From Prochlorococcus sp. AG-347-J19 (GTDB lineage Bacteria > Cyanobacteriota > Cyanobacteriia > PCC-6307 > Cyanobiaceae), in the NCBI GenBank assembly GCA_003279015.1, contig QCBV01000004.1, positions 62,001 through 126,000 on the forward strand: DNA of 64,000 nt. The letters are read 5' to 3'. The position numbers were made by a program, and so were the translations under genes. Numbering within the stretch: the stretch's first letter is position 1; the number at the start of each line of letters is the position of its first letter. Of this stretch, positions 1 to 64,000 are shown piece after piece. A model generated the notes under the pieces. The model was not told the origin of the DNA. It searched no databases and was given only the letters and a program-made list of their open reading frames with translations.

Positions 1-973
1 ATTGGATGCCATCTTTTTCAGCATTTATAATCATTGTTCTAAGTTTAATTATTTTAAACTGCTTCCCTTCGAATCCATTTCTAATTTGTGAGTAGAAAAT
101 CGGTCCTCCATCTTCTAACTTTATTGATAAGGCAGCAATAAATATCAAAGGTAAAGTAAAAAATAAAATTAGAAGGCTTAAAACTGACTCTAGGATTCTT
201 TTTATTCTTGCTTTAAAACTATTCTCATCATAAGTAAATATGCCCTCTATTATTTCATTAGTTTGTATTAATTCAGAAGGATACCGGTTTAAATATCTTT
301 CGCACCAATTTGAAACCTTCAAAAATTTCAGCCCTTTATTATTAAGCTCAAATAAGAATTTTATGTTTTTCTTCTTAAATAATTGTTCATCATCCACAAT
401 TATTCCTTTTGCATTAATTTGATCATTTACATCTCTTTGCTCGAAATTTAATATGGTAAATTTTTTTTTAAAACCTATGATTTGATTAAAGTAATCTTCT
501 TTATTTTTATTTCCTAAGAAATACCAAATTGAACTCTTAGAAAATTTTTTAGATAAATAAATACTAAATAATAATTGAGATAAACTGCTAAAGATAAAAA
601 CTCGAAGATAAAAAGATAAAAAATCATTTAGGAAGTTTGAAAATGATGCAAATTTCATATAATTCCAATTCCAGAATATTCTGAATAGAATTAAAGTGAA
701 GAATAAGTTAAAGCATATATTTAAAAATGTTTTAAAAAATTGATTAAATAATAGTTGTGATTTTTCAATATTTAAATTTGTATAACGGCCGTTTATATAA
801 CTTGAAAAAATCCAAAATAAAGAGTTGGATATCGTTAAAAATACTAATATAACTTGATTAGAAATTGATTCTTTAAAAATTCCAAAAAATAAATAATTTA
901 ATAAAAAGAAATCTATCAGTGAGCTAAGAAATAGAGTTTTTCTAGAATTCAACCATGAAAATTTAAATTTCAT
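1..973 (-). CDS. Bacterial sugar transferase (polyprenyl-phosphate sugar-1-phosphate transferase), C-terminus cut by window edge
   Basis: Starts at an ATG at 973-971 and stays open to base 1, giving 324 residues with the C-terminus missing. The first ~240 residues are rich in Leu/Phe/Ile with several membrane segments. A further hydrophobic helix (SLLILFFTLPLIFIAA) is followed by the signature GGPIFYSQIRNG at about residue 288 and KLRTM at about 310, which define the bacterial sugar transferase family (PF02397, WcaJ/PssY type). Members transfer a sugar-1-phosphate to undecaprenyl phosphate at the inner membrane, starting a surface polysaccharide repeat unit. It lies upstream-to-downstream with gmd on the same strand (54 bp gap), fitting a polysaccharide operon. 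Substrate sugar is unknown. The family call is secure; the role in O-antigen versus capsule is inference. Confidence 0.88.
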   Translation of the reverse strand, partial: MKFKFSWLNSRKTLFLSSLIDFFLLNYLFFGIFKESISNQVILVFLTISNSLFWIFSSYINGRYTNLNIEKSQLLFNQFFKTFLNICFNLFFTLILFRIFWNWNYMKFASFSNFLNDFLSFYLRVFIFSSLSQLLFSIYLSKKFSKSSIWYFLGNKNKEDYFNQIIGFKKKFTILNFEQRDVNDQINAKGIIVDDEQLFKKKNIKFLFELNNKGLKFLKVSNWCERYLNRYPSELIQTNEIIEGIFTYDENSFKARIKRILESVLSLLILFFTLPLIFIAALSIKLEDGGPIFYSQIRNGFEGKQFKIIKLRTMIINAEKDGIQ

Positions 974-1027
974 ACTTTCCCTAAGAAAAATAGTAAATGC
1001 AACTTTTTATTTTCAATAAAATCATTT

Positions 1028-2134
1028 TTATTCTTGAGATATATTTATTTGAAAACCTGATTTTTTTAAAATAGAGTCTTTTCTTGCTTCTTCTTTATCA
1101 GATTCTACCATTTCTTTTATTAATTCTTCTAGTGATGTTCTTGGAGCCCAACCTAATTCCTGAGATGCTTTTTTTGATTCGCCTAGGAGAAAATCCACCT
1201 CAGTAGGTCTAAAGTATCTTGGATCAACTTTAATAACTATCTCCATGGTGTCTGCTCTCCTGCCAACCTCATTTATACCTTCACCCTCCCAAACAATCCC
1301 CGACTCACCATTTTTGCCCCATCCTAAATAAGAAGCGCTCAACTCTGCAAACTTTCTTACGCTTTCTGCTCTTCCCGTAGATATAACATAATCTTTGGGA
1401 ACCTTTTGTTGAAGCATTAACCATTGCATCTCAATGTAATCTCTGGCATGTCCCCAATCTCTTTTTGAATTTAAATTCCCCAAGAAAAGATACTTTTCTA
1501 GACCTGCGTCTATTCTCGCAAGACCTCTTGTGATTTTTCTTGTTATGAATGTTTCTCCTCGCCTTGGACTTTCATGGTTAAAAAGAATACCGTTACAGGC
1601 ATAGATATTGTATGCTTCTCTATAGTTAACAGTAATCCAATAAGCATATAGTTTTGCAACACCATATGGACTTCTCGGGTAGAAAGGGGTTTTTTCATTT
1701 TGAGGTGTTTCTTGAACTAACCCATATAATTCACTAGTACTAGCTTGATATATTTTTGTTTTTTTTGAGAGACCTAATATTCTTACTGCTTCTAATATTC
1801 TTAAAGTACCTAAGGCATCACAATTCGCAGTGTACTCTGGTGTCTCAAAACTTACTGCAACGTGGCTTTGGGCACCAAGATTATAAATTTCATCAGGTTC
1901 AATTTCTTTAATCAGTCTTATTAAATTTGTGCTATCGGTAAGATCCCCATAATGCATTATAAATTTTGGATTTTTTTCATGAGGATCTTGATACAAGTGA
2001 TCAACTCTTTGAGTATTTAAACTACTGCTTCGTCTTTTAATACCATGCACCTCATATTCTTTTTTAAGTAGGAATTCAACAAGATAACTTCCGTCTTGAC
2101 CTGTAACTCCTGTAATAAAAGCTTTTTTTTTCAT
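1028..2134 (-). CDS. gmd: GDP-mannose 4,6-dehydratase
   Basis: 368 residues, the usual Gmd length. It converts GDP-mannose to GDP-4-keto-6-deoxymannose, precursor of GDP-fucose, GDP-rhamnose and related sugars. An extended short-chain dehydrogenase: NADP-binding GVTGQDG at 9-15, the RRSS stretch at 34-37 typical of Gmd, the SELYG substrate region near 134, the catalytic YGVAK (Y157/K161), and [15 protein letters not shown] just after. The downstream gene is a sugar transferase and the upstream genes are a ligase-like protein and a glycosyltransferase, so the product probably feeds lipopolysaccharide or another surface glycan. No GDP-fucose synthase follows inside the window; it may lie beyond the left edge. 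Confidence 0.97.
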
Positions 2135-2256
2135 TATCTTTTCATCTTTATAATTAGGGTATTTTTTTGAAATTTTTTGATTAAAATTTAACTATAAATG
2201 GCTACAAAAGTAAATTATATTTTTTTAAATAAAATGTGATTTTGTTTTTCAAGAAT

Positions 2257-3546
2257 TTATTCTTCAATATATGATTTAAGTCCTGCCAATAATATCCAAC
2301 AATACATACTTACCCTGACGTCAAAATATTGGATATCTACTAAGTGAGACAAAAAGAATATTAAAAATGAAGAAAACCAAGCACGTTGGTTGCTTAAAAA
2401 ATATAAGCTTTCACTTTTATTTTTATAAATTTTCTTAAAGGCAAAATAAAGAATAAATATATATGTCAAAAAAATAACAATTGATGGAATTATTCCGTAG
2501 CTTACAGCAATCTCTAGAGGCAAATTATGAGCATGTCCAAACCATTCTCCACTTTTGATTTTATAAATAATTGGAAATGAAGCAGCTCCCCATCCAAAGA
2601 TAGGCTTTGAAGCAATGAAATTTAAAGCTGCAATCCATTTATTTATTCTTGGATAAGAACCAAGATATTTAAACCCTATTTCTGGAAAAAGTGTATAAAT
2701 CCTTGAAGGAATTATGGATTGCATGAAAATTTGAAATGACTCTGGGAAGATTGGGAGAACAGCAATTGCTAAAAAAGTCAGTCCAATAATTAAAGTTGGT
2801 AAATACCATATAAGACTAGATGATCCTAGGACTATTGGGGTAGAAATTAATAATCCTAGAAGAGCGTTTCTGGAGTCAGTTAGAAATATAAAAGATGTAA
2901 ATCCAGTACAAATTAAAATAAGAAAACACTTTATTATGAATTTTCTTTGAGTTTTCTTTAATTCACATAAACAAAATGGCCATGTCATTACCATCCATAT
3001 GCCAGCGTAGTTTTGATTATTAAATAGTCCAGATAATGAACCAGTTTCGGAAATTGGTTTTTGGAACCAGACCACAAACCCATTCATTATTTCAAATGGG
3101 CCATTTATGTTTAATAGTTGAAGCAACCCGGAAAATAAGACTGGAATTGATCCACTTATTAATATTTTCCCAGTAAGTATTCTTTTCTCTTGACTATTAA
3201 GATATTTTTGAAAGACCCAAAAACAAAGAAAAAATGGTATCCAATTGATTAATCCAAGTAGTGAAAGATTAGGATCTATAGCATCTATTGAATTAGATTT
3301 GGAATTTATAAAATGAATAATAGTACTAATTGAGATATATATAGTTGTAAAAATGAAAGGATAGTTCCATTTATCTTTGAAATAACCTTTATTATTAGAT
3401 AATCCTACAAATATAGATATTAGAAAAAAGATGATTGATATCCCAACTGCCGAAGCGAGAAGGAATACACCAATAAGGAAGGATAAGTATCCTAAATTAT
3501 CAATATCAAAATTATTCCCAAATTTAGATTTGAAATAATCTTGCAT
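2257..3546 (-). CDS. O-antigen ligase/polymerase-like polytopic membrane protein
   Basis: 429 residues with about ten to twelve hydrophobic segments. It carries the hallmarks of the O-antigen ligase superfamily (PF04932, WaaL/Wzy/IctB-like): NNQNYAG near 176-182, DSRNA at 224-228 with the conserved Arg, and a periplasmic loop ending in HAHN (338-341) followed by LPLEIAVSYGI. These enzymes move undecaprenyl-linked glycans onto lipid A-core or polymerise repeat units at the periplasmic face. Cyanobacterial members have been labelled IctB 'bicarbonate transporter', a name I would not apply here because the neighbours are gmd, a sugar transferase and a glycosyltransferase. Whether it is a ligase or a polymerase cannot be decided from sequence alone. 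Confidence 0.85.
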   Translation of the reverse strand: MQDYFKSKFGNNFDIDNLGYLSFLIGVFLLASAVGISIIFFLISIFVGLSNNKGYFKDKWNYPFIFTTIYISISTIIHFINSKSNSIDAIDPNLSLLGLINWIPFFLCFWVFQKYLNSQEKRILTGKILISGSIPVLFSGLLQLLNINGPFEIMNGFVVWFQKPISETGSLSGLFNNQNYAGIWMVMTWPFCLCELKKTQRKFIIKCFLILICTGFTSFIFLTDSRNALLGLLISTPIVLGSSSLIWYLPTLIIGLTFLAIAVLPIFPESFQIFMQSIIPSRIYTLFPEIGFKYLGSYPRINKWIAALNFIASKPIFGWGAASFPIIYKIKSGEWFGHAHNLPLEIAVSYGIIPSIVIFLTYIFILYFAFKKIYKNKSESLYFLSNQRAWFSSFLIFFLSHLVDIQYFDVRVSMYCWILLAGLKSYIEE

Positions 3547-3638
3547 TTTTATTTATTAATTTTCTAATTATATTTAAATGTTTATTGATCTTTTTTTTTT
3601 AAGGTCGCTTAGTTAATTGCACATAATTATTTTTTTTA

Positions 3639-4487
3639 TTATTCACTTAAATAGACTTCTTTCAGTGCATCTATCGTCTTAAGATTCTTGTAGGAAGAAT
3701 AATGTTTTTTTATTCTAAATGGGGACAAATATTCTCCATATTTAGAGCAAAATTTCCAATCTACATCTTCATGTGTCGCTAAAAGGGGTTTATCTTTACT
3801 TTTAAGGAGATGATACGTTCTTGTGAATTGATGGGGTCCAGTCAGATTCATTATGCCTTGCTTGGGATATGAAAATTCAATATCTTGAAAATAAAGAAAA
3901 TCTCTTTCTATCCTTTTGATAACATAATTGAGGAAAATGGATTCTTTTGGAAGGAAGAAGAATCCATTGTGAATTACATTTCTAAGAGTTTTTTTATTTC
4001 TCCCACTTGAATCTTCGATTGATTCTATTCTTCTTGGCTCAGACAAAAGTAATCCATTATTACTTGATTTTTTGTAAATCTTAATTACCTTATCTAAGTT
4101 TATTTCAGATTTAAGATCTAGCCATATTCCACCATTATTGTATATGAAACATATCCTGAAAATGTCAATTTTTTGAACGGGAATAACAGATCTTTTGTAT
4201 ATTTCATAAATTAAATCATTTTTAAAATTTTCATACATATAGTTATTTACATATTTATTAGAAAAAATACTTAAATTTAATCCATTTTTTGCTGAATATT
4301 TCTCCCACTTGTCAAACATGTATTTTGATACCCATAAATTATCCGTGCTTGTGACTAGGTTATTATTGAATACATTCTTATTTGAAAAATTATTTGATGA
4401 AACTAATAATTTATTTGGATATTGTCTAAATATTATTCTAATAAAATTTTTTCTAACCCAAATAAAGAAATTGAGAATGCAGTACAT
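3639..4487 (-). CDS. DXD-type glycosyltransferase (GT32 / capsular polysaccharide synthesis-like)
   Basis: 282 residues. The core QKIDIFRICFIYNNGG (105-120) followed by IWLDLK (121-126) matches the sugar-nucleotide-binding segment of OCH1-like / 'Gly_transf_sug' and capsular synthesis transferases, where Lys-x-Asp-x-x-Arg precedes GG(I/V)(Y/W)xDxD. The Asp-x-Asp is D124-L-K126 here, so the second Asp is replaced by Lys. The first ~20 residues are basic and aromatic and may attach to the membrane. It is the outermost gene of the polysaccharide block, with its start 16 bp from the tRNA-Arg gene. Donor and acceptor are unknown. It is probably a real transferase because related capsular enzymes tolerate variation at that position, but altered catalysis is possible. 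Confidence 0.75.
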   Translation of the reverse strand: MYCILNFFIWVRKNFIRIIFRQYPNKLLVSSNNFSNKNVFNNNLVTSTDNLWVSKYMFDKWEKYSAKNGLNLSIFSNKYVNNYMYENFKNDLIYEIYKRSVIPVQKIDIFRICFIYNNGGIWLDLKSEINLDKVIKIYKKSSNNGLLLSEPRRIESIEDSSGRNKKTLRNVIHNGFFFLPKESIFLNYVIKRIERDFLYFQDIEFSYPKQGIMNLTGPHQFTRTYHLLKSKDKPLLATHEDVDWKFCSKYGEYLSPFRIKKHYSSYKNLKTIDALKEVYLSE

Positions 4488-4502
4488 ATTAAAAGTTTTG
4501 AA

Positions 4503-4576
<74 letters not shown>

Positions 4577-4715
4577 ATCATTTTATTATATCTGAATCCA
4601 TAAACCTAAACAATGAAAGTATTTTTCTTTACAATTAAAAATTGATAAATACTTTAAATATTGTGTTTTTTTTGCAAAAAAATTCATATCATATTAATGA
4701 ATATTTTTAATTCAT

Positions 4716-5387
4716 TTGGCTAAAAGACTCTCTGAAAAGCAGAAAAAAGAAATAATACAAAGTTTTAAGGACGCTAAAACTATTGATTTTTTATCAAAAA
4801 AGTTTAATTGTACTAAGTTAACAATTATAAGAAATCTAAAGGCGAATCTTGGAGAAGAAATCTACAAAAGATTGCTTAAGAGTAATAATAAATTAAATAA
4901 GAAAGATATTCTTCATGAAAATAAAAATAAGAAAGATTTAGAATCCACTAACTTAAAAGAAGATTTAAGTGAGGAAAAATTTTTTAATCTAACTCCAGAT
5001 GAGAATGATTTTTATCCAGATTTATCCTTCTTGGAAATAAGTCCTGTAAATATTGAAATTGATAATACCTCACGAAAAGAATTATCTTCTATCTCTATTA
5101 CTGATATTGATCTTCCAAAAATTGTTTATATGATTGTAGATAAAAAAATTGAATTGGAAATAAAACTCTTAAAGGATTTCCCCGAATGGAAATTTCTGCC
5201 AGTTGATGATTTGAATAGAAAAACTATAGAAATTTATTTTGATTTAAAAATAGCGAAAAGGTTTTGTAATAAGGATCAAAAAGTTATCAAAGTTCCAAAT
5301 ACAAATATTTTTAAAATCGCTGCACCTATATTGCTCTCTAAAGGAATTTCCAGAATTGTAAGTCCAAATGCCTTAATAGCTCTTTAA
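4716..5387 (+). CDS. Conserved hypothetical with N-terminal helix-turn-helix-like segment
   Basis: 223 residues from a TTG start; no ATG lies in frame nearby. Residues 1-45 (LSEKQKKEIIQSFKD, then SKKFNCTKLTIIRNL) look like a Hin/transposase-type or sigma-like helix-turn-helix: a basic helix, a turn at 'FNCTK' and a second recognition-like helix. Residues 55-90 are Lys/Glu/Asn-rich and probably disordered. The C-terminal 120 residues have no motif I recognise but look folded (repeated Ile/Leu/Val patterns, WKFLPVDD). It stands alone between tRNA-Arg and a convergent small gene. A DNA-binding role is inferred only from the N-terminus. Confidence 0.7.
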   Translation: MAKRLSEKQKKEIIQSFKDAKTIDFLSKKFNCTKLTIIRNLKANLGEEIYKRLLKSNNKLNKKDILHENKNKKDLESTNLKEDLSEEKFFNLTPDENDFYPDLSFLEISPVNIEIDNTSRKELSSISITDIDLPKIVYMIVDKKIELEIKLLKDFPEWKFLPVDDLNRKTIEIYFDLKIAKRFCNKDQKVIKVPNTNIFKIAAPILLSKGISRIVSPNALIAL

Positions 5388-5389
5388 AA

Positions 5390-5611
5390 TTAATTTTTAT
5401 TCCCAAAATTTATAGTAAAAAGACTTCCTAAAATAGTTCCGCTTATGAAGCTAGTTCCTAAAATAAACCCAATTGGTAAATCTACTGTCTTATCAAAAAG
5501 AAAATCAACTTTATTTCTATTAGAACTATTTTGAATCCCAACTATTAATAATAAAAATAAGCAGGAGTTGAACAAAAAAGTGTGAGTTATTTTTCTAAAA
5601 GGTAAAAACAT
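5390..5611 (-). CDS. Small two-helix membrane protein, LapA/DUF1049-like
   Basis: 73 residues with two hydrophobic helices (about 9-26 and 45-66) joined by a short polar loop. The second helix reads VDLPIGFILGTSFISGTILG, the arrangement seen in lipopolysaccharide assembly protein A domain (DUF1049) proteins, in which a small-residue-rich helix follows a 'pxp' turn. In other bacteria such proteins help LPS assembly; the assignment here is by pattern and modest. Its stop is 3 bp from the stop of the convergent HTH-like gene, and it lies 22 bp downstream of rsmI on the same strand, so co-transcription is likely. Confidence 0.65.
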   Translation of the reverse strand: MFLPFRKITHTFLFNSCLFLLLIVGIQNSSNRNKVDFLFDKTVDLPIGFILGTSFISGTILGSLFTINFGNKN

Positions 5612-5633
5612 ATTTTGTATATTTACTTAAATT

Positions 5634-6497
5634 TTAGTTTAATTTATAAATTATGCTTTTTTTTATACCAGTTTTTTTAGCTAAGTATTTAGAGGCTGAA
5701 GATAAGCTTAATCCTGCATTTATTAATTCTTTAAGTTCTTTTTTTAGATCTTCTTCATTAAGATCTAAGTTTTTTATTTTCGTAATTCCTTTAATAACAA
5801 TCGTTATTTCTCCTTTTACGTCTTTCCCCTCAAAAAAACTTATTGCACTATTGATATTACTGCCAATATGTTCTTCAAACTTTTTTGTTAATTCTCTAGA
5901 GACTTCAATTTCCCTTTCCCCTCCACAAAATTCATATAGTTCTTTTAACAATTTTTTTAGGCGATGAGGTGATTCGAAAATCACTGTTGTTTTTTTATTC
6001 TGACTAATTTCTGAAAGAATTTTTTCTCTTTCACTTTTCTTTTTTGGAAGAAAACCCTCGAAAATAAAACTTGATGATGGCATTCCACTCGAAATAAGTG
6101 CAGCTAAAGCTGCACAAGCGCCCGGGATGCAAATTACATCAAATCCCTCACTTTTGACTGCTTTGGCAATATCTTCACCTGGGTCACAAATTCCCGGCAT
6201 TCCAGCATCACTTACAATAGCTATGGATTTACGTTCCTGCAAATCTTTAATTATTCTTGGAATTTTTTCTATTGAATTGTGCTTATTAAAACTTATAAGA
6301 TTGTTTGTTATTTTGAATTTATTCATTATCTTTTGTGTTTGTCTGGTATCTTCGCAGGCAATTAAAGAAACATTTTTAAGAATATTTATTGCTCTATAAG
6401 ATAAATCATTCAAATTCCCTATAGGAGTGCCAACCATATAAAGCACGCTGCTTTCTGGTTCTTGACTTCTATGAGATAATAAATAATTATTTTTCAT
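5634..6497 (-). CDS. rsmI: 16S rRNA (cytidine-1402-2'-O)-methyltransferase
   Basis: 287 residues. RsmI 2'-O-methylates C1402 in the decoding centre of 16S rRNA using S-adenosylmethionine. Family motifs: VGTPIGNLNDLS (22-33), ACEDTRQT (47-54), SDAGMPGICDPG (about 96-107), a GACA segment just after, and EGFLPKK with FESPHR further on (tetrapyrrole methylase fold, PF00590). The C-terminal ~50 residues form the small RsmI helical domain ending in KKSIIYKLN. Its ATG (6497) lies only 3 bp from the GTG start of the divergent cysQ, so each promoter must sit inside the other gene. Confidence 0.97.
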   Translation of the reverse strand: MKNNYLLSHRSQEPESSVLYMVGTPIGNLNDLSYRAINILKNVSLIACEDTRQTQKIMNKFKITNNLISFNKHNSIEKIPRIIKDLQERKSIAIVSDAGMPGICDPGEDIAKAVKSEGFDVICIPGACAALAALISSGMPSSSFIFEGFLPKKKSEREKILSEISQNKKTTVIFESPHRLKKLLKELYEFCGGEREIEVSRELTKKFEEHIGSNINSAISFFEGKDVKGEITIVIKGITKIKNLDLNEEDLKKELKELINAGLSLSSASKYLAKKTGIKKSIIYKLN

Positions 6498-6500
6498 TAA

Positions 6501-7409
6501 GTGATTAAATTACCTTTTGGAGTAGATATTAATAATCTTATCCATGATCTAAAAATTTTCAGCTGGGAAGCTGCCGATATTTTGTTATTTTATTCAGAAA
6601 AAATTAAAAATTTTAAACAGAAAAAAGATTTTATTAAAGATGTTAATGAAGAAAATCCCGTTACTCTTGCCGATTTAAAAGTAAATGAATTGATAATTAA
6701 AAGAATAAAAGAAAAATATAAGAATATAAAATGGGATATCCTAAGTGAAGAAAACTTTAAAATCAAAGGTGCTCTTTGTGATAAGAATGCAGAATGGTTG
6801 TGGGTTCTTGATCCATTAGATGGTACTAAGGATTTTATTCAGGGGACAAAAAATTATGCAATGCAATTAGCTCTAAACCATAAACAAAAACCTATATTAG
6901 GAGTTGTTTTAATTCCAGAAAGAGATGAATTATGGATATCTTATGAGGATAAAATTTTTTGCGAGAATAGAGAAGGAATTAGGAAAAATTTTAATTTTTC
7001 TGGTGAAAAGTCATTAAAAGATATGTCTATAGTTACTAGTAAGAACCATAGGAATAAAACATTAAAAGAATTAATTCATAGAATTAATTTCAAAAAAGTT
7101 ATTGTTATGGGAAGTATTGGCTGTAAAATTGCCTCTATTATTAGAGGTGATAGTGATATATATATATCCTTAAGTTTGCCGGGAAAAAGTTCCCCAAAAG
7201 ATTGGGATTTCGCTGCTCCTGAGGCTATTTTGAAGGCTGCTGGTGGTGCAATAACGAATATAGAAAATCAAGATTTAACATATAACAGTAAAAACTTAGA
7301 GCATCCAGGAATCATTATTGCATCTAATAACAAATTTTTTCAAAAGGATATTTGCTCTCAAATTAAAGCAATCATTCAAAAAAACAAAATTTACCCTTTA
7401 GAGCTCTAA
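6501..7409 (+). CDS. cysQ: 3'(2'),5'-bisphosphate nucleotidase, inositol monophosphatase family
   Basis: 302 residues from a GTG at 6501. CysQ hydrolyses 3'-phosphoadenosine 5'-phosphate to AMP, clearing a by-product of sulfate assimilation. Metal-site motifs of the lithium-sensitive phosphatase superfamily are present: LSEE at 81-84, DPLDGTKDF at 104-112, and [10 protein letters not shown] near 232. A Lys/Ile-rich segment at 30-50 is typical of low-GC composition. The gene ends in a 4-bp convergent overlap with the stop of pnp. Within the family, the [14 protein letters not shown] region suits CysQ better than true inositol monophosphatases, but the exact substrate is inferred. Confidence 0.9.
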
Positions 7410-9571
7410 TTCAATGGTGCCACTGGTGTAGGGGTTGGTTCTGGGTATGACATGCCATTGTTCTGTGAAACTCCTCTTAGAGTAAGATTTATCCTGCCTC
7501 GGCTATCAATCTCTCTAACTCTTACAGTTACTTCATCACCTTGCCTTACAACATCTTCAACTCTCTCAACCCTTGCCTCGGATAATTGCGATATGTGGAC
7601 CATGCCTTCTTTCCCAGGAAGAATTTCTACAAAGGCTCCAATTGGAATAATTCTAGTTACGACACCTGAGAATATTTCTCCTTCATGAACTTTTCTAGTA
7701 AGTCCCTCTATAATTTTTTGAGCTTCTTCTGCCGCTGCACCATCGTGAGAAGCAATAGTAACAATTCCCCCATCTTCGATATCAATTTTCGTGTTAGTCC
7801 TTTCAGTAATTCCCTTAATAGTTCTTCCTCCTGGTCCAATTACTGTTCCTATTAGTTCAGGATCAATTCTGAAACTTAATAGTCTTGGTGCATGTGGTGA
7901 TAAAGATTCTTGAGGTTTATCGATTGCTTCTTGCATTTTTTCTAAGATATGCAATCTGGCTGGTCGAGCTTTCTTTATCGCATCAGAGATAATAGAAACC
8001 GGTAAACCTGTGATTTTCATGTCCATTTGAAGTGCAGTTATACCTTTATCTGTCCCGGCAACTTTGAAATCCATATCTCCTAGAAAGTCTTCGATTCCTT
8101 GAATGTCGGTAAGGATACGAACTTCTTTACCCTCTTTGATTAAACCCATGGCTGTGCCGCTCACTGGGGCTTTAAGTGGGACGCCAGCATCTAATAATGA
8201 AAGCGTACTGCCACAAACTGATCCCATCGAGGTTGATCCATTAGAGCTTAATACTTCACTTACTACTCTTAGAACGTATGGGAATGTCTCTTTACCAGGT
8301 AAAACTGGAATGATTGCTCTTTCTGCCAATGCTCCATGTCCAATTTCTCTTCTGCCTGGAGTTCTCATTGGTCTTGTCTCCCCAACAGAATAAGGGGGGA
8401 AATTGTAATGATGTAAATATGTTTTCTCAGTGCTTGGATTAAGATCATCCATTTCTTGAGCATCACTAGGTGTCCCTAGAGTAGTCGTAGATAAAACTTG
8501 AGTTAATCCTCTCTGGAATAATGCTGATCCGTGAACTCTTTTCGGAAGTATTCCAGCTACTGCCGAAATTTTTCTTACTTCGTCAAGCTTTCTCCCATCC
8601 ACTCTTGTCCCATCATTAATGATTTGAGATCTCATTAATTTTTTGGTTAGTTTTTTAAAGTCAGAATGTAGTAATTTTTCATCTTCTGAGGTTAGAACCT
8701 TTACTTCATTATCATTTTTAAGAGAATCAATTTTAGTTTGAATTTCAAGTTCTATTTTCTCTAATTCGGAGTCTCTTTCTTCTTTTGATTGATCGAATTT
8801 CTTTAAAACTTGATCAATAGGTTTAGAACAATTTTTTTCTAGATAAGTAGATAATGTTTTATCCTCTTCTGGATTTGCGGGCTTAGTTTGCTTAATTCCT
8901 AAATCTTTTAATAAATCTTCTTGAGACTTTATAAGTTCACTAACAGCTTCATAGCCAAAATCTATGGCCTCAATGGTATCTTGCTCAGAAAGTTGGTTCG
9001 CACCAGCTTCAATCATAACAATACCGTCAGGTGAACCTGCTACAACTATATCTAGATCACCTTTTTCTATTTCTCTATAGCTTGGATTTAGGATGAAGTC
9101 ATCTCCGATTAGTCCAACTCTAACTGCAGCCATTGGTCCATAGAAAGGAATCTTACCTAATAGAGTTGCAATTGATGCGCCTGTAACTGCTAAAACGTCT
9201 GCGGGTACCCTTTCATCCAGAGATAAGCATGAGGCAACTATTTGAATTTCGTCTCTCATCCAAGATGGAAATAGAGGTCTCATGGGTCTATCAATCAATC
9301 TTGAGATTAAGGTGGCCCTTTCTGGTGGCCTACCCTCCCTTCTCATGAACCCTCCTGGAATTCTACCTGCTGCATATAGTTTTTCCTCGTAATCACAAAT
9401 TAGAGGTAGAAAGTCTGAGACTTCTTTTTTAGTAGTTTTTGTTGCTGTAACTAATAGAGAGGTGTCTCCACACTCAATCATTACTGATCCATCTGCTTGA
9501 GGAGCATATAGTCCTGTAGTTAGTCGTATCTCTCGTCCGTCAAACGTGATCGACTTATTTTGTCCTTCCAC
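7406..9571 (-). CDS. pnp: Polynucleotide phosphorylase
   Basis: 721 residues. PNPase degrades RNA 3'-5' with phosphate and can also add tails. Two RNase PH-like domains are visible (about 5-220, and 315-545 including [26 protein letters not shown] and [11 protein letters not shown]), separated by an acidic helical linker near 230-300. A KH domain ([15 protein letters not shown]) lies near 575 and an S1 domain ([20 protein letters not shown]) near 640. The tail is Pro-rich and short. The DMDFKVAGT motif holds catalytic Asp residues of the second core. The 175 bp upstream leader to rpsN carries no gene. Its stop overlaps that of cysQ by 4 bp. Confidence 0.98.
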
Positions 9572-9746
9572 TTTTAATTTATAAACTTATACATGATTCA
9601 TTGTTACATTTTTTAGGGACATATTGAGCAAATTATTTAAATAAGCTGTAAATATTTTAAAAAACAGAATAAAAATTTAATTTGATTCTTGAGTTATCAT
9701 TTTTTATCTAACGTTTGCAAACTATATTAGTTGTCAAAAAAATTTT

Positions 9747-10049
9747 TTACCAACTGGATTTTACAACCCCTGGAAGTTCACCATTATGAGCCCTTTGCCT
9801 CAATTGATTTCTGCATAGACCAAAATCTCTATACACACCCCTAGGCTTACCAGTAGCCCAACACCTATTTCTGATTCTGTTTGGAGCTGAGTTTCTTGGG
9901 AGACCTTGAATTTTTCTATGTATTTCTAGCCTTTCCATAGGATCTTTAGCAGCATTAAATTCTTCTAATAAAGACTTTCTTTTTGCTGCATATTTTTCTA
10001 CAAGTTTTTTGCGTTTAACCTCTCTCGCAATCATGGACTTTTTCGCCAT
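9747..10049 (-). CDS. rpsN: 30S ribosomal protein S14
   Basis: 100 residues, the long zinc-free form of uS14. The N-terminus [20 protein letters not shown] and the C-terminal [20 protein letters not shown], then [18 protein letters not shown], are diagnostic. The Cys-x2-Cys zinc ribbon of the short form is absent. It sits alone between pnp and the M50 protease on the same strand, outside the large ribosomal protein operon. Confidence 0.98.
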
Positions 10050-10110
10050 CGAAAAATTATAATAAACTTTTGTTATTTTAACAGCTTGCCGAGCAATTCT
10101 CGAAATTTAT

Positions 10111-11190
10111 TTATTGGTTTAATAATCTTTGTACTATCAAAAGTTGACTAGTATCTCTGATAATGAGTAACACACTAAGTCCAACTAAAAGAAAAAAACT
10201 TGATTGAGTAACTGCCATTTGTACTTTAACTGGCACAGGTTTACCCCTAAACCCCTCAATTAAAGTGAAAACAAGCTGTCCACCGTCTAATAGTGGTAAA
10301 GGTAATGAATTAAGAACTGCTAAATTGATGGAAATTAAAGCTGCAAATAATAAAATCCCAGTCCCTCCTTGTTCTGATAGTTGAGCGCCAATTTCGACTA
10401 TCTTGACTGGACCACTTAGTTGTTGAGCTGTTGAGGAGAAATTTGTTATTAATCCTTTATATCCTTGAATTGTTTTTATTAAAAGTGATGAGAACTCATT
10501 ATTGGTGTATCTAAAAAGCTCATAAAAGTTTTTTGTCTTTTTAGTCTCTTTTCTTATATTAGGTTGTAATTGAGCACCTATTGTGCCTCTCCCATCAACG
10601 CTTTTAGGTACCAAAGTTAAATATTTAAAAACCCCATTCCTCTCAATTTTGATAGAAATTGGTTTCTCTGATGAATTTTGAATCTCTTTTACTAAAGATG
10701 AAACGGCTCTATCGCCAGTTCCTAGAGTACTATTTTCAATTTCTAAGATTTTATCTCCTACTTCTAGACCCGCAAGATAAGCAGCTTTCTCTGGCTGAGT
10801 TGCTAAAACTAAAATTCCTGGTTCAGGATCAAATGGAATACCAACTGTAGTTACATTTAAAATAAGGATAGTGTAAGCGAGAATTAAGTTGGCAAACACT
10901 CCGGCAGAGATTACTATAACCTTTTGGATTATCGGCCTATTCTTTAGAAGATTTGGATCTTTAGGGTCAATATTGTTGAGTTCTTCATCAGGGAATGAAA
11001 CAAATCCCCCCAAAGGAAAAGCTCTTAATGAATAAGTAATGTTTTTATATTTTTTCTGAATTATTGAAGGTCCAAAACCAATTGAAAACCCATCAACGTA
11101 TATACCTTGAAATATTGCTGCAAGGAAATGCCCCATTTCGTGAAAAAAAATGAGAAATCCCAAGACAGTTATTGAGGTTAAAACATTCAT
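10111..11190 (-). CDS. rseP: Site-2-type intramembrane metalloprotease (M50)
   Basis: 359 residues. The zinc-binding HEMGH is at 17-21 inside the first membrane helix, and the second zinc ligand motif NSLPLPLLDGG lies near 293-303 in a C-terminal helix. A PDZ domain (about 130-215; KAAYLAGLEVGDKILEI) lies between. This is the RseP/S2P layout; such enzymes cut membrane-anchored anti-sigma factors or signal peptides within the bilayer. The segment GLSVLLIIRDTSQLL forms the last helix. It follows serS by 9 bp, so the two are likely co-transcribed. The substrate is unknown; the rseP name denotes the family rather than a proven sigma-E pathway. Confidence 0.93.
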   Translation of the reverse strand: MNVLTSITVLGFLIFFHEMGHFLAAIFQGIYVDGFSIGFGPSIIQKKYKNITYSLRAFPLGGFVSFPDEELNNIDPKDPNLLKNRPIIQKVIVISAGVFANLILAYTILILNVTTVGIPFDPEPGILVLATQPEKAAYLAGLEVGDKILEIENSTLGTGDRAVSSLVKEIQNSSEKPISIKIERNGVFKYLTLVPKSVDGRGTIGAQLQPNIRKETKKTKNFYELFRYTNNEFSSLLIKTIQGYKGLITNFSSTAQQLSGPVKIVEIGAQLSEQGGTGILLFAALISINLAVLNSLPLPLLDGGQLVFTLIEGFRGKPVPVKVQMAVTQSSFFLLVGLSVLLIIRDTSQLLIVQRLLNQ

Positions 11191-11199
11191 TTTTTTATT

Positions 11200-12477
11200 T
11201 TAGGCAGTTTTTAAGAAATTTGATCCAAAATATGGCACTAGAGCATCTGGAATCTTTACGCTCCCATCTATCTGTTGACCATTTTCAAGAATGGCAGCCA
11301 TTGTTCTTCCAATGGCAAGACCACTGCCATTTAACGTATGTAAATAAACATTTTTTTTATCAATTTTTGTTCTAATTGATGATCGACGTGCTTGAAAGTC
11401 TTGACAATTACTGCAACTTGAAATTTCTCTATAACATTTACTACTCGGCATCCAAACTTCAAGATCATAAGTTCTACTAGAAGAGAAGCCTAAGTCTCCA
11501 GTACAAATATCTACTAATCTGTAAGGTAGATTAAGCTTTTTTAGGATACTTTCTGCATCAGAGGTAATTTGTTTATGAGCCTCTAAAGATTTACTTGGTT
11601 CACAAAACCAATACAGCTCAACCTTATTAAATTGATGTAGTCTTATTAGACCCTTAGTATCTCTACCATAACTTCCAGCCTCTCTTCTAAAACATGGGCT
11701 ATAAGCAACATACTTAATGGGTAACTGGTTAGGATCAACAATCTCATTTTTATGAAAAGCAGTTAGCGGGACTTCAGCCGTTGGAGAAAGCCATAAATCG
11801 TCATTATTACACTTGAAACTTTCATTTGAAAATTTAGGTAATTGTCCTGATCCCTTTAAACTTTCTGAATTTACTAAGGCTGGAGGCATTAATTCTATAT
11901 AACCATTTTTAATATGCATATCGAGCATGAAGTTTATTAATGCCCTTTCTAATCTTGCCCCGTTACCAATAAGTGTAATAAAACGACTTTTTGATATTCT
12001 TGCCGATTTTGTAGAGTCAAAAAGATTAAGATTTTCTCCTATTTCCCAGTGCGATTTGAGATTTTCGGTTAATAAAGGATCTCCCCATTTTTTTATTTGT
12101 AGATTATTCCTCTCATCTTTTCCAAGAGGTGCGTCTTCGCTAGGGAAATTTGGTAAATTAGAAATTTCATCATGTATTTGCTTTTCTAATATTTTTTGTT
12201 TCTCTTCAAATTCAGAAATTTTAATTTTATACTCGTTTCCTTTTTGCTTAAGCTTATTCAGATCTTCATCATTATTATATTGAGATTTGCTAATTTTTTG
12301 GCCAATTAATTTACTTAATTTTTTACTTTCAGATTGGAGGTTTGATATTTCTATGTCAAATTCTTTTTTTTTAACAGTTAATTCATTTATTAGAGATATT
12401 TTGTAAACCTTTCCTCTTAAGGATAAATTTTTTTCAACTAAGGTTGGGTTTTCTCTTATTAATTTTTGATCTAGCAC
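11200..12477 (-). CDS. serS: Seryl-tRNA synthetase
   Basis: 425 residues. Charges tRNA-Ser. An N-terminal long coiled-coil arm (about 30-105, heptads of Lys/Glu/Leu) binds the tRNA variable arm. The class II core follows: motif 2 at [20 protein letters not shown], the serine-site region, [13 protein letters not shown], and motif 3 at [16 protein letters not shown] near the C-terminus. Same strand as the M50 protease gene downstream (9 bp). Confidence 0.98.
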
Positions 12478-12596
12478 TCTTTTTTTTTAATACCTTAATT
12501 AAGATAGTTAATCTAAATTAATTATTATGCATTTTTGGTGAAAAATTAACTAAATTAATGATTTCTAACTTAAACAGTGTTTTCATAAATTTAAAT

Positions 12597-14066
12597 TTAG
12601 TACGATGCAGAACGAGCTCGTCCTGTAGATGACCATCTTTTTAGTAAATCAATTTGTTCTTTGGCTGTTCTGGATAATGGAACTAATTCAGAAACTGCCT
12701 TTATTAAATCTTTCTCCATAAGCTCTCTATTTTCAGAGAATGAAATATGCATCCCCTCTATTACTGATTGTTCAAGCTCTGCGCCTGAGAATCCATCCGT
12801 CCTGTCAATAATAGTAGATAAAGGAAATCTGTAATTTGGTCTTCTTTTTTTTAGGTGCAAATCTAGTATGCTTAATCTTTCTTCTGAATTTGGTAAATCA
12901 AGAAAAAATATCTCATCAAACCTACCTTTCCTTAGTAATTCAGCAGGGAGCTTGTCTATTGCATTAGCGGTAGCAATAACGAATACTGCCGATTCTTTTT
13001 CCGCCATCCAAGTTAGCAAACTTGCCAAAACTCTTTGACTTGTACCTCCATCACTTCTGGCATCACCACCAAAGCCCTTATCAATTTCGTCGATCCAAAG
13101 GATACATGGTGACATGGCCTCAGCTCTCGAGATTGTTTCTCTTGTTCTAGCCTCGCTTGAACCAACAAGGCTAGAAAATAGCCTTCCTACATCCAATCTA
13201 AGAAGCGGCATTGACCAACTCTTGGAAATTGATTTTGCGGTAAGTGATTTCCCTGTTCCTTGTGCTCCCACAAGTAAGACTCCTTTTGGAATAGGTAGTC
13301 CATAGTCTCTTGCCTCTTTAGAAAATGCTCTATGTCTTTGATTAAGCCAAACTTTTAAAACATCTAAACCTCCAATATCAGCTTGACTTGATTTAGCTTC
13401 AAAAAACTCTAAAATTTCACTTCTAGCGATAACTTGTTTTTTCTCTTCAAGAATATCTTTGATATCTTCTCTACTTATTTTCCCTCTTTGAGCAAGTGCC
13501 TTTGCAGTAACTTGCTTTACTTTAATTTCGGTTAATCCACTTGAAGCTATAGAAAGTTCGTTTAAGTCTTGTTCATCAAGATTCGAATTGGTATTAATAG
13601 CAATTTTATTGATTAGATCTTTTAATTCTTTTTGATCAGGTAAAGGTAAGTTTAAAATTGTCATTAATTCATCCAGATCTTCTGATTTTGGGAATAAATG
13701 GGAACAAATAATTAAATTGTGACTAGTTTCCTTGAGCACTGAAGCAAGTTCTTTAATGGTTCTATTAATAGATGGATCATCATAAAATTTGTGAAAATCT
13801 TTAACTAATAAAACTGTTGAAGCTTCGGAATTTTGTTCCTTAAGCCAATTAAGCACACCCAACGGATTTTGAGAAAATTTACCTTCTTCATTTATTAACC
13901 CTCTAATGCCGCAAACATAATCCCAGCAAATAAATCTTTTTATATTTAATCTTTCACAAGAGAAATTAACTAATTTTTCTAATCTTTCTTCTTCTTTTGT
14001 CCTTATCCATAATAATGAAGTTCTTGATTTTATGAGTAATTCTAAATTTCTACACCAAGAATTCAT
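12597..14066 (-). CDS. ycf46: AAA-type ATPase, Ycf46 family
   Basis: 489 residues. N-terminal ~210 residues form a Ycf46-specific domain. The AAA module begins after SQADIGGLDVLKVWL, with Walker A GAQGTGKS at 267-274, Walker B LWIDEIDKG near 324, arginine-finger region LLRKGRFDEIFF and the small helical lid ending near residue 460. Ycf46 is encoded in many algal plastids and all cyanobacteria; in cyanobacteria it has been linked to CO2/photosynthesis regulation, though the mechanism is unsettled. It lies 14 bp upstream-to-downstream of yidC on the same strand. Confidence 0.93.
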   Translation of the reverse strand: MNSWCRNLELLIKSRTSLLWIRTKEEERLEKLVNFSCERLNIKRFICWDYVCGIRGLINEEGKFSQNPLGVLNWLKEQNSEASTVLLVKDFHKFYDDPSINRTIKELASVLKETSHNLIICSHLFPKSEDLDELMTILNLPLPDQKELKDLINKIAINTNSNLDEQDLNELSIASSGLTEIKVKQVTAKALAQRGKISREDIKDILEEKKQVIARSEILEFFEAKSSQADIGGLDVLKVWLNQRHRAFSKEARDYGLPIPKGVLLVGAQGTGKSLTAKSISKSWSMPLLRLDVGRLFSSLVGSSEARTRETISRAEAMSPCILWIDEIDKGFGGDARSDGGTSQRVLASLLTWMAEKESAVFVIATANAIDKLPAELLRKGRFDEIFFLDLPNSEERLSILDLHLKKRRPNYRFPLSTIIDRTDGFSGAELEQSVIEGMHISFSENRELMEKDLIKAVSELVPLSRTAKEQIDLLKRWSSTGRARSASY

Positions 14067-14080
14067 TATTAATATTTAAG

Positions 14081-15223
14081 CTATTTTTTACTGTTAGGTT
14101 CAAAAGGTAATCTTTTATCTGAGATGGTTGATGCAGAAGTTGTAATTACTTCATTTTTCGCCAATAATTGTTGATCCAAAATTTTCTGTAGATTCTCAGG
14201 AAGTGCTTCTTTATTAAGAAGAAAAGTTTGAAATGCCTGGAATATATTTGCAACAACCATGTATAGTAATACGCCTGCTGGTAGGGGGAAAAACAAAAAC
14301 ATACCAGTAATCATGACTGGTGTAATTTTGTTAGCTGTAGATTGCTGTGGATTTGCAGGCATTCCCTGACTAGATAAAACTTGAGAAAGAAGTAAAGTTA
14401 ATCCGAAGGCACCAACTAGTGCAGCAATATCCCAGTTAATAGCCCCATCAACATAAAAACCAACCTGACCAAGGGCTTTGATAAAAAGAAAACCGCTTTT
14501 AGCAGCTAAACCAGGAATTTTTGCTTCAATTGTTGCATCACCTGGTTTAATTGCGGTTACTGTACCGTCTTGAGAAACTTTTAGATTTTCGGATCCTTTT
14601 GAAACCTTCCAAGTAGGGAGGAACTTTGATCCATTATCGTATTTAGATAAGACTTCCGAATAGCTATTACCATTAGTTGTTTGCAAATTTATTTTGATTG
14701 ATTCTTCTGTTCCTATTTTTGTTCCACTAGGAATAGTGGCAATTACAGGAAAATGTGATTTTTCGGTAATAAATATTGAGTGCCTTGGGGATTTGTAAGG
14801 TTTTGGATCAATAGCTGCAATTTGATCTTGTGGTAAGACCTTTAAATTTATGTTGTAAGGAACATCAGCAAATGGAGATCCCCTTAAAGTTGCGAACAAT
14901 GCAAATAGCACAGGCATTTGTACAATCAATGGAAGGCAACCAGCAAGGGGACTGCCAAATTCATTCATTAATTTTCCTAATTCTTCTTGCTGTTTCTTTG
15001 GATCACCTGAAAACTTAGATTTTATTTCTGCTTGCCTTTTTTGCATTACTGGTTGAGCAATTTTCATCCTTCTTGCGCTTCTAATTGAACCGGCGCTTAA
15101 GGGAAAAAGAGCAATTCTAATTACGACTGTTAATGCAACAATCGCTAAACCATAACTGGGAACTAAACCGTAGAAAAAATCTAGAATCGGGATAAGTAGT
15201 TTTTCTGAAATGAACCCTATCAC
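14081..15223 (-). CDS. yidC: Membrane protein insertase YidC/Alb3/Oxa1
   Basis: 380 residues. Inserts and folds membrane proteins, in cyanobacteria including thylakoid subunits. The first conserved helix region ([20 protein letters not shown]), then [12 protein letters not shown] with the conserved Arg in the hydrophilic groove, and [21 protein letters not shown] ~110-residue loop (about 130-250) separates helices and resembles the extended periplasmic/lumenal loop of cyanobacterial members, with a Big-like [12 protein letters not shown] stretch. Helices resume near 265 and 300. It closes the conserved cluster rpmH-rnpA-PH protein-yidC. Confidence 0.96.
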
Positions 15224-15295
15224 GATATTAAAGAGAGTGAAATTTTACTAGACATTTTATTTTACAGGAAAAAAAGGTTTTTGTAATCAATTTAT

Positions 15296-15709
15296 TTAGG
15301 ATTTAGTAGCAAATCCTTCTACTTCGTTGAGGTTTGGGATTTGTGATCTTTTATTTATATTTTCTTCAATAAATTTTTGTTTTTCTCTGAATATAGGCAA
15401 TGATTTCATTTCAACTTTTGATCCATCATTGAGAATAAGAACCATGTCACCGTATGATCCGAATCCCCTTGGAATGGATCTGATTTCTTCGATGTTACTT
15501 AATGAAACCTGAGTTTTGTTTCTGCCAAACCAACCACCATCTATTGTAATTCTTTTATTTGTAATTTTGTATCTCAACCACAATGCTCTAACTAATGCGG
15601 CAAGGGTAAATGGCAAACCAAGAATAGTTATTCCTGCAATAAGATTTATTATTAAATCGCTTTTTGCCGGACCACCTTCATAAAAGGTTTCTTCATTTAT
15701 GTTAATCAT
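15296..15709 (-). CDS. PH-domain membrane protein (bPH2/DUF304-like) of the rnpA-yidC cluster
   Basis: 137 residues. A hydrophobic helix pair near 20-50 (LIINLIAGITILGLPFTLAALV) is followed by a pleckstrin-homology-like domain: RYKITNKRITIDGGWFGRN, then VSLSNIEEIRSIPRGFGSYGDMVLI. This is the bacterial PH-domain-2 pattern. Its start overlaps the rnpA stop by 4 bp, and yidC follows by 72 bp. The placement between rnpA and yidC is the usual cyanobacterial order, suggesting a role in membrane biogenesis; that is inference. Confidence 0.85.
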   Translation of the reverse strand: MININEETFYEGGPAKSDLIINLIAGITILGLPFTLAALVRALWLRYKITNKRITIDGGWFGRNKTQVSLSNIEEIRSIPRGFGSYGDMVLILNDGSKVEMKSLPIFREKQKFIEENINKRSQIPNLNEVEGFATKS

Positions 15710-16092
15710 TTGATTAGACGAGATTTGAACATTAAGTTTTGAAATTCCTCCAAAAGTGCATTTTTATCATTGCAGAAATCTCCAATTTTTAGGTTAACAA
15801 GTAACCAATAAGGTTTGTGGTTATTAATTTTTTGAATATTTGTTAATAACCATTCATGTAAAGTCCTTCTTATTTTATTTCTTTCCACAGCTTTTTTTGA
15901 AACTTTTTTACTGACTGCAATTGCTACCCTTAAATTATTTGAAGAATTTATGAATTTATGGGATGAGAAGATATCAGGATTTGATTTTGCTACCTTAAAG
16001 GTCATTAATTTTCCATAATATGATATCGAATTTTTATGGATATAGTTAAAAGTTCTATGACCTTTTAAACGCATATCTTTTGGTAAGGCCAT
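15706..16092 (-). CDS. rnpA: Ribonuclease P protein component
   Basis: 128 residues. Basic protein that helps RNase P RNA mature tRNA 5' ends. The N-terminus MALPKDMRLKGHRTFNYI and the RNR-type motif, here AVERNKIRRTLHEWL near residues 76-90, are characteristic. It lies 12 bp after rpmH and overlaps the PH-domain gene by 4 bp, so it is part of one transcription unit. Confidence 0.96.
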   Translation of the reverse strand: MALPKDMRLKGHRTFNYIHKNSISYYGKLMTFKVAKSNPDIFSSHKFINSSNNLRVAIAVSKKVSKKAVERNKIRRTLHEWLLTNIQKINNHKPYWLLVNLKIGDFCNDKNALLEEFQNLMFKSRLIK

Positions 16093-16104
16093 TTTAATTA
16101 AAAA

Positions 16105-16242
16105 TTAGACAGCTATTCTTTCTCTACCTTTTTGTCTTCTGCTTTTAATAACTCTTCTACCAGTATGAGAACGCATTCTTACTCTAAAACCAGATACGCG
16201 TTTTCTTTTTCTTGAAGTTCCACCAAAAGTTCTTTTAGTCAT
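16105..16242 (-). CDS. rpmH: 50S ribosomal protein L34
   Basis: 45 residues, read directly because it is short. The sequence begins [20 protein letters not shown] and continues with [20 protein letters not shown], the bL34 signature. ATG at 16242-16240, TAA at 16107-16105. It heads the cluster rpmH-rnpA-PH protein-yidC, the standard order found near the origin in many bacteria. No origin-like DnaA-box array was noticed upstream. Confidence 0.98.
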
Positions 16243-16272
16243 TTTTTTTATTATCCTTTATTAATTTATCAT

Positions 16273-16851
16273 TTAATCGATCCTTATAGTCGAGCTTCCT
16301 AAATAACTTAAAACTGTATTTCCTTTTAGCTGCCCATATAAATGGAATTGATAAAGTCCTGATCTTTTTGGATTAATCACTTTTAAAACAATGGCATAAC
16401 TTTCTTTATTAGCTGGGATTGGTTTGTAGGGATATATATCAAGTGATCTTAAGCCTGATTCCTGAGAATTAATTTCAATATCAGCAGGAATATCATCTAT
16501 ACATTTAGTTCTATTCTCGAAACCACCTATTCTTACATTACAAAACTTGATTTTTTCTACTTTTAGATCAGATTCAAAGGTTTTAGGGATGGCTAGATTT
16601 ATCCTCAATAATTCAGTATTTCTATCAACTGGCCTCAAGAAAAAATAAATCTTATTTCTAAATCTTTTTTTATTTTCTTTTTGAAACCACTTTAATCTTT
16701 TTATCCCGGAATTCTGGTCCCATTGGAATTCAAACCCTGCTTTGGCTTCTTGGATCTTATTAAAAAATGGAGTAGAAACTAAAATTGTAGGGATAAGTAG
16801 AAATCTAAATACGTTAATATTAAAAATAAGTTTTTTTGTTTTTTTTTGCAT
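16273..16851 (-). CDS. DUF2808-type secreted protein
   Basis: 192 residues. A signal peptide is likely: a basic start (QKKTKKLIF), a hydrophobic core (FRFLLIPTILVSTPFF) and an Ala-containing cleavage region near KIQEAKAG. The body matches the cyanobacterial DUF2808 pattern: LLRINLAIPKTFES, PADIEINSQESGLRSLDIYP, KPIPANKESYAIVLKVINP and a terminal LYQFHLYGQ segment. Function is unknown; homologues are predicted to be periplasmic or surface-exposed. It is just upstream of rpmH on the same strand (30 bp), so read-through is possible. Confidence 0.8.
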   Translation of the reverse strand: MQKKTKKLIFNINVFRFLLIPTILVSTPFFNKIQEAKAGFEFQWDQNSGIKRLKWFQKENKKRFRNKIYFFLRPVDRNTELLRINLAIPKTFESDLKVEKIKFCNVRIGGFENRTKCIDDIPADIEINSQESGLRSLDIYPYKPIPANKESYAIVLKVINPKRSGLYQFHLYGQLKGNTVLSYLGSSTIRID

Positions 16852-16918
16852 TGATTAAATAAATTTTGAGGTTTTAAAAAGCCTGTCCAAATTTAAAGTA
16901 GAAACTTTTGTACTAAGG

Positions 16919-17302
16919 TTAACATCTATCTGTCCTCAATTTTGCTGCTCCTCTTAAGTAAGGGTGCTTTATAGGATTATTTTTTGGCAATAAAACTTGA
17001 GCCATTATTCTTATACAAAAATCTAGATCATTCGATACGTACATTTGTTGGCAATCTAAAAATGCTACTGAATCAAGTCCACTAAATTTCCTCGCAACTG
17101 AAGCAGGGAAACATGCATCCAGATCTCTTGTTGTGGTGAACGTTATCGATAATATGTTCATCTTATTTAAATTGTTGCGTGTAATTAATTCATCTATTAA
17201 TTCCACTACAGCATTTTTAATTTCATTAATTGAATTACCAGATGCCGTTGTAGCGCCTCGAATAAATGAAATTTTATAGTCATCATTCATTTTTTCTTGC
17301 AT
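16919..17302 (-). CDS. aroH: Chorismate mutase, AroH class
   Basis: 127 residues. Converts chorismate to prephenate for Phe/Tyr. The trimeric AroH fold is indicated by IRGATTASGNS near 14-24 (the Arg equivalent to B. subtilis Arg7), TTTRDLDACFPASVARKFSG (Arg63 equivalent), CIRIM (Arg90 equivalent) and HPYLRGA (Tyr108 equivalent). At the active-site strand it reads LDCQQMYV where B. subtilis has TCMQEMDV, so Cys75 becomes Asp and Glu78 becomes Gln by my alignment. It lies 6 bp after the sppA stop-to-start junction on the same strand, suggesting co-transcription. Confidence 0.93.
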   Translation of the reverse strand: MQEKMNDDYKISFIRGATTASGNSINEIKNAVVELIDELITRNNLNKMNILSITFTTTRDLDACFPASVARKFSGLDSVAFLDCQQMYVSNDLDFCIRIMAQVLLPKNNPIKHPYLRGAAKLRTDRC

Positions 17303-17308
17303 ATATTT

Positions 17309-18118
17309 TTAAGGCTTATAAAGCCAAAGTATTTTATTAGATGAATCAATCTCAAAAAAGATACTATTGATAACTTTTTCAATAATTTTACTTCCAGGGA
17401 TTAGTCCAAGTATTTTCTTTTTTTTCTTTCCAAATGTTAAGGGCTGAATTTTAGGATCAATATTAACCATTTTTGCAGCAAGTTCCCTTGCAACAAATTC
17501 ATCTCCAACTTCATCAACTAGACCTAGTTCTTTTGCTTGCGTTCCTGTAAAAATTCTTCCATCGGCAAATTTTATAACTTCTTCAACAGGTAAATTTCTG
17601 CCTAAAGCAACCGCTTCAGTAAATTGTTTGTAGCTTTCATCAATAAGACTTTGAAGCAGTCGTCTTCCCTCCTCACTTAAGGGTTTATCTGGTGAAAGTA
17701 TATCTTTAAATACACCGCTTTTAACAGTCTCAAATTTTATCCCGACTTTATCTAATAATTCAGATAAATTATTTCCTCTTATAATTACACCAATAGATCC
17801 TGTTATTGTGCCTGGATTTGCAACAATTTTGTCAGATGCAACACCAATGTAAACACCTCCAGATGCTGATATATTTCCAAAACTGGCAATGACTTTACAT
17901 CCTTTATCTTTTAATCTTTTAATAGCTGAATATATTTCTTGGCTATCTCCGACAGTACCTCCTGGAGAATCAATTCTCACGATTAAAGCAGGAAATTCTC
18001 TATCCTCAATTTGTTTGAGAGCTTTAAGAACAGAAACTCTTGTTGAACTTGTAATGGGCTCATCAATTACGATACGAGCCATTCTTTTTTTTGATTTTCG
18101 TCTAAAAGGCCAAATCAT
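17309..18118 (-). CDS. sppA: Signal peptide peptidase SppA (short form)
   Basis: 269 residues using the ATG at 18118. The longer reading frame to 18283 adds 55 residues that run through the start of the divergent transporter gene and look non-homologous, so I prefer MIWPFRRKSKKRM as the N-terminus. SppA is a membrane-associated Ser/Lys protease that clears signal peptides. Family motifs: RIDSPGGTVGDSQEIYSAI, ISASGGVYIG with the nucleophile Ser, TGSIGVI, and the YKQFTEAVALGR region. This is the single-domain form. The aroH start follows 6 bp downstream. Confidence 0.93.
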   Translation of the reverse strand: MIWPFRRKSKKRMARIVIDEPITSSTRVSVLKALKQIEDREFPALIVRIDSPGGTVGDSQEIYSAIKRLKDKGCKVIASFGNISASGGVYIGVASDKIVANPGTITGSIGVIIRGNNLSELLDKVGIKFETVKSGVFKDILSPDKPLSEEGRRLLQSLIDESYKQFTEAVALGRNLPVEEVIKFADGRIFTGTQAKELGLVDEVGDEFVARELAAKMVNIDPKIQPLTFGKKKKKILGLIPGSKIIEKVINSIFFEIDSSNKILWLYKP

Positions 18119-18170
18119 TCTTTTAAGGTAAAAACATAAAACTACTTTAAAAAGATTATCAGGACACCTA

Positions 18171-19112
18171 ATGAATTCAATCCTAAATTGGTTTTTAATG
18201 ATACTCCCTTTTGCACTTTGGGGTACTTCAATGGCGGCTATGACTCCCTTAGTATCTAGTGCTGGACCAGAGTTTGTTGCCACTTTAAGATTACTTCCTG
18301 CAGGAATTCTTGTTCTAATTACAACATATTTGTTTAAAAGAGATCTGAAAATTTATAGTTGCGATTTGAAGTGGTTTTTTGTTTTTACAATTGTTGACGC
18401 CACTTTTTTTCAGTTATTTTTAACATATGGCATTGAAAAAACTGGAGCAGGATTAGGCTCTGTATTAATTGATTCTCAACCACTCTTGGTTGCTATTTTA
18501 GCGAGAGCAATTTTTGGTAATTTAATTAATCCCATAGGATGGTTAGGCTTACTTTTTGGCCTGGGTGGAATAGTATTCTTAGGTTTTCCGCAAGAGTTTT
18601 TAGAAAATTGGTGGTTAATGTCAGATACTGCCATGACTGATGTGACTTTTAATATTGGAGAGCTTTGGATGCTTGCAGCATCTCTAGCCATGGCACTAGG
18701 AACTATTTTAATTAGATTCACTTGCACTAAAAGCGACCCAGTTGCCGTTACAGGGTGGCATATGGTTTTAGGGAGTTTCCCTTTAATTATTAAGCATTGT
18801 TTAAACTCAAATTTTCAAATTATCCCAGATTGGTCAATATTCGATTGGGGACTGATGTCATTCGCAAGTATTTTTGGAGGGGCAATTGCTTATGGATTGT
18901 TTTTCTACTTTGCTAATAATAAAGAAATAACTGGATTTAGTACACTTGCATTTTTAACTCCTGTATTTGCTCTTCTCAGTGGAGGTGTTTGGTTAGATGA
19001 GAGACTAACCATTGTTCAATGGATAGGAGCAGTTTTTGTTCTTATCTCAGTATTTTTTGTTAGCCAGAGAAAGTCATTATGGGAAAATAAATTCTCAGAT
19101 ACTAATATTTAA
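18171..19112 (+). CDS. EamA-family (DMT) transporter
   Basis: 313 residues with ten predicted membrane segments in two EamA repeats (about 5-140 and 165-305). Markers include PFALWGTSMAAM near the start, the first-repeat end GWLGLLFGLGGIVFLG, and the second-repeat LAFLTPVFALLSGGVWLDERL with the conserved Pro and Glu, ending GAVFVLISVFFVSQ. Such proteins export or import small metabolites (amino acids, nucleotide bases, riboflavin). The substrate cannot be told. Divergent from sppA with 52 bp between starts, and followed 29 bp later by a glycosyltransferase. Confidence 0.9.
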   Translation: MNSILNWFLMILPFALWGTSMAAMTPLVSSAGPEFVATLRLLPAGILVLITTYLFKRDLKIYSCDLKWFFVFTIVDATFFQLFLTYGIEKTGAGLGSVLIDSQPLLVAILARAIFGNLINPIGWLGLLFGLGGIVFLGFPQEFLENWWLMSDTAMTDVTFNIGELWMLAASLAMALGTILIRFTCTKSDPVAVTGWHMVLGSFPLIIKHCLNSNFQIIPDWSIFDWGLMSFASIFGGAIAYGLFFYFANNKEITGFSTLAFLTPVFALLSGGVWLDERLTIVQWIGAVFVLISVFFVSQRKSLWENKFSDTNI

Positions 19113-19141
19113 TTAGTCTCTTGGAGTAAAAAAGTTCAATA

Positions 19142-20227
19142 ATGCATATAGTTTTGATAAGTACCCCAATAGGTTTCCTTGGAAGCGGCAAAGGTGGAGG
19201 TGTTGAATTAACCTTAAATTACTTAGTATCGGGTTTGCTATCTTTAGGTCACACGGTAGAGGTGGTAGCTCCCCAAAATTCTACTTTACTTAGAAGTAAT
19301 GAAAAAGCAAAATTACATTTTGTAGAAGGTAAAGATCAAATTAGTTGGCAGCATCAAAAATTCAATGCTCCTGTAATTATTCCAGACAATTCAGTTCTGG
19401 CGGGAATGCTTGAAAAGGGATTAGATATCGCAAAACAAGCAGATGTAATGTTGAACATGTCTTATGATTGGCTGCCTATTTGGATGACTCTAAATGTAGA
19501 GATTCCCATTGCACATATTATTAGTATGGGTTCAGAGAGTTCAGTAATAAGTAATTTAATCTCAAAGGTACACGCTAAACATCCCTATAATTTTGCTTTC
19601 CATTCAAAAATACAAGCTGATGATTATCCTTATATAAAAAAACCCATAATTATTGGTAATGGTTTTAAATTAGATGACTATACTTTTCAAGATTCAGTGA
19701 AAGGACCCTTAGCTTGGGTTGGGAGAGTGGCCCCGGAGAAAGGTTTAGAGGATGCAGTTTATGTTGCGAATGAAATTGGCGAAAAACTAAAAGTTTGGGG
19801 CGTTATTGAAGATGAAATTTATGCCTCAAGTATAGAACAATCTTTTCCTAAGGGGACTATAGATTGGAGGGGTTTTATATCAACCAATGAATTACAAAAA
19901 GAACTTGGTAAATGTAGGGTGTTGTTAAATACCCCGAAATGGAATGAGGCATATGGGAACGTAGTTGTTGAAGCTTTAGCCTGCGGGGTACCAGTCGTAG
20001 CTTATAAAAGAGGAGGACCTAGTGAAATTATTCAGCATGGCGAAACAGGGTATCTTGTTGATCCGGATGATAAAAAAAATATGCTTTCATATGTAAAGAT
20101 TATTGAAAAAATAAAGCGTTATAGATGTAGAGAATGGGTAGAAAAAAATGCCTCCACAGATATATTTGCTAATAAGGTTGTTAGCTGGCTTAATAAGGTA
20201 ATGCACGAAAATAAATTAAGAAAGTAA
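19142..20227 (+). CDS. GT4-type glycosyltransferase
   Basis: 361 residues. N-terminal loop GFLGSGKGGGVELTLNYLV, then GHTVEVVAPQ, is the acceptor-side Rossmann fold of GT-B enzymes. The C-terminal donor half contains WVGRVAPEKGLEDA and the signature NEAYGNVVVEALACGVPVVA followed by KRGGPSEIIQHGETGYLVD (EX7E motif, retaining GT4). It starts 29 bp after the transporter and is followed 6 bp later by a GT39-type membrane glycosyltransferase, so the pair probably acts on an envelope lipid or glycan. Substrates unknown. Confidence 0.92.
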   Translation: MHIVLISTPIGFLGSGKGGGVELTLNYLVSGLLSLGHTVEVVAPQNSTLLRSNEKAKLHFVEGKDQISWQHQKFNAPVIIPDNSVLAGMLEKGLDIAKQADVMLNMSYDWLPIWMTLNVEIPIAHIISMGSESSVISNLISKVHAKHPYNFAFHSKIQADDYPYIKKPIIIGNGFKLDDYTFQDSVKGPLAWVGRVAPEKGLEDAVYVANEIGEKLKVWGVIEDEIYASSIEQSFPKGTIDWRGFISTNELQKELGKCRVLLNTPKWNEAYGNVVVEALACGVPVVAYKRGGPSEIIQHGETGYLVDPDDKKNMLSYVKIIEKIKRYRCREWVEKNASTDIFANKVVSWLNKVMHENKLRK

Positions 20228-20233
20228 TATTAA

Positions 20234-22039
20234 ATGATTCTTCTTAAATCAAAAAAAAGAGTTACTAACCTATTGATTGTTCTAGTTTTCGGGGGTTTTT
20301 TATTTTTTTTAGATTTGGGGAAAACAGGACTTGTGGATGAAACTCCACCTTTATTCGCCGCTGCTGCGAGAGCAATGAGTGAATCAGGAGATTGGTTAAC
20401 TCCAAAAGTTAATGGAATGTTCCGTTTTGATAAACCACCATTAATTTATTGGATAATGGGTTTTTTTTACTCATTACCAAAAAATGAGATTTGGGACAGT
20501 TTGGGGACAATCTCAGCAAGACTGCCTTCTGCTTTGGGATCATTATTTTTAATGCTAATGATTGGAGACACATTGTTTTGTTGGCCACAGAAAGGTGATA
20601 GGCATTTCCTCACTCCAATAGTCGCATCATTAAGTTTTGCTCTGTCTCCATTAATAATTATCTGGAGCAGAACTGCTGTAAGTGATGCTCTTTTAACTGG
20701 GACTTTAGGGATTAGCCTCCTTTTGTTCTGGAGAAGAATGGCAAGTGACAATAATAATCCTTGCATCTCAGCATGGGTCTTTTTAGGGTTTGCAATTTTA
20801 ACTAAAGGACCAGTTGCATTTGTTTTGGCAACCTTGACTATTACTTTTTATTTATTAATACAGAACGATTGGAGAAATTTGCTTTGTAAGATAAACCCTA
20901 TAAAGGGTTTTTCTATAACTCTCTTAATAAGTGCCCCATGGTATTTATTAGAACTTATAAAAGAAGGAAAGCCTTTTTGGGATAACTTCTTTGGGTATCA
21001 TAATTTTCAAAGATATACATCAGTTGTCAATAATCATTCAGAGCCATTTTGGTTTTTTCTTTACGTGATGATATTGGCTTCATTACCATTTACCCCTTTT
21101 TTGTATTACGGAGTATTTAAAGCTTTTAAGGATTGCTTGAAACGTCCAAAAGAGAGTTACAAAGTTTCTGAAACTATTTATACATATTCTCTTTGCTGGT
21201 TAACATCAGTTCTAATCTTTTTTAGCATTTCTGCTACGAAACTACCAAGCTATTGGTTGCCAGCAATTCCAGCGGCTGCAATTTTGATTAGTTATAGCTT
21301 TATAGACTTAAAAAATTCAAATAAAAATTATTTCTATTTATGGACTTTTAATATTTTAATTTTGTGCGGGATCTCTGTTGCATTCTTTTTCTCAAATATT
21401 TGGTTAAGTTCAATAATTGATCCTGAAATGCCTAATCTTGCAGCTGACTTGATAAGTTCTGGGATAATTTTTAAAGCTAAATTGTTTTTCTCTTTATTCA
21501 CACTCATTACAATAATTTTATTTTCTTTTAAAACCAAAAAAATCTTTTTTTATCTTCAAATTTCACTATTGATAGGGCAATTTTTTTTGATGACGCCAAT
21601 TAGAAAATTGGCAGATACTTCTAGGCAATTACCTTTAAGAAATATCTCAAAATTAATTTCAAATATTCGTGAGGGAAATGAAACTTTAGCAATGATCGGA
21701 ATAAGAAAACCGTCATTACATTTTTATTCGAGACAAATAGTTTTTTATGAACCAAATACTAAAGAAGGATTAATTAATCTTTTAGAGAGGCTAAATATTG
21801 ATAGGAGAGAAAATTATGAGGACCAACCTGACTATGAATACAAATCTTTATTGGTCGTGATAGATGAATACTCTTCGCGCGAACAACACTGGTCAAACAT
21901 TAATCATCAAAAATTAGGTGAATATGGGATTTATAATTTATGGCGAATTCAGAAGAGTGATTTAAATAATTATTCGCAATTTCTAGTTAATAACGGTTAT
22001 AAATCTAACTGGAAAAGTAGGAAAGTTGAGAAATTTTAA
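20234..22039 (+). CDS. GT39/ArnT-like membrane glycosyltransferase
   Basis: 601 residues. Uses a polyprenyl-linked sugar donor, as in ArnT or protein mannosyltransferases. The first periplasmic loop has the catalytic-type LVDETPPLFAAAARAM (Asp-Glu pair near residues 33-34) and NGMFRFDKPPLIYWIMG, diagnostic of the family. About eleven helices fill residues 10-450; a soluble C-terminal domain of ~150 residues follows (IGIRKPSLHFYSRQIVFYEP), common in ArnT-type proteins. Directly downstream of the GT4 gene (6 bp), likely co-transcribed. The stop overlaps the convergent RHH gene by 4 bp. The glycosylated target is unknown. Confidence 0.9.
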   Translation: MILLKSKKRVTNLLIVLVFGGFLFFLDLGKTGLVDETPPLFAAAARAMSESGDWLTPKVNGMFRFDKPPLIYWIMGFFYSLPKNEIWDSLGTISARLPSALGSLFLMLMIGDTLFCWPQKGDRHFLTPIVASLSFALSPLIIIWSRTAVSDALLTGTLGISLLLFWRRMASDNNNPCISAWVFLGFAILTKGPVAFVLATLTITFYLLIQNDWRNLLCKINPIKGFSITLLISAPWYLLELIKEGKPFWDNFFGYHNFQRYTSVVNNHSEPFWFFLYVMILASLPFTPFLYYGVFKAFKDCLKRPKESYKVSETIYTYSLCWLTSVLIFFSISATKLPSYWLPAIPAAAILISYSFIDLKNSNKNYFYLWTFNILILCGISVAFFFSNIWLSSIIDPEMPNLAADLISSGIIFKAKLFFSLFTLITIILFSFKTKKIFFYLQISLLIGQFFLMTPIRKLADTSRQLPLRNISKLISNIREGNETLAMIGIRKPSLHFYSRQIVFYEPNTKEGLINLLERLNIDRRENYEDQPDYEYKSLLVVIDEYSSREQHWSNINHQKLGEYGIYNLWRIQKSDLNNYSQFLVNNGYKSNWKSRKVEKF

Positions 22040-22287
22040 CAAAGCTTCTTTTTAAGAAGTGCGTTTTTAAGATCATCAAGACTACACTTAGCAGGGATTT
22101 CAATTTCATTCAAATCTTCAAGTAATTCGAGATCGATGACAGAATCTTCTGCTAAAAAGCTAAAAACTTCATTAATGCTTATCCCCATATCTTGAGCCAT
22201 CTCTGAGATTAGCCTTAGAGTATCCCTCCTCACGGAAATCCTGAGGTCTAAAGGGATATATTCATTTTCAGGGTTTGCTGACTTCAT
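22036..22287 (-). CDS. Ribbon-helix-helix (CopG-like) small protein
   Basis: 83 residues. Residues 13-48 (IPLDLRISVRRDTLRLISEM, then AQDMGISINEVFSFLAEDS) fit a beta strand plus two helices, the RHH DNA-binding fold. The C-terminal part is acidic and Leu-rich. No partner toxin gene lies beside it: the neighbours are the GT39 gene (4-bp convergent overlap) and the AEC permease. A regulator role is likely but its target is unknown. Confidence 0.7.
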   Translation of the reverse strand: MKSANPENEYIPLDLRISVRRDTLRLISEMAQDMGISINEVFSFLAEDSVIDLELLEDLNEIEIPAKCSLDDLKNALLKKKLC

Positions 22288-22357
22288 AACCTAAATCTTA
22301 AGACATTATTTAATTATCCGGATATTAACTTTACAATATTCATTAATCATGCATTTT

Positions 22358-23299
22358 TTAATTAACAAAGTTCTTGTTGAATACATTTAGTAAAATTTTC
22401 AAGAGAGGAATTGTAACTATTGATATTAAAGTTGTAGTAAAAAGAATTTTAGAAGCGATTTTTTGTTTAACGTCATAGGCCTCTGCCATTAAAATTGTTG
22501 ATATTGCCGTAGGAGTTCCTGCCTGTAGTATTACTGCTGATGATTGATAGAAGTCAAAATTTAAATATTTGCTTATTAAAAAAACAATAAAAGGAAGAAT
22601 AAATAACTTTAATAAAATTGAGAATTTAATTTCTTTATTAAGATCAAAGAATTTATCTTTTTGATTGGTTATTATCCCTAATCTTGTTCCCACAATTATT
22701 ATGGCTAAAGCGATAACTATTCTTGCGGGTATCCAAAGGTAATCGCCTAATATCTCCTCTAGTTGGAAAACGTATACAAAAAGTACACCAATGATGCCCC
22801 TTGATGCAGGGCTATTGATTAATGCATTTAGTAAGCCTCCAATATTTGGGACGTTTTTGGATTTTTCTTGTAGAAAAAAAGGTCCAAATATCCAAGCAAA
22901 TAGTGTTGTACCTAAGTCAAATCCGATTGTGAAGTTAATAGTTGTTGAAGGTAGAAGAGCTATTGCAATTGGAATTCCAAGAAATGATGTATTACCTATT
23001 AGGCCTGCCATCTGCAAAGTATAATTTGAAAGCTTATTTTTAAAAATTGGGAATAAATTAATTTGGATGATTAAAAATCCTATTAAGGAGAATGCTAAAA
23101 TCGCGCTTTTAATAAGGTTTATATCTATACCCTCTTTTAGTAATAGACCCATTACGCTTAAAGGAATGCCAAATCTTATTAAAGGTCTTGCAATATATTT
23201 TGAAATCTTTGGATTCTTTTTCCCAAGAAAAAAACCAAAAATTAAGAAAGGGATAATATTTATGAATAGAGAGTAGATGGTATTAATAAAATATTTAAT
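22358..23299 (-). CDS. AEC-family permease (auxin efflux carrier-like), probable non-AUG start
   Basis: The first ATG in frame (23152) would give 264 residues and miss the first membrane helices. The frame stays open upstream to a stop at 23311-23309, and the extension reads FINTIYSLFINIIPFLIFG, then FFLGKKNPKISKY and LIRFGIPLSVMG, typical AEC N-terminal helices. No ATG, GTG or TTG occurs in it; the best candidate is an ATT at 23299 (another at 23287), giving about 313 residues, the normal family size. The rest has ten helices with AGTPTAISTILMAEAY near the C-terminus. AEC proteins carry organic anions; substrate unknown. A one-base indel in the AT-rich start region is the alternative explanation. 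Confidence 0.82.
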   Translation of the reverse strand: MKYFINTIYSLFINIIPFLIFGFFLGKKNPKISKYIARPLIRFGIPLSVMGLLLKEGIDINLIKSAILAFSLIGFLIIQINLFPIFKNKLSNYTLQMAGLIGNTSFLGIPIAIALLPSTTINFTIGFDLGTTLFAWIFGPFFLQEKSKNVPNIGGLLNALINSPASRGIIGVLFVYVFQLEEILGDYLWIPARIVIALAIIIVGTRLGIITNQKDKFFDLNKEIKFSILLKLFILPFIVFLISKYLNFDFYQSSAVILQAGTPTAISTILMAEAYDVKQKIASKILFTTTLISIVTIPLLKILLNVFNKNFVN

Positions 23300-23355
23300 A
23301 AAGCAATATTAACTTGTCGTAGCACAGTCAAAAAGTTTATTTATGGAAGGATAAA

Positions 23356-23589
23356 CTATATTATTTTCCATATAGCTTTATCAGGAATTAAAGGGGGTTC
23401 TCGTAAATCTTCTGGTTCTTTAGTCAAAACTCTCCAAGTTGGAACTCTACAAGTTACGTATGCAGGACTTTCTATTAAAACACCTGGTTTCTCATCAAAA
23501 GTACAAGTAAACCCTTCTTTCCAAAAACCACCATTGTTTAGGCTACCTTTAAACCAAACCCAGCATTTTGAAGTTTTCAAGATCAGCAA
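23356..23589 (-). CDS. Conserved small hypothetical protein
   Basis: 77 residues from a TTG (23589), with two further in-frame TTG codons close by and no ATG. Contains KCWVWFKGSLNNGGFWKEG, TCTFDEKPGVLIESP and YVTCRVPTWRVLT; the Trp/Cys/Gly pattern (three Cys) and compact size suggest a small folded beta-rich protein. I have the impression that similar sequences are widespread in marine picocyanobacteria, but no function is known to me. Alone between the AEC permease and the SemiSWEET gene, all minus strand. Confidence 0.7.
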   Translation of the reverse strand: MLILKTSKCWVWFKGSLNNGGFWKEGFTCTFDEKPGVLIESPAYVTCRVPTWRVLTKEPEDLREPPLIPDKAIWKII

Positions 23590-23665
23590 ATTTTGGTTCT
23601 ATATTAATCAATAATTAAGTTATAAATCTAAAATTTATTACTTTTAAAAAAATATTTTATTAATT

Positions 23666-23923
23666 TTAGTTTTTTGAAAAATATACTTTAGAGATTAATA
23701 TTAATAGATTTAAGATTAGGGTAATTAAATTTGCTATCAATATTGGTGTAGAAGAAATTTTATAACCGTAAATAATCCAAGACAAAACACCGATAATAAA
23801 CATTATTAATGTTGTCAAAGAAACATCATCTGCCTTTTTTGTTTTTAAAGTTTTTATTAATTGAGGTAGAAATGCCGCTGTTGTTAAAATTGCTGCAAAA
23901 TATCCGAATATATCTACATTCAT
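23666..23923 (-). CDS. SemiSWEET (PQ-loop) sugar transporter
   Basis: 85 residues making a single three-helix bundle, the size of bacterial SemiSWEETs which work as dimers. Helix 1 contains FGYFAAILTTAAFLPQLIKT with the PQ motif at 20-21, followed by KADDVSLTTLIMFIIGVLSW and YGYKISSTPILIANLITLIL with the Trp and Asn residues that line the sugar pocket in the family. A role in facilitated sugar movement is expected from the family. It lies 14 bp downstream of the peroxiredoxin-like gene. Confidence 0.9.
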   Translation of the reverse strand: MNVDIFGYFAAILTTAAFLPQLIKTLKTKKADDVSLTTLIMFIIGVLSWIIYGYKISSTPILIANLITLILNLLILISKVYFSKN

Positions 23924-23937
23924 AAAAGTTTTAGAAA

Positions 23938-24669
23938 TTATTTAATTAAATCAGATAAAAATCCTAAAGGATCTCTCATGTTTGATGAATATCCAAGAAC
24001 ATCACTTGAAAAAAATTTATAAACAATTTGATTTTGATCATTTAATAAAAAGGAAGCTCCCCTTTGAGGAAGGAATTCTTCATTAATAATATAATCACTC
24101 CAATTTTGGATTATTTCATTCATATTGCTTAATCTAAATGTTGCTAATTCAAATGGTCTCAAGTAACCATCTCCAAAAACCTTTTTAAAAGAGTTACCTG
24201 AAAATTCTAGAAATTTTAAAACATCAATTTTGTCAAATTCTGAATAGATTTGCTTTGCTTTTCGGTCACCAGTGTAGCCTCTAATAACTTCTTTAATTGT
24301 TTTAAAAGAATTTATCCCTGATAACATCAAAAGCATATTGATCCAACCGCCTAAACCTATATCTAAACCTCTAGAGACTTCAAGATTATTATGGATTTGA
24401 TTATCAGAAACAGCTATTAAATTTTCTTCAGGAAAGCCAGTAAATTTACAGAATTTTCGTTTCCCCTTTTGGTTGCCAATGGCAATAGCAAAAATATCTA
24501 AATTTTTATTTTGATCATTATCAATAAAATTTTTTAAATTAATTGCATATTCAAAGCTGTCAAAATCTCCCAACAACCCAAACAAAATAATTAATTTAAA
24601 TTTTTTCCCTCCTTTAAAGTTATGTTTTTCAACAAGATCATTAATATCATTTTGAAATTTGTCAGTCAC
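23938..24669 (-). CDS. Peroxiredoxin-like (AhpC/TSA-2-type) protein without a peroxidatic cysteine
   Basis: 243 residues. The pattern KLIILFGLLGDFDSFEYAIN, LDIFAIAIGN, FTGFPEENLIAVSDN, and at the end RGASFLLNDQNQIVYKFF with GYSSNMRDPLGFLSDL matches the thioredoxin-fold 'AhpC/TSA-like' proteins of cyanobacteria and plastids. In active peroxiredoxins a Cys follows the first strand; here that place reads GLLGDFDS. The only clear Cys is in RKFCKFTGF. So it keeps the fold but probably not thiol peroxidase chemistry. It may form a short operon with SemiSWEET. Confidence 0.62.
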   Translation of the reverse strand: MTDKFQNDINDLVEKHNFKGGKKFKLIILFGLLGDFDSFEYAINLKNFIDNDQNKNLDIFAIAIGNQKGKRKFCKFTGFPEENLIAVSDNQIHNNLEVSRGLDIGLGGWINMLLMLSGINSFKTIKEVIRGYTGDRKAKQIYSEFDKIDVLKFLEFSGNSFKKVFGDGYLRPFELATFRLSNMNEIIQNWSDYIINEEFLPQRGASFLLNDQNQIVYKFFSSDVLGYSSNMRDPLGFLSDLIK

Positions 24670-24810
24670 GATGGTGTAAATATTTTTATGAATTATTCTT
24701 AAAAAATTTTTCTTACTTTAATTAGTATAAAATTTTACATGAAAAAGTTTTTTAAGAAATTAATTTAATGTTTCTAGATTTTATTATTTTAAGGTAAACA
24801 ATTTGAAGTT

Positions 24811-25335
24811 ATGACTGTAGGAATTTATTACGCAACTACAACTGGAAAAACTGAAGACGTAGCTGATCGTCTCCACAACTTTATTTCTTCAGCAGAAGCA
24901 CCTAAAGATGTATCTGATGTAGATGATCTTTCAGAATTCGAAGGTCTTGACGGGATTATCTGTGGGATACCTACTTGGAATACCGGAGCAGATGAAGAAA
25001 GATCAGGAACTGCGTGGGACTCAATCTTAGAGGATATTGGTGAACTAAGTTTATCAGGAAAAAAAGTTGCAATTTTTGGCTTAGGAGATTCTTCTACATA
25101 TACAGAAAATTACTGTGATGCCATGGAAGAGCTTCATAGCTACTTCACTAAAGCAGGTGCCGAAATGGTCGGTTATGTGGATAAATCTTCTTATACATTT
25201 GATGAATCTAAAAGCGTCATTGGAGAAAGCTTTTGTGGATTACCTCTCGATGAAGATAGTGAGTCTGATTTGACTGATTCACGTCTTGAATCATGGGCTT
25301 CTCAGCTGAAAGGCGAAATCCCCTCATTGGCGTAA
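24811..25335 (+). CDS. isiB: Flavodoxin
   Basis: 174 residues, a long-chain flavodoxin. The FMN phosphate loop ATTTGKTEDVAD is at 8-19; GIPTWNTGADEERSGTAWD and GLGDSSTYTENYCDAMEEL are the two flavin-flanking loops. Flavodoxin replaces ferredoxin as photosystem I electron acceptor when iron is short. The next gene, 145 bp on, is a Pcb antenna related to IsiA, so the order recalls the isiAB iron-stress operon of other cyanobacteria in reverse. I found no convincing Fur box by eye in the 141 bp upstream. Confidence 0.97.
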   Translation: MTVGIYYATTTGKTEDVADRLHNFISSAEAPKDVSDVDDLSEFEGLDGIICGIPTWNTGADEERSGTAWDSILEDIGELSLSGKKVAIFGLGDSSTYTENYCDAMEELHSYFTKAGAEMVGYVDKSSYTFDESKSVIGESFCGLPLDEDSESDLTDSRLESWASQLKGEIPSLA

Positions 25336-25480
25336 GCTTTCAAAGATATTACTTCCATAAATTTGTAACATTTGTTCTTTCAAGATATGTTTTTTTTACA
25401 TAAGTAATTAAATCTGTAAAGAATATGTCAAAAACCAGGCTAAATAGCAATAAGCTCAACTTGCTGTTTACTTAAATCAA

Positions 25481-26539
25481 GTGTTACAAACTTACGGAAA
25501 ATCTGATGTCACCTATGACTGGTACGCAGGGAATTCTGGTGTTGTTGGCCGTTCAGGTAAATTCATAGCAGCTCATGCTGCCCATGCAGGATTAATGATG
25601 TTCTGGGCAGGAGCTTTTGGATTATTTGAATTGGCTCGTTACGACGCCAGTATTCCAATGGGTGCACAGAAAGCAATTGTTTTGCCTCACCTTGCGGGAA
25701 TTGGAATTGGTGGCATTGAAAATGGTGTTATTACAGAACCATATGGAATTGTTGTAATTTGCACATTACATCTAATTTTCTCAGCGGTGTTAGGTGCTGG
25801 AGGATTATTACATTCCAATAAATTTGCAGGCGATCTCGGAGATTATCCTGAGAATAGTAAGCCACAAAAATTTGATTTTGAGTGGGATGATCCTGATAAA
25901 CTCACTTTTATTCTTGGTCATCATCTGATTTTTCTTGGTCTTGGAGCAATAATGTTCGTAGAATGGGCAAGAATTCATGGAATTTACGACCCAGCGATAG
26001 GATCTACAAGACAAGTTGTCTACAATTTAGATATTGCTGCAATTTGGAATCATCAATTTGATTTTTTAAAAATTGATAGTCTTGAAGATGTTATGGGAGG
26101 GCATGCTTTCTTAGCTTTCCTTGAAATAATTGGAGGAGTTTTCCATATTTGTACTAAACAATTTGGAGAATATACAGAATTTAAAGGAAAAGGATTACTC
26201 GGAGCTGAGGCTATTTTATCTTACTCAGTAGTTGGTGTTTCTTATATGGCTTTTGTTGCTGCTTTTTGGTGCGCTTCAAATACAACCATATATCCAGTTG
26301 ATCTTTATGGAGAGCCTTTAAAGCTTCAATTTGAATTCGCACCTTATTTTACTGATACAGTTGATTTAGGTTCAGGAGCATACAGTTCAAGAGCTTGGCT
26401 TGCTAATACTCATTTCTATTTGGGATTCTTTTTCTTACAAGGTCATCTTTGGCATGCATTAAGAGCAATGGGATTTGACTTTAAGAAAATTGGTCAAGCA
26501 TTTGACAATATTGAAAATACAAAAATTACTCAAAACTAG
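25481..26539 (+). CDS. pcb: Pcb divinyl-chlorophyll a/b-binding light-harvesting protein (IsiA/CP43 family)
   Basis: 352 residues from a GTG; an in-frame TAA lies upstream with no other start between. Six helices with chlorophyll-ligand His residues, e.g. GKFIAAHAAHAGLMMFWAGA, VVICTLHLIFSAVLGAGGLLH, GHHLIFLGLGAIMFVEWARI, EDVMGGHAFLAFLEIIGGVF, and LANTHFYLGFFFLQGHLWHA. The large lumenal loop of CP43 between helices 5 and 6 is absent, as in Pcb/IsiA. In Prochlorococcus these proteins form the major antenna instead of phycobilisomes. Beside flavodoxin, so this copy may be the iron-stress antenna that serves photosystem I; that is inference. A strong terminator follows. Confidence 0.95.
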   Translation: MLQTYGKSDVTYDWYAGNSGVVGRSGKFIAAHAAHAGLMMFWAGAFGLFELARYDASIPMGAQKAIVLPHLAGIGIGGIENGVITEPYGIVVICTLHLIFSAVLGAGGLLHSNKFAGDLGDYPENSKPQKFDFEWDDPDKLTFILGHHLIFLGLGAIMFVEWARIHGIYDPAIGSTRQVVYNLDIAAIWNHQFDFLKIDSLEDVMGGHAFLAFLEIIGGVFHICTKQFGEYTEFKGKGLLGAEAILSYSVVGVSYMAFVAAFWCASNTTIYPVDLYGEPLKLQFEFAPYFTDTVDLGSGAYSSRAWLANTHFYLGFFFLQGHLWHALRAMGFDFKKIGQAFDNIENTKITQN

Positions 26540-26549
26540 TTCAAACTAA

Positions 26550-26583
26550 TAAAAAACCTCTCCTTTAACAGGGAGGTTTTTTT
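26550..26583 (+). terminator. Rho-independent terminator after pcb
   Basis: CCTCTC pairs with GGGAGG (one G-U) around loop CTTTAACA, flanked by A-run and T7. It ends the pcb transcript 11-44 bp after the stop codon. Confidence 0.85.
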
Positions 26584-26612
26584 GTACACTACTTAATATA
26601 TTCGATAAATTA

Positions 26613-27266
26613 ATGGAAAATTTCAGAGAAATTGATTGTAAGGAGATTTTTCGAAAAGCTTATGAAAATAGGTACACTTGGAAGAATGAATTTAATGGTT
26701 ACAAAGGTAAATGTATTTTTTTCTTTAATAATAATATTCATGAAGGTGAATTCTTATTAGGTAAAGACTTTAAACCAAATATTCAAAAAATAGAGGATGA
26801 GAAAATTGTTAAAAGTATCGCCTCACAGCTGTTTGAAGTATCTATCCACAGGGTTAAAAGAGAATTCAAATCTGTACATTCAGAAAATAATTTTAATTTA
26901 CTCAAAAATTCTGAAAGTGGAATTGAAATGGGTGTTTCAGGTAAGAATCAAGGTGATAAATATAGAGTTAAAAATGATTGTATTAACATGGTCTATAGAA
27001 AAATTCATGGAACAATAATTGAAATTTTTGTTGAAGAATTTTTAAATACAGGAAAGGGTTCACTTAGTAAAAAATATAGTAGTCAATCAATTGATCCAAA
27101 TACACTTAAGGTAAAATCACAAAAATTAGAATATGAGGACGAATTTATAAATATAGGTGAAGAGGATTATTGGATTTTAAATTCAAGAACAATAAAATAC
27201 TTAAACCAAAATCAAGAAAAAGAGATACAAAAGTTTGTTTTCAAGGATTTAAGTTTATTGAAATAA
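26613..27266 (+). CDS. DUF3386-family protein
   Basis: 217 residues. The opening IFRKAYENRYTWKNEFNGYKG is the cyanobacterial DUF3386 hallmark (Ala-Tyr-Glu-Asn-Arg-Tyr-Thr-Trp). The rest is a mixed alpha/beta protein with MGVSGKNQGDKYRVKNDCI, then MVYRKIHGTIIEIFVEEFLN; no membrane segment or signal peptide. Function unknown. It lies after the pcb terminator and so probably has its own promoter; the next gene is convergent (5 bp gap). Confidence 0.82.
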   Translation: MENFREIDCKEIFRKAYENRYTWKNEFNGYKGKCIFFFNNNIHEGEFLLGKDFKPNIQKIEDEKIVKSIASQLFEVSIHRVKREFKSVHSENNFNLLKNSESGIEMGVSGKNQGDKYRVKNDCINMVYRKIHGTIIEIFVEEFLNTGKGSLSKKYSSQSIDPNTLKVKSQKLEYEDEFINIGEEDYWILNSRTIKYLNQNQEKEIQKFVFKDLSLLK

Positions 27267-27271
27267 GTTTT

Positions 27272-27517
27272 TTATTCAACCAATCTAAATCCTTTATCAA
27301 GTAGTTTTTGATAAAGGAGCCTCGCTCTAAACGCTAATATTTGTTCTTCATTTTCATTACTTATTACATGAAAATAATTATTGTCTAATTTATTTTTGCT
27401 AAAACATACATTTGACTCTCCTAATCTTAAAGTCCAGTTTTCTTCTTTTGCTAAGTGCTGATTAGGTCCGAGATCCCAAGGGCATTTTTCAGGATATTTT
27501 TCTCTTTTAGAACCCAT
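27272..27517 (-). CDS. Small conserved hypothetical protein
   Basis: 81 residues, soluble. Contains KCPWDLGPNQHLAKEENWTL, GESNVCFSK and a C-terminal helix QILAFRARLLYQKLLDKGFR. Two Cys residues and several Trp. I do not recognise the family; composition and codon use match the neighbours, and it has a clean ATG start. Convergent with the DUF3386 gene. Confidence 0.65.
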   Translation of the reverse strand: MGSKREKYPEKCPWDLGPNQHLAKEENWTLRLGESNVCFSKNKLDNNYFHVISNENEEQILAFRARLLYQKLLDKGFRLVE

Positions 27518-27612
27518 AATATTAATTTTAACTATCCAATATTAGTAAATATTTGAAAGTATGGCTATAAACCTTTGTTAATATCTTTAGCTGAAATGTA
27601 ATAGAGGTATAG

Positions 27613-28251
27613 TTACTCTTTTGTCGCAATTAGGCAATAAAATGGGTCTTTATTTAGGAAATTAAAGACATTTTGGACGGGTTGATTAAATTTTTTAATA
27701 ATTTTTGGTTCATTAAATCCGTTTGTGATTAATACTTTTCTCACATATTTGACTCTCTCTTCCTCAGAGGATGTAGTCCATATATTAGGAGCCTTGTGCC
27801 AAAATGCCCTATTAGAAAAAGCTATTATAAACTTGCCCTGAGTATTCAGAATTCTTAGGATTTCTTTAGTTAGATTCTCTGGATATTGTAAATATTGCCA
27901 AGCTGCGACCATTAAACAATAATCAACACTTTCATTATCTAAAGGAATTTCTTGATTCAAATTGAAGTTTTGGATCCAAAAAGTATCAAAAATTTTATTT
28001 TTCTTAAGTTCTTCTTTATTTAGTCCATGTCCAATTACCTTTTTATATTTTTTATCTTCAGGTAAATAACTATCCCAACTGGACATTAAATCTAGGACCG
28101 TTGAATAATCTAGAATTTCATTTTTATAAATATTTGACAAATAATTCCTGAAATTTGAATCTAGATGATAAACAAATTTTGGGTCAGAATAAAATTCTTC
28201 ATCATTGCTCTCATCAAGTTTTCTTCTTTGATAATTATTTAAAACTTCCAA
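27613..28251 (-). CDS. Class I SAM-dependent methyltransferase-like protein
   Basis: 212 residues. VLDLMSSWDSYLPED (about 48-62) corresponds to motif I, in which the usual Gly-rich loop E/DxGxGxG is reduced to DLMSSWDS as in the DUF-type methyltransferases that act near membranes. IPLDNESVDYCLMVAAWQYL is motif IV and LTKEILRILNTQGKFIIAFSN the strand after it. C-terminal HKAPNIWTTSSEEERVKYVR resembles these proteins too. Substrate unknown; the fold is well supported. Confidence 0.78.
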   Translation of the reverse strand: MEVLNNYQRRKLDESNDEEFYSDPKFVYHLDSNFRNYLSNIYKNEILDYSTVLDLMSSWDSYLPEDKKYKKVIGHGLNKEELKKNKIFDTFWIQNFNLNQEIPLDNESVDYCLMVAAWQYLQYPENLTKEILRILNTQGKFIIAFSNRAFWHKAPNIWTTSSEEERVKYVRKVLITNGFNEPKIIKKFNQPVQNVFNFLNKDPFYCLIATKE

Positions 28252-28400
28252 AACAATTAGTGTGAAATGTAATTTAAATTTAATAAATAGATATTCACAA
28301 TGCGAATTTGGAATGTATTTTGAATTTAATTAAAGATTTTTAAAAAACCTAGACATCTATTGAATAAAAGTTAAATTGTTAATTAATAATTAAGTTAAAA

Positions 28401-28571
28401 ATGATTGAATCCAAAAGGAGCAAAAAAAGTAGATCTAAAAATGCTCTTTTTAATCCATATAAAAATGGAATTAGTGAATACGATATGGCATATCTTTCAT
28501 CAAAAAAAGTTTCAAAAAATAAAAATCTTTATATACAAAGTAGTGCCCAAAATGATTATTTAGCTGCATAA
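28401..28571 (+). CDS. Small basic protein, 56 residues
   Basis: Read directly: ATG at 28401, TAA at 28569-28571. Lys/Ser-rich (MIESKRSKKSRSKNALFNPY) with an NDYLAA end; no membrane segment. Its stop is 2 bp before the ATG of the tautomerase gene and AAAAGGAG-like sequence lies near the start, so translation in one unit with the next two genes is plausible. Function unknown. The call as a gene rests on spacing and open frame only. Confidence 0.5.
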   Translation: MIESKRSKKSRSKNALFNPYKNGISEYDMAYLSSKKVSKNKNLYIQSSAQNDYLAA

Positions 28572-28573
28572 TT

Positions 28574-28906
28574 ATGCCTTTCATTAATGTTTCTACTTCT
28601 GCAAAAATTGAGGATAAGAGAAAATTACTTGAAGAAATTTCAATATTAGTATCTTCTTTGACAAATAAATCAAAAAGATTTGTTATGGCTAAATTAGATG
28701 ATAACTCTGAAATGTATTTTGAAGATGAAAGCCCCTGTTGTTTTTTAGTGATTAAGTCAATAGGTTCCTTGAGTCCTTCAGAAATGGCAAAACCAATAGC
28801 TGATTTTGTAAATGAGAAAATGGGAATTCCAATAGAGAAGATTTACATATCTTTCGAAGATGTGGCTGCTTCAATGTGGGCTTGGAATGGAAGAACCTTT
28901 GGTTAA
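28574..28906 (+). CDS. MIF-like tautomerase family protein
   Basis: 110 residues, the size of the macrophage migration inhibitory factor/tautomerase subunit. Starts MPFINVSTSA, exposing the N-terminal Pro2 that is the catalytic base after Met removal. FVMAKLDDNSEMYFEDESPC, then FLVIKSIGSLSP and MGIPIEKIYISFEDV, then MWAWNGRTFG match MIF-type sequences. Cyanobacterial members are predicted phenylpyruvate/enol tautomerases; the physiological substrate is unknown. Placed between a 56-residue protein and DUF1824. Confidence 0.9.
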   Translation: MPFINVSTSAKIEDKRKLLEEISILVSSLTNKSKRFVMAKLDDNSEMYFEDESPCCFLVIKSIGSLSPSEMAKPIADFVNEKMGIPIEKIYISFEDVAASMWAWNGRTFG

Positions 28907-28932
28907 AAATTACTTTTTTGGATATTAATTTA

Positions 28933-29328
28933 ATGGAAATAAATAGTTTAGTTGATTTGAATAAACTTAGAACTGCGCCTGAGCTGAGTAATAGTCAATT
29001 AAAAAAACTATTGGAAGAACTAGAAGTAAATATTTGTAATGCCGATTGGATAACAATAGGAATTATGGCTCCTTGCGATATTAAAGCTATTGAAACATTG
29101 AAATCAATTTCTAAAAAATATTCCTCACTTAAATTTGGGAATTTAGATTCACTTCATGCTGACGGAAGTGTTTTTTTAAAAGGTAATCAAAAAACTGGAA
29201 ATGTGTTTGTTAGATCTGAAAATGGGCTTGGAGAGGGAATTTTAATAACATGTCAATATGATAAAGATGTTCAAGAATCTAATACTTTTGGACCATTGCC
29301 ATTAGATTTTTTTATTATTAGTTTTTGA
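28933..29328 (+). CDS. DUF1824-family protein
   Basis: 131 residues from the ATG at 28933. A longer frame from 28876 overlaps the tautomerase gene and its extra 19 residues do not look conserved, so the inner start is chosen. NADWITIGIMAPCDIKAIET, NLDSLHADGSVFLKGNQKTG and GEGILITCQYDKD are the family pattern, ending FGPLPLDFF. Function unknown; restricted to cyanobacteria as far as I know. 26 bp after the tautomerase stop, probably co-transcribed. Confidence 0.78.
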   Translation: MEINSLVDLNKLRTAPELSNSQLKKLLEELEVNICNADWITIGIMAPCDIKAIETLKSISKKYSSLKFGNLDSLHADGSVFLKGNQKTGNVFVRSENGLGEGILITCQYDKDVQESNTFGPLPLDFFIISF

Positions 29329-29469
29329 TTTGTTTTTATAAAGGATCCAATTTGTGATAGCTCTCTAACTGATAATACTTTTCATAACTTGAGATTGAAA
29401 ATTTTTTGTTTACAAGCTTTATTGTTATATTTAATTGAATTGGTCTAATTTTTCTACTTTTTAAATTTA

Positions 29470-30339
29470 ATGTTTTTTCAGGACATAATTAAAAATCTAA
29501 ATAGTTTTTGGTCCGAAGAAGGTTGTTTGATTATGCAGCCTTATGATACAGAAAAGGGTGCTGGCACGATGAATCCTCATACTTTCTTGAGGGCTATAGG
29601 GCCGGAACCTTGGTCGGTTGCATATGTCGAGCCATGTCGAAGACCTACAGATGGAAGATTTGGGGAAAATCCTAATCGTGCTCAACATTACTTTCAATAT
29701 CAAGTAATAATCAAACCTTCTCCAGAGGGGATACAGGAAAAATATTTATCATCTTTAGAATCTTTAGGAATTAATCCCCGAAATCATGATATTAGATTTG
29801 TTGAAGATAATTGGGAGTCTCCCACACTTGGAGCTTGGGGAGTAGGCTGGGAAGTATGGCTAGATGGAATGGAAGTTACTCAATTTACTTATTTTCAACA
29901 ATGCGGAGGTCTAGATTGTAATCCAATCCCAATTGAAATTACTTATGGATTAGAAAGGATTGCAATGTTTTTGCAGGACAAAGAAAGTATCTGGGACTTA
30001 AATTGGAATAAAAAATTAAAATATAGTGATATTTGGCTTCAATTTGAAAAAAATCAATGCACATACAATTTCACTGGATCTAGTCCTGATAATCTCAGGA
30101 AATTATTTGAAATTTATCAAGACGAAGCAAATAATTTAATCAAAAAGAAATTAACTTATCCCGCTTTAGATTTTGTTCTAAAATGTAGCCATAACTTTAA
30201 CTTGCTTGATGCGAGGGGAGTTATTTCTGTAACTGATCGTGCTCAATATATAGAAAAAATCAGAAAGTTAGCTAAAGAAGTTGCATCATCTTGGATTGAA
30301 GAAAGAGAATTATTGATGTATCCATTAAAAAAAAAATAA
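29470..30339 (+). CDS. glyQ: Glycyl-tRNA synthetase alpha subunit
   Basis: 289 residues. Catalytic subunit of the tetrameric bacterial glycyl-tRNA synthetase. Markers: [92 protein letters not shown]. The beta subunit gene (glyS) is not adjacent and must be elsewhere, as is common in cyanobacteria. Followed by the hairpin in front of the porin. Confidence 0.98.
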
Positions 30340-30402
30340 ATTCACTTTTAATTGTACTGTCCATGTATAAAAAGATACTCCAATAGGAATCTTATTATTC
30401 TT

Positions 30403-30433
30403 TTGTTTTTTGTTACAGCCGATACAGTATAGA
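30403..30433 (+). promoter_or_regulatory. Candidate sigma-70-type promoter of the porin gene
   Basis: TTGTTT (30403-30408) and TATAGA (30428-30433) are separated by 19 bp, 37 bp before the porin ATG. The pattern is modest, and the predicted start point would fall inside the hairpin described next. Confidence 0.35.
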
Positions 30434-30457
30434 TACCCATTTATTATGGGTATTTTT
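30433..30457 (+). terminator. Terminator-like hairpin directly upstream of the porin
   Basis: Perfect 8-bp stem ATACCCAT/ATGGGTAT with loop TTATT (30441-30445) followed by T4 and then A. It probably ends glyQ transcripts, but lies only 13 bp before the porin ATG and overlaps the candidate -10, so it may also sit in the porin 5' leader. Confidence 0.55.
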
Positions 30458-30470
30458 AGTGTGAGGTACA

Positions 30471-31769
30471 ATGAAACTCTTCCAACAACTGTTGGTTGCT
30501 AGTTCTGCAATAAGTTTAATTTCTCCTATTGCGGCACAAGCTTCCGATACAATTAATCTTGATGGCATGAGTAGCTACGGGCGTAGTGAATCTAAAGCCA
30601 AAAGATTTGATAACACTTCATTCGTTAATGAAGTTAATGAAAAAATTGCTACTATTGACGGACGAATAGATGGTCTAGAAGCGAGACAAAACAATTTTGA
30701 GGCTGGTAGTTTCTCTGAAACTACAACAATGGATGGTAAGGCTGTATTTACGATTGGTGGCGTAGACTATGACTTATCTTCTGAAACAGCTTCTGAAGCT
30801 ATTCAGGCTATGTATACATACACCATGAATCTTAATACAAGTTTTTCTGGTGATGATAATCTTTACGTTAGAATTAAGACTGGTAATCACTCTGATTGGT
30901 CTAAAACAAAAACTTACGGTACTTACTTAAGTTCAGCTAACGCTAATAGTGACACCCTTAAAGTTGATAAAATTTGGTATGAATTCCCTGTTGGTGAACA
31001 AAATACAGTTTGGATAGGACCAAAAATTGAAAACTACTATATGCATGGAACTACGCCTTCCATCTATAAGCCAGTAACAAAGCAGTTTACTCTTGGTGGT
31101 AATGGAGAAGCATATGGTGCAAGTACAGATACCGGTTTTGGTTGGGCTTACAAAGCGGACAATGGATTCGCAGTTAGTTCAAATATAGGGACTAAATCAA
31201 ACACATCAGTTTCAGGTAGTAACACAGGTCTCTTGACTGATGAGACAAAGACAAGCTGGGCGACTCAGGTTGGTTATACAAAACCAAACTACTCTGTATC
31301 TGCGCTTGTGAATGTTAAAACAAATGGTTGGAGTGATACCTATTACCATACTAGTGGTCATGGTGGATCTTGTAAGACAGGAAAAGTTTGCGAAAACTTC
31401 ACTTCAGTTGGTTTAAGAGGCTGGTGGAGACCAGAAAATGCAGGAACTGCGACTCCAGCAATTTCAGTTGGTTATGATACCACTGCTTATGAAAATGCTA
31501 CAGATGCCACATCAAACTCTGATGCTTATTTTGTTGGTTTAAATTGGAATGATATTTTCCAGCCAGACGACAAAATAGGCGTTGCATTTGGACAGCCTAC
31601 TAAAAATGAAGATAATGATACCGATCCATTCGCTTACGAGGTATATTATTCATTCAAACCTAATGATTCTATAGAAATTACACCTGCTATCTTTGGTGGT
31701 TCTGATAGAAACGGTGGGGCTGGTCAAGACTTCACTGCTGCAATAGTTGAAACTACATTTAAATTCTAA
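30471..31769 (+). CDS. Som-type outer-membrane porin (lacking a full SLH domain)
   Basis: 432 residues. Signal peptide MKLFQQLLVASSAISLISPI with AQA|S cleavage near 24. A helix-rich spacer with heptads (residues 50-75, VNEVNEKIATIDGRIDGLEA) stands where larger cyanobacterial porins carry SLH plus coiled coil. From about 80 on, alternating beta-strand sequence rich in Gly/Asn/Tyr/Trp runs to the terminal AAIVETTFKF ending in Phe, typical of outer-membrane barrels; AISVGYDT and FFVGLNWNDIF-like repeats fit carbohydrate-selective OprB/Som porins. The most abundant outer membrane proteins of marine picocyanobacteria are of this type. It is a stand-alone gene with a hairpin before and a strong terminator after. 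Confidence 0.88.
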   Translation: MKLFQQLLVASSAISLISPIAAQASDTINLDGMSSYGRSESKAKRFDNTSFVNEVNEKIATIDGRIDGLEARQNNFEAGSFSETTTMDGKAVFTIGGVDYDLSSETASEAIQAMYTYTMNLNTSFSGDDNLYVRIKTGNHSDWSKTKTYGTYLSSANANSDTLKVDKIWYEFPVGEQNTVWIGPKIENYYMHGTTPSIYKPVTKQFTLGGNGEAYGASTDTGFGWAYKADNGFAVSSNIGTKSNTSVSGSNTGLLTDETKTSWATQVGYTKPNYSVSALVNVKTNGWSDTYYHTSGHGGSCKTGKVCENFTSVGLRGWWRPENAGTATPAISVGYDTTAYENATDATSNSDAYFVGLNWNDIFQPDDKIGVAFGQPTKNEDNDTDPFAYEVYYSFKPNDSIEITPAIFGGSDRNGGAGQDFTAAIVETTFKF

Positions 31770-31783
31770 TTTCAACTCTCAAT

Positions 31784-31815
31784 AAAAAAACGCCCATTAG
31801 GGGCGTTTTTTTTTT
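31784..31815 (+). terminator. Rho-independent terminator after the porin
   Basis: ACGCCC/GGGCGT stem with a short ATTAG loop between an A7 run and a T10 run, 15 bp after the porin stop. The A-run makes it potentially bidirectional for the convergent small gene. Confidence 0.9.
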
Positions 31816-31855
31816 CTTAAATTAATAACAATTGGTATTTTTTAACTTTAAATTT

Positions 31856-32095
31856 TTACCAGCAATTTTCACCTTCTCCAATTGGAATACATGCACTTGA
31901 TTTGGCTGCCTCATCAGCAATTCTTTGCGCATCTGCATCTAAAATAAAATCAGCATTAACTGGCATATCTGTATTCCATTCTTTTAAACCTCCTAAATCA
32001 TTTTCCCCCGATTTAACAGCATTTGAATCAGTAGTTGAAATTGCTAGTGCACTTGTTGCAGCTATAAACATCGCAATCGAACTCTTTTTTGGCAT
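31856..32095 (-). CDS. Small secreted hypothetical protein
   Basis: 79 residues. The N-terminus PKKSSIAMFIAATSALAIST is a signal peptide with likely cleavage near SNA|V (about 26). The mature part is short and acidic, with KEWNTDMPVNADFILDADAQ, RIADEAAKSSACIPIGE and a C-terminal NCW; the two Cys (near 70 and 78) could form a disulfide. Not recognised. Sits between the porin and the PiuC-like gene. Confidence 0.65.
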   Translation of the reverse strand: MPKKSSIAMFIAATSALAISTTDSNAVKSGENDLGGLKEWNTDMPVNADFILDADAQRIADEAAKSSACIPIGEGENCW

Positions 32096-32169
32096 TTAAT
32101 TAATAGTCTTTTTAATATCTTAAACACTTTATGTTTTTTAGTCTTTTTAATGTATAAAATGATCCTTAT

Positions 32170-32835
32170 TTAATCACCCATAACTCTTAATAGATTAGAG
32201 TAAGATTTAAAAATAAGGTCAAGCTCATCAGATCTGCCATGTTTTGCCAATAAACTCCTAGCACCTGCGTCTAAATCAAATAAATATTCTCTTTCCTCAA
32301 TACTTTTTACATAGCTTTCGATCCATCCAATACATACTATTCTCTCTCCATCCATAACTTCTTCAACGGAATGTAAATATGTGCTTGGATAAATTATTAT
32401 TCCTCCACTATCAAGTTTAAATTTGCTTTCTGAATTTATATTTTCAATCAATAGTTCACCACCTTTGTATTGACTTTTTTCTGAAAGAAAAATTGTGAAG
32501 GATAAGTCAGCCCTTCCTGATGACATGTATGGATTATCGATATGCCTCCCATATCTCATGCCTTTTAAGGATTTAGTGAACATAATTCCATGAATATGTT
32601 TTGGCAAAGTAAAACTTTTTATTAAATCATCATTTAAAATCTTTTTTTTGATTAGTAATGATAATTCTTTGGCGATATGAGATTTTCTATTTAATTGCAA
32701 ATTATTTTTTACTTTAGAAGCATGACTTCCTGAGGTTTTTTTACCATCTTCCCAGTTATCAATTTCTTGCCCTAATTCTTTTTTTGTAAGATTTATTTCT
32801 TCAGCATTTAATAACTGATGAGTTAAATAATTCAT
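32170..32835 (-). CDS. PiuC-like 2-oxoglutarate/Fe(II) oxygenase (PKHD-type hydroxylase)
   Basis: 221 residues. The facial triad is visible: GMRYGRHIDNPYM supplies HxD, and YPSTYLHSVEEV the distal His, followed by GERIVCIGWIES with the Arg that binds 2-oxoglutarate. RADLSFTIFLSEKSQYKGGE, then LLIE, is the family core (PF13640), and the helical C-terminus (LFDLDAGARSLLAKHGRSDE) matches PKHD/PiuC proteins. PiuC genes often accompany iron-uptake loci, and this one is divergent (102 bp) from a FutA-type iron-binding protein gene. Its substrate is unknown; a link to iron stress is inference from context and family. Confidence 0.9.
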   Translation of the reverse strand: MNYLTHQLLNAEEINLTKKELGQEIDNWEDGKKTSGSHASKVKNNLQLNRKSHIAKELSLLIKKKILNDDLIKSFTLPKHIHGIMFTKSLKGMRYGRHIDNPYMSSGRADLSFTIFLSEKSQYKGGELLIENINSESKFKLDSGGIIIYPSTYLHSVEEVMDGERIVCIGWIESYVKSIEEREYLFDLDAGARSLLAKHGRSDELDLIFKSYSNLLRVMGD

Positions 32836-32937
32836 ATGGAATATAAAAAATGATACATCTTTATGTATAGAAGATCGCTTTTAGATTCTTAACACTTTTG
32901 ATGGGTATAAAGTAACGATAGATACTAATTTAAAAAA

Positions 32938-33960
32938 GTGCAAAAATTCAAAAAACTTTTTTATTCAGCACTAGCATGTACATTTTTGTTGAATGTGAAT
33001 ATACCAGTAAATTCAACAGAAAAAGAAGTTAAAGTTTATTCTGGGAGACATTACAATACTGATAGAGGTGTATATAAAGAATTTGCAGAAAAAACAGGGA
33101 TTAAGGTTAGGTTAATTGAAGCCGCAGGAATATCTTTAATTGAGAGATTGAAAAGAGAGGGGAAGAATTCCCAGGCAGATCTAATTTTGCTAGTTGATGC
33201 TGCAAGAATCACAAATGCCGCTAAAGCTGGATTACTTCAAAAAATTGAATCATTTAGTTTAGAAAATGATGTCCCTGTTGGATTAAAAGACCCTGGGCAG
33301 GAGTGGTATGCACTTACTAGGAGAGTCAGGGTAATGGTTGCCAACCCAAAAGTAGTAGATGTAAGTAAGATTAATGACTATACTGATTTAGCTGATCCAT
33401 CTTTAAAAGGTAAAGTTTGTCTAAGGAACAGAAAGAGTCCTTATAACCAATCATTAGTAGCTAATCAAATCATTAATAAAGGTCAAGAAGCAACAAAAAC
33501 ATGGCTTAATGAGATGATCGCTAATGTTTCTCAACCATTTTTCCCGGGCGATATCTCCATAATCAGAGCGGTTTCAAAGAAAAAATGTGGAGTAGGTATT
33601 GTTAATCACTACTATGTTGCGAGAATGCTCGCCGGTGTAAATGGAAGGAGAGATGCCTTGTATGCAAAAAAAACATCTGTCATTACTCCTAATCCTGCAC
33701 ATGTAAATATAAGTGCAGGGGGAATTGCGAAATTCGCAACAAATAAAGCTGAAGCTATTAAGTTACTTGAATATTTAGCATCTCCGAGCGGCAGTAAAGG
33801 CTTAGCTGCTCCCACCTTTGAACATCCATTGAAAGAGGTCAATCAAAATCCTATCGTCAAGTCTTTTGGAGAATTTATTCCTGACAATGTTACAGTAGAC
33901 GATCTAGGGAATAAAAATTCTTTAGCTATTCAATTGATGAAAGATGCTGGTTGGGATTAA
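32938..33960 (+). CDS. futA: Fe(III) ABC transporter substrate-binding protein (FutA/IdiA/AfuA type)
   Basis: 340 residues from a GTG. A signal peptide (KFKKLFYSALACTFLLNVNI) without a twin-arginine. YSGRHYNTDRGVYKEF (about 35-50), QADLILLVDAARITNA, QEWYALTRRVRVMVANP, GKVCLRNRKSPYNQSLVA and CGVGIVNHYYVARM are the iron-binding type 2 periplasmic fold; paired Tyr residues in the last motif are the known iron ligands. It captures ferric (or bound ferrous) iron for FutBC, which are not adjacent. Start codon GTG and lack of a nearby operon fit the scattered iron genes of these genomes. Confidence 0.95.
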   Translation: MQKFKKLFYSALACTFLLNVNIPVNSTEKEVKVYSGRHYNTDRGVYKEFAEKTGIKVRLIEAAGISLIERLKREGKNSQADLILLVDAARITNAAKAGLLQKIESFSLENDVPVGLKDPGQEWYALTRRVRVMVANPKVVDVSKINDYTDLADPSLKGKVCLRNRKSPYNQSLVANQIINKGQEATKTWLNEMIANVSQPFFPGDISIIRAVSKKKCGVGIVNHYYVARMLAGVNGRRDALYAKKTSVITPNPAHVNISAGGIAKFATNKAEAIKLLEYLASPSGSKGLAAPTFEHPLKEVNQNPIVKSFGEFIPDNVTVDDLGNKNSLAIQLMKDAGWD

Positions 33961-34015
33961 TAAAAAAATATTAAAAACTATACTATCTATAATTTAAAAT
34001 AAAAATTTTTATTAA

Positions 34016-34100
34016 GGAAAGGTGGCTGAGTGGTCGAAAGCGAACGATTCGAAATCGTTTAATAGGTAACTATTCGTGGGTTCGAATCCCACCCTTTCCG
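34016..34100 (+). tRNA. tRNA-Ser (anticodon CGA)
   Basis: Class II tRNA, 85 nt: acceptor GGAAAGG/CCTTTCC with discriminator G at 34100, anticodon stem AACGA/TCGTT around TTCGAAA (anticodon CGA, reads TCG), a long variable arm (TAGGTAACTA), T-arm GTGGG-TTCGAAT-CCCAC. CCA not encoded. Confidence 0.97.
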
Positions 34101-34226
34101 TATTTATTATGAAGGCAATGTAAGATCACACTAGTGCTTAAGAGAAATTAATTTTTATAATTATGTTATTTTGACTTAATATTAGTATTATCGAATAGTT
34201 GCTTTTACAAATTCGCAAATCAAGAA

Positions 34227-36059
34227 ATGAGGGTAATATTTTACATATTCTTATGCAGTCAATTATTTAATTTAGCTGATGTTTTAGCAGAGAAAATTAA
34301 AAAAGAATCAAGTGATAACAAAATTAAATGGGAGAGGGTAGATAAAAATAAATCAAATAATTTGGAAAAAATTATTTGGAAATCTTATAATAATGATGCG
34401 ACATATTTTGAAAGAAAAAATTCAAATAACCCACAGAATGGCTCAGATAAAAATTTATTTAATACAAAAAAAGAAAAAACTAAATTTATAAATTATCACA
34501 AAAATAAACAAGAATTACTAGAAATAAAACCTCATATTCCTGTAAACAATTTCCTGAATTCTGGTGACTTCATTCTTTCGAGTAATTTTGTTTCAGCATT
34601 TAGTGGGGGTGCTGGGGGTGGAACTGGACATCAAAACTATGGTATTAAATTACATTATGGGCTAAGCGATTATGAATTATTTACATTATATTTTTCCGTA
34701 ACTGATGATCCACTTTATAACCGGATAAATGGAGAATTGATTCCAAATAATTGGGCAAGTATTGCATTCGCGTATAAGAAACAAATTTTAGAATCTGAAG
34801 ATTTTAAAAATTCATTGTCTTTCTCAAGTTCTTTAGAGTATTGGGTTGTTAGTAGTGGAAGTGATATTAGAAAAAGTATTTTTAACGAGATAGATAATTC
34901 TGTTGGCCTAGATAGACACGAGAATTTTATTTATTCATTTTCTTTCCCATTCACTAGTCAATTAAATAATCAAGTAAATATCTCGATTGTTCCAGGAATG
35001 ACTTTTATCCCAGATAAAATTGGAGATAAAAATGTTGGGAAAAACTTTTATGGTAATAATTATTTCTTAGCAGCGGGATTGAATTTTGATATGTCTAATA
35101 ATTTTCAATTAGTAAGTTCATACACTCACTTATTTGGCCCAGGTAATAATAGCTTTGATGAAAATTTAATTTTTAATAGGAAATCAATTTATAGTTATGG
35201 TTTTAATTGGGATTTAAGTCCTGTTATAGGTATTGAGGGGAAAATTACCAATGGATATGGACTTACACCATCTACTTCCTTATTTACAATACCTTCAGAT
35301 AATAAACCACTTTATTTCATAGGCGGAACCTATAAGCCCTTTTTAGAAGATAATAGATTTGATCCTTTAAATAAAAATAATGAATTGATGCTTTTTGGAG
35401 GATTGACTGTAGAAAATGCCTTGTTCCCTGAGCGAGGCATAAGTCAGGTAGATTTAAATTATGATGAAAAAGGAAATGTATTTGCCACCTTTGGTTATTC
35501 TTTGTCAAATTTATTCCAAGTAGAATTAAGTACTGGATCTTTTAATGACGTTAATCCAAGTAATGCAAATAACTCTAATTTGCAACGCATATTTTTAAAT
35601 GAAAATACTTTTAATTATAGGTTTGGAGGTAAATTATTAATTTTTAGTCCTCAAAAGAATGACGTTTTTTGGATGACATTAAGAACATCTCTAGGAAGGA
35701 ATGAAGGTTTAAATCATCAAGGATATATGTTCTCTGAATTGATAAATACTTTTAGAGTAAATGATTGGTTGGCATTAAACATAAGCCCAAAATATTTTTC
35801 TAGCGGAGTGGAAAGTTTTGGTGCCATTGGTATTTCAAGTAATATAAATTTATTCGAAAATTTTCAGTTTATCCCAGAAATAAATACTTCATTAAAAAAT
35901 AATTCTGAATTTAATTCTACCTACGCATTTAGATATTCTTATGCAAGTGGGAAATCAGTTGATTTATATTATTCTAATGCTGCAGGAGTTCAAGACCTTG
36001 GACAAATTTTGAAAGATGAAGGTTATAGATTAGGTATTAAATTGAATTTTTTATATTAA
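34227..36059 (+). CDS. Putative outer-membrane beta-barrel protein, function unknown
   Basis: 610 residues. Signal peptide MRVIFYIFLCSQLFNLADVL with cleavage near LAE. Residues 25-105 are Lys/Asn-rich and probably disordered. From about 113 (GDFILSSNFVSAFSGGAGGG) onward, strand-like stretches of 8-12 residues alternate with Asn/Gly turns: KLHYGLSDYELFTLYFSV, ASIAFAYKKQILE, FLAAGLNFDMSNNFQLVSSY, MLFGGLTVENAL, TFGYSLSNLFQVELSTGSF. It ends with RLGIKLNFLY, an aromatic C-terminus as in outer-membrane barrels. Resembles YjbH/long barrel families only in layout. Alone after tRNA-Ser; a surface or export role is inference. Confidence 0.65.
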   Translation: MRVIFYIFLCSQLFNLADVLAEKIKKESSDNKIKWERVDKNKSNNLEKIIWKSYNNDATYFERKNSNNPQNGSDKNLFNTKKEKTKFINYHKNKQELLEIKPHIPVNNFLNSGDFILSSNFVSAFSGGAGGGTGHQNYGIKLHYGLSDYELFTLYFSVTDDPLYNRINGELIPNNWASIAFAYKKQILESEDFKNSLSFSSSLEYWVVSSGSDIRKSIFNEIDNSVGLDRHENFIYSFSFPFTSQLNNQVNISIVPGMTFIPDKIGDKNVGKNFYGNNYFLAAGLNFDMSNNFQLVSSYTHLFGPGNNSFDENLIFNRKSIYSYGFNWDLSPVIGIEGKITNGYGLTPSTSLFTIPSDNKPLYFIGGTYKPFLEDNRFDPLNKNNELMLFGGLTVENALFPERGISQVDLNYDEKGNVFATFGYSLSNLFQVELSTGSFNDVNPSNANNSNLQRIFLNENTFNYRFGGKLLIFSPQKNDVFWMTLRTSLGRNEGLNHQGYMFSELINTFRVNDWLALNISPKYFSSGVESFGAIGISSNINLFENFQFIPEINTSLKNNSEFNSTYAFRYSYASGKSVDLYYSNAAGVQDLGQILKDEGYRLGIKLNFLY

Positions 36060-36073
36060 AGAAAATAAAAAAT

Positions 36074-36325
36074 TTAGTTTTCCCAAAAAGGGTCGGTAGT
36101 CAAAGAAACTTTTAATAAAGATTTTTTATTACTTTTAATATCAGTTACACAAGCCCTAATCGTTTCACCATTTACATCTATTTCGCAGGCACCACAACTG
36201 CCTGTTAAGCATCCAGTTGGGATTCCTAAACCTGCTTTTTCTGCAGTAGAAAACCAATCATCTCCTTCCGAAGCATATGTCTCTTTATTATTTGGCCATT
36301 TAATTTTAATATCTTTTTTTTTCAA
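36074..36325 (-). CDS. Plant-type [2Fe-2S] ferredoxin domain protein
   Basis: 83 residues. The cluster motif GCLTGSCGACEIDV gives Cys-x4-Cys-x2-Cys, with the fourth Cys in IRACVTDI, as in the CX4CX2C...C plant-type class. It is shorter than the photosynthetic PetF (about 97) with an atypical N-terminus IKWPNNKETYASEGDDWF, so it belongs to a specialised ferredoxin group. Its start overlaps the cobQ stop by 4 bp, so the two are translationally coupled; electron partner unknown. Confidence 0.88.
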   Translation of the reverse strand: MKKKDIKIKWPNNKETYASEGDDWFSTAEKAGLGIPTGCLTGSCGACEIDVNGETIRACVTDIKSNKKSLLKVSLTTDPFWEN

Positions 36326-37851
36326 CTTAATATTGCTTTGATATCTAGATGTTTATTATATTCATTTGCGAGATTATCAATAATTGACTCTCTTTTGATT
36401 TTATAAGATATTGATTTTGTATTTAATATCGGTAAATTTTTGCTCTTCCTTATTAAATTTATATATTGATCTCTCCAATTATCATTTTCAAAAATCCCAT
36501 GAATGTATATCCCTGCAATCGTACCACCTTTGTTATTCTCCTTATACCATCCGAGATCTGAATCCTTAAAAATTGGCTTTATTTGTATTCCGTTTTGAAT
36601 GTTATCTAGTACAGTTTGGCCATTATGAATTTCAAAACCATTAATTTTAGATTTGCAAGGCCATAAAGATTCAGAGCTGATTTGTCTTGTTAATTTATTT
36701 TCAAAGAAAGTGGTTCTTAATGGCAGTAATCCCATACCATTAATTTTTTGTTCTGAATAAGTTATGGATCCCTCTTTGAAAAATGGATCTTCAAGTGAAT
36801 TCCCTAACATTTGTAAACCTCCACAAATACCAATAATATTCCCCTTATGGTTTGAATATTTTTTTATGTCACTAGATAAACCACATCTTTCAAGAAATAA
36901 TTGATCTTTAACAGTTTGTTTACTTCCGGGAAGGATAATAAAATCATACTTATTTAAGTTTTGGGATTCTCTTATCCATTCGATTAATATTGATTTTTCG
37001 TTTTCTAATGGATCAAAATCTGAAAAGTTACTTATAGATGGCAATTTTATAATACCAACTTTAAGTTCAGGATTTGAGTTACTAGATTTTCTTTCTAATA
37101 AATCCAGTGAATCTTCAGGAGGAAATGATTCATTTAACCATGGAATAATCCCAATAACAGGAATTTTAGTTTTACTTTCTATCCATTTTTTCCCTTCTTC
37201 AAATAATGAGAGGTCTCCTCTAAATCTATTTATAATAATTCCCTTAATAAGTTTTTTCTCTTCTGGTTTCAATAATTCAAGAGTTCCTATTATTTGTGCA
37301 AATACACCTCCCCTTTCAATATCAGTGACCAAAATACAATTCGCATTTAAATACTTAGCAACTCTTAAATTTGTAAGATCTCTATGAATTAAATTCATTT
37401 CTACTGGACTTCCTGCTCCTTCTATAACTAAACGGCAATTTGGGCTTTTTTTATAAATAGAACTTAGACTTTTTTTAATTACTTCCCAACCAGGAATAAA
37501 CCAATCTTGGTAATAATTTTTGGCGGTTGTTATTCCTATACTTTTGCCAAGGTGAATCACTTCACTTATTGAATTGCCTTGTGGTTTTAATAAAATAGGA
37601 TTCATCTCTGCAGAAGGGCTAATACCACATGCAAACGCCTGAAGTGCTTGTGAATATGCCATCTCTCCACCTTCCCAATCAACCCAAGCGTTGTTACTCA
37701 TATTTTGTCCTTTAAAAGGTATTGGTTCTTCTCCTAAATTTTTAAGAATCCTGCAAATAGCAGTAACAGTTAACGATTTCCCTGCTCCACTGGAAGTACC
37801 CAGGACCATTATTGGTTTCTTTATTTCATGTATTTTTGCTTCTAACTCCAT
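36322..37851 (-). CDS. cobQ: Cobyric acid synthase
   Basis: 509 residues. Amidates four carboxyl groups of adenosylcobyrinic diamide with glutamine in cobalamin biosynthesis. N-terminal dethiobiotin synthetase-like ATPase domain: MVLGTSSGAGKSLTVTAICR (P-loop near 17-31), KGQNMSNNAWV. Glutamine amidotransferase C-terminal half: GNIIGICGGLQMLGNSLED with the nucleophile Cys, and the catalytic His in GIYIHGIFEN. A vitamin B12 (probably pseudocobalamin) pathway member, typical of Prochlorococcus. No cobalamin riboswitch was noticed in the 66-bp upstream gap. Confidence 0.97.
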   Translation of the reverse strand: MELEAKIHEIKKPIMVLGTSSGAGKSLTVTAICRILKNLGEEPIPFKGQNMSNNAWVDWEGGEMAYSQALQAFACGISPSAEMNPILLKPQGNSISEVIHLGKSIGITTAKNYYQDWFIPGWEVIKKSLSSIYKKSPNCRLVIEGAGSPVEMNLIHRDLTNLRVAKYLNANCILVTDIERGGVFAQIIGTLELLKPEEKKLIKGIIINRFRGDLSLFEEGKKWIESKTKIPVIGIIPWLNESFPPEDSLDLLERKSSNSNPELKVGIIKLPSISNFSDFDPLENEKSILIEWIRESQNLNKYDFIILPGSKQTVKDQLFLERCGLSSDIKKYSNHKGNIIGICGGLQMLGNSLEDPFFKEGSITYSEQKINGMGLLPLRTTFFENKLTRQISSESLWPCKSKINGFEIHNGQTVLDNIQNGIQIKPIFKDSDLGWYKENNKGGTIAGIYIHGIFENDNWRDQYINLIRKSKNLPILNTKSISYKIKRESIIDNLANEYNKHLDIKAILS

Positions 37852-37917
37852 TAGTAATTTATATTAATTTTAAAATTTATTAATTTATAAATTGAATTAT
37901 AATTTGATAAAAAATTT

Positions 37918-38529
37918 GTGTTAATTCTAGCCTCTGCTTCTCAATCTAGAAAGAAATTACTAGAAAATTGTCAAATCGAATTTATCCAAATATCAAGCGA
38001 CTTTGATGAAACTACTATCCAAGAAAAAAATATAATTAATTTAGCTTTGGAATTATCTTTTCAAAAGGCTAATAGTTTATTTGAAAATATTCAAAACATA
38101 TCATTGCCCGAAGAATTTAATTATGGTCCTTTGGAAATCCTTGGATGCGATTCAATTTTTGAATTTAGAGGAAAAGCTTATGGAAAACCATCTAATAAAG
38201 AGGAAGCATTTATTAGATGGAAAAAAATGTCAGGAGAATTTGGATTTTTACATACTGGTCATACTCTAATAATTGGGCATTTTGATTCAACTTCCAAAAT
38301 TTTTAAAATAACTGAAATAATAAAAAAAACAGTGAGTTCAAGAGTTTATTTTTCTAATTTGGAAGATTGGGAAATCAAGAGTTATGTTGATACAAAAGAA
38401 CCTCTATATTGCGCCGGAGGATTTGCCTTGGAAGGTATAGGCGGTAAATATATAGAAAAAATAGAGGGTTGTTTCAGTAATGTAATGGGTTTAAGTTTGC
38501 CATGGCTCAGAGAAAATTTATATAGATAA
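37918..38529 (+). CDS. maf: Maf-like nucleoside triphosphate pyrophosphatase
   Basis: 203 residues from a GTG at 37918. The motif [16 protein letters not shown] at the N-terminus is the Maf signature. [20 protein letters not shown] and EWEIK-type [18 protein letters not shown], then [20 protein letters not shown] are the family's later motifs. These proteins hydrolyse non-canonical or dTTP/UTP-type nucleotides. Divergent from cobQ; convergent with psbC across a bidirectional terminator. Confidence 0.92.
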
Positions 38530-38540
38530 AAAATTGAGCA

Positions 38541-38573
38541 AAAAAAAACCCTATCTAAAGATAGGGCTTTTTT
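38541..38573. terminator. Bidirectional terminator between maf and psbC
   Basis: CCCTATC/GATAGGG stem (38549-38555 with 38560-38566) around loop TAAA; A8 on the left and T6 on the right let it serve maf (+) and psbDC (-). Confidence 0.88.
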
Positions 38574-38587
38574 AGTTGAAAAAGAAA

Positions 38588-39970
38588 TTAATCTAAATCA
38601 GGCATTTCTAGAGCTGGTTCACTCTTTCTGTCGATTCCTTTTTCGAAACCAGCAGCGGCTGCTCTAGCACGTCCAGCATGCCAAAGGTGACCGATGAATG
38701 TAAACCATCCTAAGAAGAATTGAGCTGCAGCTAACCATTGTCTTAAGTTAACAAAGTTAACAGCATTAGGCTCGGTAATGATTCCACCAACAGAGTTGAT
38801 AGAAGCGTTAGGAGCATGAGTCATATATTCAGCAGCTCTTCTTACCTGCCAAGGCTGAATATCATTTTGAATTTTCTCAAGGCTTAACCCGTTAGGTCCT
38901 CTTAAAGGTTCTAACCATGGGCCTCTGAAATCCCAAAATCTCATCGTTTCACCACCAAATATAATTTCACCAGTAGGAGATCTCATGAGATACTTACCTA
39001 GACCAGTTGGTCCCATCGTTGAACCTACATTAGCTCCAATTCTTTGATCTCTCACAAGGAAAGTAAAGCTTTGTGCCTGTGAAGCTTCAGCATTTGTTGG
39101 GCCATAAAACTCTGAAGGGTAAGCAGTGTTGTTAAACCAGATGAATGTTGAAGCAATAAAACTTGCTACACATATTCCACCAAGAGCGTAACTCAATAGA
39201 CCTTCACCGTTCCAGATAAAAGCTCTTCTTGCCCAACCAAAAGGTTTGGTAAAGATATGGAATATTCCTCCAATAATTGCAGTAATACCCACGTAAACAT
39301 GTCCACCAACAATATCTTCAATGGAGTTAACACCGATTATTGAACCAGCTCCTCCCCATGGAGATCTGAATAGATAACCAAGAATAACTCTTGGATCTAA
39401 GGTTGGGTTTACAAGTCTGACTTCACCACCACCAGGTGCCCATGTGTCATATGCACCGCCAATGAAACACCAGTTTACTGACCATGCTAGTGCACCTACA
39501 CCTAGAACAATCAAATGATATCCAAGGATATTTGTCATTTGATTTTTATCTCTCCAATCTGTTGAGAAGAATGGAAAATCTTCTTCAAGTTTTTCTGGGC
39601 CTGCTAATGAATGGTAGATACCACCAAAACCAAGAACAGCGGAAGCTATCAAGTGAACCACGCCTGCTTGGAAGAAAGGCATGATATCAGTAACTTCACC
39701 ACCTGGGCCAATTCCATAGCCAAACATTGCAACGTGTGGCATACAGATTAAACCTTGCTCCCACATTGGTTTATCAAAAGTAAAATGATTAACCTCAAAG
39801 AGCATCATTGCTCCCGCCCAAAAGACTATTAGTCCAGAGTGAGCAATGTGAGCTCCTAATAAACGTCCAGATAAATTGATTAATCTAGCGTTACCTACAT
39901 ACCAGGCATAACCAGTTTCCTCAATACTTTGGTTTGGAGCTCTTAATAAATTATTAAAGGGCGTTTCCAC
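38588..39970 (-). CDS. psbC: Photosystem II CP43 chlorophyll apoprotein
   Basis: 460 residues from the GTG at 39970, preceded at 39986-39980 by GAGGAGG nine bases away. A longer ATG frame (39997) adds nine residues inside psbD and is rejected: the VETPFNNLL start is the standard one. CP43 is an inner antenna of PSII and contributes Arg/Glu to the manganese cluster; [20 protein letters not shown] is the conserved lumenal loop with that Arg, and helices carry the chlorophyll-ligand His residues. Overlaps the end of psbD by 17 bp, the classic psbDC coupling. Confidence 0.98.
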
Positions 39971-41030
39971 GTGGAAGAACCTCCTCAGGGAATACAAAGT
40001 TTTCGTGTGGTTGATCCACAGAAGACATCCATGCTCGCATACCTTCGTTCAAAAGTATATTTTTTGTATAGAAAGTTTCAAATTCTGGATCTTCTGCTGC
40101 ACGGATTTCTTGGCTTACGAAATCATAAGCTCTTAAGTTTAGTGCTAAGCCTACAATACCAATTGAAGATGTCCACATACCCATAACAGGTACAAATAGC
40201 ATCAAGAAATGTAAGAAACGCTTGTTTGAGAAAGCAATACCGAAGATTTGACTCCAGAATCTATTCGCTGTAATCATTGAATAAGTTTCTTCTTCTTGAG
40301 TTGGGTCAAAAGCTCTAAATGTTGAACTTTGAACCTTACCATCTGTATAAATACTTGTATCTTCATACAAAGTGTTTTGTACTGTAGCTCCATGAATAGC
40401 GCAAAGTAGAGCACCACCAAGAATTCCAGCAACACCCATCATATGGAATGGATTTAAAGTAATATTGTGAAAACCTTGAATGAACAGAATGTAACGGAAG
40501 ATTGCTGCAACACCGAATGAAGGTGCGAAGAACCAACTATGCTGTCCTAAAGGATAAATAAGGAAAATACTTGTAAATACTGCAATTACTGCTGAGAATG
40601 CTAAAGCGTTGTAAGGTCTAATTCCAACAAGGCCAGCAATTTCAAACTGACGAAGCATAAAACCAATTAGGCCAAATACTCCATGTAATGCAACGAAGTT
40701 CCAAAGACCACCAAGCTGTAGCCATCTTACGAAACTACCTTGGGCTTCAGGACCCCATAAAAATAGAAGACTGTGTCCCATGGCATCACCAGGGGTACTT
40801 ACAGCTGCTGTTAAAAAGTTACAACCTTCAAGGTATGAGCTTGCAACTCCATGTGTGTACCAAGAGGTAACAAATGTTGTTCCGACGAACCAACCACCTA
40901 TAGCAAGATATGCACAAGGAAGTAGAAGTAGTCCGGACCAACCAATAAATACAAAGCGGTCGCGCTTCAACCAATCATCGAGGACATCAAACCATCCTCT
41001 TTGTGGGGCGCTACCAACTGCGATCGTCAT
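39954..41030 (-). CDS. psbD: Photosystem II D2 protein
   Basis: 358 residues. Reaction-centre subunit that, with D1, binds the primary donor and QA. MTIAVG...[17 protein letters not shown] opens it; [36 protein letters not shown] (the His ligating chlorophyll and the non-haem iron region) and [20 protein letters not shown] are conserved. First gene of psbDC. The 182-bp gap to ycf4 on the other strand must hold both promoters; I saw no clear HLR1 element there. Confidence 0.99.
39980..39986 (-). promoter_or_regulatory. Shine-Dalgarno deciding the psbC GTG start
   Basis: GAGGAGG on the minus strand lies inside the psbD coding sequence, nine bases before the psbC GTG, and fixes the start at 39970. 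Confidence 0.8.
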
Positions 41031-41212
41031 GAGAAATCGTTTTTAGCTTCGGGATACGCTGTGACTGTAACAAAGATTGATAGTAATGTGGGGAAATATT
41101 TGTATATCTGAAATGCCTTGTAAAGCTTTCCTGACTTTTTTATTAAAAATTAGGTAAGAATACTCCCTTAGTTTGTTAAATTATCTGAATTAGGCTCTAA
41201 AAAAAGATAAAA

Positions 41213-41770
41213 ATGAATTCAGAACTCACGTCATTCGACAAAATCGAACAAAAAATTGGTGGATCAAGAAAAATTTCAAATTATATTATTGGAGGAATGT
41301 TGACTATAGGAGGTATTGGTTTTCTTTTGGCCTCTATATCTAGCTACACAGGAAGGGATTTATTACCTTTAGGAAATCCTTCAACTTTGTTGTTTATCCC
41401 TCAAGGAATAATAATGGGAGCATACGGAGTAATAGCTAATTTATTAAATTTTTACTTGTGGTATTTGGTTTATATAAACTTTGGTTCAGGAAGTAATTAT
41501 TTTGATAAATCCTCAAAATCTGTAGAAATAAAAAGAAAGGGATTATTTAAGGATGTTGAAGTTAAATTAAATTTTGATGAAATTAAATCTGTTAAGTTGG
41601 ATATAAGTGAGGGATTTAATCCTAGAAGAAGAATTGCTCTAGTATTAAAAGGTAGAAAAAAACCTCTCCCTTTAAGCGGTGCAGGTGAACTAAAACCACT
41701 GCTTCAGGTTGAAGAAGAAGGAGCTCGTCTAGCTAAATTTTTAGATGTTAATTTGGAGGGCCTAAAATAA
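41213..41770 (+). CDS. ycf4: Photosystem I assembly protein Ycf4
   Basis: 185 residues. Two transmembrane helices near 25-45 (YIIGGMLTIGGIGFLLASIS) and 60-85 (FIPQGIIMGAYGVIANLLNF) with a stromal C-terminal domain, e.g. IKRKGLFKDVEVKLNFDEIK and EGFNPRRRIALVLKGRKK. Ycf4 assists PSI assembly. It ends GLK-TAA at 41768-41770, and the stop overlaps a probable AUA start of the next gene. Confidence 0.97.
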   Translation: MNSELTSFDKIEQKIGGSRKISNYIIGGMLTIGGIGFLLASISSYTGRDLLPLGNPSTLLFIPQGIIMGAYGVIANLLNFYLWYLVYINFGSGSNYFDKSSKSVEIKRKGLFKDVEVKLNFDEIKSVKLDISEGFNPRRRIALVLKGRKKPLPLSGAGELKPLLQVEEEGARLAKFLDVNLEGLK

Positions 41771-42423
41771 AAAAAAAATATTTTTTAAAAACATTATCTT
41801 TTATACAGGTTTTGTTTTTGGTTCAAGCTTGTAGTTATAAAAGCAAGATTGATCCAAATTATTACTGCCAAAAACTTAAATTTAGTTGTATTCAGGATAA
41901 TAAAGTAGTTAATTTTAAAACTTCAAAAGGTGATTTTGCGGTAAAATTATTTGGTAAAGATAACCCAGTAACAGTATCAAATTTTCTGGAAAACATAGAA
42001 AATAATATTTATGTAAATCAAAAATTTTACAAAATAATAAACTATCCCCAAATAAGATTTATACATGGCGGTGTTAATCCAGAAAATAAATCTTATATGG
42101 AACGAAAACAAAACATGAATAAGACAAGTCCAACAATACCTTTAGAAATAAAATTCAAAGAAGAAGTAAAACCGAGATATAACTATCAAATAAAAAATCC
42201 TAGTGAAACAGTAAATTTAGTTAATACTTTTGAGAGTGGATCAATCGCCATGGTTAAAAGCGGTAAGGATAAGTCTTCATCGACTGAATTTTTTTTTGTA
42301 ACGACTAAGATCCCAGAACTAGATGGAAGATATTCGATTTTTGGAAAGATTATTAAAGGATTAGACGTACTCGAAAAAATTAATAAAGAAGACTACATTA
42401 AGGCAGTCCAGATTTCTAATTAA
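41767..42423 (+). CDS. Cyclophilin-type peptidyl-prolyl isomerase, probable lipoprotein with AUA start
   Basis: Taking the first ordinary start, TTG at 41812 (203 residues), removes the N-terminal signal. The frame is open upstream and from ATA at 41767 reads [20 protein letters not shown] then Cys: a basic n-region, hydrophobic core and lipobox-like V-Q-A-C, about 218 residues in all. GGAGGG at 41755-41760 lies six bases before that ATA, which overlaps the ycf4 TAA by two bases (ATAA). The cyclophilin body has [39 protein letters not shown] and [20 protein letters not shown], then [15 protein letters not shown]. Catalytic Arg of human CypA (FHR) aligns near RFIHGG, so activity is likely but not certain. 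Probably coupled to ycf4. Confidence 0.82.
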
Positions 42424-42944
42424 ATTTCTAGAGAATATTTATTTATTTTCAACATTTCTGTATTAACTCCTGAAGAGCGTTTAAGAGCTACCTTACCAGT
42501 CCTTGCTATTTCAAGGATGCCGTATGGCTCGAGTAATTTCTCTAGAGCAACTAACTTCCCAGGATCTCCAACTACCTCGAGAGTTAAGGCCATATCTGAT
42601 ACATCAACAACTTTTGCACGGAAGATCTGTACTATATCAAGGATATTACTCCTAGTATCTTCTTTCGATGAAACTTTTAGTAACATCAATTCCCTTTCAA
42701 CAGCTGCGAGATTAGTAAAATCCACGACTCCAAGAACATTAAATAACTTATTAAGTTGCTTGGTCATTTGTTGAAGAGTTTCATCATCACCCTCTACTAC
42801 CATTGTTAACCTTGAAATTCCTTTAGATTCTGCAGGTCCTACTGCAAGGCTATCTATGTTGAATCCCCTTCTAGCGAAGAGACCTGAGATTCTACTCAAG
42901 GCTCCAGATTCATCTTCTACAAGAACTGATAATGTATGTTTCAT
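42420..42944 (-). CDS. ilvH: Acetolactate synthase small (regulatory) subunit
   Basis: 174 residues. An N-terminal ACT domain [20 protein letters not shown], then [20 protein letters not shown], and a C-terminal regulatory domain with [20 protein letters not shown]. Controls branched-chain amino acid synthesis by valine feedback of IlvB (encoded elsewhere). Convergent with the cyclophilin (4-bp overlap of stops). Confidence 0.97.
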
Positions 42945-42947
42945 ATT

Positions 42948-43907
42948 TTAAAAGGTTTTTAAATCTCTAATCCATTCATAAGAAATTCTATTGAATACTG
43001 AAGGGTCTTCATCATGGATACAATGCCCTGAATTGGATATTATTTTTAATTTTACCCATCTATGGAAATTTGCAATCTTTTTACCAACAAACAAAGGTAT
43101 GAAATTATCTTTTTCGCCCCAAATTAATAAAAAAGGAACTTTTTTTGAGGCGCTAAGTTTTCTTAAAAGGTAAGAGGCTTTAAATTTTTCATCTCTAGAA
43201 GACATTCCAATACACATTGCTCTCAATGATCTAGCTGAAGTTCTCCTTAAAACTGGTTTTGTTACCAAATCTATTAATTCGCGATCAATATTATCTTTTT
43301 TAAAATAGGCAGAATTTAGTCCCAGTTTAATAACCCCTAATTTAGTTATTAAAAATAAAATAATCTCCAAAGGGAAAAACAAAAAAAATATTGTTATGAA
43401 TCTATCTTGAAATTTCTTAAATAATAATTTTTTTGTTATGGACTTTTTATTTTCTTGAATTTGATCTGGCAAAGGCGATGCAATAACTGTAGCAATCTGA
43501 TCTTCTAATGAAACAGCACATGTTAAAGCAACTAGTGATCCAAGGGAATTGCCAATAAGAATTACTTTCCCAGAATTCTTTGGTTTTATTACCTGTGCAA
43601 TAAAGTCTTTCACTTGGGCACACCAAATCTCATTATTTAATTTTCCAATTTGTCTAATCCCAGGTTGATCTGAATCCCCAAATCCTATTAAATCCAAAGA
43701 ATAAGAAGCAAAATTCTTTTTCGCAAAATACTCTATGTTGTTTCTCCAATGTTTTCGACTTGCTCCAAATCCATGGAGAAAGATAATTGGAATCTCATTT
43801 TCTTCGCCTGTAACACTCCAACAAATTTTAAAACCATTCCAATTCCAGTAATTAGGAATGTTTATATTTTTTTTAAAATTATTATTCATATATTCAAAAA
43901 TTTTCAA
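42948..43907 (-). CDS. Alpha/beta-hydrolase fold protein
   Basis: 319 residues. HGFGASRKHWRNNIEYFAKK contains the oxyanion-loop region, LIGNSLGSLVALTCA the nucleophile elbow (Gly-Asn-Ser-Leu-Gly), WGEKDNFIPLFVGKK the acid, and SNSGHCIHDEDPSVF the catalytic His. A basic hydrophobic segment near 175-200 (FFLFFPLEIILFLITKLGVI) is a lid or membrane contact. Similar chloroplast/cyanobacterial enzymes act on chlorophyll derivatives or lipids, but no substrate can be named. Adjacent to ilvH (3 bp) on the same strand. Confidence 0.85.
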   Translation of the reverse strand: MKIFEYMNNNFKKNINIPNYWNWNGFKICWSVTGEENEIPIIFLHGFGASRKHWRNNIEYFAKKNFASYSLDLIGFGDSDQPGIRQIGKLNNEIWCAQVKDFIAQVIKPKNSGKVILIGNSLGSLVALTCAVSLEDQIATVIASPLPDQIQENKKSITKKLLFKKFQDRFITIFFLFFPLEIILFLITKLGVIKLGLNSAYFKKDNIDRELIDLVTKPVLRRTSARSLRAMCIGMSSRDEKFKASYLLRKLSASKKVPFLLIWGEKDNFIPLFVGKKIANFHRWVKLKIISNSGHCIHDEDPSVFNRISYEWIRDLKTF

Positions 43908-43982
43908 GATATTTGAATTATCTACATTTTTAACAAATAAATGTATTTTGAATGTAAATTATAGTAATCATTCAATTTTACT

Positions 43983-44081
43983 ATGGCTAAAGAAATTTTT
44001 AGTATTGCAGCAGTTTTTTGGATACTGATACCAATAGGATTAGTTGGTGGTGCTTTGTTATTAAAGTTTCAGGGAGACTGA
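43983..44081 (+). CDS. petM: Cytochrome b6f complex subunit VII (PetM)
   Basis: 32 residues, read directly. ATG at 43983, TGA at 44079-44081. Sequence [20 protein letters not shown] followed by [12 protein letters not shown] is a single transmembrane helix with a short basic/acidic tail, the PetM pattern. A small peripheral subunit of the b6f complex. Stand-alone between the divergent hydrolase gene and the Ycf39-like gene. Confidence 0.93.
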
Positions 44082-44138
44082 TTCTCACGGATACATCACA
44101 ATTTGAGTTATGGTCTTAAAGTTAAGTAAATCTTAAGT

Positions 44139-45101
44139 ATGAAGATTCTTTTAGTAGGAGCAACAGGGACACTTGGTAGACAAATAGCAAAGCAGGCTAT
44201 AGAAGAGGGACATGAAGTAAGATGCTTTGTAAGAAATCCAAGAAAAGCTTCCTTTCTACAAGAATGGGGTTGTGAGCTAACAAAAGGTAATTTAATAAAT
44301 TCTTCTGATATCGAATATGCATTGCAAGATATTGAAGTAGTTATTGATGCAGCGACTAGTAGGCCAGATGATCCTAAAAGTATTTATGAAATTGATTGGG
44401 ATGGAAAACTTAATTTATTCAATGCTTGCGAATCTTTAAAAGTAAAAAGGGTAATATTCCTTTCTATCCTCTTAACAGAAAAGTTTAGAAATGTTCCTTT
44501 AATGGACATTAAATTTTGCACTGAAAAACTTCTTGAAAAATCTGATTTAGACTATACAATCTTCAAATGTGCAGCTTTTATGCAAGGAGTTATTGGTCAA
44601 TTCGCAATCCCAATCTTGGATAGTCAAGCAGTGTGGATGAGTGGGACTCCAACTAAAATTGCTTATATGAATACACAAGATATGGCGAAAGTTATTGTAG
44701 CAGCAGTAAATAATCCAAAAACTCACAGATCATCATTGCCATTAGTAGGTCCCAAAGCATGGGATTCAAATGAAGTTATATCTTTATGTGAAAAATTTAG
44801 TGAAAAAAAAGCGAAAATATTTAGAGTTTCCCCTTTCCTTATTAGTGTCACTCAAAAAGTAGTTTCTTTTTTCCAAGATTCTCTTAATGTTGCTGAGCGA
44901 TTGGCTTTTGCTGAAGTAACTAGTAGTGGTGAATCATTAGATGCTGACATGAGCAAAACTTACGAAATATTGGAAGTTAAAAAAGAAGATATGACCTCAC
45001 TAGAGAGTTATATAAAGGAGTATTATCAACAAATACTTAAAAGATTAAGGGAAATGGAAGCAGATCTTAATATTGAAGAAAAAAAGAGATTACCTTTTTA
45101 A
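44139..45101 (+). CDS. ycf39: Ycf39/NmrA-like SDR protein
   Basis: 320 residues. Atypical short-chain dehydrogenase with NAD(P) loop KILLVGATGTLGRQIAKQAI (GxxGxxG at 7-13), then VRCFVRNPRKASFLQEWGCE, LQDIEVVIDAATSRPDDPKS and KRVIFLSILLTEKFRNVPLM. The catalytic Tyr-x3-Lys of SDRs is not visible, as in Ycf39. Ycf39 binds Hlip proteins and chlorophyll synthase and helps PSII assembly and chlorophyll recycling; hli genes lie 18 kb away in this window. Assignment at family level is firm. Confidence 0.92.
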   Translation: MKILLVGATGTLGRQIAKQAIEEGHEVRCFVRNPRKASFLQEWGCELTKGNLINSSDIEYALQDIEVVIDAATSRPDDPKSIYEIDWDGKLNLFNACESLKVKRVIFLSILLTEKFRNVPLMDIKFCTEKLLEKSDLDYTIFKCAAFMQGVIGQFAIPILDSQAVWMSGTPTKIAYMNTQDMAKVIVAAVNNPKTHRSSLPLVGPKAWDSNEVISLCEKFSEKKAKIFRVSPFLISVTQKVVSFFQDSLNVAERLAFAEVTSSGESLDADMSKTYEILEVKKEDMTSLESYIKEYYQQILKRLREMEADLNIEEKKRLPF

Positions 45102-45157
45102 TATTGCAATTTTAGAAGCAGATAGTATATTTGTACTATATTAAATATTATTGACCT

Positions 45158-45370
45158 ATGTCTGTTTCTAAGTCTAAAAACCTTGAACGAAAACTAGATA
45201 ATTTTGCAAAAGAAGCAAAAAATGAATTGAATAATGTTTGCGGATCTTCATTATGGGAAAGCCTTGGGTTTGTTTTTTTTGATCAATTAGAAGATTCTGA
45301 AAAAATTGCGAAAGCAAATTTTTACTATGGACAACTTCAAATAATTAATGAAATTAAATTTTCAATTTGA
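45158..45370 (+). CDS. Small hypothetical protein
   Basis: 70 residues. Helical N-terminus KNLERKLDNFAKEAKNELNN, then CGSSLWESLGFVFFDQLED and KIAKANFYYGQLQIINEIKF. Soluble; one Cys. Not recognised. A 57-bp gap from the Ycf39-like gene and same strand, so it could be co-transcribed. Confidence 0.6.
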   Translation: MSVSKSKNLERKLDNFAKEAKNELNNVCGSSLWESLGFVFFDQLEDSEKIAKANFYYGQLQIINEIKFSI

Positions 45371-45462
45371 ATTGAATTGCATATTTTTACGTATGTAATT
45401 TTTTTTAAATCAATTTTGGCCAATCTTTTTCTGATAATATGTACTTAGTAAAAGATTAATTA

Positions 45463-45729
45463 ATGATTGAAACTTCAGGTGTAATAGAAAAAGAGCAGGG
45501 GAATGGATTTTATTTGGTTACCTTAGAACAACCTGAAGGACATCAATGTTTATGTAGAGCTGCAGGTAAATTGACTAAATTTAGAATTAAATTATTAGCT
45601 GGAGACAAAGTGTTAGTTGAGATAAGTCCTTATGATCTTTCTAGAGGGAGGATAACTTATAGAGAGAGGAATGCAGGCAATGCTAAACCTACTACTAATA
45701 AAAATAATCCCAAGAGAAATAATAAATAA
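45463..45729 (+). CDS. infA: Translation initiation factor IF-1
   Basis: 88 residues. S1-like OB-fold: MIETSGVIEKEQGNGFYLVT, then LEQPEGHQCLCRAAGKLTKF, KLLAGDKVLVEISPYDLSRG and RITYRER. The C-terminus carries an Asn/Lys extension (about 13 residues beyond the usual ~72-75), common in picocyanobacteria. Normally in the ribosomal operon; here stand-alone, which is not unusual. Confidence 0.88.
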   Translation: MIETSGVIEKEQGNGFYLVTLEQPEGHQCLCRAAGKLTKFRIKLLAGDKVLVEISPYDLSRGRITYRERNAGNAKPTTNKNNPKRNNK

Positions 45730-45738
45730 AAAGTTACT

Positions 45739-47115
45739 TTAGATAATATTTTTTATCGCTTCTTTAAACTCACTTCTTTGTTTAACACCTTGCCATTGTT
45801 TTTTTAATAATTTTTCTTTAAAAAGTTGAACTGTTGGTGTGCCATTGATACCAGCTTGTTTTGCAATATCTTGATCTTTATCAATATCTATTTCAACGCC
45901 AAGAACTGCACCATCAAGCTCTTTAATTACCCTTTTTAACTGAGGTTTTAAAACATGACATGGGCCGCAACTTGGAGAACTAAAAATTACTAAGATAGGT
46001 TTTTTACTCTCGTGATAAAGTTTCCTTAATGCATAACTGCCTTTTTGCCATTCAGAATTTGAATCAAAAGTATCTTCATTAACTTCTTCTTCATTAAAAT
46101 CTGATGAATTAAGTTTTTTTTCTGGTTCTGGTGTTTCTCTGACTATAGTTTTTGCTAAGTTTTTCTCGGCTAGCCACCTTTCGGTAGCTAATGCTGCCAT
46201 GCATCCAGTTCCTGCAGCGGTAACTCCTTGTCTCCATTCAGAATCGACAACGTCACCTGCTGCGAAGATGCCTTCAATAGATGTTTCTGGCCTTCCTGAT
46301 TTGCAAGCAATATATCCTTTATTATCTAGATCAATTTTGTTTCCTAAGAACTTCGTATTTGGTGTGTGACCTATCGCGTAAAAAAGACCTTTTATATTGA
46401 TTTCCCCTTTACCTTCTAGAGAGTGAATAGTTTCTATTTTCTCAAGCCATTCAGAGCCATCCGCTTTATTAACTTTTGTGTTCCAATGAATTTCTATCTT
46501 TGGATTAGCTTTTACTCTATCTACCATTGCTGCGCTAGCCCTTAATTTTTCTGATCTAACAATCAAATGCACTTTGCTCCCATACTTTGTGAGATATGCT
46601 GCTTCTTCACATGCAGAGTCGCCCCCTCCAATAACAGCTAATTCTTCACCTCTAAATTGTGGGGTCGCTCCATCACATATTGCACAAGCACTTATTCCTT
46701 TACTCCAGAATTTATCTTCATTTATCACTCCTAATCTATTTGCACTTGCTCCAGTTGCAATAATAATTGAGTTGGATTTTATAGTCCCTTCTAAAGTTTT
46801 TAATTCAAAGGGATGTGAATCAGTATTTATTGAGACAACATCACTTTCGTATAAATTAGTGCCCCATCTTTCGGCTTGAGCTTTCATTAGATCCATTAAT
46901 TCAGGACCAAGTACACCATCTGGAAAACCTGGATAATTTTCAACAAATGTTGTAGTCATTAATTGGCCACCAGGAATTCCACCAGAATTAAATCCTGTAA
47001 CGAGCAATGGTTGAAGATTTGCTCTCGCTGCATAAATTGCAGCTGTATATCCTGCAGGACCTGAACCAATAATTACAACATTTTCTACATTTGAAGTGTT
47101 CTCTTTATTCTCCAT
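45739..47115 (-). CDS. ntrC-type trxB: NADPH-dependent thioredoxin reductase C (reductase-thioredoxin fusion)
   Basis: 458 residues in two domains. Reductase (1-320): FAD loop VVIIGSGPAGYTAAIYAARA (14-33), redox pair ACAIC (C144, C147) and NADPH loop LAVIGGGDSACEEAAYL. After an acidic linker of ~45 residues comes a thioredoxin domain with IFSSPSCGPCHVLKPQLKRV (CGPC near residue 383). NTRC is the plastid/cyanobacterial enzyme that reduces 2-Cys peroxiredoxins using NADPH in the dark. The fusion form is typical of oxygenic phototrophs. The conventional name in cyanobacteria is ntrC, which clashes with the unrelated nitrogen regulator. Confidence 0.96.
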   Translation of the reverse strand: MENKENTSNVENVVIIGSGPAGYTAAIYAARANLQPLLVTGFNSGGIPGGQLMTTTFVENYPGFPDGVLGPELMDLMKAQAERWGTNLYESDVVSINTDSHPFELKTLEGTIKSNSIIIATGASANRLGVINEDKFWSKGISACAICDGATPQFRGEELAVIGGGDSACEEAAYLTKYGSKVHLIVRSEKLRASAAMVDRVKANPKIEIHWNTKVNKADGSEWLEKIETIHSLEGKGEINIKGLFYAIGHTPNTKFLGNKIDLDNKGYIACKSGRPETSIEGIFAAGDVVDSEWRQGVTAAGTGCMAALATERWLAEKNLAKTIVRETPEPEKKLNSSDFNEEEVNEDTFDSNSEWQKGSYALRKLYHESKKPILVIFSSPSCGPCHVLKPQLKRVIKELDGAVLGVEIDIDKDQDIAKQAGINGTPTVQLFKEKLLKKQWQGVKQRSEFKEAIKNII

Positions 47116-47194
47116 TTATTTGCTAATTTCAATATTAATAATAATAAACTCACCCAAATAATGTAGGGCGGATTTCACTCGATAGATTTATTAC

Positions 47195-47419
47195 TCAATC
47201 GTTGACTTTTTGATCTAATAACTTTTTTAATTCTTTTGGGAAGTTTAAAACAGAATCTTTTAAATTTTCATTCTTTTCTCCAATATGTAATATCCACTCT
47301 CTAAATTCTTCTGCGATTGCATAACTGTCTTCATACCTTTCTAAAGTGTCCATTGCAGAAATTCTATTGGTTGCCCAACAGGTCGCTATGTCGATCCTTT
47401 TTCTAATGAAATTGTCCAT
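47195..47419 (-). CDS. Small conserved hypothetical protein
   Basis: 74 residues, helical and soluble. RKRIDIATCWATNRISAMDT, then LERYEDSYAIAEEFREWILH and a Lys/Leu-rich end. Looks like a single folded helical bundle. Not recognised. Adjacent genes (NTRC and the His-rich protein) lie on the same strand. Confidence 0.6.
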   Translation of the reverse strand: MDNFIRKRIDIATCWATNRISAMDTLERYEDSYAIAEEFREWILHIGEKNENLKDSVLNFPKELKKLLDQKVND

Positions 47420-47573
47420 TCAAAGATTTAAGTTGCATATAGATAAACACACTAGAGAACCTATGTATTGTCTAATAAGTTACAACTTTGTACTTCCAAA
47501 CAATAATTTAATGTTTAATTTATATTTGAGCCGATTTTTGGGTAAATTATAAAGAAAATATAAAGAAATAGAG

Positions 47574-48152
47574 TTAGACTGCCTCGCTGTGATTTGCAAG
47601 TAGTCTTTCTACTTCCTCAAAACCCTCTTTAGCTGAATTTAATGCAAGTTCCTCGCTAACTTTTTCTTCTGATATTAATTTTGCGGATATTTTCTTTAAA
47701 AGAGTTTCTTTCTTTTCTCTTAGTGAACTAACAATTTCTTCTTCAATGATAGATTTTATTGCTTTAGAAATTATTTTTTTGTCATTTGCTTCCTCAAATG
47801 TGCCCTGGACTAATTCTTGAATAAATAATCGATGCACCTCACTACTTCTTAGAAAGCTTTCTGTGGCATTAATAATTCCTTCAACAAGAGCTTCATCAGG
47901 TTCAGAATCATTTTCTGCCAGCTTAAATTCCCAGTCTAAATGTCTTCTTTGCCAACCTGCTGAGTGAAGACTAGGCATGACTGTCTGTGAATAAGTATCA
48001 ACTGACATTTCATAAATTCTCTCTGCTAATTTCTCGCACCAGTCTTTACCATGTTTTTCTAGATTTTTCTGCATAGCTTGTCTTGGAACGGCATGACCAC
48101 CATGATGACTGTGACATACTCCATCAGGACATTCGATTGCTTTTATACTCAT
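47574..48152 (-). CDS. Conserved hypothetical with His/Cys-rich N-terminus
   Basis: 192 residues. N-terminus IKAIECPDGVCHSHHGGHAV has two Cys (residues 8 and 13) and four His within 15 residues, a plausible metal-binding patch. The remainder is helical: EMSVDTYSQTVMPSLHSAGW, QRRHLDWEFKL, then amphipathic Glu/Lys helices at the C-terminus. No known domain was recognised. Divergent from pntA (127 bp), so it may share a regulatory region. Metal binding is inferred from residue clustering alone. Confidence 0.65.
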   Translation of the reverse strand: MSIKAIECPDGVCHSHHGGHAVPRQAMQKNLEKHGKDWCEKLAERIYEMSVDTYSQTVMPSLHSAGWQRRHLDWEFKLAENDSEPDEALVEGIINATESFLRSSEVHRLFIQELVQGTFEEANDKKIISKAIKSIIEEEIVSSLREKKETLLKKISAKLISEEKVSEELALNSAKEGFEEVERLLANHSEAV

Positions 48153-48279
48153 TGGATTATTTAGTACCTATATATTCTAGATAGCTATTTTTTACAGAAA
48201 AGAAAATATATTTTTAACAAAAATCCAAGACTTTTGACTTTCTTCAATTTATATTTAGTATGTTAAAAAAATAAATAAA

Positions 48280-49410
48280 TTGACAAAGATACTTATTCCT
48301 TCCGAAAGAAGCTCTGGTGAAAGGAGAGTTTCAGCTACACCAGAAGCGGTAAAGAAATTAAAAAGCCTTGGATGTGATGTTTATATTGAAAGTTCAGCAG
48401 GAAAATTATCAGGATTTAGTGACTTATCATATGAAGAATCGGGCGGAACAATAATAAACAGTTCAGATCAAAAAATTTGGGGTGAAGCGGACTTAATATT
48501 TTGTGTTCAAACACCATCAGAGGATAATTTAACTAAGTTAAAGAAAGGCGCTGTTCTTCTTGGTCTTCTTAACCCATATGGCAATAAGGAGCTTCTCAAG
48601 ATTATTAATAGTAATAAGATTTCAGCTTTATCACTAGAGTTGCTTCCGAGGATTAGTAGAGCTCAATCTTCTGATGTTCTTTCTTCACAGGCCAATATTG
48701 CTGGATATAAAGCAGTTCTTTTGGCTGCAAGTGAGTTAGATAGATATTTCCCTATGCTTATGACTGCAGCAGGGACAGTCCAACCTGCCAAAGTAGTTGT
48801 TCTTGGTGGAGGCGTAGCAGGATTACAGGCAGTTGCGACAGCAAAAAGACTTGGAGCAATAGTATTCGTATCTGATATTAGACCTGCTGTTAAAGAACAA
48901 GTAGAGTCCCTCGGAGCTAGATTTATAGAACTTCCTGAAGTTGAGGAAAAGCCTGGAGAGGCAGGAGGTTATGCAAAAGCTGTAACACCCGAATTCCTCT
49001 CAAAACAGAAGGCAACTTTAACTAAATATTTATCTGAAGCTGATGTTGCTATATGTACTGCGCAAGTTCTAGGTAAAAAGGCCCCTATTTTAATTGACGC
49101 ACCCATGATTGAAAAAATGAGGCCTGGAGCAGTAGTTGTTGATTTAGCAGTTTCTCAGGGAGGCAACTGCGAAGGAACAAAATCAAATGAAACTATTATC
49201 AAAGATGGGGTAAAACTTATAGGAGCGGGCGAATTACCCTCTTCAGTTCCTTATGATGCAAGTTCACTTTATGCTAAGAACTTAACATCTTTGATTACAC
49301 CATTTATAAAAGATGGTGTAATTAAATTAGATAAAGAGGATGAACTCATTTCTGGATGTTTATTAAGCGATGAAGGAGTTGTTCTTCAAAATAAAGTTTT
49401 TGAAAATTGA
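48280..49410 (+). CDS. pntA: NAD(P) transhydrogenase alpha subunit, N-terminal part (PntAA)
   Basis: 376 residues from a TTG. The dI NAD-binding domain of the proton-translocating transhydrogenase, similar to alanine dehydrogenase: TKILIPSERSSGERRVSATP, NPYGNKELLK, VVVLGGGVAGLQAVATAKRL, and SPDDA-type loop GAVVVDLAVSQGGNCEGTK. Transfers hydride between NADH and NADP+. Here the alpha subunit is split into two genes (this and the following), as in Rhodospirillum and cyanobacteria. 12 bp before pntAB. Confidence 0.96.
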   Translation: MTKILIPSERSSGERRVSATPEAVKKLKSLGCDVYIESSAGKLSGFSDLSYEESGGTIINSSDQKIWGEADLIFCVQTPSEDNLTKLKKGAVLLGLLNPYGNKELLKIINSNKISALSLELLPRISRAQSSDVLSSQANIAGYKAVLLAASELDRYFPMLMTAAGTVQPAKVVVLGGGVAGLQAVATAKRLGAIVFVSDIRPAVKEQVESLGARFIELPEVEEKPGEAGGYAKAVTPEFLSKQKATLTKYLSEADVAICTAQVLGKKAPILIDAPMIEKMRPGAVVVDLAVSQGGNCEGTKSNETIIKDGVKLIGAGELPSSVPYDASSLYAKNLTSLITPFIKDGVIKLDKEDELISGCLLSDEGVVLQNKVFEN

Positions 49411-49422
49411 GGTTTTAAAATT

Positions 49423-49716
49423 ATGTCTTTTATAAGTCTTCTTTGGGTTCTTTTACTTGGTAGTTTATTAGGTCTCGAGTTAATTGGAAAAGTTCCTCCT
49501 ACTCTTCACACACCTCTAATGAGTGGAGCAAATGCAATTTCAGGAATAACAATGCTTGCAGCTTTGACTTTAATTGTAAAAGCAGAAGGTAACTTACCAC
49601 TTTTAATCATTGGTTCAGTTTCTCTTGGATTTGCTCTTTTCAACGTTGTAGGAGGTTTCTTTGTAACTGATCGAATGCTCGCGATGTTTAGTCGTAAACC
49701 ATCAAATAAGAAGTAA
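49423..49716 (+). CDS. pntAB: NAD(P) transhydrogenase alpha subunit, membrane part (PntAB)
   Basis: 97 residues. The short three-to-four-helix dII segment: SLLWVLLLGSLLGLELIGKV, PPTLHTPLMSGANAISGITM, then LLIIGSVSLGFALFNVVGGF. VTDRMLAMF is the conserved tail. Starts 12 bp after pntA and 8 bp before pntB, so all three form one operon. Confidence 0.96.
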   Translation: MSFISLLWVLLLGSLLGLELIGKVPPTLHTPLMSGANAISGITMLAALTLIVKAEGNLPLLIIGSVSLGFALFNVVGGFFVTDRMLAMFSRKPSNKK

Positions 49717-49724
49717 TTTTTAAC

Positions 49725-51164
49725 ATGAATCTACCTGTAATCATTAAATTCGTTATTGACCTTCTAGCAGTACTTTTACTGGCTTTGGGAATTAAAGGAT
49801 TGTCAAAAGTAAAATCAGCAAGGGATGCCAATAGACTAGCTGCATTTGCAATGTCGCTATCAGTAGTAGGATTACTTTCTTATTATTTAGGCACTTCTGG
49901 AATTGCTATTCAGTCTTGGATTTGGATAATAATTGGATCGATCATAGGTAGTTTGTTCGGAGCAATACTTGCAAAAAAAGTACCCATGACCTCCATGCCT
50001 GAAACTGTTGCATTATTTAATGGTTGTGGTGGTATGTCATCACTTTTAGTCGCCTTGGGAGTAGCTATTTTCCCTATATCTAAAAATGTAGAAAATCTTG
50101 ATTTTTTTAAGTCATTTATTAACGAAGTTTCAATATCTGTTTCTATATTTGTTGGTGCCATAACTTTCACAGGTTCAATTGTGGCGATGGCAAAGTTACA
50201 AGGCTGGTTGTCAACTCCAGGATGGACTCAGAGCAAAGTTAGACATTTCGTAAATATTGTTTTTGCAGTTGCTTCCTTGATAGCCTTTTTTGATTTGATA
50301 AACGGCAATACAAGTTCTATTTGGCTTTTAGTTATAGTTTCTTCTTTATTAGGTATTGGGGTTACTTTGCCAATTGGTGGAGCTGATATGCCAGTCGTTA
50401 TATCTTTATTAAATAGCTATTCAGGGATTGCAGCAGCAGCAGCAGGTTTCGTTGTAGATAGTCAGCTTTTGATAGTAGCTGGCGCAATGGTTGGAGCGGC
50501 AGGTCTAATACTTACTCAAGTAATGTGCAAGGGTATGAATAGATCATTGGTCTCAGTTCTTTTTGGAGGATCTTTATCTGCACAAAATACAACCTCCTCT
50601 GGTTCAGGAGAATACACAAATATAACTTCTTGCAGTGTTGAAGAATGTGCATTGACTTTAGAGGCAGCTAACAAGGTAATAATAGTTCCTGGTTATGGTC
50701 TAGCAGTAGCTCAAGCTCAACATACTTTACGGGAAGTGACAAAAAAACTAGAGCAAAATGGTATTGAAGTTGTTTATGCAATACATCCTGTAGCAGGGAG
50801 GATGCCTGGACATATGAATGTACTTTTAGCAGAAGCAGATGTTCCTTACGAACAACTTAAAGAGATGGATGTTGTGAATCCTGATTTTCCTGCAACGGAT
50901 GTTGTTTTGGTTTTAGGAGCAAATGATGTAGTTAATCCTCAGGCTAAAAATGATACTTCTTCTCCTCTTTATGGAATGCCAGTTCTTGATGTACAGGAAG
51001 CAAGAACTGTATTTGTAATTAAACGAGGTATGAGTGCAGGTTACTCCGGAATAAAAAATGATTTATTTGATCTGCCAAATACCTCTATGGTCTTTGGGGA
51101 TGCGAAGAAGGTATTAAATGATCTAATTGGAGAATTGAAGGATCTTGGAGTTGGGGAGAAATAA
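49725..51164 (+). CDS. pntB: NAD(P) transhydrogenase beta subunit
   Basis: 479 residues. N-terminal helices (1-270) form the proton channel with DRNRLA-type ARDANRLAAFAMSLSVVGLL and GGADMPVVISLLNSYSGIAA. The C-terminal NADP-binding domain dIII has VIIVPGYGLAVAQAQHTLRE, HPVAGRMPGHMNVLLAEADV, and VLVLGANDVVNPQAKNDTSS, the expected loop residues. Overlaps the next gene by 20 bp. Confidence 0.97.
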   Translation: MNLPVIIKFVIDLLAVLLLALGIKGLSKVKSARDANRLAAFAMSLSVVGLLSYYLGTSGIAIQSWIWIIIGSIIGSLFGAILAKKVPMTSMPETVALFNGCGGMSSLLVALGVAIFPISKNVENLDFFKSFINEVSISVSIFVGAITFTGSIVAMAKLQGWLSTPGWTQSKVRHFVNIVFAVASLIAFFDLINGNTSSIWLLVIVSSLLGIGVTLPIGGADMPVVISLLNSYSGIAAAAAGFVVDSQLLIVAGAMVGAAGLILTQVMCKGMNRSLVSVLFGGSLSAQNTTSSGSGEYTNITSCSVEECALTLEAANKVIIVPGYGLAVAQAQHTLREVTKKLEQNGIEVVYAIHPVAGRMPGHMNVLLAEADVPYEQLKEMDVVNPDFPATDVVLVLGANDVVNPQAKNDTSSPLYGMPVLDVQEARTVFVIKRGMSAGYSGIKNDLFDLPNTSMVFGDAKKVLNDLIGELKDLGVGEK

Positions 51165-52230
51165 TAGTATATCTTCAAGTTTTTCAGATTACATAAAAAA
51201 TAAGCCATTTCGAGAAGTCTTACCTTGGATAGGTGGCGACTTACAAACTTTGAGAGATACTTTTGTTATTGATCTTGGTAAATCAAAAAAAAATAAAAAA
51301 ATATTCTTTCCGATTAGTAAAATTCTTTCTAAAGAATTTGAATGTGATTATCTTTTAGGCTTTTTAGAATTACCTGAAAACTTGGACTCAATTAGGGGTT
51401 TTGTAATCGTTACACATGGTTTAGGGGGCTCAACTAAACGGTTTGGTTTAAGAAGAATCTCTAGGAAATTAGCAAATAATGGTTTTGGAGTTCTTAAATT
51501 AAATCTGAGAGGATCTGGATCTGCGAGATATTTAGCTAAAGGAAATTATTGTGCTAGATGCTCCAGTGATGTTATTTCAGCAATTAATTATTTTAAAAAA
51601 TTCATTAATTTAGAGTTTAAAGATCTTATTAAGATGAATAATCTTCCAATTTACGGAGTTGGATTATCTTTAGGCGGAACAATTCTTTTAAATGCCTGCT
51701 TAGATTACGATGAAAACAAAGGAGAAAAACTTTTAGATGGCCTAGCCTGCGTGAGTAGCCCTTTAGATTTATCATCATGCAGTCTCTGTATTGAAAAATC
51801 TAGAAATTATATCTACCAAAAATGGTTACTTCATCGCTTAAAAAATCAGTTATGGGAGGGATTTCATGATGAAGGCAAAATTCTTAATAATAAGAAATTA
51901 AGAAAAAAAATTAGAGCTTTAAAAAGTATAAGGGAATTTGATCAGGAATTTACAGCTCCAAGTTGGGGATTTGATTCTTTAGAAGATTATTATGTTAAAG
52001 CTTCTCCAATATTTAGAATCCAAAACTCAGTAAAAAAATTACCTCAAATGCTTTTTATTCATGCCAAGGATGATCCTTGGGTTCCATATAATGCAACTTT
52101 GAATTTAAGAGAGAAATTTATTGATAAATTTACTATTTTTATAACTGAAAAAGGAGGTCATAATGGTTTTCACTCTATTAATGGCTGCTGGTCAGACGAA
52201 GTAGTAAAGAACTGGTTTATTAGTATCTAG
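51145..52230 (+). CDS. YheT-like alpha/beta hydrolase
   Basis: 361 residues from a TTG inside pntB; another TTG two codons later is also possible. VIVTHGLGGSTKRFGLRRIS, KLNLRGSGSARYLAKGNYCA and IYGVGLSLGGTILLNACLDY (nucleophile Ser in GLSLGG) identify the YheT/UPF0017 group. DDPWVPYNA and KGGHNGFH supply the acid and His. The 20-bp overlap with pntB implies coupled translation. Substrate not known. Confidence 0.88.
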   Translation: MELGRNNSISSSFSDYIKNKPFREVLPWIGGDLQTLRDTFVIDLGKSKKNKKIFFPISKILSKEFECDYLLGFLELPENLDSIRGFVIVTHGLGGSTKRFGLRRISRKLANNGFGVLKLNLRGSGSARYLAKGNYCARCSSDVISAINYFKKFINLEFKDLIKMNNLPIYGVGLSLGGTILLNACLDYDENKGEKLLDGLACVSSPLDLSSCSLCIEKSRNYIYQKWLLHRLKNQLWEGFHDEGKILNNKKLRKKIRALKSIREFDQEFTAPSWGFDSLEDYYVKASPIFRIQNSVKKLPQMLFIHAKDDPWVPYNATLNLREKFIDKFTIFITEKGGHNGFHSINGCWSDEVVKNWFISI

Positions 52231-52561
52231 GACTATTTAAAAATGGTGTTTTTTTAAAAATCCATTTTTCTATTGGCTTACCGTTAATAATATGTGAGGT
52301 AAAAATTTCTGAAATTTTTTCTGGAGAAACTTTCTCGTACCAAATACCATCAGGCCACACAAGAAGAATTGGGCCGTTCTTACATATTCTTAAACAGTCA
52401 ACTTTTGATCTTAATATATGAACGTTTTTTGTACAGGGATCATTCTCAAATTCTTTTAAAGTCTTTTTCAGATGTTCCCATGTTTTTTGACCTTCATTGC
52501 TTTTAAAGCATTTCTGTTTTGTGGGTGTTGCGCATAGTAGAAGATGCTTTTTAATATTCAC
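52220..52561 (-). CDS. Thioredoxin-like [2Fe-2S] ferredoxin
   Basis: 113 residues. LLLCATPTKQKC and VDCLRICKNGP provide the four ligands (Cys-x7-Cys then Cys-x3-Cys), with GPILLVWPDGIWYEKVSPEK and EKISEIF characteristic of the thioredoxin-like ferredoxin family (CX_nC + CX3C). Electron partner unknown. Same strand as dxr (2 bp downstream of its stop); its own stop overlaps the convergent YheT-like gene by 11 bp. Confidence 0.88.
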   Translation of the reverse strand: MNIKKHLLLCATPTKQKCFKSNEGQKTWEHLKKTLKEFENDPCTKNVHILRSKVDCLRICKNGPILLVWPDGIWYEKVSPEKISEIFTSHIINGKPIEKWIFKKTPFLNSPRY

Positions 52562-52563
52562 TT

Positions 52564-53793
52564 TTATCCAATACTTACGTATTTTTTCCCTTTTTTAATC
52601 TCTTGCTCAACAAAAAGTCTGGCCCAATTGTCTACTTCAAGAATATCCTCCAATTCGGGATTCAAATTCAAATTCTCCATATGTGATTCACAAGCTTTAC
52701 TTATAAATGTTGGAATTTCTTGAAAAGAAATTTTTTCTTTAAGGAATTGTTCAACAGACATTTCATTAGCAGCATTTAAGACTGCAGGCATAGTCCCAGA
52801 AGATTTTCCTGCGGCATAGGCAAGTCCCATGCATGGATATTTAAACTCGTCTGGCTCTTTAAAAGTTAATTTTCCAATTTCACTTAGGTTTAATCTTTTC
52901 CAATTTGTTTTAAATCTTTCAGGCCAACTCATAGCATATAAAATGGGTAGTTTCATATCTGGCCAACCTAATTGAGCTAATACTGAAGAATCTTCCATCT
53001 CAATCATTGAATGAATAATACTTTGAGGGTGGATAACTATTTCGATATTTTCGTAAGAGGTCCCAAATAAATAATGAGCTTCTATAACTTCTAATCCTTT
53101 ATTCATAAGAGTTGCTGAATCTACAGTTATTTTTTTTCCCATATCCCAATTAGGATGTGAAGTTGCATCTTCCACTGTGACATACTTTAAATCCTCAACG
53201 GCCCAATCTCTGAAAGCACCACCAGAAGCTGTTAAATGTATGGCTTTTAAACCTTTAGGTATCTCTCCTGTTGAAAAATCTGCATTTTCATAATTGGGTA
53301 ATCCTTGTAAACATTGAAAGATGGCAGAGTGTTCTGAATCAGCAGGTAAAAGCCTACTATTATTTTTCTTTAATGCAGGAATAACAATTGGCCCTGCCGC
53401 AATTAAAGTTTCTTTGTTAGCAAGTGCAATATTTTTCCCCGCATTAATTGCTGACATTGTTGGAATTAAGCCTGCACATCCTACTATCCCTGTAACCACA
53501 GTATCTGCCTTATCCCATGCTGCAACTGCGTTAATCCCCTCCTTTCCACTCAAAACCAAGGGAGAACTATCCAAATCTAAGTTATTAATATTATCTTTTA
53601 GATCTTCTATAAGATTTTCATCCTCGATTGCAACTACTTCTGGTTTATGTGTTTTAACTTGTTCTGTTAATAAATTAATATTTCTTCCTGCTGAAAGAGC
53701 TACGGCTTTAAACTTATCAGGCTGCTCACTAGCTATCTCGAGAGTTTGAGTCCCAATTGAACCAGTAGAACCGAGCACAGTAATGTATTTCAA
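52564..53793 (-). CDS. dxr: 1-deoxy-D-xylulose 5-phosphate reductoisomerase
   Basis: 409 residues. Second step of the MEP isoprenoid pathway. NADPH loop [16 protein letters not shown]; metal and substrate region [29 protein letters not shown], then [20 protein letters not shown] with [11 protein letters not shown] are the conserved catalytic blocks. The flexible-loop residue order is intact. Supplies precursors for carotenoid and chlorophyll phytyl tails. Confidence 0.98.
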
Positions 53794-53875
53794 TTTTCTC
53801 TGATATTTCTAATATCTTCCCATTTAAAGGTGTATTTAAAAAACAAAAATTTCAAATTGGTTTTTTTCTTAAAAT

Positions 53876-55345
53876 TTAGACCCTTATCCATGTTGTTAGT
53901 TCCTTTGATTGATCAATAAGTTCAATACCTTTTTCTTTTAACAAATTCCTGATTTCATCGGCCTTAGCAAAATCCTTTTCCTTTTTTGCTTTTAATCTTT
54001 CATTAATAAGTGATGATATTTCTTCTTCTGTTATTTTACTTTCTTTTACTAAAACCTCTTTTTTAAGACCAAGTACTTCAGTCAAATTTTCAAGAGTTTT
54101 AAAATTCTCAAGTAGAAAGAATGTCTCATTAAGGTCTATTTTAAAACCTTCAACCCTTTGAAATTGGTTTAAAAAGTTTTTTAATGGTTTCGCTAAATCG
54201 TAAATAATTGCAATAGCACCTGCTGTATTAAGGTCATTTCCCAGAGCCTCAGAAAATCTGAGCTTTTTTTGAGATAATTCAAAACTTATTTTCTCTTTAT
54301 ATTCTTCTTCGATAGATTCATTTTTATCAATAGATATAAAAGCACTTTTTGTAAGGTCCATAAAAGAAAGGGCTACATTAATGTTTTTCCAAGCTTCTGA
54401 AGCACTCCTTAAAGCTTCTTCAGTAAAATCAAGTGGTTTTCTATAATTAACAGTCATAACAAAATATCGCAAAGTCATAGGGCTTATACCTGACTTAATT
54501 AGCTCTCTGATAGTTTTGAAATTTTTAAGGGATTTACTCATCTTTTGTCCATTTACATTGACCATCCCATTGTGTAACCAATAGTTCGCTAGCTTTTTGC
54601 CATTGGCTGCTTCTGATTGGGCGATCTCATTCTCATGATGCGGAAAAATCAAATCAGAACCACCTAAATGGATATCAATAGTATCTCCTAATTCATCTTT
54701 AACCATCGCTGAACATTCAATATGCCATCCTGGCCTACCTTTTCCCCATGGCGAATCAAAATGTGGTTCATCATCTTTGGCTTTTTTCCAGAGTGCAAAA
54801 TCCTGCGGATTAAGTTTTTTACTATTTTCCTCATTATCCATTCTTCCTTGCTGATTGATATTTTGTTCTTGTATATTTTGATTACTTAGCTTTCCATAAT
54901 TTTTATTTTTAAAAACAGAATAATAAACATCTCCATCCTTAGAGTATGCGTAACCTTTGTCCTCAAGTATTGTTATAAAGGAGCAGATGTTGCATATATG
55001 ATTCGTTGCTCTTGGCATACTATCCGGACGCATTATCCCTAAAGAATCCATATCTTTATGAAATTCAATAATATTCTTTTCAGATACTTCCTTCATTGAA
55101 CTGCTTTCTTCTTTCGCTCTTTTTAAGATCTTGTCATCAATATCTGTAAAATTTTGAACATACTTTACTTTGAAACCACTGTAAATTAAAAATCTTCTCA
55201 ATACATCCCAAGCTATATAACTTCTGGCATGACCAAGATGACATAAATCATAAACAGTTACTCCACAACAATAAATTTTTACTACATCATCAATAGGCCT
55301 AAAAACCTCAACTCTTTTGCTTAAAGTATTAAAAAGTTTGATCAT
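53876..55345 (-). CDS. cysS: Cysteinyl-tRNA synthetase
   Basis: 489 residues. Class I synthetase: HIGH-type CGVTVYDLCHLGHARSY, zinc ligands in the N-terminal CCG and in IECSAM / PHHENEIAQSEA, and GQKMSKSLKNFKTIREL with the KMSKS loop. The C-terminal anticodon-binding region is Lys/Glu-rich. 24 bp downstream of polA on the same strand. Confidence 0.98.
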   Translation of the reverse strand: MIKLFNTLSKRVEVFRPIDDVVKIYCCGVTVYDLCHLGHARSYIAWDVLRRFLIYSGFKVKYVQNFTDIDDKILKRAKEESSSMKEVSEKNIIEFHKDMDSLGIMRPDSMPRATNHICNICSFITILEDKGYAYSKDGDVYYSVFKNKNYGKLSNQNIQEQNINQQGRMDNEENSKKLNPQDFALWKKAKDDEPHFDSPWGKGRPGWHIECSAMVKDELGDTIDIHLGGSDLIFPHHENEIAQSEAANGKKLANYWLHNGMVNVNGQKMSKSLKNFKTIRELIKSGISPMTLRYFVMTVNYRKPLDFTEEALRSASEAWKNINVALSFMDLTKSAFISIDKNESIEEEYKEKISFELSQKKLRFSEALGNDLNTAGAIAIIYDLAKPLKNFLNQFQRVEGFKIDLNETFFLLENFKTLENLTEVLGLKKEVLVKESKITEEEISSLINERLKAKKEKDFAKADEIRNLLKEKGIELIDQSKELTTWIRV

Positions 55346-55369
55346 CTTAAACTAAGTATTTCATAAGAT

Positions 55370-58300
55370 TTATTTTGTCTCCATCCAATTGTCTCCAATT
55401 CCAATATCAACTAAAAGAGGCACATTTAATTTTACACAATCTTCCATAGTCTTCTTTACTAATTTCGTCGTAATTTCCAAAGAATCTGGTTCAACTTCAA
55501 ACAATAATTCATCATGTACTTGTAAAAGCATTTTTGCGGGAACGTTCATTTCTATGAATTTCTTATTTAGTTGAACCATTGCAATTTTAATAATATCTGC
55601 GCTTGAACCCTGAATTGGGGCATTGGCTGCTGCTCTTAGTGACTGTGCTTCCATGCCAGCTCTTCTTGCGGATTGCAAGTCAATTTCGTAAGGATCTTTT
55701 CCTATTAGTCTTCCAAGTCCATTTTTATCAAACTTAAATTCTCTCTTTCTACCAAAAATTGTTTTTACATAACCTTTTGATAAGGCAAGCCTTTCTTGAA
55801 GTTCAAGAAATTTGAAAATTTTTGAATATCTTTCTTTGTATCTTATTAGGAATTCTTTTGCTTCTGGAGTACTTACTCCTGTAGAACGTGCAAACTTTTT
55901 AATTCCCATACCATAAATAACTCCGAAATTTATTGTTTTCCCAACTCTCCTCTCATCAGAAGAAATTTTTTCTTTCTCAAAAATTAGTCTTGCGGTCAAA
56001 GAATGAATATCATCATTTTTATGAAATGCATTTATTAGTATTTCTTCATCCGCTAAGTGAGCAAGTATTCTTAATTCGATCTGGGAATAATCAGCTGATA
56101 AAAGTTTCCAATTTTTTTCAGGCAAGAATGCCTTTCTGATTCTCCTACTAAATTCAGTTCTAACAGGGATATTTTGAAGATTAGGATTGCTACTACTTAG
56201 TCTCCCAGTCGCTGTAGCAGCTTGATTAAAGTTTGTATGAACTCTTCCTGTCTTTTCGTTAATAAGATTTGGAAGAGCATCAATATAGGTGCTAAGTAAT
56301 TTGCTAAGAGTTCTGTGCTTTATTAAATGTTGGATTATTTCATGTTCGTCGACTAATCTTTCTAGAACCACTGCATCTGTACTCCATCCTGTTTTTGTTT
56401 TACGTGATTTTTTCTTATCCAAATTTAATTTTTCAAACAAGATCTCACCAAGTTGTTTTGGTGAAGATAGATTAAATGTCTCCTCTGCTAACTCATAAAC
56501 TTTACTTTCAATATCTTCTAAGGTACTTTTCAGTTCTTTTGAGAGTTTATCCAAATAAGGGATGTCGATGGTTATGCCATTCATTTCCATTTGGGATAAT
56601 ACCGGCTCTAAAGGCAGCTCGATTTCTTCGAACAATTTGATTAATTCATCTTTTTCCTTTGAAAATCTTTCTTTAAAAATTTTGACAATCTTAAAAGTTA
56701 GAAAAACATCATAACCGCAGTAAATACTTGCTTCATCAATATCAACAAATGAAAAGTCTTTATTCTTCCCAACTGTTTCCTTAAATGAAGGGGGTTTAAA
56801 TCCAAATAATCTAAAACTAATTTCACTTAACCCATGCTTCTCCTGATTATTAAGAAGGTAGTCTGCTAACAAGGTGTCAAAGGTTACGCCTTTAAGATCA
56901 AGTCCATGATTAAAAAATATTTGCCTATCAAATTTAGAATTTTGGAGTGCCTTTTCTTTGTTTGGATCTTCTATCCAATTTCTTAGCTTTGAGAAAACAT
57001 CTTCAATTGATAATTGATTGGGGGTCTCTTTTTTTGTTTGATGACCAAGAGGTATATAAAATAAATCATCATTTTCTTCTCCAAGACATAACCCTATCCC
57101 CACAAGTTCTGCATCGATTGGATTCAAACTATTGGTCTCTGTATCTAGAGAAACTATTTGATTGGTCTTGTCTAATCTTTGAATTAATTTATCAAGTAAT
57201 TCGAAATCATTTACAACATTTACGTTGATTTTAGGGATTTTATTTTCACTATTTTCTAATTCATTATTACTTGAGACTTTTGGTGCCTTCTCCTCCTCTT
57301 TAGCTACATTATTTTTGTCAAAACCACCTTTGCTGAAAGTTGAATTGAAAATATCAATTTGTCTAAGTAGTGTTGATAGTTCTAGTTTTTGCAATGACTC
57401 TGAAAGTAGTTCTTGATTTATATTTTTTAATTCATAACCGTCACTTAAAATCAAAGGCACCTCAGTATTTATTTTTGCTAAATCCCTAGAGAGAAAAGCA
57501 TTATGTTTATCGTTTCTGAGCTTTTCTATAACTGAACCTTTGATGAATCCTTTATATTTCTTATCGTTGTTCTGCTGAATCTTGTCCAAAGCCTGATAGA
57601 TTCCATCAAGAGTGTCGTTCTCTTTAAGTAGATTAATTGCAGTTTTTGGACCTACTCCTTTAATACCCGGAATATTATCAGAACTATCACCAGTTAGAGC
57701 TTTAAGATCAACTACTCTTTCTGGAGCAACACCTAATTTTTCTTTTACTCCATTTTCATTCATAAGAGTTGGATTGCCACTTTTCGCATATGGACCACCA
57801 CCCATATAAAGTACATAAATATCTTTTTGATCATCTACCAATTGAAATAAATCCCTATCTCCAGAAAGAATATTCACGCACCATCCTTTAGAAGAAGCAT
57901 CATTCGCAATTGTGCCTAAGAGATCATCTGCTTCGTATCCTGGAGATTTAAAAATTGGTAAATTAAGGCTTTCTTCTAAAATGATTTCTAGTTGTTCAAT
58001 ATCCTGAAAAAAAACATCTGGTGCCACATCTCTATTGGCCTTATAATTTGGATCTAATTCATGTCTGAAAGTTGGTTTTTCGGTATCAAAGGTAATACAA
58101 ACACCCTCAGGACTAATATTTTTGCAATTATCCAGAAGGCTTTTTAGAAATCCATAGGTGACACTTGTCGGAAACCCCTCTTTGGTGGTTAAGCCTCCAT
58201 CAATCCCTTTGCTAAATGCATAGAAGCTTCTAAAAGCAAGTGAGTGGCCATCGACTAAAAGTAAAATTGGTTTTTTAGAGTTTTCAGATTTTAAACTCAT
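55370..58300 (-). CDS. polA: DNA polymerase I
   Basis: 976 residues, three domains. 5' nuclease (1-~305): LLVDGHSLAFRSFYAF, PGYEADDLLG, LTGDSSDNIPGIKGVGPKTA. 3'-5' exonuclease (~350-540): VSLDTETNSL keeps the Asp/Glu metal ligands, and KFDRQIFF, so proofreading looks intact. Polymerase (~560-976): LLSADYSQIELRILAHLADE (motif A), RRVGKTINFGVIYGMG (motif B), LLQVHDELLFEVEP (motif C). Its start overlaps the HlyD-type gene's stop by 4 bp. Confidence 0.98.
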   Translation of the reverse strand: MSLKSENSKKPILLLVDGHSLAFRSFYAFSKGIDGGLTTKEGFPTSVTYGFLKSLLDNCKNISPEGVCITFDTEKPTFRHELDPNYKANRDVAPDVFFQDIEQLEIILEESLNLPIFKSPGYEADDLLGTIANDASSKGWCVNILSGDRDLFQLVDDQKDIYVLYMGGGPYAKSGNPTLMNENGVKEKLGVAPERVVDLKALTGDSSDNIPGIKGVGPKTAINLLKENDTLDGIYQALDKIQQNNDKKYKGFIKGSVIEKLRNDKHNAFLSRDLAKINTEVPLILSDGYELKNINQELLSESLQKLELSTLLRQIDIFNSTFSKGGFDKNNVAKEEEKAPKVSSNNELENSENKIPKINVNVVNDFELLDKLIQRLDKTNQIVSLDTETNSLNPIDAELVGIGLCLGEENDDLFYIPLGHQTKKETPNQLSIEDVFSKLRNWIEDPNKEKALQNSKFDRQIFFNHGLDLKGVTFDTLLADYLLNNQEKHGLSEISFRLFGFKPPSFKETVGKNKDFSFVDIDEASIYCGYDVFLTFKIVKIFKERFSKEKDELIKLFEEIELPLEPVLSQMEMNGITIDIPYLDKLSKELKSTLEDIESKVYELAEETFNLSSPKQLGEILFEKLNLDKKKSRKTKTGWSTDAVVLERLVDEHEIIQHLIKHRTLSKLLSTYIDALPNLINEKTGRVHTNFNQAATATGRLSSSNPNLQNIPVRTEFSRRIRKAFLPEKNWKLLSADYSQIELRILAHLADEEILINAFHKNDDIHSLTARLIFEKEKISSDERRVGKTINFGVIYGMGIKKFARSTGVSTPEAKEFLIRYKERYSKIFKFLELQERLALSKGYVKTIFGRKREFKFDKNGLGRLIGKDPYEIDLQSARRAGMEAQSLRAAANAPIQGSSADIIKIAMVQLNKKFIEMNVPAKMLLQVHDELLFEVEPDSLEITTKLVKKTMEDCVKLNVPLLVDIGIGDNWMETK

Positions 58301-59358
58301 TTTCTCTTCTTAGCCCAAGGTGGAATATCAATAAAGATTTGCTCTCCGGGTTCTAATCCATCGATGACTGAAGTTTTATTTCCACTACTAATGCCAATTT
58401 CGATTTTTTCAAATTTGGGAGAATTGTTTTTATCAACTTTCAAAATTCCTTTTTCACCTTTTTCTGTGACAATAGAAACTGTTGGCACTAGGATTTTTTC
58501 TTCATTACCTTCGACTCTAAATTCAAGATCTGCAGTCATTCCAATTTTAATTTCTTCAAAAATATCTTTAAAATTTAAAGTTACTTCGAATGAGGTTACA
58601 TTATTATCTTTTACAGCTCTTGTCGCTATTTTTTTAACTATGGCACTATATTTTTTTGAGGGATAAGCCTCAATTCTTACTGTGGCTTCTTGACCTATTT
58701 TTATTCTGCCAATGTCACTCTCAGGAACTTTGGCAACAATTTCAAGACCCTCTGATAGTTCAAAAATAAAGTTTTTGGTTTTAGGATCTGAACTTAAGTT
58801 TGTATTTGGTGTGACATAAGATCCTATCTCCGCATATTTTGCAGTTATCTTTCCTCCATAAGGAGCTTTAATTAGATAGAAACTTTTTTCAGCTTTTGCA
58901 TCATTAAGTTTGGCGGTACTAATGTTGTAATTATTTTTATAGCTTTCGTAATCTTCTTTGCTTACTGCTCCTTCTTGATATAAATATTCTCTTCTTAAAA
59001 ATTCAGATTTTTGTTTTTCGACATTTAATTCAAGTTCTTCAATTTTATAGATAAAGTCTTCATCATCAAGTGAAGCTAAAACCTGATCTTTTTTTACAAG
59101 ATCGCCTTCATCTACTTTGATTTCTTTTATTACACCTTGCTTACGAGGTCCAATATTGCTTGTCCTGATTGCTTTTACTTCACCACTTGTATTAATTGAA
59201 TCTGTGAGGATTCCTTTTTCAACTTGAACTACAAAATCAGAAATGTCTTTTGATTTATTTTTCTTGAAGGAATTGGTTATGAAAACGAAAAATATAGTTA
59301 AAGAAAGTAATATAATTCCACTTCTTAGATTTATATTTTTTTTTATTAAATCAAGCAT
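58297..59358 (-). CDS. HlyD/MacA-type efflux periplasmic adaptor
   Basis: 353 residues. An N-terminal membrane anchor (LRSGIILLSLTIFFVFITNS), then barrel-sandwich (lipoyl-like) strands ISDFVVQVEKGILTDSINTS, IKEIKVDEGDLVKKDQVLAS, a helical hairpin (105-165; YLYQEGAVSKEDYESYKNNY) and the returning lipoyl half FYLIKAPYGGKITAKYAEIG. The C-terminal domain resembles MacA/RND adaptors. It bridges inner and outer membrane pumps; the partner transporter gene is not visible nearby. Overlaps polA start by 4 bp. Confidence 0.87.
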   Translation of the reverse strand: MLDLIKKNINLRSGIILLSLTIFFVFITNSFKKNKSKDISDFVVQVEKGILTDSINTSGEVKAIRTSNIGPRKQGVIKEIKVDEGDLVKKDQVLASLDDEDFIYKIEELELNVEKQKSEFLRREYLYQEGAVSKEDYESYKNNYNISTAKLNDAKAEKSFYLIKAPYGGKITAKYAEIGSYVTPNTNLSSDPKTKNFIFELSEGLEIVAKVPESDIGRIKIGQEATVRIEAYPSKKYSAIVKKIATRAVKDNNVTSFEVTLNFKDIFEEIKIGMTADLEFRVEGNEEKILVPTVSIVTEKGEKGILKVDKNNSPKFEKIEIGISSGNKTSVIDGLEPGEQIFIDIPPWAKKRK

Positions 59359-59502
59359 TTCTTTTGAAGAACAGTAATTGAGAATATTTGGGAACTAAAT
59401 AAATAATCAAGTCGATTATAATTAACTTATCCAAGATTGGTTAAGTAAATACTATATTACTAGAAGATGTTTTCTGAATAATTTTTTTCATAAATTTTTC
59501 AA

Positions 59503-60594
59503 ATGTTAAAAGCCGGTATTATTGGATTACCAAATGTTGGAAAATCAACTTTATTTAATGCACTTGTAGAAAATGCTAAAGCTCAAGCTGCTAATTTTCC
59601 CTTTTGTACTATAGAACCTAATAAAGGTATAGTTTCTGTCCCAGATCAAAGGTTACAAGAGTTAGGTGATTTAAGTTCTAGCCAAAATATTATCCCAACA
59701 AAAATTGAATTTGTAGATATCGCAGGACTAGTAAAAGGAGCCAGCAAAGGTGAGGGCTTGGGAAATAAATTTTTATCAAATATTAGGGAGGTTGATGCAA
59801 TAGTTCATGTTGTGAGGTGCTTTGAAGATAGTGATGTAATTCATGTTTCCGGTAAGGTAGATCCCTTGGATGACATTGAGATAATTAATTTGGAATTGAA
59901 TTTAGCTGATTTATCCCAACTCCAAAAAAGAAGAGAAAGAATTAAAAAACAGGTTAGGACTAGTAAAGAGGCAGCAAAAGAAGATAATTTACTAGAAAAA
60001 ATTGAAGAAGAGCTACAGAAAGGACTTTCAGTTAGATCAATATCTTTGAGTGAAGAAGAAAATTTAATAATTAAGCAACTAGGCTTCCTTACTGCTAAAC
60101 CAATTATTTACGCAACAAATTTGAATGAAAATGATTTAGCTGAAGGTAATGATTTCTCATCAAAAGTTCAGAGTTTTGCAAGTAATGAAAATACAGAATG
60201 TATAAAAATATCAGCGCAAGTCGAATCTGAATTAATAGAGTTAGAACCAGAAGATAAAAAAGACTACCTTATTGGTTTAGGAGTAGAAGAAGGGGGATTA
60301 AGTTCTTTAATTAGATCAACATATAAATTATTGGGATTAAAAACTTATTTCACCACTGGAGAAAAGGAGACAAAAGCATGGACAATAAAAGATGGGATGA
60401 CCGCGCCACAGGCAGCAGGAGTAATTCATACTGATTTTGAAAAAGGATTTATAAGAGCTCAGACTATTTCGTATCAAAATTTAATTGATTCAGGTTCAAT
60501 TGCCAATGCAAAAACTAAAGGTCTTTTAAGAAGTGAAGGTAAGGAATATATTGTTAACGAAGGTGATGTAATGGAGTTCTTATTTAATGTTTAG
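59503..60594 (+). CDS. ychF: Redox-regulated P-loop GTPase/ATPase YchF
   Basis: 363 residues. G1 loop IIGLPNVGKSTLFNALVEN, G2/G3 with VDIAGLVKGASKGEGLGNKF, NKxD-type replaced by ATNLNENDLAEG, and the C-terminal TGS-like domain with TYFTTGEKETKAWTIKDGMT and GVIHTDFEKGFIRAQTISYQ. YchF/Obg-like ATPase acts near ribosomes and in stress. Ends FLFNV; the stop lies within an 18-bp tandem duplication. Confidence 0.97.
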   Translation: MLKAGIIGLPNVGKSTLFNALVENAKAQAANFPFCTIEPNKGIVSVPDQRLQELGDLSSSQNIIPTKIEFVDIAGLVKGASKGEGLGNKFLSNIREVDAIVHVVRCFEDSDVIHVSGKVDPLDDIEIINLELNLADLSQLQKRRERIKKQVRTSKEAAKEDNLLEKIEEELQKGLSVRSISLSEEENLIIKQLGFLTAKPIIYATNLNENDLAEGNDFSSKVQSFASNENTECIKISAQVESELIELEPEDKKDYLIGLGVEEGGLSSLIRSTYKLLGLKTYFTTGEKETKAWTIKDGMTAPQAAGVIHTDFEKGFIRAQTISYQNLIDSGSIANAKTKGLLRSEGKEYIVNEGDVMEFLFNV

Positions 60595-60618
60595 TAAGTC
60601 TTTAATGTTTAGTAAGTC
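60583..60618. repeat. 18-bp perfect tandem duplication across the ychF stop codon
   Basis: TTTAATGTTTAGTAAGTC at 60583-60600 is repeated exactly at 60601-60618. The first copy encodes the final Phe-Asn-Val and TAG; the second supplies the left arm of the downstream terminator hairpin. Likely a recent slippage duplication. Confidence 0.95.
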
Positions 60619-60638
60619 TCTTAAGGCTTACTTTTTTG
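60612..60638 (+). terminator. Terminator after ychF
   Basis: GTAAGTC pairs with GGCTTAC (one G-U) around loop TCTTAA, then T7. Its left arm derives from the tandem repeat, and the stem overlaps the stop of the convergent small membrane-protein gene. Confidence 0.75.
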
Positions 60639-60779
60639 CTTTTTCAATTTAAATTCAAAAAATGAAATTAATAAAATTAAGATACATCCTAAGCAACTTC
60701 CTATTAACCCAAAAACAATGGTTGTAAAGCCATCATCGTAACCATATTGTAGTTGTGGTAAGTGAGGGGGTATTGGCAT
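60621..60779 (-). CDS. Small single-helix membrane protein, 52 residues
   Basis: Read directly: ATG at 60779-60777, TAA at 60623-60621. MPIPPHLPQLQYGYDDGFTT then the helix IVFGLIGSCLGCILILLISF and a basic tail FKLKKQKSKP. Its ATG overlaps the stop of the 47-residue gene by 1 bp (TAATG), arguing for a real, coupled gene. Function unknown; the two Cys lie in the helix. Confidence 0.72.
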   Translation of the reverse strand: MPIPPHLPQLQYGYDDGFTTIVFGLIGSCLGCILILLISFFEFKLKKQKSKP

Positions 60780-60922
60780 TATTTTTCAACAGAATTTTCA
60801 ATATCTTCCAGTAAATGTTTAGTTGATCTACTAAAACCATTAGTTTTTAAATAGTTTTGAGCCTCTCTAAATTTTTCAGCTACTCTTTTTGCATAAGGAG
60901 TATTCATGGAATTTTGAGTCAT
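60779..60922 (-). CDS. Small soluble protein, 47 residues
   Basis: Read directly: ATG at 60922-60920, TAA at 60781-60779. MTQNSMNTPYAKRVAEKFRE, then AQNYLKTNGFSRSTKHLLED, basic and helical. Translationally coupled (TAATG) to the following 52-residue membrane protein. Unknown function; the pair may form a small complex, inferred from overlap only. Confidence 0.65.
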   Translation of the reverse strand: MTQNSMNTPYAKRVAEKFREAQNYLKTNGFSRSTKHLLEDIENSVEK

Positions 60923-61078
60923 GTTGAAAATGCGACTAATTTTATAATCAGATTTAGGTAACCCCTTGATAAGTATTCAAAAATACAAGAATATAAAAAT
61001 AGGATTTTTTACTTACTAAGAAATTTATTGTGAAAAGTTCTTGATTCTCCAAAATAAAGTTTTTTCAAATTAGAAAAA

Positions 61079-61369
61079 TTGACAATGACAAATATATTAT
61101 TAATTCCTTTTTTAGTACTTTTATTTTTATTACTTTTTTATTCAAAACGAAATAGAGGGTTTCCCAAAAAAACAAGAATTATTCCAACTTATGTACCTTT
61201 CTTAAAAGAACAAGAATTTAATCCTGACATAAGTACTGATAATTGGGATTTACACAAACTTAGATTAGATAAATTTAAAAGATCACAATATAAGGGATTA
61301 ACTTTCTTCGTAAGTTCAGAAAATAAAATTTACTATCTTTCTGAAGAAGGGGATAAGGTTTATTGCTAA
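61079..61369 (+). CDS. Small membrane-anchored hypothetical protein
   Basis: 96 residues if read from TTG at 61079, or 94 from the ATG at 61085, which I slightly prefer. A Leu-rich membrane helix (ILLIPFLVLLFLLLFYSK) is followed by basic KRNRGFPKKTRIIPTYVPF and a soluble part NWDLHKLRLDKFKRSQYKGL ending in YC. Not recognised. First of three same-strand small membrane-protein genes. Confidence 0.6.
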   Translation: MTMTNILLIPFLVLLFLLLFYSKRNRGFPKKTRIIPTYVPFLKEQEFNPDISTDNWDLHKLRLDKFKRSQYKGLTFFVSSENKIYYLSEEGDKVYC

Positions 61370-61423
61370 CAGGTGAAATTAATTTTATAAAGTAAGAAAA
61401 GCCGATAGAAATTAATAATATTA

Positions 61424-61675
61424 ATGAAGTATTTTTTTTTATTATCAGAAAAGTTCTATAGGTTTATCGAATGGGAGTGGAATACTTTAAAAAATCTAAG
61501 AAGAACAAAAAGAAAGAATTTTTTTCTAAGAGGATCATTTGCGTTATTTAGTTTATTCTCTATTCTTTTTTTAATATTTTCTCCTCCTATCGCTTTTGGA
61601 TTGTTATTTGGAGAGGGATTGAAATTTAGTACTTTTTTTATTTGGATATGGATTTTAAATTTGAAGTTTTTTTGA
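61424..61675 (+). CDS. Small membrane hypothetical protein
   Basis: 83 residues. A basic amphipathic N-terminal half (EWEWNTLKNLRRTKRKNFF) precedes two hydrophobic helices: GSFALFSLFSILFLIFSPPI and FGLLFGEGLKFSTFFIWIWI. The C-terminus ends FF. Not recognised. 54 bp after the preceding small gene. Confidence 0.55.
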   Translation: MKYFFLLSEKFYRFIEWEWNTLKNLRRTKRKNFFLRGSFALFSLFSILFLIFSPPIAFGLLFGEGLKFSTFFIWIWILNLKFF

Positions 61676-61733
61676 AAATGTATAGTTTGTTTTCCGAGAT
61701 TATTTAAAATTAAGAATATAAAAAATTTACCTA

Positions 61734-61949
61734 ATGCCAAAAATATTCAAACAAAATAAGTTCGCTTTGTTGGGAGCAAATATATTAATAATTTTACTTT
61801 GGGTAACTATATCTTCCTTTTTGATGAATTTATTTCAAAGTGAAAATGCCCCATTTTATATATATAAAATTTCTTTTTTAATCAGATTCCTTCCTCCTAT
61901 TTGGGTTACATGGTTCCTTTGGATAAAAAGAGGTGGTTTAAAAAGATAA
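61734..61949 (+). CDS. Small membrane hypothetical protein
   Basis: 71 residues. Two helices: LLGANILIILLWVTISSFLM and FLIRFLPPIWVTWFLWI, with basic ends (KIFKQNK and KRGGLKR). Not recognised. 58 bp after the preceding gene; the three genes may share a transcript reaching toward the candidate small RNA. Confidence 0.5.
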   Translation: MPKIFKQNKFALLGANILIILLWVTISSFLMNLFQSENAPFYIYKISFLIRFLPPIWVTWFLWIKRGGLKR

Positions 61950-61984
61950 ATTACAAAAGCATTTTTACGGATTTACTATAAAAA

Positions 61985-62080
61985 CAAATCAGTTAAGATC
62001 TGAGAGCTTACTTGAAATTTTCATGTAAGAATTAGGTAATTGAGAGATTGTTTTTAGCTAAGAAACAATCTCTTTTTTTT
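61985..62080 (+). ncRNA. Candidate structured small RNA ending in a strong terminator
   Basis: A -10-like TACTAT at about 61973 precedes roughly 95 nt with no reading frame. It can fold as hairpins TCAG/CTGA (loop TTAAGAT), then CTTAC-T-TGAA/TTCA-T-GTAAG (one T-T mismatch, loop ATT), and the terminator AGAGATTGTTT/AAACAATCTCT with T8. Start position is approximate. Prochlorococcus carries many small RNAs, several near hli genes, but I cannot match this to a named one. It could alternatively be the 3' end of the preceding small-gene transcript. Confidence 0.45.
62043..62080 (+). terminator. Rho-independent terminator (11-bp stem)
   Basis: AGAGATTGTTT (62043-62053) pairs with AAACAATCTCT (62063-62073) around loop TTAGCTAAG, followed by T8. 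One of the strongest in the window. Confidence 0.92.
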
Positions 62081-62095
62081 AATATTTTTTCTCAT

Positions 62096-62132
62096 GAAAA
62101 AGCGTTTGTCAGTATCCCTATTGACAAACGCT
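62096..62132 (-). terminator. Terminator of the hli operon
   Basis: AGCGTTTGTCA/TGACAAACGCT perfect 11-bp stem (62101-62111 with 62122-62132) followed on the minus strand by T5. Ends the operon 24 bp after the 59-residue gene. Confidence 0.92.
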
Positions 62133-62155
62133 CATGACGATCAATTTTTTAAAAA

Positions 62156-62335
62156 TTAAACAGGCAATCTATTATCAACTTCCACTACTCCAGAATCCAT
62201 AAGACGGCCGATTTTAATAACTAAAGCCATATCTAGCCTTGAAAATTCAGATTGATGGTTAGTTATCCAATCAAGTTCAGAAAGAGTTATGACTCCCAAA
62301 GTATTTACTTTAAGAAAAAGTAAGCCTAAATTCAT
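62156..62335 (-). CDS. Small conserved protein, 59 residues, in the hli operon
   Basis: Read directly: ATG at 62335-62333, TAA at 62158-62156. NLGLLFLKVNTLGVITLSEL, DWITNHQSEFSRLDMALVIK, IGRLMDSGVVEVDNRLP; a helical, soluble protein that looks winged-helix-like in rhythm. Its ATG is 1 bp after the stop of the 42-residue hli gene, so it belongs to that operon. Function unknown. Confidence 0.78.
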   Translation of the reverse strand: MNLGLLFLKVNTLGVITLSELDWITNHQSEFSRLDMALVIKIGRLMDSGVVEVDNRLPV

Positions 62336-62336
62336 T

Positions 62337-62465
62337 TTAAAAAATTCCTGGGATTATCCATCCGAATAGGCCATAATTTACAACTAATGCAAATAAGCCC
62401 ATCATTGCCATTCTTCCATTAGTTCTTTCGGCGTTTTGCCAATAAGTTGTTTTTGAATTTTCCAT
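62337..62465 (-). CDS. hli: High-light-inducible protein (Hlip), 42 residues
   Basis: Read directly: ATG at 62465, TAA at 62339-62337. MENSKTTYWQNAERTNGRMA then MMGLFALVVNYGLFGWIIPG; the chlorophyll-binding Hlip motif ExxNGRxAMxG is present. One transmembrane helix. Hlips protect photosystems and chlorophyll synthase complexes under excess light. Very short form typical of Prochlorococcus multi-copy hli genes. Confidence 0.93.
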   Translation of the reverse strand: MENSKTTYWQNAERTNGRMAMMGLFALVVNYGLFGWIIPGIF

Positions 62466-62500
62466 TGTTCTTATTTGTAGAATTGTTAGATAGTGGGTTT

Positions 62501-62761
62501 TTAAACGAAGCCAGGAATTATTTGACCTGTTGTTAGGTATGCGCCAACAGCAGCAATTAATCCAAGCATTGCGAATCTGCCGTTAAGAGTTTCAGCAACA
62601 ACTTTTTCTTTTTCGATTGTTTTGACTTTTGTGTTTGTGTTTTTCATTTGATTAGGAGATGAATAGTTTAAATTTTCGTTTTGAAATTGCTTGGTTAAAT
62701 AAGCAACGAGGGTGGCTGTAAAGAATACAATTACGGCTAAAAAACCTGAAAGTGGACTCAT
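62501..62761 (-). CDS. hli: High-light-inducible protein with an extra N-terminal helix
   Basis: 86 residues from the ATG at 62761, which overlaps the stop of the previous hli by 1 bp (TAATG); a longer frame to 62836 runs inside that gene and is rejected. Residues 1-25 form an additional membrane helix (MSPLSGFLAVIVFFTATLVA), then a Lys/Asn linker, then the Hlip helix: VVAETLNGRFAMLGLIAAVG with AYLTTGQIIPGFV. The two-helix layout is unusual for an Hlip of this size. Confidence 0.9.
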   Translation of the reverse strand: MSPLSGFLAVIVFFTATLVAYLTKQFQNENLNYSSPNQMKNTNTKVKTIEKEKVVAETLNGRFAMLGLIAAVGAYLTTGQIIPGFV

Positions 62762-62967
62762 TAGAAAATGCCAGGAATAATTTGTCCAGTTGAAACGTAA
62801 GCACCTACTAAAGCAACAAGGCCAATCATTGCCCAACGACCATTAACTTTTTCTGCATTTTGTGGGTAGCTGTCGTATGAAACAGACTCATCTATGTAAG
62901 GACGTGTTTCAGTAGGAAACATATTCTGTCTGCCGCCTGATTCAGTAGTAACGTTTGAATTAGCCAT
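62761..62967 (-). CDS. hli: High-light-inducible protein (Hlip), 68 residues
   Basis: First gene of the hli operon. A ~37-residue polar N-terminus precedes the Hlip helix AEKVNGRWAMIGLVALVGAY, then VSTGQIIPGIF. Chlorophyll ligands Glu and Asn are in the ExxNGR motif. HLR1-like sites lie immediately upstream, consistent with light-stress control by RpaB (inference). Confidence 0.95.
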   Translation of the reverse strand: MANSNVTTESGGRQNMFPTETRPYIDESVSYDSYPQNAEKVNGRWAMIGLVALVGAYVSTGQIIPGIF

Positions 62968-62979
62968 TGGATTTGTGTA

Positions 62980-63018
62980 ATTGTTAACTAATGTAACACT
63001 ACTATTAACAAATGTAAA
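62980..63018 (-). promoter_or_regulatory. Tandem HLR1-like sites upstream of the hli operon
   Basis: HLR1 (bound by response regulator RpaB) is two (G/T)TTACA(T/A)(T/A) units spaced by two bases. On the minus strand GTTACATTAGTTAACAAT (62997-62980) matches with one mismatch; TTTACATTTGTTAATAGT (63018-63001) has a perfect first half and a weaker second. The two 18-bp units are 3 bp apart (21-bp period). Binding is inference. Confidence 0.5.
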
Positions 63019-63229
63019 GTATTAAGCCTAAATTAAGTTATTTTCAAGATATTTACTACATTAATGTACCATAAACGTGACATTTCTTTTAAATAATTGT
63101 TTTTTTGGCTTGCTACGCTTTACAGATTGGCTCGAAAACTATTAAGACTTCAATTCGTTGTTTAAGTATTTATTTTTAAATCTTTAGAAAGATATCAATT
63201 TGGTAGAAAAAACTACATCATTCTGAAAT

Positions 63230-63260
63230 TTGAATAATTAGTTTTTAGACATAGTATATT
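63230..63260 (+). promoter_or_regulatory. Candidate promoter of the plus-strand hli gene
   Basis: TTGAAT (63230-63235) with TAGTAT (63252-63257, 16-bp spacing) or TATATT (63255-63260, 19-bp spacing), 10-13 bp before the ATG. No HLR1 site was seen here. Confidence 0.35.
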
Positions 63261-63270
63261 TCACTTTATT

Positions 63271-63399
63271 ATGGAATTCGCAAAAAAAATCATGACCGAA
63301 AAAGCTGAAAAGCTTAATGGTAAAGCCGCAATGCTTGGAATGTTTGCTCTTGTAGGAGCTTATTATTTTACTGGTCAAATTCTTCCAGGAATTTTCTAG
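63271..63399 (+). CDS. hli: High-light-inducible protein (Hlip), 42 residues
   Basis: Read directly: ATG at 63271, TAG at 63397-63399. MEFAKKIMTEKAEKLNGKAA, then MLGMFALVGAYYFTGQILPG and IF. The chlorophyll motif reads EKLNGKAAMLG, so the usual Arg is Lys. Opposite strand to the other three hli genes; own terminator follows. Confidence 0.93.
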   Translation: MEFAKKIMTEKAEKLNGKAAMLGMFALVGAYYFTGQILPGIF

Positions 63400-63424
63400 T
63401 AAAAATTTTTTTATAATTTTTTCA

Positions 63425-63446
63425 GGGCTTTATAAAGCCCTTTTTT
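63425..63446 (+). terminator. Terminator after the plus-strand hli
   Basis: GGGCTTTATAAAGCCC, a self-complementary stem with minimal loop, then T6. About 26 bp after the stop codon; also faces the convergent amidotransferase gene. Confidence 0.85.
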
Positions 63447-63471
63447 ACTGGATGATTACATTATTCCCTTT

Positions 63472-64000
63472 TTAATTGTCTAATAATTCAAATAATTTAC
63501 TTATTAAAAGCTTTCTTTTAAAAAAAGTTTTATCAATATATTTTTTATTCTCTTCTTTTAAAATTTCTTGACCATTTGAGCCTAATCCTTTAAAGACAAA
63601 TTCTTTATCTTCTTTAATCCACTCATTTATCATTCCTCCCGTTGCCTCTATATGGAATTGCAATCCGTAAGCAAAATTACCAATCCTAAAAAACTGTTCC
63701 TTACAACGTGCACTACTAGCAATGAGTACTGCTTTCTTAGGTAATAAAATCCTATCTCCATGCCAATGCAGTACATGAAAAGGGTCTTCAAATAGTGCTT
63801 TGAAGTCTTTAAACGATTTATCTATAAGAATCTGAGACCATCCAATTTCTGGTAATGCTTTTGGAGGTGATCCATATTTAAGAATTTCTACATCTCCTCC
63901 AGCCGCACTCGCAAGCAACTGAGCACCTAAGCAAACACCGATTATAGGTCTCTCATTTTTTAATTCTTTTTTTATAAAATCTCTTTCTAACTTAAGCCAT
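63472..64000 (-). CDS. Class I glutamine amidotransferase, N-terminus cut by window edge
   Basis: The visible 175 residues include RPIIGVCLGAQLLASAAGGD with the nucleophile Cys, LPEIGWSQI, HVLHWHGDRILLP and AYGLQFHIEATGGMI with the catalytic His and Glu, so a GATase1 fold (PF00117) of the stand-alone GMP synthase-like type. The frame is open to the right edge (visible from WLKLERDFI), so the start lies outside. Likely a stand-alone hydrolase such as a GuaA-like or gamma-glutamyl protein; the substrate is unknown. Confidence 0.88.
   Translation of the reverse strand, partial: WLKLERDFIKKELKNERPIIGVCLGAQLLASAAGGDVEILKYGSPPKALPEIGWSQILIDKSFKDFKALFEDPFHVLHWHGDRILLPKKAVLIASSARCKEQFFRIGNFAYGLQFHIEATGGMINEWIKEDKEFVFKGLGSNGQEILKEENKKYIDKTFFKRKLLISKLFELLDN

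Follow-up and report, generated by a model that had tools for sequence, protein, structure and literature searches.

The stretch of DNA analysed here, referred to as the window, is 64 kb long and carries on its forward strand two overlapping genes. The upstream gene is ycf4 (41,213-41,770, + strand), which encodes a photosystem I assembly protein of 185 amino acids (Pfam Ycf4, PF02392, E 1.7e-54) that ends in E-G-L-K, followed by a TAA stop codon at 41,768-41,770. The downstream gene encodes a cyclophilin-type peptidyl-prolyl isomerase lipoprotein (Pfam Pro_isomerase, PF00160), of 218 amino acids when counted from the AUA codon that we propose as its start (41,767-42,423, + strand). Its frame opens after a TAA at 41,749-41,751, that is from 41,752, closes with a TAA at 42,421-42,423, and holds no ATG, GTG or TTG ahead of the TTG at 41,812-41,814 (+). 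This first ordinary in-frame start lies six codons ahead of the cysteine of a lipobox (TGT, 41,830-41,832), too late for the putative lipoprotein signal peptide that spans 41,767-41,832 (+), a call that is a reading of the sequence rather than the output of a predictor and is accompanied by the codon-phase test given below.

The sole near-cognate start codon at ribosome-binding distance in this frame is the ATA at 41,767-41,769 (+), where it forms an ATAA overlap with the stop codon of ycf4. Six bases ahead of it, within the last ycf4 codons (TTG GAG GGC), lies the Shine-Dalgarno sequence GGAGGG (41,755-41,760, +); the part that pairs with 16S rRNA, GGAGG at 41,755-41,759, leaves a spacer of seven bases. 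The 16S rRNA of the window's genome ends in CACCTCCT, so that the anti-Shine-Dalgarno CCTCC is present and full pairing with GGAGG is predicted. A first-pass annotation of the same DNA had pointed out this arrangement, and its coordinates for the TAA at 41,749, the ATA, the TTG, the GGAGGG six bases ahead and the ATAA overlap are all correct; its remark that no ATG, GTG or TTG precedes the TTG at 41,812 to start the signal peptide is borne out on the reading frame.

The junction was compared across 160 loci from the window's genus (L002-L151 and L283-L292, the window itself being L002), a genus that presumably comprises the high-light Prochlorococcus clades. These loci reduce to 136 distinct sequences of ycf4 plus cyclophilin, in which identical sequences were merged and near-identical ones kept, so that they do not amount to 136 independent events. 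Of the 80 named loci (L032-L111), many likely belong to the same species as other loci in the set; MIT 9314, 9401, 9302 and 9201, among the named ones, we take to be members of high-light clade II. The start position reads ATA in 135 of the 136 distinct sequences, the window included, GTA in one and ATG in none, and it overlaps the stop as ATAA or ATAG in 135 and as GTAG in the remaining one. This pattern extends over cyclophilin identities to the window from 97% down to about 43%; at the DNA level, ycf4 of the two distant members compared shares 74% and 75% identity with that of the window. On the tree, the first base of the start position changes once, and the second and third not at all. 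AUA thus looks like a feature maintained across the clade and not like a strain-specific G-to-A accident. The first-pass annotation, which had called for such an alignment of relatives, had read the junction as a G-to-A change that left an AUA start. The start at AUA 41,767 stands as the most likely one, and the idea of a recent change does not, because AUA is common to the whole genus, and hence old, and none of the genus sequences read has ATGA at this place.

A wider survey covered 266 genus genomes, although the main count remains that of the 136 distinct sequences rather than the tallies that follow. The pattern TTGGAGGGNNNRARATAR was found in 194 of them, an upper bound for the junction because some of the matches listed sit at other genes. 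Ycf4 was then searched in 77 genomes, comprising 72 that lacked a pattern match and five whose listed match seemed to lie elsewhere; in one of the five (G374) the listed match proved to be the ycf4-cyclophilin junction. Sixty-two of the 77, most of them incomplete, gave no Ycf4 match, five hold a ycf4 that is partial at a contig end, and ten hold a whole one, with ATA in nine and GTA in one. Among the 62 without a match are G361, G104 and G029, which are 92-99% complete; either gene loss or an assembly gap would account for the missing match. The equivalent ATG pattern is present in 118 of the 266 genomes, and none of the matches listed falls at this junction when shared contigs are compared by eye.

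It is conservation that carries weight here, as a Shine-Dalgarno sequence followed by ATA proves nothing by itself: bare GGAGG-N5-9-ATA is common in the genome and stands at chance level genome-wide (201 occurrences vs 223 in the reversed control), and the motif alone was rejected as evidence. Within the 64-kb window, a scan for GGAGG, AGGAG or GAGGA placed 4-9 bases before ATA, ATT, ATC, CTG or ACG and eight or more codons upstream of the earliest ordinary start, limited to frames that run for 100 or more codons from site to stop, returned the junction as the only comparable site. As a separate observation, a second recurrent site, TTGGAGGGTWGGAAATAA, occurs at a different locus in several genus genomes (for instance G120:C2:260710 and G092:C7:60809).

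The Shine-Dalgarno sequence is conserved beyond what the Ycf4 protein would require. GGAGG is invariant in all 136 distinct sequences, the window included, and the two free third codon positions within it, 41,755 (Leu 181) and 41,758 (Glu 182), each show no change on the tree, as compared with a mean of 13.6 changes over 175 ycf4 third positions, only four of which have none. The Leu 181 codon has gone from TTG to CTG eight times and never to TTA, though TTA is the commonest leucine codon in these genes (42%). Glu 182 is encoded by GAG in 136 of 136 sequences vs 16% GAG overall in these genes, and six other conserved glutamate columns have undergone 2-18 changes on the tree. Since these third positions have remained unchanged though the protein leaves them free, what is being kept is evidently a ribosome-binding site, and the counts show the putative site to be under constraint at the level of nucleotides.

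The segment between the ATA and the lipobox cysteine is retained in homologues, cysteine included, as the proposal of an N-terminal signal sequence in the first-pass annotation implied, and its substitutions are of a coding type. No canonical in-frame start lies upstream in any of the 136 sequences, none lies at least 14 codons before the cysteine in 133, and ten have no canonical codon anywhere between start and cysteine. One-base slips are expected in long runs of A; although the run here reaches up to 12 bases, the distance from ATA to cysteine varies by whole codons only in all 136. Among 105 gap-free sequences, changes at first, second and third codon positions number 95/76/128 in the 14 codons that precede the usual TTG (p=0.001) and 139/90/192 in codons 2-22 (p=9e-9), a codon-phase effect that is moderate. 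The share of synonymous differences among single-change codons is 35% in the segment vs 26% expected without constraint and 46% vs 23% in the mature part (3,621 pairs), pairwise counts that are not independent of one another. The segment upstream of the TTG thus behaves as coding sequence, and the moderate codon-phase pattern would fit equally well if ribosomes entered this frame by frameshifting.

The single GTA sequence belongs to L286, from a genome (G363) that is 66% complete, and its ycf4 ends AAG-TAG. An in-frame TTG five codons further on gives MLKKLLHLNLFLFLITGC and has AGGA nine bases ahead of it. It looks as if the start has moved to this ordinary TTG, with sequencing error a possible explanation for a codon seen in one incomplete genome. 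In L112 this TTG occurs alongside ATA, but L286 has a closer relative than L112.

Three other explanations of the junction deserve consideration. The cyclophilin frame is -1 relative to ycf4 and open from before the ycf4 stop, A_AAA precedes the stop in 130 of 136 sequences, T_TTA_AAA occurs in some, GGAGGG is invariant, and a slip site of the form A_AAA with an upstream GGAGGG resembles what we take to be the arrangement in dnaX. A programmed -1 frameshift at A_AAA_TAA, stimulated by the GGAGGG ahead of it, could thus produce a Ycf4-cyclophilin fusion. Such a fusion is unlikely, though, because five sequences whose slip site is broken (L115, L116, L127, L283 and L288) all keep ATA; the slip site is broken in the GTA sequence too. 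Moreover, the slip base at 41,764 changes four times on the tree vs none for GGAGG and one for ATA, and a signal peptide with a lipobox fits a free N-terminus. A start at the downstream TTG 41,812 or a similar codon, leaving no functional signal peptide, would have in its favor that this TTG is in frame and that the first canonical codon stands at the same index (15) in 83 of 136 sequences. However, it would place only six residues before the lipobox cysteine, could not apply to the ten sequences that lack any canonical codon between start and cysteine, leaves GGAGG without a role, and sits poorly with an upstream segment whose frame is maintained and whose substitutions are of a coding type; we consider it very unlikely.

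The last explanation is that the junction is a relic, in which GGAGGG and ATAA are held only by the Ycf4 C-terminus (E-G-L-K-stop) and the cyclophilin is barely translated. The letters are indeed common to the ycf4 codons, and TAA is the preferred stop, used by 45 of 55 ORFs in the window. Yet the Ycf4 protein is indifferent to GAG vs GAA and to TTG or CTG vs TTA, choices that are nevertheless invariant, and the cyclophilin is open and full length, at 215-221 codons, in 136 of 136 sequences, so that we give this explanation hardly any credence.

A start at AUA is a different matter from a preference for AUA over AUG, and several observations counsel restraint on the latter. Two bases of the ATA also serve the ycf4 stop, which is TAA in 131, TAG in five and TGA in none of the 136 sequences, so part of the conservation of ATA is forced. 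A change from ATA to ATG would turn this stop into TGA, which ends only five of the 55 window ORFs; TGA is likewise absent from the cyclophilin stop in all 136. The missing ATG is thus weaker evidence than it looks, because it would need a rare stop for ycf4. Nor is the absence of A-to-G at 41,769 significant alone, as nine of 81 comparable A sites in ycf4 are also without it. On both counts, the missing ATG was rejected as proof that selection acts against AUG. We take AUA to be the codon that stands at the site and the site to be in probable use, and make no claim of selection for AUA over AUG.

Comparison with sister genera places the AUA in a broader context. A canonical start lies 14-50 codons before the cysteine in 69 of 70 sister-genus loci; the exception (L219) is one in which the script anchored on an early cysteine, 11 codons after its ATG, and the frame continues to LFGC. 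In some sister-genus junctions an ATG lies somewhat downstream, and in genus g56 (L167, L178 and L208-L210) there is no ATG at the junction and a TTG stands inside ycf4, shortly before its stop and with AGAGG ahead; this TTG seems to be the start there. The low-GC lineages read among the sister genera show such other arrangements, with an ATG further downstream or a TTG further upstream (L167 and L208-L210). ATGA start-stop overlaps are a familiar sign of translational coupling at operon junctions, and the ycf4-cyclophilin junction shares with them a four-base overlap of stop and start. The ATG version, GGAGGG..ATGA, occurs in a few members of the family (L163, L180 and L181), whereas the overlap in the window's genus is ATAA or ATAG, so that the start is AUA. 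A G-to-A step from an ATGA ancestor may have occurred at the base of the genus, and would then not be recent.

Taken together, the comparative evidence makes it very probable that translation of the cyclophilin lipoprotein in the window's genus begins at an AUA overlapping the stop codon of ycf4, with a strong Shine-Dalgarno sequence, probable coupling to ycf4 and low output. GGAGG in the last ycf4 codons, with its seven-base spacer, would set the initiator tRNA on the AUA; a terminating or freshly recruited ribosome would be held by GGAGG with the AUA in its P site, and the CAU anticodon of the initiator would pair with AUA with a mismatch at the third base. Much of the initiation would probably come from ribosomes that have just finished Ycf4. 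With so weak a codon, cyclophilin output would stay well below that of Ycf4 and be sensitive both to IF3 and to ycf4 translation. We infer initiation at AUA and its efficiency, along with the coupling, the IF3 sensitivity and any benefit of low output, from the sequence comparisons. By analogy with Staphylococcus aureus, in which noncanonical starts gave weak output, we expect the cyclophilin to show low output, sensitivity to IF3 and coupling to Ycf4. A more far-reaching version, in which termination-coupled AUA initiation is a fixed regulatory device, cyclophilin being made almost only by ribosomes just done with Ycf4 and AUA setting a low, IF3-tuned ratio, is a tentative idea that we think somewhat doubtful.

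The translation machinery was examined in the window's genome, which is 96% complete. ARAGORN found 35 tRNA genes, among them none with anticodon UAU, and a special AUA tRNA was rejected for that reason. Two tRNAs have the anticodon CAU, and one of them, judged by eye, has initiator features (a GGG/CCC anticodon stem and a mismatched 1:72 pair). The 35 do not include a third CAU tRNA (Ile2 or elongator Met), which may lie in an assembly gap. The infC frame, which encodes IF3, begins with ATG, with no sign of a general AUA habit, and RNA structure at the junction is not stronger than in shuffled sequences (z 0.39).

To our knowledge, very few bacterial genes have been reported to keep an AUA start, those found in print being from S. 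aureus, and the open-licence literature yielded no report of such starts in cyanobacteria, nor of the pairing of ycf4 with cyclophilin in Prochlorococcus. Among noncanonical starts elsewhere, that of Escherichia coli infC is reportedly preceded by a strong Shine-Dalgarno sequence. The closest parallels are ccpN and infC of Staphylococcus, in which AUA starts with strong (extended) Shine-Dalgarno sequences have been described (Nat Commun 2026, PMC13009471). In S. aureus, ccpN and citZ, which start at AUA, and cvfC1, which starts at AUU, reached about 10% of the output obtained with AUG in poor medium, and ccpN up to 30% in rich medium (PMC13009471). The noncanonical ccpN start and a Shine-Dalgarno sequence with suitable spacer are reported to be conserved in S. 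aureus and Bacillus subtilis (PMC13009471). The junction shares with these genes an AUA start and a strong Shine-Dalgarno sequence, and differs in phylum, in gene class and in that initiation was measured there and is deduced here; the overlap with the ycf4 stop also sets it apart, the available text of that paper mentioning none for the staphylococcal AUA starts (PMC13009471).

Other noncanonical starts are under the control of IF3. E. coli infC begins with ATT and is autoregulated by IF3 (PMC5472188). Like the junction, it has a noncanonical AUN start, one that IF3 holds down; unlike it, the codon is AUU and the product is itself the regulator. Streptomyces sigR has an IF3-repressed GTC start, kept in 32 of 34 species together with a conserved strong ribosome-binding site, which gene finders had misannotated (mBio 2017, PMC5472188). 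The combination of a conserved noncanonical start and a strong ribosome-binding site is common to sigR and the junction, but in sigR the codon is GTC, the product is a stress sigma factor and the start was shown by experiment. IF3 favors strong third base pairs, and weak ones lead to very low expression; the pairing of AUA with anticodon CAU does not figure in the available text (PMC10158994). AUA is treated only as an A-site codon in the available text of PMC11497404.

If the proposed start is correct, an AUA start has persisted across a large radiation of marine phototrophs whose genomes are streamlined. The junctions would then offer a natural set of AUA starts, along with what looks like a single escape (a GTA accompanied by a new TTG), in which to study how a poor start codon is rescued by a strong Shine-Dalgarno sequence and the stop in front of it. 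Gene finders that accept only ATG, GTG and TTG would in that case remove the signal peptide in nearly every genus genome read.

The cyclophilin domain itself is readily recognized. The match to PF00160 covers residues 48-209 (E 1.1e-26, 94.5 bits vs a cut-off of 21.7), and the best match in the PDB is Alr5059 (7a73_A, Anabaena-type; E 2.5e-12). Within the domain (41,908-42,393), other residues appear to stand at the place where the catalytic arginine is usually found in cyclophilins. Isomerase activity may be reduced or lost in the window's cyclophilin, which is only a guess.
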